DNA of 34,400 nucleotides. It comes from Gammaproteobacteria bacterium (GTDB lineage: Bacteria > Pseudomonadota > Gammaproteobacteria > Chromatiales > Chromatiaceae). The position numbers and the translations under genes are program-made. The notes below the pieces were generated by a model, which saw only the letters and a program-made list of their open reading frames with translations, was not told the DNA's origin and made no database searches. The stretch covers positions 1 to 34,400 of the forward strand of contig JASJCU010000051.1 of NCBI GenBank assembly GCA_030065815.1, written 5' to 3'. Shown piece by piece: positions 1 through 34,400 of the stretch; position 1 is the first letter of the stretch, and each line of letters begins with the position of its first letter.

Positions 1-1
1 G

Positions 2-193
2 AACGGTTCGCCACGCGATCCCGCCGGCAACATCGGGGCGTTCGAGGCGTGCCTGATGAACACGCCGATGGAGCGACCCGACGAACCGGTCGAGATCCTG
101 CGCAGCCTGCACAGCTTCGACCCCTGCCTGGCCTGCGCGACCCACGTGATGTCGGAAGACGGTCAGGAACTCACCCGGGTCAAGATTCGCTGA
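2..193 (+). CDS. hupL: [NiFe]-hydrogenase large subunit, C-terminal fragment (HyaB/HupL type)
   Basis: Only the last 63 codons are in the window; the gene begins upstream. The fragment carries the family's C-terminal signature DPCLACATH, whose two cysteines bind the Ni-Fe centre. It is followed by a 15-residue tail ([15 protein letters not shown]) of the kind removed after the His by a HyaD/HybD-type protease once nickel is inserted. The enzyme splits H2 at the periplasmic face of the inner membrane. It is followed after 18 bases by a HupE-like small gene and then a HyaC-type cytochrome b, the usual partner of group 1 membrane-bound uptake hydrogenases. That places it in the Hya/Hup type rather than the Hyb type encoded further on. 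The fragment is too short for finer subgrouping. Confidence 0.93.
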
Positions 194-211
194 AGCGAGG
201 AGGATACGGCA

Positions 212-424
212 ATGACAAAGTCTGCAATCACAGGGGTGGCGTCGCTGTGCGGTCTCGGCCAGCTCGCCGTTGCCCATCCCGGACACGACCCGCTGGTCGC
301 CCACGCCGATGGCCTGCTGCATCCACTGTTCGGCGCCGAGCACGTGCTGCTGGCAGCGGTCATCGGCGGGGTTGTGTGGCTGCTTGGCCGCACCTGCGGC
401 AGCGGCCGGCGCGACGGGGAGTAA
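212..424 (+). CDS. Short HupE/UreJ-like membrane protein (70 aa)
   Basis: A strong GAGGAGG ribosome binding site at 196-202 precedes the ATG. The product has a signal-like N-terminus ending near AVA, then HPGHDPL and the segment HPLFGAEHVLLAAVIGG, followed by one hydrophobic stretch and a basic end. This resembles the N-terminal part of HupE/UreJ proteins, which have AHPGH after the signal peptide and an HPxxGxDHxL motif at the first membrane helix and are linked to nickel supply for hydrogenase or urease. Full HupE is roughly 190 residues with six helices, and this one stops after the first. It lies between the large subunit and the cytochrome b, so it is probably co-translated with them. 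It could be a genuine mini-HupE with a private role or a decayed copy; the clean ribosome site and intact frame favour a working gene. The HupE relationship is from motif memory, not a search. Confidence 0.72.
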   Translation: MTKSAITGVASLCGLGQLAVAHPGHDPLVAHADGLLHPLFGAEHVLLAAVIGGVVWLLGRTCGSGRRDGE

Positions 425-429
425 GTCCT

Positions 430-1143
430 ATGACGACAATGGCCACCAAACCACATGCCGAACCGGCGGTCTATGTCTACGAGGCGCCGTTGCGCCTGTG
501 GCACTGGATCAATGCGTTGGCGATCGTCGTGCTGATCGTCACCGGCTACCTGATCGCCAGCCCGCTGCCGAGTGTGCCCGGCGAAGCGTCGGACAGTTTT
601 CTGATGGGCTACATCCGTTTCGTCCATTTCGCCGCCGGCTACGTGCTCGCGATCGCGTTCCTGTTCCGCATCTACTGGGCGTTCATGGGCAATCACCATG
701 CACGGCAGCTGTTCACACCGCCGCTGTTCAACCGCGACTGGTGGGGCGGTGTCTGGCACGAGATCAAGTGGTATGCGTTCGCCGCCAAGGAGCCCCGCAA
801 GTACGAGGGACACAATCCCCTGGCCGTGCTCGTCATGCACTTCCTGTTCCTCTGGATGCTGGTGTTCATGATCGTCACCGGCTTTGCGCTGTACGGCGAG
901 GGCACCGGGATGGGTACCTGGCAGTACGAATGGTTCAGCAGTTGGGTGATCCCGCTGATGGGACAGAGCCAGGACGTGCATACCTGGCACCACCTGGTGA
1001 TGTGGGCATTCGTCTGTTTCATGATCATCCACGTGTACGTCGCGATCCGCGAGGACATCATGTCGCGGCAATCGCTGATCAGCACGATGATCAGTGGCTG
1101 GCGGATGTTCAAGGACAGCCGCGACATCGACGACGGGCACTAG
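430..1143 (+). CDS. hupC: Ni/Fe-hydrogenase b-type cytochrome subunit
   Basis: A 237-residue integral membrane protein of the HyaC/HupC family. It anchors the hydrogenase dimer and passes electrons from the small subunit to the quinone pool through two b hemes. Four hydrophobic segments are visible. Candidate heme-ligand histidines sit in LRLWHWINA near the N-terminus, FVHFAAGY, HTWHHLVMW and IIHVYVAI, matching the family pattern. The ATG at 430 is chosen because GGGGAGTA lies 8-10 bases upstream and the start falls just after the preceding stop; the frame is open far upstream but non-coding there. It follows the large subunit and the HupE-like gene. No maturation gene follows it, so that enzyme probably relies on factors encoded elsewhere or shared with the Hyb operon. 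Confidence 0.95.
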   Translation: MTTMATKPHAEPAVYVYEAPLRLWHWINALAIVVLIVTGYLIASPLPSVPGEASDSFLMGYIRFVHFAAGYVLAIAFLFRIYWAFMGNHHARQLFTPPLFNRDWWGGVWHEIKWYAFAAKEPRKYEGHNPLAVLVMHFLFLWMLVFMIVTGFALYGEGTGMGTWQYEWFSSWVIPLMGQSQDVHTWHHLVMWAFVCFMIIHVYVAIREDIMSRQSLISTMISGWRMFKDSRDIDDGH

Positions 1144-1177
1144 GTTTCCCCCTACCGCGACGCCTGCGCGGATTGCG

Positions 1178-1207
1178 CCGCGACCGCCAAGGTCGCGGTT
1201 CTTCTTT
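1178..1207 (+). terminator. Hairpin terminator after the hupL-hupC operon
   Basis: CCGCGACC (1178-1185) pairs perfectly with GGTCGCGG (1191-1198) around a 5-base loop and is followed by a T-rich tract (TTCTTCTTT). It begins 35 bases after the cytochrome b stop, as expected for an intrinsic terminator ending that operon. Confidence 0.75.
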
Positions 1208-1753
1208 GCCGACGGGACGGATGCCAGGACCGTGGCGGCGTCGTTGTTGATGCCGATCGAGAAACCGTATCCACGCACGCCGGTCGTCACCGCCGTCCAT
1301 CGCCTGCTGCGAGACGACGGAGTAGCCTGCGCCCGGCCGCTACAGGCCGCCAGTGTCGATGCCCGGCACGTAGAGTCCGCAGCGACGATCTCTGCGTGCC
1401 TTACCCCGGCGACCTGGTGCCGGAGGCCCGTCGGCACGCCGGCGCCGTCGTGGGCGAGTCTCTCGATCCGCAACGTGCCGGACACCCTAAGGTCGCGAGC
1501 ATATTGGTCCGTAGTCCGGGGCCGCGCCGCGGCGCCCCGGACCCCGTGCCGGGCGCCGGCTGTGGCTTATCCGCCGCTACCGGGGCTCGCCACGCCAGCA
1601 CGCGGCGACTGACCGGGTTGGCCCGTGGGGCCGCCGCGCGTGTCTGCCGTGGTTTTTGTCGCGACAGGCCGCGTCGCGGCGCGAATGCGTGTCAACGGCG
1701 CCGTGCCGATGCCGACCAGTAGCCCTATCTGCGACGTAAAACGCGCCACGACT

Positions 1754-1768
1754 ATTGGCGTTGCCAAT
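1754..1768. promoter_or_regulatory. 15-base palindrome upstream of the hyb operon
   Basis: ATTGGC and GCCAAT form a perfect inverted repeat around GTT, about 160 bases before hybO, in otherwise non-coding DNA. Such a site could bind a dimeric regulator of the hydrogenase operon. No regulator is identifiable in the window and a chance occurrence is possible. Confidence 0.25.
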
Positions 1769-1835
1769 ACTCATCCCAGGCCCCGACCGACGCCCTGCCG
1801 ACAAAAAGTCGGTCTCTTTGAGGCAGGTCAGACGA

Positions 1836-1854
1836 ATCGCAGATTAACGCAGAT
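1836..1854. repeat. Short CGCAGAT direct repeat (dispersed-repeat fragment?)
   Basis: Two CGCAGAT copies with a 10-base period (1838-1844 and 1848-1854) lie within ATCGCAGATTAACGCAGAT. From memory this resembles a short repeat family common in intergenic DNA of proteobacteria. Only the periodicity is directly seen. Confidence 0.35.
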
Positions 1855-1926
1855 CAAGTAGGACATAGGCGACTATCTTCGCACCTTGAGCTCCGCGGCA
1901 ATCCACATAACAACGGGGATTCTTCG

Positions 1927-3048
1927 ATGGCCGACTCTGATTTCGATTTCTCCGCGCTGGAGACGCGACTGGGCGTCTCACGACGCACGTTTCTCAAGTT
2001 CTGTACCGGCGTCGCTGCGTCGCTCGGGCTCGGCGACCAGGCCGCCTACGCGATGGCCGAGGCCGTCGCCGACAAAAAGAAGCGCCCGCCGGTGATCTGG
2101 CTGCACGGCCAGGAATGCACCGGTCCGACCGAGGCGCTGCTGCGCTCCGAGCAGCCCAGCCTCGAACACCTGATCCTCGACCTGATCTCGCTGGATTATC
2201 ACCAGACCCTCGACGCCGGTGCCGGCCACCATGTCGAGGAGCTGAAGCGTCACGTGATGCAGGAGAACAAGGGCAAGTACCTGCTGGTCGTCGAAGGCGC
2301 GATCCCGCTCGCCCAGGACGGCATCTTCTGCAAGATCGGCGGCCAGACCATGGTCGACGCGACCCGCGAGGCCGCCGAGCACGCCGCGGCGATCGTCGCC
2401 TACGGCTCGTGCGCGAGCTGGGGCGGGGTCCAGGCCGCGTCGCCGAACCCGACCGGCGCGGTCGGTGCGCCGCAGTTCCTCACCGACAAGACCGTCGTGA
2501 CGATCCCGGGTTGCCCGCCGAACCCGGCGAACTTCATCGGCACGGTGCTGTTCTTCGTCACCTACGGCAAGCTGCCGCCGATCGACGCCAAGGGTCGGCC
2601 GAAATGGGCCTATGGCCGCCTGATACACGAGAACTGCTATCGCCGTCCGCACTTCGACGCCGGGCGCTTCGCGACCGAGTTCGGAGACGAGGGCCATCAG
2701 AAGGGCTGGTGCCTGTACAAGCTCGGCTGCAAGGGGCCGGAGACCTACAACAACTGCCCGAGCCTCGAGTTCAACAACGTCGGCGGCGGGGTCTGGCCGA
2801 TCGGCGTCGGCCACCCGTGCTTCGGCTGTTCGGAGGAGGGCACCGGTTTCAACAAGGCGCTGTTCAGCCTGTCTGATGTCAAGACCCATACCCCGCCGAA
2901 CGCCTTCCCGACCATCGATACGCGCGAAGAGACCAGCACCGCGACGGTCGCGACGGCCGCGATCGCCGGCGCCGCGGTCGGCGCGGCGCTCGGCGCCAGT
3001 GCGGTCGCCGGCGGCAAGCTCGGCAAGCGGCAGGACGAACAGGAGTAG
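1927..3048 (+). CDS. hybO: Hydrogenase-2-type [NiFe]-hydrogenase small subunit (HybO) with an altered proximal-cluster motif
   Basis: A 373-residue precursor, close to E. coli HybO in length. The N-terminus has a Tat signal (SRRTFLKFC, residues 18-26), so the folded dimer is exported to the periplasm. Electrons pass from the Ni-Fe site through three FeS clusters. The distal cluster ligands His234, Cys237, Cys262 and Cys268 are present, as are the medial ligands Cys277, Cys298 and Cys301. For the proximal cluster Cys64, Cys162 and Cys196 are present, but the second cysteine of the usual ECTGCTE motif is proline (ECTGPTE, Pro67). An Ala/Gly-rich hydrophobic tail (about 338-362) should anchor the protein in the membrane, as in HybO. 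It heads the operon; hybA follows after 6 bases. The cysteine loss takes three base changes (TGC to CCG), so it is not a simple sequencing error. Family assignment is secure; the consequence of Pro67 is unknown. Confidence 0.95.
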   Translation: MADSDFDFSALETRLGVSRRTFLKFCTGVAASLGLGDQAAYAMAEAVADKKKRPPVIWLHGQECTGPTEALLRSEQPSLEHLILDLISLDYHQTLDAGAGHHVEELKRHVMQENKGKYLLVVEGAIPLAQDGIFCKIGGQTMVDATREAAEHAAAIVAYGSCASWGGVQAASPNPTGAVGAPQFLTDKTVVTIPGCPPNPANFIGTVLFFVTYGKLPPIDAKGRPKWAYGRLIHENCYRRPHFDAGRFATEFGDEGHQKGWCLYKLGCKGPETYNNCPSLEFNNVGGGVWPIGVGHPCFGCSEEGTGFNKALFSLSDVKTHTPPNAFPTIDTREETSTATVATAAIAGAAVGAALGASAVAGGKLGKRQDEQE

Positions 3049-3054
3049 CGGGCG

Positions 3055-4032
3055 ATGGCGATGAACCGACGCGATTTTCTCAAGGCGTCGCTGGGTGGCG
3101 GCGCGGCCGCCGTCGTCAGCGGCGGTGTCGAGGCGCGGCCCAATCTCGAACCGGCGCCGCAGGCCGTGGGCATGCTGTTCGATTCGACGCTGTGCGTCGG
3201 CTGCAAGGCCTGCGTGACGGCGTGCAAGGAGGTCAACGACCTTCCGCCGACGATCGTCGGCGACGACGTGCACTACGACTCGGCACGCGACCTGTCGGCG
3301 CAGACCTTCAACGTCATCAAGGTCTACACCGACGGCCTGCAGACGACCAAGGATGCCGAGGTCGACGGCTACGCGTTCGAGAAACGCAGCTGCATGCACT
3401 GCGTCGATCCCGGCTGTGTATCGGTATGCCCGGTCACGGCGCTGATCCGCGACCCGATGACCGGCATCGTCACCTACGACGTCGATGCCTGCATCGGCTG
3501 CCGCACCTGCATGACCGGGTGTCCGTACAACGTGCCGCAGTTCGACTACGACAACCCCTGGGGCGCGTTGCACAAGTGTGAGATGTGCAACCAGAAGGGC
3601 GTCGAGCGCATCAACAAGGGCCTGATGACCGGCTGTGCCGAGGCCTGCCCGACCGGCGCCACGCTGTTCGGGTCGCGCGAGGCGCTGCTCGAAGAGGCGA
3701 AGCGGCGCGTGGCGCTGAAGCCGGGCGAAATCTACAACTACCCGCGCGGTGACGTGCGCGATCCCGACAGCTACCACGAGAAGGCGGTACCGGAATATCG
3801 CCAGCATGTCTGGGGCGAGAAAGAGGCCGGCGGCACCAACGTCATGCACGTCTCGTCGATCTCGTTCGACAAGCTCGGCATGCCGCCGCTCGGCGAACGC
3901 TCCTACGTCTCGATCTCCGAAGGCGTGCAGCACACGCTGTACAGCTACCTGGCACTGCCTGCCGTGATGCTCGGCGGCCTGACCTGGCTGGTCAAGCGCA
4001 ACACCGAAGACGACGAGGGGGACGACTCATGA
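3055..4032 (+). CDS. hybA: Hydrogenase-2-type ferredoxin subunit HybA
   Basis: A 325-residue electron-transfer subunit that carries electrons from the small subunit to the membrane partner HybB. A Tat signal (NRRDFLKASLGG, residues 4-15) directs export. Four ferredoxin-like cysteine sets follow: CVGCKACVTAC, CMHCVDPGCVSVC, CIGCRTCMTGC and CEMC paired with a later CAEAC, enough for four [4Fe-4S] clusters. A C-terminal hydrophobic segment (YLALPAVMLGGLTWLV) would tether it to the membrane, as known for HybA. The start is 3055 or the in-frame ATG at 3061. A GGAG overlapping the hybO stop precedes both. Its stop overlaps the hybB start (ATGA), indicating translational coupling. Confidence 0.95.
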   Translation: MAMNRRDFLKASLGGGAAAVVSGGVEARPNLEPAPQAVGMLFDSTLCVGCKACVTACKEVNDLPPTIVGDDVHYDSARDLSAQTFNVIKVYTDGLQTTKDAEVDGYAFEKRSCMHCVDPGCVSVCPVTALIRDPMTGIVTYDVDACIGCRTCMTGCPYNVPQFDYDNPWGALHKCEMCNQKGVERINKGLMTGCAEACPTGATLFGSREALLEEAKRRVALKPGEIYNYPRGDVRDPDSYHEKAVPEYRQHVWGEKEAGGTNVMHVSSISFDKLGMPPLGERSYVSISEGVQHTLYSYLALPAVMLGGLTWLVKRNTEDDEGDDS

Positions 4033-5183
4033 GCCACTACCAGCCGCTCGAACGCCGCGTCGTCACGGTGCCGTTCGTGATCATGGGCGTGATCGCGCTG
4101 ATCGGGATCTATTATCTGGTCGAGCGCTTCATCTACGGCATGGGCGCGGTGACCAACCTCAACGACGGTTTTCCGTGGGGGATCTGGGTCGTCTACGATA
4201 TCGTCGTCGGTACCGCGCTGGCCTGCGGCGGTTATGCGCTCGCGGTCACCGTGTACGTGTTCAACAAGGGCAGATACCACCCGCTGATGCGCCCGGCATT
4301 GCTCGCCAGCCTGCTCGGCTACGGCCTCGGCGGTATTGGCGCCGTCATCGACATGGGGCGCTGGTGGCAGTTCTACAACCTGTACCTGCCGTGGCAGATG
4401 AACTTCAACTCGGTGATGCTCGAGGTCGGCCTGTGCGTGACCGCGTACGTCATCGTGCTGGCGATCGAGTTTTCGCCGACTGTGCTCGAGAAGTTCAAGG
4501 CCGACGCGCTGCTCAAGAAGCTCAACAAGGTGCTGTTCTTCGTGATCGCGCTCGGTATCCTGCTGCCGACGATGCACCAGTCGTCGCTCGGTACGATGCT
4601 GATCGCGATGGGCTGGAAGGTCCACCCGCTGTGGCAGACCCTGCACCTGCAGCCGTTCTTCGCCGTACTGACCGCGTTCACGATGGGTTTCGCGATCGTC
4701 GTTTTCGAGGCATCGTTGTCGTCGGTCGGTTTCCGCCGTGATCCCGAGACCCACCTGCTGTCGGGTCTCGGCAAGATCATCGTCGGCCTGATCAGCGTCT
4801 ACCTGGTGTTCCGCTTCGGCGAGCTCGTGGTACGCGGCAAGCTCGGCCTGATATTCGCCGGCGATTTCGCCAGCCTGATGTTCATCATCGAGACCGCGCT
4901 GTTCGCGTATCCGCTGGCCGTGCTGTTGTCGCCACGCGGCCGGGAGAACGCGCGCTTACTGCTGTTCGCCGCGGTCAGCATGCTGCTGGCCGGCTCGCTG
5001 TACCGCTTCAATGCCTTTCTGATCACGATGGATCCGGGACCGGGATACAGCTACTTCCCGTCGCTTCCCGAGATCATGGTCACGCTCGGTCTGGTGGCCA
5101 TAGAGATCATGATATTCCTGTTCGTGGTGAAGAAGTTTCCTGTCATGCCGCGCGAAGAACGCGGTGCCCAATCGGCTGCCTGA
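4029..5183 (+). CDS. hybB: Hydrogenase-2-type integral membrane subunit HybB (NrfD/PsrC-like)
   Basis: A 384-residue polytopic membrane protein with about ten hydrophobic segments, the length and pattern of HybB in the NrfD/PsrC family. It exchanges electrons between HybA and the quinone pool. In E. coli Hyd-2 this module has no heme and can couple to proton movement. Recognisable stretches include the early DGFPWGIWVVYDIVVG and the MHQSSLGTM loop, which are typical of this family. Translation starts at the ATG overlapping the hybA stop. hybC follows after a 26-base gap containing its own AGAGGAGA ribosome site. Confidence 0.95.
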   Translation: MSHYQPLERRVVTVPFVIMGVIALIGIYYLVERFIYGMGAVTNLNDGFPWGIWVVYDIVVGTALACGGYALAVTVYVFNKGRYHPLMRPALLASLLGYGLGGIGAVIDMGRWWQFYNLYLPWQMNFNSVMLEVGLCVTAYVIVLAIEFSPTVLEKFKADALLKKLNKVLFFVIALGILLPTMHQSSLGTMLIAMGWKVHPLWQTLHLQPFFAVLTAFTMGFAIVVFEASLSSVGFRRDPETHLLSGLGKIIVGLISVYLVFRFGELVVRGKLGLIFAGDFASLMFIIETALFAYPLAVLLSPRGRENARLLLFAAVSMLLAGSLYRFNAFLITMDPGPGYSYFPSLPEIMVTLGLVAIEIMIFLFVVKKFPVMPREERGAQSAA

Positions 5184-5209
5184 AGGCCGGGCTTCAGAGG
5201 AGAATCCTT

Positions 5210-6913
5210 GTGACGACACGTATCACCGTTGATCCCATTACCCGCATCGAGGGGCACCTGCGCATCGATGTCGAGGTCGATGACGGCAAGATCTCGAAGG
5301 CCTGGTCATCCGGGCAGATGTGGCGCGGCATCGAAAAGATCCTGATCGGCCGCGACCCGCGCGAGGCCTGGACATACACGCAGCGCTTCTGCGGCGTGTG
5401 CACGACCGTGCACGCCATCACGTCGGTGCGCGCGGTCGAGAACGCGCTGCAGCTCGAGGTGCCGGTCAACGCCCAGCTGGTGCGCAACATCATCCAGACC
5501 GCGCACGCGATCCAGGATCACATCGTGCACTTCTACCATCTGTCGGCGGTCGACTGGGTCGACGTCGTGTCGGCACTGGAGGCCGACCCGGTGGCGACGG
5601 CCAAGCTCGCCGAGTCGCTGTCGGACTGGCACCTGAACGGCCCGCACGAGATGAAGGCCGTGCAGGAACGCCTCAAGACCTTCGTCGGCAGCGGCCAGCT
5701 CGGACCGTTCGCCAGCGGCTACTGGGGCCACCCGGCGATGAAGCTGCCGCCCGAGGTCAACCTGCTCGGCGTCGCCCACTACATGCAGGCGCTGGACATC
5801 CAGAACAACGCCAACAAGATCGTCGCAATCCTCGGCGGCAAGAGCCCGCATATCCAGAACGTCGCGGTCGGCGGTATCAGCAACTCGATCAGTCACGACG
5901 CGCCGTCGGTGCTCAACATCGAGCGCCTGATGCTGATCAAGACCTTCATCGACAAGCTCGATCACTTCGTCAAGTCGACCTACCTGACCGACGTGCCGGC
6001 GATCGGTGCGTTCTACCTCGACTGGGCCGGTATCGGCGGCGGCGTCAACAACTACCTGACCGTGCCCGACTGCCCGCAGGACGCCAAGGGTACCGTGTTC
6101 GATCTGCCGGGTGGCTATATCGCCAACGGTGACCTCGGCAGCCTGAAACCGATCACGACGTTCAACGACGCGTATTTCCGCGACGGTGTCGCCGAGAGCT
6201 CGAAGCACGCATGGTACGAGGGTGACGCGGCATTGCACCCGTACGACGGCGAGACCGAGCCGCAGTACACCGACTTCCAGGACGACGGCAAGTACTCCTG
6301 GGTCAAGGCCCCGACCTTCTACGGCAAGCGTGCCGAAGTCGGGCCGCTGGCCGACGTACTGGTCGGTGTCGCGAGCGGCAACGAGCGCTACAAGACCTAC
6401 CTCGACCAGGCGATCAACGTCATCAAGGCGGTGTCGAAGCAATCGGAGATCCCGCTGTCGGCGATGGAATCGACGATCGGCCGGCACGCGGCGCGCGCGG
6501 TACGCTGCGCCGTCATGGTCGACACGCTCAAGGATCAGTGGCAGCGCCTCGTCGACAATGTCGGCACCGGCGATCTCGACACCTTCAACGCGCCCGAGTT
6601 CCCGAAGGGCGAAGTGCGTGGGGTCGGCTTCCACCAGGCGCCACGCGGTACGCTGTCGCACTGGATCGTGATCGAGGGCGGCAAGATCAAGAACTATCAG
6701 GCGGTCGTGCCGAGCACGTGGAATGCCGGCCCGCGCGATGCCGACGACCAGATCGGCCCCTACGAGTCGTCGCTGCTCGACAACCCGGTCGCCGATCCGG
6801 AGAAGCCGCTCGAGGTGCTGCGCACGGTGCATTCCTTCGACCCGTGCATCGCCTGCGCGATCCACCTGTTCGACAACGAACAATCCGAGATCGTCAAAGT
6901 GCGCGCGCTCTAG
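5210..6913 (+). CDS. hybC: Hydrogenase-2-type [NiFe]-hydrogenase large subunit (HybC)
   Basis: A 567-residue catalytic subunit, the same length as E. coli HybC, which splits or forms H2 at a Ni-Fe(CN)2CO centre. The N-terminal signature RFCGVCTTVH supplies Cys61 and Cys64. The C-terminal DPCIACAIH supplies Cys546 and Cys549 and ends at His552, followed by a 15-residue tail removed by the HybD protease. RIEGHLRID near the start is also a family motif. It has no signal of its own and is exported together with the HybO Tat signal. Translation starts at GTG 5210, with AGAGGAGA 7-14 bases upstream. All four nickel-binding cysteines are intact, so the enzyme looks active despite the altered small subunit. 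Confidence 0.97.
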   Translation: MTTRITVDPITRIEGHLRIDVEVDDGKISKAWSSGQMWRGIEKILIGRDPREAWTYTQRFCGVCTTVHAITSVRAVENALQLEVPVNAQLVRNIIQTAHAIQDHIVHFYHLSAVDWVDVVSALEADPVATAKLAESLSDWHLNGPHEMKAVQERLKTFVGSGQLGPFASGYWGHPAMKLPPEVNLLGVAHYMQALDIQNNANKIVAILGGKSPHIQNVAVGGISNSISHDAPSVLNIERLMLIKTFIDKLDHFVKSTYLTDVPAIGAFYLDWAGIGGGVNNYLTVPDCPQDAKGTVFDLPGGYIANGDLGSLKPITTFNDAYFRDGVAESSKHAWYEGDAALHPYDGETEPQYTDFQDDGKYSWVKAPTFYGKRAEVGPLADVLVGVASGNERYKTYLDQAINVIKAVSKQSEIPLSAMESTIGRHAARAVRCAVMVDTLKDQWQRLVDNVGTGDLDTFNAPEFPKGEVRGVGFHQAPRGTLSHWIVIEGGKIKNYQAVVPSTWNAGPRDADDQIGPYESSLLDNPVADPEKPLEVLRTVHSFDPCIACAIHLFDNEQSEIVKVRAL

Positions 6914-6940
6914 GTGTGGTCACGTTTGCGGAGGTGTGAA

Positions 6941-7033
6941 ATGCAGACATCACGTACCCAACCGGCAGTGCCATTGGCGGCGTTGCGCCAGTTCACGCGC
7001 TGGGTCCATGCGCGGTTCCGTCACGTAGAATGA
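6941..7033 (+). CDS. Predicted 30-residue peptide between hybC and hybD
   Basis: An ATG preceded by GCGGAGGTG (6928-6936) opens a 30-codon frame ending at 7031-7033. The stop overlaps an in-frame upstream start of hybD (ATGA at 7030-7033). The peptide is basic and amphipathic, ending in ALRQFTRWVHARFRHVE, with no membrane helix or known motif. The good ribosome site and stop/start overlap suggest it is translated. It may be a leader coupling translation to the maturation genes, a small hydrogenase-associated protein, or the remnant of a longer gene. I do not recognise a family. Confidence 0.45.
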   Translation: MQTSRTQPAVPLAALRQFTRWVHARFRHVE

Positions 7034-7068
7034 CGCGTCGCCGCCAGGGCGACTTGCGGGAGGGGCAG

Positions 7069-7629
7069 ATGCACGACATCGCGACAGGAAAACCACGCAT
7101 CCTCGTCATCGGCATGGGCAACGTGCTGATGCAGGATGAAGGCATCGGTGTACGCGCGGTCGAGGAACTCGACAGCCGCTACACGATGCCCGACCACGTT
7201 ACGCTGGTCGATGGCGGCACGACCGGCATGGAACTGTTCGAACCGATGCGCAACTGCGACTGCCTGGTCGTCGCCGACGCCGTCAACGCGAACCTGCCGT
7301 CCGGATCGCTGCTGCGCATCGCCAACGACGAGATCAACGCGTTCTTTCAGACCAAGCTGTCGAATCACCAGCTCGGCCTGTCCGACCTGCTCGCCTTGCT
7401 GACCCTGAAAGGCGAGGCACCCGGGCACATCGCGATCATCGGCATGGTGCCGGATTCGCTGGAGAATCGCCTCGGGCTGTCGGCAGCGGCCGAGGCCGGT
7501 CTGCAGGGCATGGTCGCGAGCCTGGTCGACGAGCTGCGCGGTCTGGGTGTCGATGCCGTGCCGCGCGACGCGGTCGCCGCGGGACACTGGAAGCGCCAGG
7601 CGCGACTGGAGCGCACGTCATGTGCCTAG
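7069..7629 (+). CDS. hybD: Hydrogenase maturation endopeptidase HybD
   Basis: A cytoplasmic protease that removes the C-terminal tail of the large subunit after nickel insertion. The fold motif GMGNVLMQDEGIG holds the glutamate equivalent to E. coli HybD Glu16. VVADAV holds the Asp62 equivalent and SNHQLGL the His93 equivalent, so all three metal-contacting residues are present. The start at 7069 is chosen because GGGAGGGG lies just upstream and the product (186 aa) then begins near the family's usual N-terminus. An upstream in-frame ATG at 7030 would add 13 Arg-rich residues and overlap the small ORF. It ends inside the start of the next gene. Its natural substrate is presumably HybC, and possibly the upstream HupL too. 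Confidence 0.93.
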   Translation: MHDIATGKPRILVIGMGNVLMQDEGIGVRAVEELDSRYTMPDHVTLVDGGTTGMELFEPMRNCDCLVVADAVNANLPSGSLLRIANDEINAFFQTKLSNHQLGLSDLLALLTLKGEAPGHIAIIGMVPDSLENRLGLSAAAEAGLQGMVASLVDELRGLGVDAVPRDAVAAGHWKRQARLERTSCA

Positions 7630-7904
7630 GCGTGCCGGTGCGCGTCATCGACAGCGGCAACGGCATGGCACTGTGCCGCGGCCCGAACGGCGATGAGCAC
7701 ATCAGCATGCTGCTGGTCGGCGATCAACCGCCGGGCACCTGGGTGCTGAGCCACCTCGGCTGGGCGCGCGAGGTCGTCAGCGCAGAGGACGCGGCCAACA
7801 TCACGCGTGCGCTCGAGGGTGTCAATGCGTTGATGAACGGCGCCGACGCGATCGATGTCGATCACTACTTTCCCGGGCTCGGCTCGGCGCAGGAGGCCTC
7901 ATGA
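7620..7904 (+). CDS. hybG: HypC/HybG/HupF-family hydrogenase assembly chaperone
   Basis: A 94-residue protein starting MCLGVPVRVI, the invariant HypC-family N-terminus. Its Cys2 interacts with HypD and the large-subunit precursor during delivery of the Fe(CN)2CO unit. The gene overlaps the end of hybD by 10 bases and the hybE-like gene by four, a tightly coupled maturation block. Whether it is best named HybG (Hyd-2-specific), HypC or HupF cannot be settled from sequence alone. Position in a hyb operon favours HybG/HupF. The general hypABDEF genes are absent from the window and must lie elsewhere. Confidence 0.92.
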   Translation: MCLGVPVRVIDSGNGMALCRGPNGDEHISMLLVGDQPPGTWVLSHLGWAREVVSAEDAANITRALEGVNALMNGADAIDVDHYFPGLGSAQEAS

Positions 7905-8530
7905 TCCAGGATCCGCAGGCCGCCGCGCAGGCCTTCGCCGACAGCTTCGAACAGGTGCATCAGTCGCAGATGCAGGGGCTGCCGCTGCTGAATACCCGGC
8001 TGCACGTGGAAACGCTCGGATTCCAGTCCTATCGAGACAGGGTGATCGGCATCGTCGTGACGCCATGGCTGATGAACGTCGTCATGTTGCCCGGTACCGA
8101 CGATGACTGGAGCGGCGACGAACTCGGTCACAAGCTGCCGCAGGCGTTCCCGGCCGGCAGCTACAAGTTCATGGTCAACGAGATCGACGGTATCGGTCGC
8201 TACCTGAGCCACTCGCTGTACTCGCCGATGCGCGAGTTCCAGAGCCAGAACCACGCGCTGGCTGCCGCCGAGGCGTGGCTGCGCGACGCCATGGACCCGG
8301 AGCGGGCCGACAGTGGCGACCAGGTCGACGAGGAGCTGCTCGGCAAGGTGCTGCGCGGCGAGGAGACGCCGGATATCGATCTCGACGAACTGGAGTCGAT
8401 CGCGTTCGGTCAGTCCGATGAGTCCGCGGCACGACCGGTGCGCGGCCTGCAGGATATCGGCGTGCGCGTCGAACAGCGCAGCGGCATCACGCGTCGTGAC
8501 CTGCTGCGCGGGCGGATCCGCGGCGACTGA
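7901..8530 (+). CDS. hybE: HybE/HupJ-like hydrogenase assembly chaperone
   Basis: A 209-residue protein whose first 135 residues match the HybE/HupJ pattern: a short helical start, then GFQSYRDRVIGIVVTPWLMNVVMLPG, the LPQAFPAGSYKFMVNEIDGIG stretch, and a YLSHSLYSPM segment. This family helps keep the small-subunit precursor from premature export. The C-terminal third is acidic and ends with GITRRDLLRG, a tail I associate with HupJ-type proteins. No rubredoxin cysteine pairs are present, unlike HupJ fusions that carry a rubredoxin domain. The start overlaps the preceding stop (ATGA). It is the last gene of the hyb operon. Family assignment is good; HybE versus HupJ naming is a matter of convention. 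Confidence 0.87.
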   Translation: MIQDPQAAAQAFADSFEQVHQSQMQGLPLLNTRLHVETLGFQSYRDRVIGIVVTPWLMNVVMLPGTDDDWSGDELGHKLPQAFPAGSYKFMVNEIDGIGRYLSHSLYSPMREFQSQNHALAAAEAWLRDAMDPERADSGDQVDEELLGKVLRGEETPDIDLDELESIAFGQSDESAARPVRGLQDIGVRVEQRSGITRRDLLRGRIRGD

Positions 8531-9206
8531 GCCGCGCGTTCAGCGCCACGTTGCCGTCACCACGGTTGTTCGGAACCAGGGTCGCAGCCCGTTACTTTGC
8601 CGGACCGAGCCTGTACTCGGGGGCGGCAGACGCCCACGTCGCGCGTCTGGCCAGGGTAAAGACTGCCTGCTAGCCGTCGTCTGAACGGCGTGCAGCAGAA
8701 GCGCGTGGTCAGCGAGATTCAAAAACACGTGCTGGCGGTAGCTCGAATCGTTCACACCGCGTAGCAACATCCGCGCGATCTTTTCTGCCTGCACATCGTC
8801 GAGAACCCGGTCGTCGGCGTCGAATCCGTCGCGGCAATATCAGTGCGGCGGTCGCGTGTGTCGCCGCTTCGCGGCGACGCCGGGCGGTGTGCCGGCAGCG
8901 CCTCCCGTGGCTGCGCCGTCACGGCGTGCGTCGCGGGTATCGTGGAAGCCTGGCGACCGACGACCTGGGTCGGCGCGCCGCGGCAGGTTAAGCCACCTGA
9001 TTTCTTTCTGTATTTGAATCACTTAAGCCTAGTTTCGATGGCGCCGGCCGGCTCCGCGCACGGTGGTTGAGGGTTGCGCGGCGGGCATGTCGACGGCAAT
9101 GGTGGGATCCGCGAACGGTCTGCGCGCGGTCATGCCTTTGCGAAACCGGCACGGGTTCCGCTTATACTTCCGACCTTCGAACGAAAACCGACGACATGGG
9201 GGAGTT
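8531..9206. other. Gap between hybE and the cytochrome genes
   Basis: I see no confident gene. A perfect hairpin GTCGCCGC-TTC-GCGGCGAC lies at 8860-8878 without a T tract. On the minus strand a frame is open from 8839 to 8540. Its first part reads like ordinary protein (for example DADDRVLDDVQAEKIARML) before turning into Arg/Pro-rich sequence, so it may be a gene remnant. A/T-rich sequence at about 9000-9030 and a promoter-like pair near 9138-9168 precede the first cytochrome. Confidence 0.55.
9138..9168 (+). promoter_or_regulatory. Possible sigma-70-type promoter for the cytochrome pair
   Basis: TTGCGA (9138-9143) and TATACT (9163-9168) are separated by 19 bases, 38 bases before the ATG of the first cytochrome. 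The -10 box is good; the -35 match and spacing are poor. Confidence 0.3.
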
Positions 9207-9539
9207 ATGCAGAGCTATCGCAGAGGAGGGTCGAGCGTGCTGATTGCCGCGCTGCTGTTGGCCGTCTCGTCTGCCCAGGCCTTCGAAGGAGATCCGCGAC
9301 AGGGCCGGATCAAAGCCGAGACCTGCCTGGGTTGTCACGCCATTCCGTCCTACACCAACACCTACCCGATGTATCACGTGCCGAAAGTCGGCGGGCAGAA
9401 CGAGGCGTACATCATCTCGGCATTGCTGGCCTACCGCGACGGGCAACGCGATCACGAAACCATGCACGGCAATGCGCAGGGCCTCAGCGATCAGGACATC
9501 GCCGATATCGCCGCGTATTTCTCGAGCGTCGGCAAGTAG
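9207..9539 (+). CDS. Periplasmic monoheme cytochrome c (110 aa)
   Basis: The signal peptide ends near SSAQA (residue 25). One heme-binding motif, CLGCH, is at residues 40-44, followed by a class I cytochrome c layout with MYHVPKVGGQNEAYIISAL and a C-terminal LSDQDIADIAAYFSS helix. It would carry single electrons in the periplasm. GGGGGAG directly upstream supports the ATG at 9207. It is followed after 12 bases by a second cytochrome with the same helix pattern (LSDQDLKDLAAWFAS), so the pair looks like a duplication or a two-protein relay in one operon. Placement beside hydrogenase genes is suggestive, but the partners are unknown. It resembles the cytochrome c553/c4 half-domain type. Confidence 0.93.
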   Translation: MQSYRRGGSSVLIAALLLAVSSAQAFEGDPRQGRIKAETCLGCHAIPSYTNTYPMYHVPKVGGQNEAYIISALLAYRDGQRDHETMHGNAQGLSDQDIADIAAYFSSVGK

Positions 9540-9551
9540 GTGGGTGAGCAG

Positions 9552-9887
9552 ATGAGCAGAACACGCTTTTTCGCTGCGCTGGCGGCAGTCACGCTGTCCG
9601 GTGCGGTCGTCGCTGGCGGCGACCCGGCGGCCGGCAAAGAAAAATCGGCGGTATGTGCCGGTTGCCACGGGGTCGATGGCAACTCGGTGGTCGGCGCCAA
9701 TCCGCGCCTCGCCGGTCAGTACGAGTCTTACCTGTACCAGGCCCTGACCCAGTACAAGAATGGCCAGCGCAACGATATCCTGATGGCCAATATCGTCAGG
9801 GACCTCAGCGATCAGGACCTCAAGGACCTTGCCGCCTGGTTTGCCAGCCAGGACGGCGACGTGTTGCAGGTCCTGTCCGAGGACTGA
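9552..9887 (+). CDS. Periplasmic monoheme cytochrome c, c553/c4-like (111 aa)
   Basis: A signal peptide of about 21 residues (AVVAG) is followed by GDPAAGKEKSAVCAGCHG with CAGCH at residues 35-39. The later NPRLAGQYESYLYQALTQY and LSDQDLKDLAAWFAS segments are characteristic of one c4-type domain. A methionine in ILMANIV is the likely sixth heme ligand. The ATG at 9552 gives a standard signal peptide; a GTG at 9540 would only add four residues. It is co-directional with the preceding cytochrome, is probably transcribed with it, and is followed closely by a strong palindrome. The electron donor and acceptor are unknown. Confidence 0.93.
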   Translation: MSRTRFFAALAAVTLSGAVVAGGDPAAGKEKSAVCAGCHGVDGNSVVGANPRLAGQYESYLYQALTQYKNGQRNDILMANIVRDLSDQDLKDLAAWFASQDGDVLQVLSED

Positions 9888-9909
9888 GCGCGCACGGCAG
9901 GCGAAACAT

Positions 9910-9929
9910 GGGCGGTCCATGGACCGCCC
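9910..9929. terminator. Perfect 20-base palindrome, probably a bidirectional terminator
   Basis: GGGCGGTCCATGGACCGCCC is self-complementary. It sits between the convergent ends of the monoheme cytochrome (9887) and the diheme cytochrome (9961), so it could end transcription from both sides. There is no long T tract on either flank. Confidence 0.6.
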
Positions 9930-9960
9930 TGTTGCGTCTCTGCGGCTAGCCCGCCGTGGA

Positions 9961-10596
9961 CTACTCGTACTCGATATCGGCGGCGCCGTAGAACCGTGAC
10001 AGACGCCGGATCTCGTCGTCGGTCAGCTTGTGCGACACGCTCTGCATGCGTTCGAACAGGTCGTTGCTGCGGTCGGCCTCCTTGAACTGCAGCATCGTGG
10101 TCTCGAGGTACTGACGGATCTGCCCAGCCAGGATCGGCGCGACCTCGATCTTGTTGTCTTCCTCGACAACGTCCTTCTCGTGGCAGCTGTCGCAGACCTT
10201 CATGACCAGCATCGGCTGGCCGCCGACCGCGCTGGGCCGCTCGAGGCTCTCGTACCACGCACTGATGTGGGCCATCTGCTCTTCCGAAAGCTTTCTGGCC
10301 GACTTGTACATGTCCTTGTTGACGCGGATCTTGTTCTTGAAGTCGTTGAGCTGCTTGAACAGGTACGTGGCGCGCTGCCCGGCGATGCTCGGGATCTCTT
10401 CGTCATCGCTGACGCCGTCGTCGTTATGGCACTTCTTACAGCGAAAACGCCGGGCCAGTTTCTTGCCTTCGGCCGGGTTGCCCGCGGCCACGAAGTCGAA
10501 TTTCTCCTTGGTCCACTCAAACCGCTCGCCCTCGGTGGCGACAGCGATCTGGGCAAAGCTGGCGAGCAGCACTGCCAGGGTGAGCGCGTAACGCAT
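9961..10596 (-). CDS. Periplasmic diheme cytochrome c, c4-like (211 aa)
   Basis: The signal peptide ends around IAVA (residue 20). Two heme motifs, CKKCH (53-57) and CDSCH (135-139), sit in two tandem class I domains. Each domain carries an IAGQRATYLFKQL or LAGQIRQYLETTM segment and a closing LSEEQMAHISAWY or LTDDEIRRLSRFY helix. This is the cytochrome c4 architecture, used to shuttle electrons between bc1 or other donors and terminal oxidases. A GAGGAGAACCG ribosome site precedes the ATG. It is transcribed toward the two monoheme cytochromes, which each look like half of it. Confidence 0.93.
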   Translation of the reverse strand: MRYALTLAVLLASFAQIAVATEGERFEWTKEKFDFVAAGNPAEGKKLARRFRCKKCHNDDGVSDDEEIPSIAGQRATYLFKQLNDFKNKIRVNKDMYKSARKLSEEQMAHISAWYESLERPSAVGGQPMLVMKVCDSCHEKDVVEEDNKIEVAPILAGQIRQYLETTMLQFKEADRSNDLFERMQSVSHKLTDDEIRRLSRFYGAADIEYE

Positions 10597-11136
10597 TCGG
10601 TTCTCCTCCTGATCTACGGATGACGACAGCGGGTCGTATTATTGCTTATCGTCGGCGAACCTCGTGATTGTACCCAATCGCCCGGCCGGCATCGAAATCG
10701 CGTTGCCGCCCGCGCCCGTGGTAGGCTCACGCATCGTGGGCCGCACCACTGGTAACCGTGCCGGTCCACGACGTCAGGGAAGACACAAGCAGGTCAGGGA
10801 AGCGCCGTGCAGACCGAACAACAGCCGACCGAGATGACGGCGACCGACGTCGTCTATCGCACCCGCGGCGGGCCGATCGCGCCTGCCGACGCCGCCCGCG
10901 CCGCTGACGCGATGGCGGGATCCCCCACTATCGTGGCCGATGCCGGCCCGCGGCCGTTGCAGTGTCGGCGGTGTCGCCGCGGCCTGCGCGCCCGCCCCGT
11001 CCCGTGTGCTCGCGCCTGCCGAGACCCTGCCGACGCGATTGGCCGTCGCGCCGTAGCGCGCCGTTGCGGCCGGCCGCGCGGCGCCCGTGGATACCGCTGA
11101 CTTCCCCCACCGTCAAAGAAACTTCAAGGAGCGAAG
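10597..11136. other. Gap upstream of the diheme cytochrome and the small membrane protein
   Basis: It should contain the minus-strand promoter of the diheme cytochrome near 10600-10680 and the plus-strand leader of the next gene near 11100. A GTG-started 97-codon frame (10807-11100) has a plausible first 40 residues (MTATDVVYRTRGGPIAPADA) but then becomes Arg/Ala/Cys-rich and matches nothing I know, so I do not call it. No RNA gene or repeat is evident. Confidence 0.5.
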
Positions 11137-11625
11137 ATGCAGACTACCGACATCAACACCAACACCCATACCGACAGCAACAGCACCACCCGCCACGATG
11201 TCCTGCGGTTCTCGGCCTGGTACTGTGCCGCGCTCGGGTTGCTGCTCGCCGTCGGCCTGGTCGGCGTCCAGCCCGGCGCCGGCCTGTCGTTGGCCGCCGT
11301 CATTGCCGCGGCCGTGCTGACGGTGAACGGTTTCATGGTCCGCGAGCGTCGTGCGCCGAGTGCCGTCGAGCGGCGCCGGCTGGTGACCGGGTCGTTCGTT
11401 GCCAGCGTGCTCATCTCGATCGTCGCGACTGCCGGTGCCATCGCGCTGACCGGGGGCCTTGGCGCATTCGCCGCGGTTGCACAGGCGCTGTCGGGCATCG
11501 ATCCCGGGCTCGGCATGGCCGTGGCTGCCGTGGTCCTGCTCGTCCAGCTGCTGGCGTTGTGGCTGGTCTACCGTTGGTTCCCGGCCCTGCGCCGGCGCGG
11601 CCGGCCGTCGCCATCGGCCGATTGA
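11137..11625 (+). CDS. Small integral membrane protein, ABZJ_00895-like
   Basis: A 162-residue protein. After a polar Thr/Asn-rich start it has four hydrophobic segments: about residues 26-44, 48-66, 85-107 and 125-145. Between helices two and three is a cytoplasmic loop FMVRERRAPSAVERRRLVTGS, followed by the next helix. This layout, with R.RAP...ERRRL..GS between helices, resembles the ABZJ_00895 family of unknown function. AAGGAG lies 7-12 bases before the ATG. It stands alone between divergently and co-directionally transcribed envelope genes. The family match is from memory and the role is unknown. Confidence 0.65.
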   Translation: MQTTDINTNTHTDSNSTTRHDVLRFSAWYCAALGLLLAVGLVGVQPGAGLSLAAVIAAAVLTVNGFMVRERRAPSAVERRRLVTGSFVASVLISIVATAGAIALTGGLGAFAAVAQALSGIDPGLGMAVAAVVLLVQLLALWLVYRWFPALRRRGRPSPSAD

Positions 11626-11829
11626 CGCGGATACCGTCTGTAGGTGTTCGCCGCGGGCGTGACCGGCCTGCGACGGTACCGCGCCAGACCGCTGTTCTGC
11701 GGCAATTATTCGGCAACTTTATGATCCAGAACAGGATCGGGTCGGTTCCATGCGCCGGCAAAAGTGATCCAATATTGTGGATAGGAGGCTGTTACAGGGA
11801 TGCAGCTAGCGATCTGATAGGAGGTCGAC

Positions 11830-12444
11830 ATGAAAACCCGTTTGTTCTCCGTCTTGATGCTGCTGTTGGCAGCGGGAGGCTTAGCGGCGGCGCCTGGCTA
11901 CTGGACCAACACGGCGGGTGAGATCTGGCGCAGCGGCGCCGGCGAGTGCTGGCATACCGGCTTCTGGAGCCCGCAGATGAGCGTCGTCGGCTGCGACGGC
12001 AAGATCGCCGAGCAAGCGGCCGCACCGGCGCCACCGCCACCGCCACCGGCAGCCCCGCCCGCGGTGCCGGCGTTGACGTCGGCTGATGCGACCGTGAACT
12101 TCGGCTTCGACAAGGCCGATCTGGATGCCGATGCGATAGCCGCGATCGATACGCTGGTCAGCGCAGCCAATGCGCGCGGCAGCATCCAGGCGGTGCGCCT
12201 GACCGGCCACGCGGACCGGATCGGGACCGAGGAGTACAACATGGACCTGTCGCTGCGTCGGGCCAGCTCGGTCAGCGACTACCTAGTACAGCGTGCCGGC
12301 GTCGATCCGCAGGCGATAGAGATCGGTGGCCGCGGTGAGTCCGAGCCGATCGTGGGCTGCGAGGGTCAGCGCGGTGGCGCCGCGATCCGCTGCCTGGCGC
12401 CGAACCGCCGGGTCGAGGTGATCCTCGACGTGTCCGGACGCTGA
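11830..12444 (+). CDS. OmpA-family envelope protein
   Basis: A 204-residue protein. The signal peptide is residues 1-20. A short N-terminal region contains two cysteines within GECWHTGFW...VVGCDG, followed by a Pro/Ala linker (64-80). The C-terminal OmpA-like peptidoglycan-binding domain follows, with FGFDKADLD, TGHADRIGTEEYNMDLSLRRA (in part) and NRRVEVIL. These are the conserved elements that hold diaminopimelate in peptidoglycan. There is no beta-barrel, so it is a periplasmic protein rather than a porin. The GEIWR..GAGECW segment occurs in OmpA-like proteins of other proteobacteria. AGGAGGT immediately precedes the ATG. A long hairpin lies 165 bases downstream. Confidence 0.92.
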   Translation: MKTRLFSVLMLLLAAGGLAAAPGYWTNTAGEIWRSGAGECWHTGFWSPQMSVVGCDGKIAEQAAAPAPPPPPPAAPPAVPALTSADATVNFGFDKADLDADAIAAIDTLVSAANARGSIQAVRLTGHADRIGTEEYNMDLSLRRASSVSDYLVQRAGVDPQAIEIGGRGESEPIVGCEGQRGGAAIRCLAPNRRVEVILDVSGR

Positions 12445-12608
12445 GCACGCGATGTCGGCCGGCGGCGGCAAGCGCTGCCACCGCCGCGCGCGACGTCGAC
12501 GCGAGGTGATCGAGCCGTAGTGCTCGGCGCCGCGATGCGGCCCGGGCGGTCGCGTCACCAGCGTGGTGCGCGCGGCGCGGTCCACGAGACCCTGTCGATC
12601 GTGCCGGC

Positions 12609-12637
12609 GGGCGCACCCGTCCTGGACGGGTGCGCCC
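12609..12637. terminator. 13-base-pair perfect hairpin after the OmpA-like gene
   Basis: GGGCGCACCCGTC (12609-12621) pairs exactly with GACGGGTGCGCCC (12625-12637) around a CTG loop. The following AATTACCCC has no clear T run. It most likely ends the ompA-like transcript before the pterin dehydratase gene at 12739. Confidence 0.6.
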
Positions 12638-12738
12638 AATTACCCCTCATGTTGCCGAGGAAATCGCGACCCCACGCGCGGGGGCGTGGCACACAATAGG
12701 GGTCGCTGGGATTACCGGCAGTCGCAGGGGGGGGCGAC

Positions 12739-13095
12739 ATGGCCAACTACACCGAACAGCAGGCGGCCGAACGCCTGGGCGGCGCACTCGCCGCGTGGAG
12801 CGTTGCCGACGGCCATCTGCGCCGGCACGTGTCGTGTAATGGCTGGCGCGCCAGCATGCTGATTGCGAACGGCATCGCCCACGTCGCCGAGATGACCTGG
12901 CACCATCCCGATCTGCACATCAGTTGGGGCGGCGTAGACATCGCGCTGCGTACACATTCGGAAGACGCGATCAGCGACAAGGACTTCGAGCTGGCCGCGC
13001 TGATTGAGCAGTGGCTGGGCTGGCGTCCGGCGGCCGATGGCGCACTCGAAGGTGCGCCGACGGAGGGCCAGTGGCGCTATCTGAGCGACGCCTGA
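12739..13095 (+). CDS. phhB: Pterin-4a-carbinolamine dehydratase (4a-hydroxytetrahydrobiopterin dehydratase)
   Basis: A 118-residue protein that dehydrates 4a-hydroxy-tetrahydropterins, recycling the cofactor of aromatic hydroxylases. In bacteria without phenylalanine hydroxylase it can serve other pterin chemistry, including molybdopterin-linked roles. The signature is complete: Glu51, WHHPD (54-58), Trp63 and His73 followed by SDKD, matching the E-x3-HHP-x5-W-x9-H pattern with the catalytic histidines. The end overlaps the proposed start of pabB, so the two pterin/folate genes are probably co-expressed. No phenylalanine hydroxylase is nearby. Confidence 0.88.
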   Translation: MANYTEQQAAERLGGALAAWSVADGHLRRHVSCNGWRASMLIANGIAHVAEMTWHHPDLHISWGGVDIALRTHSEDAISDKDFELAALIEQWLGWRPAADGALEGAPTEGQWRYLSDA

Positions 13096-14516
13096 GCCCG
13101 CCGCCACCGCGGGCGGCGGAAACCGCGGGCCTCGAGGTCACGCGCCTGCCGTACCAGGTCGACTGCCGGGTCTACTTTGCGGCCATCCGCGACCTGCCGT
13201 GGCCGGTTTGGCTCGACAGCGGCTTCCCGCGCGCCGGCGGCGCGCGCCACTACGATGTCATCACCGCCGACCCGTTCGCGACCCTGGAACGTGCCGACGG
13301 GCGAACGCGGCTGTGGCACGCTGATCGTGGCGAGCGGGTCTGCGACGACGACCCGCTGGTCTGTCTGCGCGGATTGCTCGGCGACGTCGTCGCCACGAAT
13401 GCCGATGTCGTGTTCCCGGGCGGTGCGGTCGGCTACCTCGGCTACGACCTCGCCCGCGACCTCGGCACGCTGGCGCCGCGCGCCGGCATGCCGGGCGTGC
13501 CTGAGGCGGCGGTCGGCGTCTACGACTGGGCGCTGGTCGTCGATCACGACCGGCGGCGCAGCTACGTCGTGCGCCAGGGCAGGGACACGCGCCCCCCGGG
13601 CCGCTGGCGTGAGGTCGTCGAGCGCCTGCGAACGCCGGCGACGCTGCCGCTGCCGGCCGCGGACATCGACGCCAGCCTGCCCGAGCCGGGCATGCCCTAC
13701 GTCCTGTATCGCCAGGCATTCGAGCGTATCCAGCGCTACATACGCGACGGCGATTGCTACCAGGTCAACCTGGCGCAGCGCTTCCGCGCCGAGACGGCGG
13801 CCGACGCGTGGACGCTGTATCAACGCATGCGCCACGGCAACCCGGCGCCATACGCCGCGCTGCTCGAGTACCCGTTCGGTCAGGTGTTGAGTTCGTCGCC
13901 GGAGCAGTTCCTCAGCGTCCGCGACGGCGTCGTGCAGACGCGACCGATCAAGGGTACGCGTCCGCGCGGTGCGACGCCGAACGCGGACGCCGCACTGCGC
14001 GCGGCGCTGCTCAGCAGCACCAAGGACCGCGCCGAGAACCTGATGATCGTCGACCTGCTGCGCAACGATCTGGGCCGGGTCTGCGAGCCCGGTTCGATCG
14101 ACGTGCCGGGCCTGTTTCAGGTGGAGTCGTTCGCGACCGTGCACCACCTGGTCAGTACCGTCACCGGGCGCCTGGCGGCAGGGAGTGACGCGCTCGACCT
14201 GATCGCTGCGTGTTTCCCCGGCGGGTCGATCACCGGTGCGCCGAAGCGCCGGGCGATGCAGATCATCGACGAACTCGAAACGGTGCGTCGCGAGGTCTAT
14301 TGCGGCAACGTGATCCGGCTCGGGTTCGACGGTAATCTCGACAGCAGCATCACGATCCGTACCGCGCTGCTGCATGGACACGAGCTGTACTACTGGGCCG
14401 GTGGCGGCATCGTCGCCGAATCGGATTGCGCGGCCGAGTACCAGGAATCCCTCGACAAGGCGGCGGCGTTCCTGCGCCTGATCGGTCAGCCGTTGGCCTC
14501 TTTCCAGCGCTCGTAG
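13071..14516 (+). CDS. pabB: Aminodeoxychorismate synthase component I (PabB)
   Basis: It converts chorismate and ammonia to 4-amino-4-deoxychorismate, the first step to p-aminobenzoate and folate. About 481 residues. The N-terminal part is of the TrpE/PabB type, and the chorismate-binding domain carries the motifs PIKGTRPRG, LMIVDLLRNDLGR, CFPGGSITGAPKRRAM and YYWAGGGIVAESD. Lys294 in PIKGT (rather than PIAGT) is the PabB nucleophile and separates it from anthranilate synthase. No ATG is available; GTG at 13071 is chosen because GGAGGG lies just upstream, and it overlaps the end of phhB by 25 bases. The 3' end overlaps the convergent galU by 31 bases. No glutamine amidotransferase (pabA) is adjacent. 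Confidence 0.93.
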   Translation: MALSERRLSPPPPRAAETAGLEVTRLPYQVDCRVYFAAIRDLPWPVWLDSGFPRAGGARHYDVITADPFATLERADGRTRLWHADRGERVCDDDPLVCLRGLLGDVVATNADVVFPGGAVGYLGYDLARDLGTLAPRAGMPGVPEAAVGVYDWALVVDHDRRRSYVVRQGRDTRPPGRWREVVERLRTPATLPLPAADIDASLPEPGMPYVLYRQAFERIQRYIRDGDCYQVNLAQRFRAETAADAWTLYQRMRHGNPAPYAALLEYPFGQVLSSSPEQFLSVRDGVVQTRPIKGTRPRGATPNADAALRAALLSSTKDRAENLMIVDLLRNDLGRVCEPGSIDVPGLFQVESFATVHHLVSTVTGRLAAGSDALDLIAACFPGGSITGAPKRRAMQIIDELETVRREVYCGNVIRLGFDGNLDSSITIRTALLHGHELYYWAGGGIVAESDCAAEYQESLDKAAAFLRLIGQPLASFQRS

Positions 14517-15316
14517 AAGTAGTTCGTCGCCGACACGAAGCCGTCGACGCTGCCGCAGTCGAAACGTCGTCCCTTGAAGCGATAGGCCAGCACCATATTC
14601 TTGGTCGCCTGCGTCTGCAGCGCGTCGGTGATCTGGATCTCGCCGCCGCGCCCCGGGGGCGTATGGCGGATGACGTCGAAGATATCCGGCGTCAGGATGT
14701 AGCGACCGATGATCGCGAGATTGGATGGGGCGTCGTCCGGGTCGGGTTTCTCGACCATGTTGGAGACCACGTAGACGCCGTCTTCGAGCTCGGAACCGGC
14801 GATCACGCCGTACTTGTGCGTCTCCTCTCTCGGCACCTCTTCGATGGCGACGATGCTGCAGCGGTACTTCTCGTAGATCTTCGCCATCTGCGACAGCACG
14901 CCGATGCCGTCGCCGACGCACAGGTCGTCGGCAAGGATCACGCCGAAGGGTTCGCGACCGATCAGCGTCTCGCCGGTCAGGATCGCGTGGCCGAGGCCCT
15001 TCATCTCGCGTTGCCGGGTGTACGAGAACGTGCAGTCGTCGAGGATCCTGCGGATGTCCCCGAGCAGGCCTTCCTTGTCGCTGCCGCTGATCTGGTGCTC
15101 GAGTTCGTAGCTGACATCGAAGTGGTCGGCGAGCGCCCGCTTGCCGCGACCGGTGACGATGCCGATATTGTTCATGCCGGCCTCCATGGCCTCTTCGACG
15201 CCGTACTGGATCAGCGGTTTGTCGACCACCGGCAGCATCTCCTTGGGCATCGACTTGGTGGCCGGCAGGAAACGGGTACCGTAGCCGGCGGCGGGGAAAA
15301 GACACTTTTTGATCAT
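14486..15316 (-). CDS. galU: UTP-glucose-1-phosphate uridylyltransferase (GalU)
   Basis: A 276-residue cytoplasmic enzyme forming UDP-glucose from UTP and glucose-1-phosphate, for polysaccharide and LPS synthesis. The N-terminal FPAAGYGTRFLPATKSMPKE is the nucleotide-binding motif with its catalytic Arg/Lys. GQGHA appears as GLGHAILTGE, VILADDL is the metal-binding aspartate region, and the RGGEIQITDAL and FDCGSVDGF motifs follow. The length and all blocks match the family. It is transcribed 33 bases after the HExxH-containing gene, probably as one unit. Its last 31 bases overlap the pabB 3' end on the other strand. Confidence 0.95.
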   Translation of the reverse strand: MIKKCLFPAAGYGTRFLPATKSMPKEMLPVVDKPLIQYGVEEAMEAGMNNIGIVTGRGKRALADHFDVSYELEHQISGSDKEGLLGDIRRILDDCTFSYTRQREMKGLGHAILTGETLIGREPFGVILADDLCVGDGIGVLSQMAKIYEKYRCSIVAIEEVPREETHKYGVIAGSELEDGVYVVSNMVEKPDPDDAPSNLAIIGRYILTPDIFDVIRHTPPGRGGEIQITDALQTQATKNMVLAYRFKGRRFDCGSVDGFVSATNYFYERWKEANG

Positions 15317-15349
15317 GCGTTTGGGTCCGTGCTTGGTCGTGCTGTTGAA

Positions 15350-15844
15350 TTACTCGCGCAGGTGCCCGGTCGGACGGCCCGCGCCGTCGATCAGGCGATG
15401 CGCGCGCAGCCAGTCGCGCGCATCGTCGGCGTCGCTGTCGAACCAGGCGCGCGCCGAACCGAGGCGGAAGCTGTACCCCCAGCGGTCCATGTCGCCGAAC
15501 AGGCGGTCGCGGCCGTAGCCCGGCAGGCGCTCGGCGAGCAGACCCTGCAGGTAGCAGACCGCGTTCTCTTCGGCGACGTCGCCACCGGCGTCGGTGTGCA
15601 GCGACGCCCGTCGTCCGGCATCCATGCAGATGTAATGGCAGCCCTCGTGCAGGGCCGAGTGCAGCGGCGTGTCGTCGCGGACGAACAGGGTGTTGCCGAC
15701 CAGCCCGGCCTCGCAGTCGCCCCAGTACGAGCCGGGGATCGGGTCAGCGTGCGGCACGCGGTCGACGCGCAGGCGATAGCCGGCCAACAGGTCGGTCAGC
15801 GCGGCGAGAAGTTCGGTGGTACAGGGCGTGACGGCGACGGGCAT
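15350..15844 (-). CDS. Conserved-looking protein with an HExxH zinc-protease-like motif
   Basis: A 164-residue soluble protein with no signal peptide. It contains LHEGCHYICMD with HEGCH at 66-70, an HExxH motif followed 22-23 residues later by Glu92-Glu93 in AEENAVCYLQ. This spacing and the helix-like context fit a gluzincin metal site (His66, His70, and Glu92 or Glu93). I do not recognise a named family. Whether it cleaves anything is unknown; the motif could also be a structural metal site. It lies 33 bases upstream of galU and downstream of the rhodanese gene on the same strand, which suggests co-transcription but gives no clear function. Confidence 0.75.
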   Translation of the reverse strand: MPVAVTPCTTELLAALTDLLAGYRLRVDRVPHADPIPGSYWGDCEAGLVGNTLFVRDDTPLHSALHEGCHYICMDAGRRASLHTDAGGDVAEENAVCYLQGLLAERLPGYGRDRLFGDMDRWGYSFRLGSARAWFDSDADDARDWLRAHRLIDGAGRPTGHLRE

Positions 15845-15945
15845 ACGGCAGGCGGCGGATCGGAATGGGGACGCAGCCTAGCATGCCTCGATTCAACACA
15901 GAACCGCGCCGCGGTGCGCCGGCCGGCGCACTCGCGGTCGCGGGT

Positions 15946-16374
15946 TCAACACTGCTCCCAGGGCAACTTGTGGTAGCGCCAGCCGCCGGTATTGCCGCGC
16001 TGGTGGTGGTCGTCGAGGTCGCCCTCGAAGCCCTCGTCGATGTGATACACGTTCTTCAGTCCGGCCTCGATCAGCACCCGGCCGGCCTCGGCCGAACGCT
16101 TGCCGCTGCGACAGATCAGGATCACCGGGGCGCAGCCCTCGTCGGCGTCGCAGACCGCGCCGCCGAGCAGCAGCTTGCGTATCTCGGGGACGAAATGCGG
16201 GTTGACGTCCCAGTCCGGCTCGTCGATCCATGCCACGTGTACGGCGCCGACCGGATGGCCGACGAACAGGAATTCCATCGTCGAGCGGATGTCGACCAGC
16301 ACGGCGCGCGGGTCATCGTGCAACATCTGGTGGGCCTGTTTGGGCGATAATTCGGCCGGGTTGTCGTCGCTCAT
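15946..16374 (-). CDS. Rhodanese-domain sulfurtransferase
   Basis: A 142-residue single-domain protein. ILICRSGKRS (active-site Cys88 in a CxxGxxS-like loop) forms the persulfide site. VLVDIRSTMEF earlier and GLKNVYHIDEGFEGD later are standard rhodanese core elements. The closing GGWRYHKLPWEQC is typical of a common proteobacterial subgroup. There is no signal peptide, so it should act in the cytoplasm, handling sulfane sulfur. That fits an organism with sox genes, but there is no operon link to them. The start at 16374 has no strong ribosome site. The intergenic region to the divergent acyltransferase gene has an A/T-rich block near 16397-16430 that probably holds promoters. Confidence 0.92.
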   Translation of the reverse strand: MSDDNPAELSPKQAHQMLHDDPRAVLVDIRSTMEFLFVGHPVGAVHVAWIDEPDWDVNPHFVPEIRKLLLGGAVCDADEGCAPVILICRSGKRSAEAGRVLIEAGLKNVYHIDEGFEGDLDDHHQRGNTGGWRYHKLPWEQC

Positions 16375-16465
16375 GTCGTGTCTTCGTGATCTCGGTAAAA
16401 TTTATTTATAGTCCAATAGATTCGCTGTTGCTTTCGAGTCGCGTCAATGCCGTGTATTGCCGGTG

Positions 16466-17359
16466 ATGCGTGAACGGCTGCTGAAACTGCTGCTCAACGC
16501 GTTTGCGCGGCTGCCGTTTGCGTGGACCGGGCGGCTCGGCGCGCTGGCCGGCCGGGTGCTGTACCGGGTCGGTCGGCGCGAGGTCGACAACGCGCGGGTC
16601 AACCTGGCGCTGTGCTTCCCCGACATGTCGGACGCGCAACGCGAGGCGCTGGTGCGGCACAACCTGATCGAGACCGGGCGCAGCCTCGCGCAGATGGCGA
16701 AGCTGTGGGGCGGCAACGAGCGCGACTGGCTCGCGCAGATCGACGACAACGGCTTCATCGCCGCCGGTCGCGTGCTGGTCGAGCGCGGCAACGGCGTTAT
16801 CTTCGCGCTGCCGCATATCGGCAACTGGGAACTGATCGCCTACCCGCTGATCGAGATCGTCGCGACAACGGCGCTGTACCGGCCGCCGCGCATGGCCGCG
16901 CTCGACGACCTGATGCGCGCCGGCCGCGCGGCATCCGGCGTGACGCCGGTGCCGACCGACCGGCAGGGCCTCAAGGCACTGCACGCCGCGCTGCAGCGCG
17001 GTGAGGGGATCGTGATCCTGCCGGATCAGGTGCCGAAGCAGGCCGGTGCGTCGGGGGTCGTGGCGCCGTTCTTCGGCCACCCGGCGATGACGATGACGCT
17101 GATCAGCCGGCTGGCGCGCCGCCACGGCGCGCCGGTGCTGTTCGCCTGCGCGGTACCGGACCCGGTCACCGGTCGGCATCGGATGATGCACTTCGAGGGC
17201 GACCCGGCGATCGCCGACAGCGTGCCCGAGGTCGCGGCGGCGGCACTCAACCGCGATGTCGAACGCTGCGTGCGCGCGTTCCCCGCACACTACCAGTGGA
17301 CCTACCGGCGGTTCGAGATACCCGGCGACAAGGCGACCAGCCCGTACCGCCGCCGCTGA
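16466..17359 (+). CDS. Lysophospholipid/lipid A acyltransferase family protein (LpxL/HtrB-like)
   Basis: A 297-residue inner-membrane protein of the lipid A late acyltransferase family, which moves fatty acyl chains to lipid A precursors. The N-terminus has a hydrophobic stretch. The catalytic HxxxxE is His117-Ile-Gly-Asn-Trp-Glu122, in the family context FALPHIGNWE. GIVILPDQVPKQAGASGVVAPFFG is the second family block, with an AHYQWTYRRFE ending. An ATG at 16466 is used; TTG 16457 and GTG 16463 in the same frame are alternatives and none has a strong ribosome site. It is divergent from the rhodanese gene. LpxL versus LpxM or LpxP specificity cannot be read from the sequence. Confidence 0.92.
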   Translation: MRERLLKLLLNAFARLPFAWTGRLGALAGRVLYRVGRREVDNARVNLALCFPDMSDAQREALVRHNLIETGRSLAQMAKLWGGNERDWLAQIDDNGFIAAGRVLVERGNGVIFALPHIGNWELIAYPLIEIVATTALYRPPRMAALDDLMRAGRAASGVTPVPTDRQGLKALHAALQRGEGIVILPDQVPKQAGASGVVAPFFGHPAMTMTLISRLARRHGAPVLFACAVPDPVTGRHRMMHFEGDPAIADSVPEVAAAALNRDVERCVRAFPAHYQWTYRRFEIPGDKATSPYRRR

Positions 17360-17693
17360 CGCACCGCCGCCCGCACCCGCCCGTCACCTCAGGGCGTGCA
17401 TCGCCCCGAACATGGCAAGAGCATGCGCAGGACCTGCGGTTTGCGCAGCCGTTGTGGCGCCGCTTGCGAGCGACGGCCGGGCCACGGCGGGCGACAAGGC
17501 GCGGACAGCGAACAGATCGGCGCCGGTCAACTGTCGCGATCGGCGGCTTCCCGCAACGACCGACGGAAACCACCTGCACGCTCAGAGACTTGCAGCGTTG
17601 GCGCCGTTCGGTTCACGGCACATGCGGGTTAAAGCGCTGTGTCGTGCTGCCGTTACCCCGAAGAGGAACATTCTTCTTGCCCAGGGGTGAGGC
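17360..17693. other. Gap before the VWA-domain gene
   Basis: I see no gene: open frames here are Arg/Pro/Ala-rich and lack ribosome sites. No clear terminator follows the acyltransferase stop. The promoter and leader of the VWA gene should lie in the last 100 bases, but no convincing boxes are visible. GGGGTGAGG just before 17694 is its ribosome site. Confidence 0.55.
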
Positions 17694-19577
17694 ATGTCGC
17701 GACTTTGCTGCGGACGACGCCGCTATCGATTCCTTTTGATGCTAGTGGCCATGCTGCTTGGCGGTGCGGCGTGGGCCGATGCGGTGCCGGGCAATTCGGA
17801 CGTCCGGATATTGATCGACATCTCCGGCAGCATGCGCCAGAACGACCCCAACAACCTGCGGCGTCCGGCATTGCGCATGCTCGCCGGCCTGCTGCAGCCC
17901 GGCACCCGCGCCGGTGTCTGGACCTTCGCGCGCTGGGTCAACAACCTGGTGCCGGTCGCCGAGGTCGATCAGGCATGGAGGCAGCGCACCCAGGCGTTGT
18001 CCAAGCAGATCGCATCGCCGGGCCAGTTCACCAACATCGAGGAGGTCCTCGATCGCGCATCGCGTGATTGGCACGGCAAGCCGACGACGCACGCCCGGCA
18101 CCTGGTGTTGCTGACCGACGGCATGGTCGACGTGTCCAAGCAGGCGGCCGACAATGCGCAATCGCGCGCCCGCATCCTCGACACGCTGCTGCCGCGCCTC
18201 AAGGACGCCGGCGTCAAGGTGCACACGATCGCGCTGTCAGCGCGCGCCGACCATGCGCTGATGAAGCAGCTGGCCGGAGAGACCGGCGGCTGGTACCAGC
18301 AGGTCGAGCAGGCCGACCGGCTGCAGCGCGTCTTCCTGAAGATGTTCGAGACCGTCGGCACGCCCGACGCGCTACCGCTCGACGACAACCGCTTCACGAT
18401 CGACGGCAGCATTAGCGAGGCCACGGTGCTGGTGTTCAGCAAACCGGAATCGCCGCCGGTCGTGCTGCGTTCGCCGACCGGCGACGAATACAGCGACAGT
18501 GACCTGACTGCCGGCATCGCGTGGTTCCGCGACCAGGGCTACAACCTGATCACGATCGACAAGCCGGCTAAGGGCGAGTGGAGCCTGCAGGCCGACATCG
18601 ATCCCGATAACCGCGTGATGATCGTGACCGACCTGAAGCTGCGCACGTCGGAGGTCCCGGCACACGTCGCGGTCGGAGAGTCGGTGCAGGTCGCGGCCTG
18701 GCTGAGCAACCAGGACAAGCTGGTCGATCGCCAGGCCTTCCTGCGCCTGCTCGAACTGCGCGCCGCCGCGGTGACCGCCGACGGCAGCAATCCACTGGGA
18801 CTGAACGACGCCGGCAGCGAAGGCGACGAGACGGCCGGCGACGGCCGCTACGCCATGCGCTTCGCCGACAACCAGGCACGCGACGCGGTCGAGGTACTGG
18901 TCACGGTCGACAGCCCGACCTTCATGCGCGAGAAGCGCTTCCGCGTCGCCGTGCACGAACTCGCCGATGCCAGTGTTGGTGACGGCCCGGACGGCCCGGT
19001 GCTGACGTTGCAGACCAGCGTCGCCGTGCTGCAGCCCGGCGTGCAGGTCGAGGCCTGGCAGCAGGACGGTGCTGGCGAGCGCCAGTCGCTGCCGCTGGGC
19101 GACGCCGGCGACGGCCGCTGGCAGGTTGCGCTCGCCGACCCGGCGCTGCCGGTGTATGCCGCCGTGTCGGGGACCAGTCGCCTCGGCAACCCCGTCCACC
19201 AGGACCTCGGACCGATACTGGCGCCCGGCGCCGAGATGCCGGCGCCGGCCGTGCCGCCGGCGGCAGCCATCGAGACGCCCGCCGAACCCCTACCGGCACC
19301 CGAGCCGCCAGCGGTCGTCGACGACGCCGTTGCGCCGCCGGTCGCCGCGCCGCCGCCGGCCGAGCCGGCCGACGACGCCGCCGAGAGCTGGCTCATGCCG
19401 GCGGCGCTGTTCAGCGCTGTCAACCTGCTGTTGCTGGTCGCGGCCGGTACCTGGTGGTGGCTGCGGCGGCGGCGCGGCGGCAGCGACGACGATGACATCG
19501 ACCTTGACGCACTGGTCGGCGATAGCGCCGCGGACGCCACTGCCACAGGCACTGATGCGCAGGAGGAGGCGGCATGA
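17694..19577 (+). CDS. VWA-domain membrane protein with signal peptide and C-terminal anchor
   Basis: A 627-residue protein. Signal peptide residues 1-29 (AAWADA), then a von Willebrand factor A domain with the metal-site motif DISGSM at 42-47 and LLTDGMVD later. A central region of predicted beta-rich domains follows, then a Pro/Ala linker (about 505-560), one membrane helix (about 566-590) and an acidic cytoplasmic tail. The VWA domain should therefore face the periplasm and bind a partner through a divalent metal. It resembles the gammaproteobacterial TIGR03503 family as I remember it, whose function is unknown. The stop overlaps the start of the following gene (ATGA), so the two proteins are made together and may interact. 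Confidence 0.85.
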   Translation: MSRLCCGRRRYRFLLMLVAMLLGGAAWADAVPGNSDVRILIDISGSMRQNDPNNLRRPALRMLAGLLQPGTRAGVWTFARWVNNLVPVAEVDQAWRQRTQALSKQIASPGQFTNIEEVLDRASRDWHGKPTTHARHLVLLTDGMVDVSKQAADNAQSRARILDTLLPRLKDAGVKVHTIALSARADHALMKQLAGETGGWYQQVEQADRLQRVFLKMFETVGTPDALPLDDNRFTIDGSISEATVLVFSKPESPPVVLRSPTGDEYSDSDLTAGIAWFRDQGYNLITIDKPAKGEWSLQADIDPDNRVMIVTDLKLRTSEVPAHVAVGESVQVAAWLSNQDKLVDRQAFLRLLELRAAAVTADGSNPLGLNDAGSEGDETAGDGRYAMRFADNQARDAVEVLVTVDSPTFMREKRFRVAVHELADASVGDGPDGPVLTLQTSVAVLQPGVQVEAWQQDGAGERQSLPLGDAGDGRWQVALADPALPVYAAVSGTSRLGNPVHQDLGPILAPGAEMPAPAVPPAAAIETPAEPLPAPEPPAVVDDAVAPPVAAPPPAEPADDAAESWLMPAALFSAVNLLLLVAAGTWWWLRRRRGGSDDDDIDLDALVGDSAADATATGTDAQEEAA

Positions 19578-20776
19578 GCCAGACGATGCTGGTGATGCTG
19601 GGCGCACTGGCCGCCGAGGTCGTGCTGCTGGCGCTGCTGCTGCTGGGCATCGCGGCGTGGCGCAGCCGCGCGCAGCGCAAGCGCGATATCAAGGCGGCCC
19701 GGACCCTCGTCGCGCGCATCAAGAACGGCAAGGGCGAGCGCGAGCAGACCATCGTGGAGTTCCTCGAACAGGGCATGGGCCTGTCCGGAGAGGCCCTGGA
19801 CCGCGCGCGTGTCGCGGTGCTGCGCGCCGAGCTCGGGCTGCTGCAACGCGTCGCCGGCGTCTACCGCCTGCGCGACGCCGGCGCACTGGCGCGCATCGAC
19901 GACGACCTGTTCGCGGCGACCGCGGCCTACCATGCCCTGACCGGCGGCGGTGTCGTCATCGCCGACGCGCCGACCGATGCCGCGTCCGGCGACGACGCCG
20001 AGCTCGAACACCTGCGCAACGAGAACCAGCGCCTGTCCGAGGAGCTGACGATCACGATGGAGACCATGAGTCGCATGCTCAACGAGTACTCGACGATGTT
20101 CGCCGGCAGTGAACCCGACGACGCCATGCCGATCAGCGCGACCGCGGCCGCCACGGCGACAGCGACGACGGTCGACGACGCGGCGGCCGAGACGCCCGAC
20201 GACGCACAGCCCACGGCATCCGAAGTCGCCCCCGTCGACGACGCCGACCCCGACGCCATGCGTGCCGACGACGAGGCCGAGATAGTCATCAGCAGTGATC
20301 CAGGCAGCGAGCCCTTCGGTGTCGCCGATGGTGACGACGTCGACGCCGTGCCTGACGACGGCGATGTCGCCGCCGAACCCGACGACGGTGACGGCCAGGC
20401 GGCGGCTGCAGACGGCGCAGCAGCGGCTCCGGAGGTGGCCGAACCACCGGCGCTCGACGGCGACGACGAGATCGCCGCGATCCTGCGCGAGGCGCAATCG
20501 CAGGAGGCGTCGGCACGGGCCGAGGGTGCCGCGGCCGATGCGCCTGCCGCTGCCGCCGATATCGACGTGGTCGTCGATGCCGATGGTGGCGAAGGCGACG
20601 CCGAGGCCGTCGCTGTCGACGACGCAGACGCGGCCGACGATCTCGAAGCGCTGTTCGACGCCGTCGACGGCGACGTGCCTGAGCCTGCCGACGACCCTGT
20701 CGACGCAGCCGCCGGGCAAGCCGCTGATGCCGCCGACGTGGGCGCCGGGCCACGCAGCTCACAGTCGGGTGGCTGA
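19574..20776 (+). CDS. Membrane-anchored protein with coiled coil and long Asp/Ala-rich acidic tail
   Basis: A 400-residue protein of unknown function. One membrane helix (about 7-29) is followed by a basic stretch (RSRAQRKRDIK) that places the rest in the cytoplasm. A helical region (40-125) comes next, and then a coiled coil at about 142-176 containing LRNENQRLSEELTITMETM and MLNEYSTMF, which looks like a conserved block. Residues 180-390 are strongly acidic and low in complexity (Asp, Ala, Glu, Pro). That composition comes from many GAC/GCC codons and explains the long open frames on the opposite strand. It is translationally coupled to the VWA gene and shares its inner-membrane location. 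The pair may form one envelope complex (inference). Confidence 0.8.
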   Translation: MSQTMLVMLGALAAEVVLLALLLLGIAAWRSRAQRKRDIKAARTLVARIKNGKGEREQTIVEFLEQGMGLSGEALDRARVAVLRAELGLLQRVAGVYRLRDAGALARIDDDLFAATAAYHALTGGGVVIADAPTDAASGDDAELEHLRNENQRLSEELTITMETMSRMLNEYSTMFAGSEPDDAMPISATAAATATATTVDDAAAETPDDAQPTASEVAPVDDADPDAMRADDEAEIVISSDPGSEPFGVADGDDVDAVPDDGDVAAEPDDGDGQAAAADGAAAAPEVAEPPALDGDDEIAAILREAQSQEASARAEGAAADAPAAAADIDVVVDADGGEGDAEAVAVDDADAADDLEALFDAVDGDVPEPADDPVDAAAGQAADAADVGAGPRSSQSGG

Positions 20777-20931
20777 GCGCGACAGCCGCTGCCGCCGAGG
20801 TTCAGGTAGCAGCCGGACAGACTGACGAGCCACGTCGGTCTGCAGGGGTCGTCGAACGGGATGACGCCGGGCGCCGTCGATCGGCACGCAGCGGCACGGA
20901 CGATCAGCCGGAGATCAGCCGGGCATACCCG

Positions 20932-21498
20932 TCACAGGCTCGGCCGTGGCACAAGGTCTGGGCCCACGCCCTGCAACGGCCCGAGCGGATTGGTCTTGTC
21001 CCGGTATTCGCGGATGTCCGGAGTGCCCCCCCAGACCTTGTAGACGACGACATCGTCGACCAGCACCAACAACGCGGTGAATTCCCAACCGGTGATCTCC
21101 GTCTTGCGCTTGAAGTTGAAGATATCGGCGAAGAAATTGCCGTAGCGCCGGTCGCGGGTCTGGCGCTGCTGGACCTCATAGCCGTCACAGTCCGCTGACT
21201 TCTCCCTGCACTCGCGCAGGCCCTCCGGCAGTTCCTCGGGGTTGTTCGCCGATACCAGCAGGAACCGCTCGGCCAGGTCGGCGTGATTGAGGATCCGCAC
21301 GTTCGGCTGGCTGTCGGGCGAGAATCCGAGTGCGCGCAGGTCCTGGCGTCGCGTCTGGTAGGCGACGACCTGGTCGTAGGCCTGTTTGGCTTCGGCGAAG
21401 CTCGACCAGCGCGACACCAGTCGGCTCTCACCGTGCGGCAGGGCCGCCGAACAGCCGTACAGCAGGCCTGGAACCAGCAATAACCAGGCAAGTTTCAT
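20932..21498 (-). CDS. Predicted lipoprotein of unknown function (188 aa)
   Basis: The ATG at 21498 is preceded by GGAGGTCGG, a strong ribosome site; the frame is open further upstream but that part is Arg/Pro-rich. The N-terminus is a lipoprotein signal (MKLAWLLLVPGLLYGCSA) with Cys16 as the lipidation residue. The mature part has a helical stretch (FAEAKQAYDQVVAYQTRRQDLRALGF, in part) and a later FNFKRKTEITGWEFTALL block, and reads as a typical conserved periplasmic protein. Two cysteines (RECREKSADC) may form a disulfide. I do not recognise a named family. It has no co-directional neighbour and is separated from the acidic protein by about 155 bases. Confidence 0.8.
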   Translation of the reverse strand: MKLAWLLLVPGLLYGCSAALPHGESRLVSRWSSFAEAKQAYDQVVAYQTRRQDLRALGFSPDSQPNVRILNHADLAERFLLVSANNPEELPEGLRECREKSADCDGYEVQQRQTRDRRYGNFFADIFNFKRKTEITGWEFTALLVLVDDVVVYKVWGGTPDIREYRDKTNPLGPLQGVGPDLVPRPSL

Positions 21499-22043
21499 CC
21501 GACCTCCAACGCCATGGACGCAGCGGTCACAGCGCGCTGGCAAAAGCCCGCGGCGGTCGGCCGGGCCAATGACCGGACCGCCCTTTGTCCCTATCTCAAG
21601 GATATCACCGCGATGCCGGGTGTCATCAGGTGGCCAGGCGCACAGGAAAGCGGATCCGACGGGGTCCGGTGGCCGCAGCGCTGTCGATGAGCCGCGCATC
21701 GCGTGCCGCAGACCGGTTCGCCATCCGGGTCACGCCGCCGTCGTCCTGTCAGTGCGCACCACGACACCGGTCGGCGCGGATTGCGAACGCGTGCCCGTTC
21801 GCGGTCAGCGGCGCTGCGGGTCGGCACTGGTCCGGCGACCCCCTGGCTACGCAGGCATGCTGTTGCCTGTGCAAGGCGGGCGCGGCTGATCGGTCAGATC
21901 GTGGCATGTCCATCGCTGTTGCCCGTCGCCCAGCCGAATGCGACCATAATCGAACGACAAGAAGTCTGCGATGACGTCCGGTGAACGCCATCTCGCAGGA
22001 CCTGACCCCATGACGCGGGCGCCGGGTAGAGCAGGGTAGATCA
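21499..22043. other. Gap between the lipoprotein and pyruvate kinase genes
   Basis: No gene is supported; the open frames are compositional. It should hold divergent promoters for the lipoprotein (minus) and pyk (plus). GCGAAC at 21783-21788 and GTTCGC at 21797-21802 form a short hairpin. CATAAT at 21945-21950 could be a -10 box, but the nearest TTGCCC is 20 bases away, too far for a confident call. Confidence 0.5.
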
Positions 22044-23483
22044 GTGCACAACGCCCCGATACGCAAGACCAAGATCGTCGCGACCATAGGCCCGGCGTGC
22101 GATGCGCCGGACATACTCGGTGCGATGATCGGTGCCGGCATGAACGTCGCGCGGCTGAATCTCTCGCATGGGACGCTGGCCGAACACCACGAGCGCCTGG
22201 TTCGGGTTCGCCAGGCGGCCGAGGCCCTGGGGACCAGTGTCGCTATCATGATCGACACGCGGGGCATCGAGATCCGCACCGGTCGCATGGCGTCGCGCAT
22301 GGCCGAGCTGTTGCCGGGCGCCGGCTTCGATCTGTACACCGACGGGCGTGTCGGCGATGCCTCCGGGGTCGCGGTTTCCTACGTCAAGCTGCCCGAAGAG
22401 GTGTCCGCGGGGGCCCCGGTGCTGCTCGATGACGGCGCGATCGAGCTCGAGGTTCGTTCGGTCGACGCGGAGACGATCCACTGCCACGTGATCCACGGTG
22501 GCATCCTCGGCGAGAGCAAGAGCGTCAACCTGCCCGATACCCGCCTGTCACTGACCGCGGTCAGCCCGGAGAACCGCGATGACGTGATTCGCGAACTCGG
22601 CTTTGCCGCGGAGAACGACGTCGATTACATCGCGGCCTCGTTCGTGCAGAGCGGCGAAGATATCGTGCGCATGCGCGAGATCCTTGCCGAGCGCGACGTG
22701 GAGATCCCGATCATCGCCAAGATCGAGAACCGCACCGGCATGACCAACCTGGAGGCCATCGTCGACGCGGCCGATGGCCTGATGGTCGCGCGCGGCGACC
22801 TCGGGGTGGAGCTGCCGCTGGCAGAGATCCCGAGCTCGCAGAAACGCATTATCAGAACCACCGTGTCGCGCGGCAAACCGGTCATCACGGCCACGCAGAT
22901 GCTGGCATCGATGGAGCACAACCCGAAGCCGACGCGCGCAGAGGCCAGCGACGTCGCCAACGCGATCCTGGACGGGAGCTCGGCGCTGATGCTGTCGGGT
23001 GAGACCGCGGTCGGTGAGTACCCGGTAAAAGCAGTCGAGACGATGGCGACGCTGGCGCGGCACGCCGAGCAGGACCTGTCCGAATACGGTTACCTGCAGA
23101 CCATCGCTCCGCACCCGACGCAGGTCGTCACCGAGGCGGTCGGACAGGCCGCCGTCGGCATGGCGGATCAGATCAAGGCGGCGGCGATCTTCAGCCTCAC
23201 CGAAACCGGCTTCACGGCCCGACTGGTGTCCAAGCACCGTCCGAGCTGCCCGATCCTGGCCATCACGGGCTCGACTGCGGTGACCCGCAGGCTGTGCATG
23301 AACTGGGGTGTGTTGCCGATCCAGTATGCCGATGAACAGAGCGACGAGGAAAAGGTCGCGTTCGGGATCGAGCGGGCCAAGGCCCTGGGCTATCTCAAGC
23401 GCGGCGACACCGTCGTCGCCACCGCGGGACAGACGGAGCTCGCCGGCGGCACCAACTTGATCCGAGTGATCGAGGTGCCCTGA
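22044..23483 (+). CDS. pyk: Pyruvate kinase
   Basis: A 479-residue glycolytic enzyme converting phosphoenolpyruvate and ADP to pyruvate and ATP. Family motifs run in order: KTKIVATIGPA, MNVARLNLSHG, IDTRGIEIRTG, IIAKIENRTGMTNLEAI (substrate and metal site), GLMVARGDLGVE, KPVITATQMLASM and SSALMLSGETAVGEYP. The C-terminal regulatory domain ends near GGTNLIRVIEV. DTRGIEIRTG differs from the common DTKGPEIRTG by Lys to Arg and Pro to Ile next to the metal site, a mild variation. Translation starts at GTG 22044, with a weak AGGG upstream. It is a stand-alone gene here. Confidence 0.96.
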   Translation: MHNAPIRKTKIVATIGPACDAPDILGAMIGAGMNVARLNLSHGTLAEHHERLVRVRQAAEALGTSVAIMIDTRGIEIRTGRMASRMAELLPGAGFDLYTDGRVGDASGVAVSYVKLPEEVSAGAPVLLDDGAIELEVRSVDAETIHCHVIHGGILGESKSVNLPDTRLSLTAVSPENRDDVIRELGFAAENDVDYIAASFVQSGEDIVRMREILAERDVEIPIIAKIENRTGMTNLEAIVDAADGLMVARGDLGVELPLAEIPSSQKRIIRTTVSRGKPVITATQMLASMEHNPKPTRAEASDVANAILDGSSALMLSGETAVGEYPVKAVETMATLARHAEQDLSEYGYLQTIAPHPTQVVTEAVGQAAVGMADQIKAAAIFSLTETGFTARLVSKHRPSCPILAITGSTAVTRRLCMNWGVLPIQYADEQSDEEKVAFGIERAKALGYLKRGDTVVATAGQTELAGGTNLIRVIEVP

Positions 23484-23880
23484 GGTCGCGACAGGACAGC
23501 CAGGCGCGCCGGTCGTCGGCTGCCGCGACACCCAATCAGGCGCCGCGTTGCGGCGAGCACTTGGCAAACGGCACTGGCACTTGCACTGGCGCGAAGCGGA
23601 CTGCATGCCGGATGAGCGCCTTGCCGCGGTCGACGTCGAACGGCCCTCGAGCTGCGTCCTGTCGAGTCTGCGCGGACGCGGTGTCGGTGTGCGAACCTAC
23701 CAGGCAATGGCGTCACCATGGCGACTCTTTTCGGGCGACTCTTTTCGCCAGGCGTGATTCCGGCATGGCGCCGGGTCCATAATCTATGCAGCGACGACGA
23801 TCGCATCTGACGGCGAACGGAGACGCCGCCGCTGCACTTGCGGTTGCTTCCGATCGAGGCTGACCCGTAAGGAGGATTTC
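23484..23880. other. Gap between pyk and the TAXI gene
   Basis: No gene seen. It contains a 13-base direct repeat GCGACTCTTTTCG at 23721-23733 and 23735-23747, and a run of GGCACTGGCAC-type short repeats near 23563. The TAXI gene has a strong AAGGAGGA ribosome site at the end of this stretch. No terminator hairpin with a T tract was found after pyk. Confidence 0.5.
23721..23747. repeat. Tandem 13-base direct repeat
   Basis: GCGACTCTTTTCG occurs twice with a one-base gap (14-base period), about 130 bases before the TAXI start. It could be a slippage duplication or a pair of binding sites. Confidence 0.5.
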
Positions 23881-24831
23881 ATGAGACTGCTCCGCATGCT
23901 ATCGGCGCTGTTGCTTCTGCTGGCCTCTCCGGTGCAGGCCGACGGAATCGTGCTCGGCACCGGCAGTAAATCCGGCGTCTATTTCCAGGTGGGACGCTCT
24001 ATCTGTCGCCTGTTGACCCGCAACCTGGAAGATTTTTCCTGCCAGCCCCTGGAGACGGCGGGTTCTGCGTTCAATCTGGCCAACGTCGAGGGCGGAGCTC
24101 TCGAGGTCGGTATCGTGCAGTCGGACATCCAACACCATGCCATACATCGCAGCGGTCCCTACCGGTTCGTTGACGCGTCGCATGACAACCTGCGGGCCCT
24201 TTTTTCGCTGTACGTCGAACCGTTCAATGTCGTGGCGCGCCGCGATTCCGGCATCACCGGGCTCGACGACCTGAAGGGGCGACGGGTGAATATCGGCAAT
24301 CGGGGATCGGGCCATCGCAAGACCATGCAGGCGGTCATGCAGGCCAAGGGCTGGCATGCAGATGACTTCCAACTGGTCAGCGAGCTGCCGGCATCGCAAC
24401 AGACCATGGCGTTGTGCCAGGATCATGTGCAGGCCATGGTGTACATGGCCGGGCACCCGAATCGCTCGGTCGCGCATGCGATCAGACTGTGCGATGCGAC
24501 GCTCATCGACGTGTCCGGGACCGAGATCGACAGGCTGGTTGCCGAGCAGCCGTTTTATGCGCCGACGTCGATTCCAGCCGGGACCTATCCGGGCCTCGAT
24601 CAACCCGTAGCGACCTTCGGTACCCTGGCTACGGTCGTGTCGTCTTCCGATGTCGACGACGCGCTGGTATACGATCTCGTCAAGACCATCTTCGAGAACC
24701 TCGACCGCTTCCGGCGCATGCACAAGGCGTTTCACGATCTGAATCCCGAGGCGATGGTCAGCAACGGGCTTGCGGCGCCCCTGCACCGCGGTGCCGCACG
24801 TTACTACCGGGAGAAGGGCTGGATCGACTAG
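23881..24831 (+). CDS. TAXI-family TRAP transporter solute-binding protein
   Basis: A 316-residue periplasmic protein. The signal peptide ends at PVQA (residue 20). The mature N-terminus, IVLGTGSKSGVYFQVGRSICRLL, is the TAXI signature. It is followed by the internal blocks VEGGALEVGIVQSDIQ, LFSLYVEPFNVVARRDSGI and GRRVNIGNRGSGHRKTMQAVM typical of these proteins. TAXI binding proteins deliver substrates, often small acids, to TRAP membrane subunits. No DctQ/DctM-like membrane subunit gene is next to it, so it is an orphan or works with a distant transporter. AAGGAGGA lies 6 bases before the ATG. Confidence 0.93.
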   Translation: MRLLRMLSALLLLLASPVQADGIVLGTGSKSGVYFQVGRSICRLLTRNLEDFSCQPLETAGSAFNLANVEGGALEVGIVQSDIQHHAIHRSGPYRFVDASHDNLRALFSLYVEPFNVVARRDSGITGLDDLKGRRVNIGNRGSGHRKTMQAVMQAKGWHADDFQLVSELPASQQTMALCQDHVQAMVYMAGHPNRSVAHAIRLCDATLIDVSGTEIDRLVAEQPFYAPTSIPAGTYPGLDQPVATFGTLATVVSSSDVDDALVYDLVKTIFENLDRFRRMHKAFHDLNPEAMVSNGLAAPLHRGAARYYREKGWID

Positions 24832-25222
24832 CGTCCTGAAGCGACCGCTTGCGGCCGTGACGCGGGCAACAGGCGCGCGACGGACCGTTGCGGCGCTTCG
24901 ACTCCCCGGCACCGGGCGGGCTGCGCCGGCGGGGATTAGCGATCGCCGGGAAGCCTCGGGGGTCGCGCCTCGGCAACGCCTACTGGGGAACCGGCCGGGC
25001 CGCGGCAACGCGAGGCGTGGCGCAGCGCCGGGCTGCGCGCAGCACCGGCCTGGGTTGCGCGAACAGGCATGTGCCGGATCCCGGTGACAGGTGGCTTGCG
25101 CGTGCCCCCAAACACCGTCCGGTGCGGCGGTGTCAGTCAGTTCTAAGGCGATTCGGGCGGCGCGCTCCATCGGTGATCGGCGTGCCGTGCGTAGACCGGC
25201 GGCGGCGTGGCCGTGCGCGCAA
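24832..25222. other. Gap between convergent TAXI and esterase genes
   Basis: High-GC sequence with no supportable gene, no clear terminator hairpin with T tract, and no repeat that stands out. Apparent open frames are Arg/Ala/Gly-rich. Confidence 0.5.
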
Positions 25223-26149
25223 TCAAGCCGCGTCGTCGGCACGGCCGTGACAGTGCCGGTCCAGCTGCGCCCGCTCGAGGAACTGCGCGATGTCGTCGCG
25301 TGCGGGATTCAGGAACCGCAGTGCGCTTGCCAACGATCCGACGACCCGGGTGTGGTTGGTCCCCGGGTAGATGCGCACCGTCGTCGGCACGCCCAGCTGC
25401 ACCAGCCTGGCCTGGAATCGCCGGGTGTGGTGCAGGCCCACGATCGTATCGGCGTCACCGTGAATCAGCAGTGTTTGAGGCGTCGCGTCGCTCGCCAGCG
25501 CCACTGGGTTGGCCTCCAGCGTGTGCGCCAGGTTGTCGAATTTGCCGATCACGCCGGGGTCGTCCAGCGGCAGGTCATAGGGCCCGGCGAGGCCGATCAG
25601 TGCGCGTACGTCGACATCGGCGCGGTTGCGCGCGAGATACCTTTGGTCGGTTGCCAGCATCGCGGCGCTGTGGGCGCCCGCCGAATGACCCACCAGGATC
25701 ACCTGCAGTTGCCCGGTGCAGGCGTCGGCACGCGGTACCCGTTGCAGCGCCGCCACGGCCAGCGCCACGTCGTCGATGAAGGCGGGAAACTGCACCTGCG
25801 GATACAGTCGATAGTTCGGGATCGCGGTGACGTAGCCGAGCGACGCGAAGGCCTGGCCGACGAACAGGTACTGGTCCTTGTCGCCGCTGTCCCAGCCGCC
25901 GCCATGGATGAATACCACGACCGCCCGGTTCGTCGACGGCGTGCTGGGGAGGTACAGATCGAGGCGCTGGCGAGGGTCCGGTCCGTACACGAGGTCGCGC
26001 TGCACGACGAAGTCGTCGCGCGGTGTCAGCTGGTTGAGCACGAACGTGGGCTGGCAACCGGTCAGGCCCAGGAGTGCGACGAGCGTCAGCCAGGCCATGA
26101 TCCGCGGGTTTCGCGGATCGCCAACCGCGAACGGACTGCGCGTCGTCAT
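25223..26149 (-). CDS. Lipoprotein alpha/beta hydrolase (BD-FAE-like esterase)
   Basis: A 308-residue protein from the ATG at 26149 (CAGGTGGGC just upstream); a second ATG at 26098 would start right at the signal peptide. The hydrophobic stretch MAWLTLVALLGLTGC ends in a lipobox with Cys32 (first numbering), so the enzyme is anchored to an envelope membrane. The alpha/beta hydrolase fold shows an HGGGW oxyanion motif (82-86), nucleophile Ser156 in GHSAGA, an acidic residue in IHGDADTIVG (Asp232 or Asp234) and His266 in GTNHTRV, giving a full catalytic triad. This is the carboxylesterase/BD-FAE type. The substrate is unknown, and there is no operon partner. Confidence 0.88.
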   Translation of the reverse strand: MTTRSPFAVGDPRNPRIMAWLTLVALLGLTGCQPTFVLNQLTPRDDFVVQRDLVYGPDPRQRLDLYLPSTPSTNRAVVVFIHGGGWDSGDKDQYLFVGQAFASLGYVTAIPNYRLYPQVQFPAFIDDVALAVAALQRVPRADACTGQLQVILVGHSAGAHSAAMLATDQRYLARNRADVDVRALIGLAGPYDLPLDDPGVIGKFDNLAHTLEANPVALASDATPQTLLIHGDADTIVGLHHTRRFQARLVQLGVPTTVRIYPGTNHTRVVGSLASALRFLNPARDDIAQFLERAQLDRHCHGRADDAA

Positions 26150-26722
26150 GCCCACCTGGCATTCGGCAGCGCTGATCGGCAGCGGGCCGCGGAGCGCGGG
26201 TCGTCTGATGAGCGTCGCCGGTTGCGCACCTGTGCTCAGCCTCTGTGCCGTGGATCGATCAGTCCCTATGTTAGGCCAATCGGTCAGAGCGCTGTGCGCA
26301 CGACGTCCTGAGCAGATGGCGCGTCGCGGTTCCGTCGAACAGCGACCGGTGTGGCCTCTAGGCGGTGCGACGGCGATCGCTGCGGCGTCTCGATGGCGAT
26401 CGTCTGACCCGTTGCGCGCCGCGAGCATCCCGATACACGGTCCCCAGGCCGATACCGTCGCCGTTGGTCGCATTCGGATCTGCGTGGCAGCGTCATGGCG
26501 CGTGGCCCGAGCCTGCGGCGGCGCCTCGGCGATTCGACCAGACGCCCGTGCCCGGCACCGCTGTGCCCCGTCGTGCAGCCAACACCCGAGCGGCGCCGCA
26601 GCGCAGCAGGATTGGTGATGTCGGGGGTGGCGGCAAACCGACGCGGTCGCTAAACCGGCTGCCCTGTGTCCGTCGCGCGACCCGCGCGAGGCCGGCTTCG
26701 CGGGCCTCGTGGCCGGCTCGGC
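26150..26722. other. Gap between the esterase gene and soxA
   Basis: About 570 bases with no gene I can support on either strand. This lies directly downstream of soxA, where soxB or other sox genes often sit in related bacteria; nothing resembling SoxB or a fragment of it is present. The minus-strand frame running up to 26473 is only the upstream extension of the esterase frame. Confidence 0.55.
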
Positions 26723-27571
26723 TCACTTGCGTGCCGATGGGCCGTTGTACTCGATGCCGTTGCTGACGTGCGACAGGAAGTATTCGAGGTTGCGGTACTC
26801 GGTCCCCTGGGCCGCGAACGGCTTGGCGCGGACCCGGCGGTTGCAGCCGGCGAAGCGACGGTGCAGTGTGCCCAGTTCGCCCCACTTCGAGCGGTAGACC
26901 GGCCACCCGCTGGTATGACCCAGCGCCGGGCTCAACACGTCGGTGCGGACGTTCATGCCGGCACTCTCGAAATGGCAGTGCGCGCACGAGAAGTTGAGCT
27001 GGCCGCGACGCGCGAAGTAGAAGCTCTTGCCGGCGTTGTAGGCGGCTATGGCGTCCGGGTCGTCGGGAATCTCGACATTGATCTTTTGGCCGCGCGACCG
27101 GTAGGACATGAAGGCCAGCAGGTCGGCGATCCTGCCTTTCCTGTACGGCAGCGGTGGTTCACCGTTGGATTCGAGGCATTCGTTGATCGCCAGCGGCAGC
27201 GTCACGACCATCTTGCGCTTGGCATCCCAGTACGGAAAGTTGCCGCGCTGCGCGGGATCGCCGCCGAAGCACGAACCGAGGCGCTTGCCGTTGGCGAATC
27301 TCGCGTCCCAGATGGCCTGACCGGCCTCGATCATCGGTTCGTACGGCGGGAACTCCTCGACGGCGTTCCAGCTGTCGCGCGAGACGTTGTCGATCGCATA
27401 TACGCCGTTGCCGAACTCGTTTAGCGGTACACCGGGGAAGCGTTTCTGAAAGTAGTCGCGGTAGGTCTTCAGATCTTCGGCCGGCGATGTGTCGGCGGCC
27501 CGCTTGTCGGCCATGACGGTCGTCGCGGCGAGTGCGCAGACGGCTGCCGCAGCGAAGGTTCTCAGGCGCAT
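26723..27571 (-). CDS. soxA: Sulfur-oxidation cytochrome SoxA
   Basis: A 282-residue periplasmic subunit of SoxXA, which oxidatively joins thiosulfate to the SoxY cysteine. Signal peptide residues 1-21 (TTVMA). Its C-terminal heme site is CAHCH (196-200). The active-site cysteine that carries a persulfide is Cys243 in RFAGCNRRVRA. In the N-terminal domain the first heme site of diheme SoxA is absent; Cys101 (GSCFGG) and Cys132 (NECLESNG) remain and could form a disulfide, as in the monoheme SoxA type. The start at ATG 27571 has no clear ribosome site. It is separated from soxZ by about 80 bases containing a perfect 26-base palindrome. It is the last gene of a soxXYZA unit. Confidence 0.93.
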   Translation of the reverse strand: MRLRTFAAAAVCALAATTVMADKRAADTSPAEDLKTYRDYFQKRFPGVPLNEFGNGVYAIDNVSRDSWNAVEEFPPYEPMIEAGQAIWDARFANGKRLGSCFGGDPAQRGNFPYWDAKRKMVVTLPLAINECLESNGEPPLPYRKGRIADLLAFMSYRSRGQKINVEIPDDPDAIAAYNAGKSFYFARRGQLNFSCAHCHFESAGMNVRTDVLSPALGHTSGWPVYRSKWGELGTLHRRFAGCNRRVRAKPFAAQGTEYRNLEYFLSHVSNGIEYNGPSARK

Positions 27572-27610
27572 CCAGGCGGTCAACTCGCGGCAGTTCTCCG
27601 ACAGCGGGGC

Positions 27611-27636
27611 GGGGCGCCGGGCATGCCCGGCGCCCC
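27611..27636. promoter_or_regulatory. Perfect 26-base palindrome between soxZ and soxA
   Basis: The 13-base half-site GGGGCGCCGGGCA (27611-27623) is followed by its exact reverse complement. In the sox transcript it would form a very stable hairpin between the soxZ stop and the soxA start. There is no T tract, so it is more likely an attenuator or an mRNA-stabilising element that lets SoxYZ exceed SoxA than a full terminator (inference). Confidence 0.6.
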
Positions 27637-27650
27637 AGGCAGGGCGTGTG

Positions 27651-27968
27651 TTACTTGATCTTTGCCGAGGCAGAGTCGCTGCCGCCCTGGTTGTCTTTCC
27701 ACGAGATCGTGACCTCGTCGCCGGCCGAGGCGCCGTCGAACGAGAACGACAGGTAGGGGTTCTTCGAGATGCCGCCACTCCAGTACGCGGTCATCACGGT
27801 CTTGCCGCCGGACTCGGCCGTCACTTCGTTGATGAAGTGTGCCGGGATCAGCTTGCCGGTCTTCTTGTCCTTGCGCAGCCCGGTCTCCATCGGGTGGGTC
27901 ATCAGGGTCTTGACCTGGGTCGTGTCGCCTTTGAGCTTGGCGCGAATCTTGATGCTCTTCTTAGCCAT
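27651..27968 (-). CDS. soxZ: Thiosulfate oxidation carrier complex protein SoxZ
   Basis: A 105-residue partner of SoxY; the SoxYZ dimer carries sulfur intermediates in the periplasm. The N-terminus SIKIRAKLKGDTTQVKTLMTHPMETG, read in parts, is the family signature, as are HFINEVTAESGGKTVM and SKNPYLSFSFDGASAGDEV. It has no signal peptide and is exported with SoxY through the Tat path. The ATG at 27968 lies 53 bases after the soxY stop. A full-length, intact member. Confidence 0.96.
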   Translation of the reverse strand: MAKKSIKIRAKLKGDTTQVKTLMTHPMETGLRKDKKTGKLIPAHFINEVTAESGGKTVMTAYWSGGISKNPYLSFSFDGASAGDEVTISWKDNQGGSDSASAKIK

Positions 27969-28021
27969 GGGTGTTTTACCTCAGAAATCGTTTGCGGTTG
28001 CGTGATGGCTGGCGCGGGCGG

Positions 28022-28498
28022 TCAGCCGCCGCAGCCGCCGATGGTGACTTTGACGCTCTTGCGGGCCGAGTGCAGCTTGCCGCCGGCCTTGACGATGGCG
28101 ATCACGTCGCTGGTCTTGCCCATCTTGATGCGCGTGGAGACATCGGCCAGGGCGCCGGCGCCCATCGCGAAGGTGGCAACCAGCGGCTGCGCGTTGCCCT
28201 CGGCGAGCAGTGCAATGGACTCGGCACCGTCCAGCGACGCCGATACGCTGACCGGAACGACGGCGCCGTTCTCGGCGATGTCCGGGGCCTTGATCTTGAT
28301 CGCGTCGGATGCCGAGCTGGATGCGTCGCCCATGGCGTTCTTCAGCGCATCGTCGATGCTCTTGGCCTCGAAGGCGGCCTTCGGCCAGGCAGCGAGGACC
28401 GCCTGCGGGGCCAGCAGACCGGCACCGACGGCGATGCCAACGGTGCCTGCAGCGACGGAGCCCTTCAGAAAGACTCGGCGTTTGATGTTCGTGGTCAT
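28022..28498 (-). CDS. soxY: Thiosulfate oxidation carrier protein SoxY
   Basis: A 158-residue sulfur carrier. A Tat signal (KRRVFLKGS, residues 6-14) ends near AVLAA. The C-terminal swinging arm ends GGCGG, with Cys156 the residue that covalently holds thiosulfate and its oxidation products. The ATG at 28498 is chosen because TAGGAG lies 7-12 bases upstream; the frame continues seven codons further without support. It lies 42 bases after the soxX stop and ahead of soxZ. All functional elements are intact. Confidence 0.96.
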   Translation of the reverse strand: MTTNIKRRVFLKGSVAAGTVGIAVGAGLLAPQAVLAAWPKAAFEAKSIDDALKNAMGDASSSASDAIKIKAPDIAENGAVVPVSVSASLDGAESIALLAEGNAQPLVATFAMGAGALADVSTRIKMGKTSDVIAIVKAGGKLHSARKSVKVTIGGCGG

Positions 28499-28540
28499 GT
28501 ACAGTCTCCTAACGTTCAAATAGTGTTTAAGGGGGCCGGT

Positions 28541-28912
28541 TCAGAGCGTGTACAGATAGTCGACGATGGCGTCGATCTCTGCCTCTGACAGTGCCTGATG
28601 CTTGCCGAATGGCGGCATGCGGGTGCCCGGATTGGCAACCTGGGCGTCCCAGATCTGGGCGCGCAGTTTGGCGCGATCGGGGAAGCGCGCTTTCATCGCG
28701 ATGAGCGGCGGACCGATGTCCCCGGGACTGGCGCCGTCACCCATCATGTGGCAGGCGAGGCAGTTGCCCTTGGTGCGGTCGACGGCGACTTGTTTGCCCA
28801 TCGCGACCGACTCGTCGCTGGCGGCGCCTGCCACGCCGGTCAGCATGCTGGTGCCGGCGAACAGTGCGGCCAGGGAGAACGCCGTCGTGGCGATCTTCGT
28901 GGTAGCCCGCAT
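28541..28912 (-). CDS. soxX: Sulfur-oxidation cytochrome SoxX
   Basis: A 123-residue monoheme partner of SoxA. Signal peptide residues 1-31 (GVAGAA). Heme motif CLACH (51-55) and the family's methionine ligand in TRMPPFGKH (Met99). It accepts electrons from the SoxA reaction and passes them to small c-type cytochromes. AGGAGGATGAGCG precedes the ATG. It is the first gene of the soxXYZA unit, so the promoter should lie in the A/T-richer stretch 28925-29100. I cannot assign boxes there with confidence. Confidence 0.96.
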   Translation of the reverse strand: MRATTKIATTAFSLAALFAGTSMLTGVAGAASDESVAMGKQVAVDRTKGNCLACHMMGDGASPGDIGPPLIAMKARFPDRAKLRAQIWDAQVANPGTRMPPFGKHQALSEAEIDAIVDYLYTL

Positions 28913-29138
28913 CGCTCATCCTCCTGTCGATGTGCCGTATCTACTTACCGGCTGTTACGGTTTCGTGCTGGTTTTCGTGTTGTTGTGACGGGCGAGCGGC
29001 GTAATTAATCCAAAAACTTCTCTCGCCGTCCGAAACCTGTACCCGACGATCCGGGCAAACCGCTAGCTTAAAGTATCCGATCCCATCCGCAAGTCCCTGA
29101 CCGGACGAGCAATTCATTAAGAATCGCTGATACAGGGG

Positions 29139-30620
29139 CTATTTCGCGGCATCCTTGCGCTCGTCCTTGAGCTGCTGCTCTTTGTGCAGTGCGGCACGCC
29201 GCGATTCGAGGCGCGATGCCTCGTAGAAATCCACACCCGGCTGCTTGAGCGCGATATCGAGCTGCAGGATGGCGGCATCGAGCTCGCCGATCTGGTAGTA
29301 GTACTCGGCCAGGTAGGCATGCCCGGCGGCGCGCTTGTCCAGGTCGCCGGCGGCCCGCGACAGCAGCTGGTAGACGCGCGGCTCGTCGGCGCGGAACGTG
29401 AGGAAGCGCGTCAGCTGACGCTCGGCGTCCGCGGGACGCCCGGCCGCGAGTGCCGCTTCGGCGTACTCGAGGTTCAGTGCATAGCTGCTCGGATCGCGCT
29501 CCAGCGCCCGCGCCAGGCGGCCTAACGCGGCGGCCTCGTTGCCGGTCGCGCGCTCGGCGGCCGCACGCGACGCGATGAACTCGACGACGCGCGGGTGTTC
29601 GGCCAACAGCCGATCGAGCACGCCGGCCGCCGCGTCGAACTGCTTGGCGCGCAGCTGGGCACGGGCGATGCCGTAGCGCACGGCCGCCTCGTTGCGGAAT
29701 CGCCCGTCCTCGAGCATCAGCGTGAGCTCGCGCACCGCGTCTTCGGGACGTGCGATCTGGCGCTGGGTCAGGTCCATGCGCGCCAGGTGGTAGCGCAGGT
29801 CTTCGGGCGACTGCCGGTAGGGGAACTGTTCGGCGCGGCCGAGTGCGTCGGCGGTCCGGCTGGTCGTCACCGGGTGGGTCCGCAGGAACTCGGGCAGCTT
29901 GCTCGCGTAGACGCGATTGGCCTTGCCCATGCGGGCGAAGAACGACGGCATCGCGCGCGGTTCGTAACCCGAACCGGCGAGGATCTCGATGCCGACGCGG
30001 TCGGCCTCCTTCTCGTTGGCGCGGGTGAAGTTGATCTGCTGCTGCAGCAGCGCGGCACGGCCGCCGATCGCGGCGGCGGCGGCCGCATCGCCGCCGACCG
30101 CCGCACCGAGCACGACCGTTGCCAGCAGCACAGCGGCGTTGGGGATGCTGAGCCGGCTGGCGCTCTCCCAGGTGCGCAGCAGGTGCTGCTGGGTCACGTG
30201 CGCGATCTCGTGCGCCAGCACCGCTGCCAGTTCGCTCTCGGTGTCGGTGGTCAGGATCAGGCCAGTGTAGATGCCGATGTGGCCGCCGGGTCCGGCGAAG
30301 GCGTTGATCGCGGGATCGTCGATGACGAAGAAGCTGAAAGGCGTGCCGCTCGCGTCGCTGGCCGCGACCAGCTTTTGGCCGAGCTGCTGCACATAGTCGG
30401 TCATGATCGGGTCGTCCATGACCTTCTGCGTGCGCCGGATGCTGCGCATGAACGCCTTGCCGAGCTCGCGTTCGCGGGTCGGCGACATCAGCGAGCCGCT
30501 CGAATCGCCGAGATCGGGCAGGCGGGTGTCGAGCGCGGTCAGCGGCGCCGGCAGACCGAGCACCAGCACCAGGCTCAATGCCAGACGGGGCAGCAGGGCG
30601 GCGTGGGCGTGATGGTTCAT
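29139..30620 (-). CDS. bepA: M48-family metalloprotease/chaperone BepA
   Basis: A 493-residue periplasmic protein that helps LptD and other outer-membrane proteins assemble and degrades stalled ones. The signal peptide ends near LTAL (about residue 30). The M48 peptidase domain has HEIAH at 137-141 and the third zinc ligand Glu205 in ANEKEADRVG. Residues about 300-470 form TPR repeats (for example ALGRLARALERDP and QLTRFLTFRADEP). Length and layout match E. coli BepA (YfgC). The ATG at 30620 has no clear ribosome site. It lies about 225 bases upstream of soxX on the same strand, but there is no functional link. Confidence 0.94.
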   Translation of the reverse strand: MNHHAHAALLPRLALSLVLVLGLPAPLTALDTRLPDLGDSSGSLMSPTRERELGKAFMRSIRRTQKVMDDPIMTDYVQQLGQKLVAASDASGTPFSFFVIDDPAINAFAGPGGHIGIYTGLILTTDTESELAAVLAHEIAHVTQQHLLRTWESASRLSIPNAAVLLATVVLGAAVGGDAAAAAAIGGRAALLQQQINFTRANEKEADRVGIEILAGSGYEPRAMPSFFARMGKANRVYASKLPEFLRTHPVTTSRTADALGRAEQFPYRQSPEDLRYHLARMDLTQRQIARPEDAVRELTLMLEDGRFRNEAAVRYGIARAQLRAKQFDAAAGVLDRLLAEHPRVVEFIASRAAAERATGNEAAALGRLARALERDPSSYALNLEYAEAALAAGRPADAERQLTRFLTFRADEPRVYQLLSRAAGDLDKRAAGHAYLAEYYYQIGELDAAILQLDIALKQPGVDFYEASRLESRRAALHKEQQLKDERKDAAK

Positions 30621-30709
30621 GCGTTATCGTCGTACTGCGCGGGACGCGGCGGGCGCGATCCGCCGGCCGACAGCTTAACAGCGCCCGCCGGTGACGGCGA
30701 TCCGCGCGC

Positions 30710-32053
30710 TCAGTTGAGCTGGATACGCTGGCCCCAGGGGACCGTCTCCTTTCCCTTGACCAGCCAGATTACCGGATAGTTCGGTTCGCGTTGTGGGAAC
30801 TGGCCCTGCGCATCGGTGAAGTAGACCAGCAGCTCGGGGCACTGCCCCTGCGCGTCGAGCCAGTCGAACACTGGCCGGAAGTCGGTGCCGCCGCCGCCAT
30901 GGATCTCGGCCGGGCAGCGGAAGTCTTCCCATGGCTCGAATACCCACGGTGCGCCGTCGCTGATCTGGGTGTCGCAGGCGAGCAGCGTGACCCGCGCGCG
31001 CATCTGCCCCTTGAGTGCCGAGACCTCGGACAGGAATTCGTCCATTTCGTTGGCGCGGATCGAGCCGCTGGTGTCGACCGCGACGACCAGCTCGACCTGC
31101 GAGCTCTTCAGCGACGGCAGGATCGCGTCGCCCTCGCGCCGCGATGGTCGCATGTACGTGAAGTCGTCGCGCGCCATCGCCGTCATGTAGCGCGCCAGCA
31201 GCATGCGCCACGGCAGCTGCGGCTGCAGCAGGTGATCGACCAGTCGCGCTATCGTGCCGCCCATCTTGCCGGCCTGCATGGCCTGCTGCGCGGCACCGGC
31301 CAGGCGCTGCTGCCACTGGACCTCGAGGGTCTGGCGCTCGTCGTTGCTCAGCGGTGCCGGCGTCGGATCGCCACGGCCGCTGTCGTCGCCGTCGCGCTGT
31401 TGCTCGGTGGTCTCTGGTGCATCGGCCTCGAGTGGCTGCGCGCCCTGGCCGTCGCGGTCCTGCGACTGTTGGTCGAGCGGGGTCTCGCCGCCGCCGTCGC
31501 GGTCGTCGTCACGGTCGTTGTCGCCGCCCTGGCCGGGCTGCGCCTCGGCATTGTCCGGCTGGTCCGGGGCATCGCCCTGTTGGCCGCCGCCGGATGCGTT
31601 GTCCGGGTCGAACAGGTGCTGGTCGACGGTCTCGGTGTCGTCGTTTTCGTCGATCAGCGGGTAGATCTCCTCGGCCGTCATGCCGAGGTACTCGGGCATC
31701 ACCTGGCAGTTCGGCGGCGGCGTCAGGCCGTCTTCGAGCAACAGCGGATTGATCGCGTAGTCGCAGGCGAGGTCCCAGCGGTGCTGGATACGATGCTGGC
31801 GGCGTGCAAAGTGTGAGAGCGCGCAGTGCAGCGCCTCGTGGGCGAGCATGAACTGGGTCTGCGACATCGATAGTGCGTCGATGTACTCGGGGTTGTAATA
31901 GAACTTGCGCGCGTCGGTCGCGGTCGTCGGGCACCACTGCGGATCGGCGGCGGCCATCGGCAGGCGCAGCACCAGCGCGCCGAGGAACGGCTTGTCGAGG
32001 ATCAGCTTCGTGCGCGCGGCGGTCAGCTTGGTCTCTATCGCGTCTAGGTCCAT
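30710..32053 (-). CDS. VWA-like protein with N-terminal putative metallopeptidase domain (DUF2201-like)
   Basis: A 447-residue cytoplasmic protein. The N-terminal domain has HEALH at 72-76 within MLAHEALHCALSH, a zinc-type motif. An acidic, Gln/Asp/Gly-rich linker (about 140-240) follows. The C-terminal VWA domain carries DTSGS (327-331) and GGGGTDFRPVFDWL, the metal-ion-dependent adhesion-site elements. This arrangement is known as a predicted metallopeptidase plus VWA protein that pairs with a MoxR ATPase. Here the MoxR gene lies immediately upstream on the same strand. By analogy with RavA-ViaA and chelatase pairs, the two would remodel a target protein or metallocofactor. The target is unknown. 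Confidence 0.9.
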   Translation of the reverse strand: MDLDAIETKLTAARTKLILDKPFLGALVLRLPMAAADPQWCPTTATDARKFYYNPEYIDALSMSQTQFMLAHEALHCALSHFARRQHRIQHRWDLACDYAINPLLLEDGLTPPPNCQVMPEYLGMTAEEIYPLIDENDDTETVDQHLFDPDNASGGGQQGDAPDQPDNAEAQPGQGGDNDRDDDRDGGGETPLDQQSQDRDGQGAQPLEADAPETTEQQRDGDDSGRGDPTPAPLSNDERQTLEVQWQQRLAGAAQQAMQAGKMGGTIARLVDHLLQPQLPWRMLLARYMTAMARDDFTYMRPSRREGDAILPSLKSSQVELVVAVDTSGSIRANEMDEFLSEVSALKGQMRARVTLLACDTQISDGAPWVFEPWEDFRCPAEIHGGGGTDFRPVFDWLDAQGQCPELLVYFTDAQGQFPQREPNYPVIWLVKGKETVPWGQRIQLN

Positions 32054-32108
32054 GGGTGCTGCCAGGACAATGCGGTAATTTCAGGCACCGAGTTGAAAAC
32101 TCAAAGGG

Positions 32109-32202
32109 CGCAAAGCCACGAAGGACGCAAAGGTAGTGAGGGCCACAAGATCTGTCTGCATTGAGAAATCTTTGTGGCCTTTGCGTCTTGGCGGCCTCTG
32201 CG
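32109..32202. repeat. Imperfect foldback repeat between the MoxR and VWA genes
   Basis: CGCAAAGCCACGAAGGACGC followed by AAAG on the left (from 32109) pairs with CTTTGCGTCTTGGCGGCCTCTGCG on the right (to 32202). An inner pair, GGCCACAAGA (32141-32150) and TCTTTGTGGCC (32169-32179), continues the fold. The CGCAAAG/ACGCAAAGG wording is, from memory, that of an intergenic repeat family spread through many gammaproteobacterial genomes. It sits in the 167-base gap inside a presumed two-gene operon and would form a large hairpin in its mRNA. Confidence 0.7.
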
Positions 32203-32220
32203 TTCGATACTCGGTGTCCA

Positions 32221-33264
32221 TCACTCGTAAAGCATCACGTCGGCGACCGCGTTGGCCCAGGTGCCGAACTCGGGCACCTGGAACAGCGTCTCGCCGATCG
32301 CGCGGTGCAGGTCGGAGACCAGCATCACGCCCATCTCGCGCTGCGGAAAGGTGCCGGCGTAGTTGAGTATATGGCCGGTGACCGTGTCCGCGTGATCGGT
32401 ATCCTGGGCGCGGATCGCGCGCCCGACCAGCGCCGCGGCGACCGCGTACTGCAGGTCGATCTCGTCGGGCACCGGGACGTCGTTGCCGGCGACGATGTCG
32501 TCGAGGTCGGGCATCTTGTCGAGGCTGTTGCAGAACGCGGTCAGCTCGATGCCGGCGGCCGGGCCGACGCAGGCCTGCAATGCGCCCTGCAGCAGCTCCC
32601 CGTGGTCGGCGAATTTCTGCAGGCTGCGATGGGCGAACTCCCACGAGCGCGGCGACGGGAAGGCCACCGGGTTGTGCGCGGGATCGAAATCGAACAGCAG
32701 TTCGGGGCGGAAGCGCAGGAACGCGACCACGCGCTCGTCGATCTGGTGCTGGTAGGCCCACGCGACCCAGTCGTCGAGGTGGGTGTCGACGTCGAAGTGC
32801 GAGAAGCGGTTGGCCAGCGGCGCCGGCATCGTGTAGGTGACGCCGCGGTCGCCCTGGCGGTTGCCGGCGGCGAAGATCGCCCAGCCGTCGGGCACCTCGT
32901 ACTCGCCGAGGCGGCGGTCGAGGATCAGCTGGTAGGCGGCCGCCGAGACGCTCGGCGGCGCCGACGTGATCTCGTCGAGAAACAGGATGCCGTTGCCGCC
33001 GTGGCGTTCGGCGTTCGGCAGGATGGCCGGCGCGGCCCATTCGACGAAGTCGCCGCTGCGAAACGGGATCCCGCGCAGGTCGCTGGGTTCCATCTGCGAC
33101 AGGCGGATGTCGATGACCGGCGCGGCATGGCGTTCGCCGGTCTGGCGGATCATGTCCGATTTCCCGACCCCCGGCGGCCCCCACAGCATGACCGGCGTGT
33201 GGTGGCCGGCGGCGGTGCTGGCGTATTCGCGGTCGAGAATGGTGAGCAGCTGGGCGGGACGCAT
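32221..33264 (-). CDS. MoxR-family AAA+ ATPase
   Basis: A 347-residue ATPase. Walker A is GPPGVGKS (29-36), Walker B is GILFLDEIT (92-100), and sensor 1 is in FAAGNRQGD (131-139). A LANRF arginine-finger region and a C-terminal helical lid follow. MoxR-type ATPases work with a VWA protein as chaperones for complex or metal-centre assembly. The partner is the HEALH/VWA gene 167 bases downstream on the same strand. The ATG at 33264 is preceded by AGGAGTCACG. It is separated from the upstream plus-strand gene by a divergent promoter region. Confidence 0.93.
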   Translation of the reverse strand: MRPAQLLTILDREYASTAAGHHTPVMLWGPPGVGKSDMIRQTGERHAAPVIDIRLSQMEPSDLRGIPFRSGDFVEWAAPAILPNAERHGGNGILFLDEITSAPPSVSAAAYQLILDRRLGEYEVPDGWAIFAAGNRQGDRGVTYTMPAPLANRFSHFDVDTHLDDWVAWAYQHQIDERVVAFLRFRPELLFDFDPAHNPVAFPSPRSWEFAHRSLQKFADHGELLQGALQACVGPAAGIELTAFCNSLDKMPDLDDIVAGNDVPVPDEIDLQYAVAAALVGRAIRAQDTDHADTVTGHILNYAGTFPQREMGVMLVSDLHRAIGETLFQVPEFGTWANAVADVMLYE

Positions 33265-33387
33265 CGTGACTCCTACTACCGGGCGAGGCGCAAGGATGGG
33301 GAACCCGCGCCGGCGAGGTCAACCCCCACCGGGCCGCGGGTAGCTTAGCGACGCACCAGAACGGGGCGGCGACAAAACACCTGGCGC

Positions 33388-33417
33388 TTGTCAGTGTTTA
33401 GAAAACCAGAGTATTCT
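33388..33417 (+). promoter_or_regulatory. Sigma-70-type promoter for the 65-aa protein gene
   Basis: TTGTCA (33388-33393) and TATTCT (33412-33417) are 18 bases apart in an A/T-rich island of otherwise very GC-rich DNA. The -10 region overlaps an inverted repeat TTAGAA (33398-33403) / TTCTAA (33414-33419) that could be an operator. It is the best promoter-like sequence in the window, about 140 bases before the start of the small gene. Confidence 0.5.
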
Positions 33418-33556
33418 AATGCCCCTTTTATGGCAGCCGCCGTGCCGGATAGTGACCGGGACCGGCCTGTCGCCCGGGCAGACACCGACAACGGTGCATA
33501 GTGGGTGCGGGTCGACGCGAGGGGCAGAAGAAGTTGGCTACATTCGGAGATCGGAC

Positions 33557-33754
33557 ATGAACCAGACCTACTACGACGCCGTGACCAAGATGGAAGAGAT
33601 GGGCGTCGACGAGGAATACATCCAGGGTTGGCAGGCAGGTTTCCTGGGTAATCCGCAACGCGAAGAACAGCGTGTGACCGAGGCCTACGAGGCGGGTTAC
33701 GGCGACGGTGAGGAAAAGTCCACCGACAACTTTGGCAACTGGGTCAAGAGCTGA
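33557..33754 (+). CDS. Small acidic protein of unknown function (65 aa)
   Basis: The ATG at 33557 follows CGGAGATCGGAC, a reasonable ribosome site. The product is soluble and acidic, without signal peptide or cysteines. It reads MNQTYYDAVTKMEEMGVDEE and then YIQGWQAGFLGNPQREEQR and a TEAYEAGYGDGEE segment. The two aromatic/glycine motifs GWQAGFLG and AYEAGYGDG look like a duplicated helical pattern and suggest a conserved domain. I do not recognise the family. It is monocistronic: a clear promoter lies upstream and a strong terminator 25 bases after its stop, so it is probably well expressed. Confidence 0.75.
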   Translation: MNQTYYDAVTKMEEMGVDEEYIQGWQAGFLGNPQREEQRVTEAYEAGYGDGEEKSTDNFGNWVKS

Positions 33755-33778
33755 TCGCTGCACCGGTTTTCAAGACGG

Positions 33779-33807
33779 AAAAGGTGGGTGATCCCCACCT
33801 TTTTTTG
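33779..33807 (+). terminator. Strong intrinsic terminator after the 65-aa protein gene
   Basis: AAAAGGTGGG pairs with the CCCACCTTT arm around a short TGATC loop and runs into seven T residues at 33801-33807. The A-tract on the left also makes it usable in reverse for the convergent gene ending at 33831. It is the clearest rho-independent terminator in the window. Confidence 0.88.
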
Positions 33808-33830
33808 TGCCTGGCGTGTTGCCGCCGGGG

Positions 33831-34400
33831 CTAGCCGAACAGGTTGTCGATCGCGCGGCGGATCTCGCGGTCGATGTCGGGGCCGTCGCGGTCCATGACC
33901 TGGTCGATGACCCAGCGGTTCTCCTGCGAATCGCCCATCAGCTGCTGGATCGCGTAGCCGAGGTGACGCATGAACGGGTACGACGGGCCGTCGTCGGTGT
34001 AGTTGAGTTCGGCATACTCGGCGCCGCGCTGGTTCATGTTGGCGATGAACGGATTGACGTAGTCGCCGGGGCCGAAGATATCGACGCTGTTGTCGTGCAG
34101 GTGGCCGGCGAGGTGCTTGGCCAGCGTGACGACGAGTTGGCGGCGGTCGCCGTCGTCGAGCCCGAGGCGGATCGCGGCCAGGCGGTCGACGATCTGCAGC
34201 TGGAAGATCAGGTACTCGACGATCACCGCGAAGCGCTGGTCGTCGCCGTCGTAGACGAAGTCCTGGCCGTGCAGGTTGATCGCCTCGGGCTCGACGACGG
34301 CGACCGCCGCCAACTCGTCGTCACGCTGGCCAAGCACCTCGCCGGCCACCTGCACGACAACAGCGTCGATATCTTCGGCCCCGGCGACTACGTCAATCCG
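33831..34400 (-). CDS. Partial gene of unknown function, 5' part replaced by an inverted copy
   Basis: The frame is open from the window end to the stop at 33831. The part encoded by 33831-34280 reads as ordinary protein: VEYLIFQLQIVDRLAAIRLG, then LAKHLAGHLHDNSVDIFGPG and a helical, acidic end MDRDGPDIDREIRRAIDNLF. I do not recognise the family and see no signal peptide in this part. From 34281 to 34400 the sequence is the exact reverse complement of 34050-34169, so the apparent N-terminal residues are the antisense reading of the gene's own middle and should not be taken as protein. The true N-terminus is missing. It ends convergently to the 65-aa protein gene, with the terminator between. 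Confidence 0.6.
   Translation of the reverse strand, partial: RIDVVAGAEDIDAVVVQVAGEVLGQRDDELAAVAVVEPEAINLHGQDFVYDGDDQRFAVIVEYLIFQLQIVDRLAAIRLGLDDGDRRQLVVTLAKHLAGHLHDNSVDIFGPGDYVNPFIANMNQRGAEYAELNYTDDGPSYPFMRHLGYAIQQLMGDSQENRWVIDQVMDRDGPDIDREIRRAIDNLFG
34050..34400. repeat. Perfect 120-base inverted repeat reaching the window end
   Basis: Bases 34050-34169 and 34281-34400 are exact reverse complements over all 120 positions I compared, separated by a 111-base spacer (34170-34280). The arms may continue past the window. Both arms are within one open frame on the minus strand. This pattern is typical of a foldback chimera at a contig end, although a true inverted duplication is not excluded. 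Confidence 0.95.

Follow-up and report, generated by a model that had tools for sequence, protein, structure and literature searches.

A hyb operon with proline at a proximal-cluster position

The window, by which we mean the whole 34,400-nucleotide stretch of DNA that was analyzed, carries an operon in the order hybO-hybA-hybB-hybC-hybD-hypC-hybE. Every gene is matched by NCBIfam models, in agreement with the preliminary description, which had called the operon complete.

1927..3048, + strand: HybO-type [NiFe] hydrogenase small subunit, 373 aa, with Tat signal SRRTFLK (ORF and profile match)
3055..4032, + strand: HybA ferredoxin-like subunit (NF008134, 452.8 bits; cut-off 263)
4029..5183, + strand: HybB membrane subunit (NF008133, 528.1; cut-off 450)
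5210..6913, + strand: HybC large subunit (profile match and alignment)
7030..7629, + strand: HybD maturation protease (profile match)
7620..7904, + strand: HypC/HybG chaperone (profile match)
7901..8530, + strand: HybE assembly chaperone (profile match)

The small subunit at 1927..3048 scores 477.6 bits against TIGR00391 (cut-off 179.5), and the HybA and HybB equivalog models are both above cut-off in this operon. The hydrogenase-2 equivalog models NF007779 and NF007778 are the best matches, though their cut-offs are missed (491.5 against 659 and 853.2 against 969, respectively). The Hyb/hydrogenase-2 type is group 1c.

Codons 2116-2127 read TGC ACC GGT CCG, encoding Cys-Thr-Gly-Pro, and lie inside VIWLHGQECTGPTEALLR of ORF 1927-3048, giving the motif ECTGPTE. 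Thus, in place of the four cysteines of the proximal cluster of the Hyb/hydrogenase-2 type, this protein has three cysteines and a proline:

2116..2118, + strand: Cys64, first proximal-cluster ligand (mature Cys17), codon TGC, kept (alignment)
2125..2127, + strand: Pro67, codon CCG, replacing the second cysteine ligand of the proximal cluster (mature position 20) (ORF and alignment)
2410..2412, + strand: Cys162, proximal ligand (mature Cys115), GSC context, kept (alignment)
2512..2514, + strand: Cys196, proximal ligand (mature Cys149), GCPP context, kept (alignment)

The mature numbering of HybO is the ORF numbering minus 47, which fits C17, C20, C115, and C149 of PMC5186783.

In an alignment of HybO-type proteins comprising 62 Pro rows and 20 Cys rows, column 67 is Pro in 62/62 of the former and Cys in 20/20 of the latter, and its flanks are alike in both groups (C-T-G before, [TS]-E after). 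The substitution that the preliminary description had read at 2125-2127 is therefore borne out by both the ORF and the alignment column. We searched the same 62 Pro and 20 Cys rows for a substitute second cysteine and found none, nor any clade-specific cysteine; the sole extra cysteine close to column 67, Cys135, is invariant in the Cys rows as well (20/20). A true second proximal cysteine at some other position is thereby ruled out. The distal ligands H234, C237, C262, and C268 and the medial ligands C277, C298, and C301 are each found in 62/62 Pro rows and 20/20 Cys rows, where the distal (His and three Cys) and medial (three Cys) positions are those expected for the family. Thus, the earlier statement that the remaining proximal, distal, and medial ligands are intact holds for the Pro and Cys rows alike.

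The nickel cysteines of the large subunit are likewise intact, as had been proposed: Cys61 and Cys64 are present in 30/30 rows, as is the gate Glu14, and Cys546 and Cys549 in 29/29 rows with letters there. HybC His174, unchanged in the Pro rows, is probably the proximal-cluster histidine, judging from its GHPA context. Most oxygen-tolerant membrane-bound hydrogenases (MBH) have Glu at large-subunit position 73 (Hyd-1 numbering); the position that appears to correspond, mapped by distance to the first cysteine of CGVC, is Gln58, which is Gln in 30/30 Pro rows. Oxygen-sensitive enzymes have Gln at Hyd-1 position 73 (PMC5040170). The extra cysteines of the six-Cys [4Fe-3S] MBH (mature 19 and 120) are also absent, with Gly at both positions in 62/62 rows. 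These two glycines and HybC Gln58 together rule out oxygen tolerance of the six-Cys type.

Pro67 marks one clade of HybO proteins

We scanned one genome per species from 84,980 species for the motif Gln-Glu-Cys-Thr-Gly-Pro-x-Glu, a motif that demands Gln ahead of Glu, so that Pro variants with another residue there fall outside the count, and a scan that may omit records of the window's own genome. The scan returned 71 stretches, 63 of which are hydrogenase small subunits (some cut at a contig end, and one, L061, a 65-base stub assigned by motif context alone); the other eight are unrelated. By this motif count, the recurrence of Pro in 63 hydrogenase loci is far beyond chance. The Pro-type loci occur in gamma-, beta-, and alphaproteobacteria, and named carriers include Candidatus Thiodiazotropha, Candidatus Sedimenticola endophacoides, the Solemya velesiana symbiont, Thiothrix, Rhodoferax and other betaproteobacteria, Magnetovibrio blakemorei MV-1, Terasakiella brassicae CGMCC 1.15254, and Methylocystaceae.

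Three smaller searches, in which the column was read only in matches given a locus, placed these proteins among their relatives. Among 56 genomes (own included), Pro is found in the six best matches (74-100% identity, four genera, the window gene itself counted), encoded by differing codons; Cys is found in the two that rank next (68 and 60%) and in L015 and L016 after them (57 and 56%). In evenly drawn samples, again with the own genome included, Pro was found in 6/369 genomes of the class, 13 of the 369 having a match at E 1e-120, and in 4/398 genomes of the phylum, 12 of the 398 having a match at E 1e-110.

The partner subunits generally accompany the Pro-type gene. Among 67 related Pro loci, HybA (> 60% identity) follows the small subunit in 62, and HybA, HybB, and the large subunit are all seen in 36; most loci without all three partners reach the end of the available sequence. 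At one locus (L044:4825-6342), the C-terminal tail of a Pro-type small subunit is swapped for unrelated sequence, with no HybA within 1.4 kb, suggesting either that the operon is broken or that the assembly is chimeric there. A group 1d-type query found one small subunit only (E <= 1e-20) in 8 of 25 carrier genomes; this must then be the Pro one and must serve alone there. These 25 genomes were hand-picked from the 63 loci and are mostly drafts, and more distant hydrogenases could escape the query.

To place the Pro proteins by ancestry, we reduced 121 small subunits to 105 (62 Pro, 42 Cys, and L118, which was missed by the motif script and reads QQCTGCTE) by removing eight duplicates, L004 (the same gene as L007), and proteins of < 300 aa or < 40% identity. 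In a tree of these 105 rows made by a quick method, all 62 Pro rows fall into a single clade (SH-aLRT 99), and the clade persists after removal of eight switch columns (support 0.996). Thus, the clade of proline-bearing proteins that the preliminary description had envisaged does exist. Its sister is L013 (support 92), a Cys protein already with the HGQECTG context. In the large-subunit tree, from which L045 and L056 were dropped because they belong to a neighboring hydrogenase, the 30 Pro rows also form one group, with L131 as sister; the support of this node is 0.188 after re-rooting, and that of Pro rows plus L131 is 1.0. The genome that carries L013 and L131 (G011), the closest Cys relative, shares His60-Gly61, Glu75, and large-subunit Pro166 with the Pro clade; as read from the alignments, these residues predate the loss of the cysteine.

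Among the 62 rows, Pro67 is encoded by CCC (31), CCG (15), CCT (8), and CCA (8), and pairwise dN/dS (NG86) between the window gene and its relatives is low (0.03/0.69 with L008, 0.06/0.82 with L009, and 0.12/1.19 with L010). Since four Pro codons indicate synonymous turnover and dN/dS is low, Pro67 has been kept by selection. On this sequence evidence, the Cys-to-Pro change was fixed in one lineage and maintained by selection.

Other columns that changed with Pro67

We looked for other columns that switched completely with Pro67, defined as invariant in the Pro rows with that residue never in the Cys rows. In the small subunit, 3/367 columns did so: Pro67, Gln93, and Asp96 (63 against 19 rows), which lie no more than 30 residues apart, two sharing a loop. 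Complete switches were also found in the large subunit (3/565: Phe60, Gln96, and Gln102; 28 against 18 rows), where Phe60 adjoins the nickel ligand Cys61, and in HybA (4/317: Glu109, Thr192, Trp253, and Ala258; 53 against 19 rows); HybB had 0/376 (36 against 19 rows). The small-subunit positions of most concern here, two of them complete switches, are the following:

2203..2205, + strand: Gln93 (mature 46), Gln in 62/62 Pro rows and Glu in 20/20 Cys rows (alignment)
2212..2214, + strand: Asp96 (mature 49), Asp in 62/62 Pro rows and 0/20 Cys rows (alignment)
2293..2295, + strand: Glu123 (mature Glu76), Glu in 62/62 Pro rows; Glu in 11 and Asp in 9 Cys rows (alignment)
2863..2865, + strand: Phe313, Phe in 62/62 Pro rows; His in 18, Ala in 1, and Phe in 1 of 20 Cys rows (alignment)

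Gly98 is likewise Gly in 62/62 Pro rows, but also in 4/20 Cys rows, and less complete changes occur at Val103, Glu281, and Asn283. From the alignments, the HybO and HybC switches share the branch of the Cys-to-Pro change. This linkage alone is no proof of compensation, because HybA also has four complete switches, and its clusters sit at other points along the chain; such changes can be fixed by shared ancestry alone, and those in HybO and HybC need not be compensatory.

We compared these positions with a predicted structure of the small subunit (P0001), for which the mean pLDDT was 32.8 when it was folded alone and 59.6 with 52 sequences. In the latter model, residues 65-75, 92-98, and 229-373 are at pLDDT < 50. 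Helix 1 is predicted to start at Pro67 (within 65-75, pLDDT < 50), residues 92-98, including Asp96, form a loop after strand 2 (pLDDT < 50), and Glu123 closes strand 3. The model places Pro67, the 92-98 loop, and Glu123 at the C-terminal ends of the sheet, which would correspond to the cluster location given by PMC3591093. Foldseek ranks 1-6 are E. coli and Citrobacter hydrogenase-2; TM to target is only ~0.6, since the C-terminal part of the model failed.

The nature of the proximal cluster

The explanation that appears to fit best is a respiratory [NiFe] hydrogenase of the Hyb (Hyd-2) type that is functional and defines a clade, and whose proximal cluster would rest on three cysteines (64, 162, and 196); cluster type, potential, catalytic bias, and O2 response may all have changed. 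The two possibilities that had been raised from the sequence, three cysteines with another ligand or a 3Fe cluster, remain the right pair of hypotheses.

By analogy with known enzymes, we give an even chance to a three-Cys [3Fe-4S] proximal cluster from which Fe4 has been lost. Fe4 is the iron held by Cys20 (PMC5811149, PMC10583674), and without the Cys20 thiolate it would be lost, leaving [3Fe-4S] in place of [4Fe-4S]. The proximal cluster of Huc is [3Fe-4S], and [3Fe-4S] lies ~250 mV higher than [4Fe-4S] (PMC10017518); the proximal cluster would then be higher by roughly that amount, giving a relay of higher potential. Proximal and medial high-potential clusters in series might pull electrons from Ni-Fe to HybA/HybB and quinone, an arrangement that would favor H2 oxidation and lower the risk of over-reduction. 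Near the altered cluster, charge and protons may be rebalanced by Gln in place of Glu46 together with the newly gained Asp49. Presumably it is this small-subunit residue that is meant by the Glu46 of a proposed proton route (PMC3325256).

The mutation C12P of Nostoc HupS is presumably at the first, not the second, proximal cysteine. It is listed in PMC9919214 and is probably from the same work as the Nostoc HupSL variant in which the proximal Fe4S4 was replaced by Fe3S4 (PMC5040170). Cells with the latter variant made more H2, and thus the variant stays live; for the same reason, a simple oxidation-only reading is disfavored. Moreover, the medial [3Fe-4S] of the family has Pro at its fourth place, and an Alteromonas enzyme remains active with Asp or Asn for the second proximal cysteine, residues that are natural there in other enzymes (PMC4070099).

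The proximal cluster may instead stay [4Fe-4S], held by three cysteines and a carboxylate (Glu123 or Asp96) or solvent, and this we consider a serious contender, if short of an even chance. Indeed, the invariant Glu123, a candidate fourth ligand of the proximal cluster, and the new invariant Asp96, a candidate substitute ligand or charge partner, fit a carboxylate-ligated [4Fe-4S] at least as well as a 3Fe cluster. Glu76 (mature numbering) adjoins Fe4 and can bind it in Hyd-1/MBH (PMC5811149, PMC10583674), and its carboxylate was modeled bonded to Fe4 in oxidized Hyd-1 crystals (PMC5811149). The proximal cluster of FrhG has three cysteines and Asp60 (PMC3930138). Cyanobacterial (Nostoc) HupS, with three cysteines and Asn, is reported to have [4Fe-4S] (PMC6616624), so that loss of the cysteine need not remove an iron. 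Against a carboxylate ligand, Glu123 is not specific to the clade (11/20 Cys rows have it), Asp96 sits in the low-confidence 92-98 loop of the model, and precedents for Cys-to-Pro point to 3Fe clusters.

An improbable reading is that Pro67 is neutral or structural, with the cluster little affected and mainly assembly or stability altered. In the model, Pro67 opens a helix (in a stretch of pLDDT < 50), where a proline would be easily accommodated, and HybA has complete switches too, at a distance from the cluster. Yet a cluster ligand has been lost, and Pro is invariant (62/62) in a clade spanning three classes. The odds of gene decay or of an error in sequencing or assembly are negligible, even for a window from a fragmented assembly (172 contigs): the same residue recurs in independent genomes of three classes in four codons, the operon and other ligands are intact, and dN/dS is low, which rules out both the read error and the decay that the preliminary description had argued against.

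If the three-Cys [3Fe-4S] cluster is correct, a broader proposal can be made, one that we advance tentatively and think rather unlikely as a whole. A Hyd-2-like lineage would have acquired two [3Fe-4S] clusters in series through the Cys-to-Pro change and fixed second-shell changes (Gln46 and Asp49 in HybO; Phe60, Gln96, and Gln102 in HybC), an independent route, parallel to that of Huc, to an enzyme of high potential, biased to oxidation and perhaps resistant to oxygen. The four complete switches in HybA weaken the idea that the linked changes compensate for one another and make this proposal slightly less likely, and the neutral explanation slightly likelier. Were the proposal true, a reversible low-potential respiratory hydrogenase would have been turned into an oxidation-biased one, used by sulfur-oxidizing and other proteobacteria.

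Relation to known enzymes

The best PDB relatives by both sequence and Foldseek are the hydrogenase-2 enzymes (HybO-HybA-HybB-HybC) of E. coli and Citrobacter (6ehq and 5xvb), which the window enzyme resembles in its operon, as matched by NCBIfam models, and in its distal and medial ligands. The 5xvb and 6gam chains have Cys at the column, Glu at mature 46, Ser at 49, Asp at 76, and His opposite Phe313; at these positions, the window protein has Pro, Gln, Asp, Glu, and Phe.

Other hydrogenases resemble it at the proximal cluster. Huc, the high-affinity hydrogenase of Mycobacterium smegmatis, has unusual fourth coordination at its proximal [3Fe-4S] (PMC10017518), but is distant in sequence (7utd, E 9.5e-25, compared to 1.1e-128 for 5xvb), has all three clusters 3Fe, and is built with HucM. 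In Nostoc punctiforme HupS, one proximal cysteine was lost naturally, with Asn at proximal position 2 (PMC4070099, PMC6616624), and an engineered proximal Fe3S4 leaves a live enzyme (PMC5040170; C12P in PMC9919214); this is, however, a group 2a enzyme (PMC5186783), its natural residue is Asn, and C12P is man-made. The F420-reducing hydrogenase subunit FrhG also has three cysteines and a non-Cys residue at the proximal cluster, but there Asp60 serves as a ligand of a [4Fe-4S] cluster (PMC3591093, PMC3930138). The oxygen-tolerant MBH Hyd-1 and HoxK ([4Fe-3S], six Cys) are altered at the proximal site too, but gained two cysteines where the window enzyme lost one. Their Cys20 amide switch needs an N-H (PMC5811149), which Pro does not have, so this amide-to-Fe4 switch would be impossible here. 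With Pro67 providing no N-H and Gln58 as in oxygen-sensitive enzymes, any oxygen resistance would have to be of another kind, for example as in Huc.

Our search of open-license PubMed Central papers found no description of a proximal Pro or of the motif. The natural substitutions at the second proximal cysteine in the part of the table by Yonemoto et al. that we consulted are Asp and Asn, entries of several members each, and Pro is absent from it (PMC4070099); the consulted text on Thiodiazotropha hydrogenases covers hyaABC and hoxCB, with nothing on a proximal Pro (PMC11171427). We regard the Pro-type HybO, of Hyb type by its operon and sequence, as a new, naturally occurring variant within a known enzyme family.

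Catalytic bias and the response to oxygen are considered to be set by the cluster adjoining the Ni-Fe site. Nature has in effect run a single-ligand experiment like the Nostoc one, and the result was retained across three bacterial classes. Structures have been solved for the family and E. coli offers a model enzyme; the role of the proximal fourth ligand is thus testable by a few swaps in Hyd-2, and the Pro-type enzyme itself is carried by named strains (M. blakemorei MV-1 and T. brassicae CGMCC 1.15254). One genome (G408) has both a Pro-type and a Cys-type HybO (L120 and L130), a natural side-by-side comparison.

Genomic setting of the window

In the window genome (3.89 Mb, 172 contigs), a [NiFe] small-subunit C-terminal domain occurs at six places; the hydrogenase contigs are C24, C28, C61, C95, and C151. 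The five other small subunits all have Cys at this place (ECTGC, ECTCC, ECTGC, ACSGC, and GCGGC), and Pro is thus specific to the window operon within this genome. A cytochrome b561-type hydrogenase subunit (PF01292) is encoded at 520-1143 of the window and ends just upstream of hybO. In a congener (G008), locus L151 (G008:C67:23800-29800) has a small subunit with ECTCCTE, a long ORF at the place of the large subunit, a cytochrome b, and then a Pro-type gene; to judge from these genes, a six-Cys oxygen-tolerant hydrogenase operon lies directly ahead of the Pro-type operon there. Downstream of the window operon, at 9165-10596, are three small c-type cytochrome genes, two on the + strand and one on the - strand.
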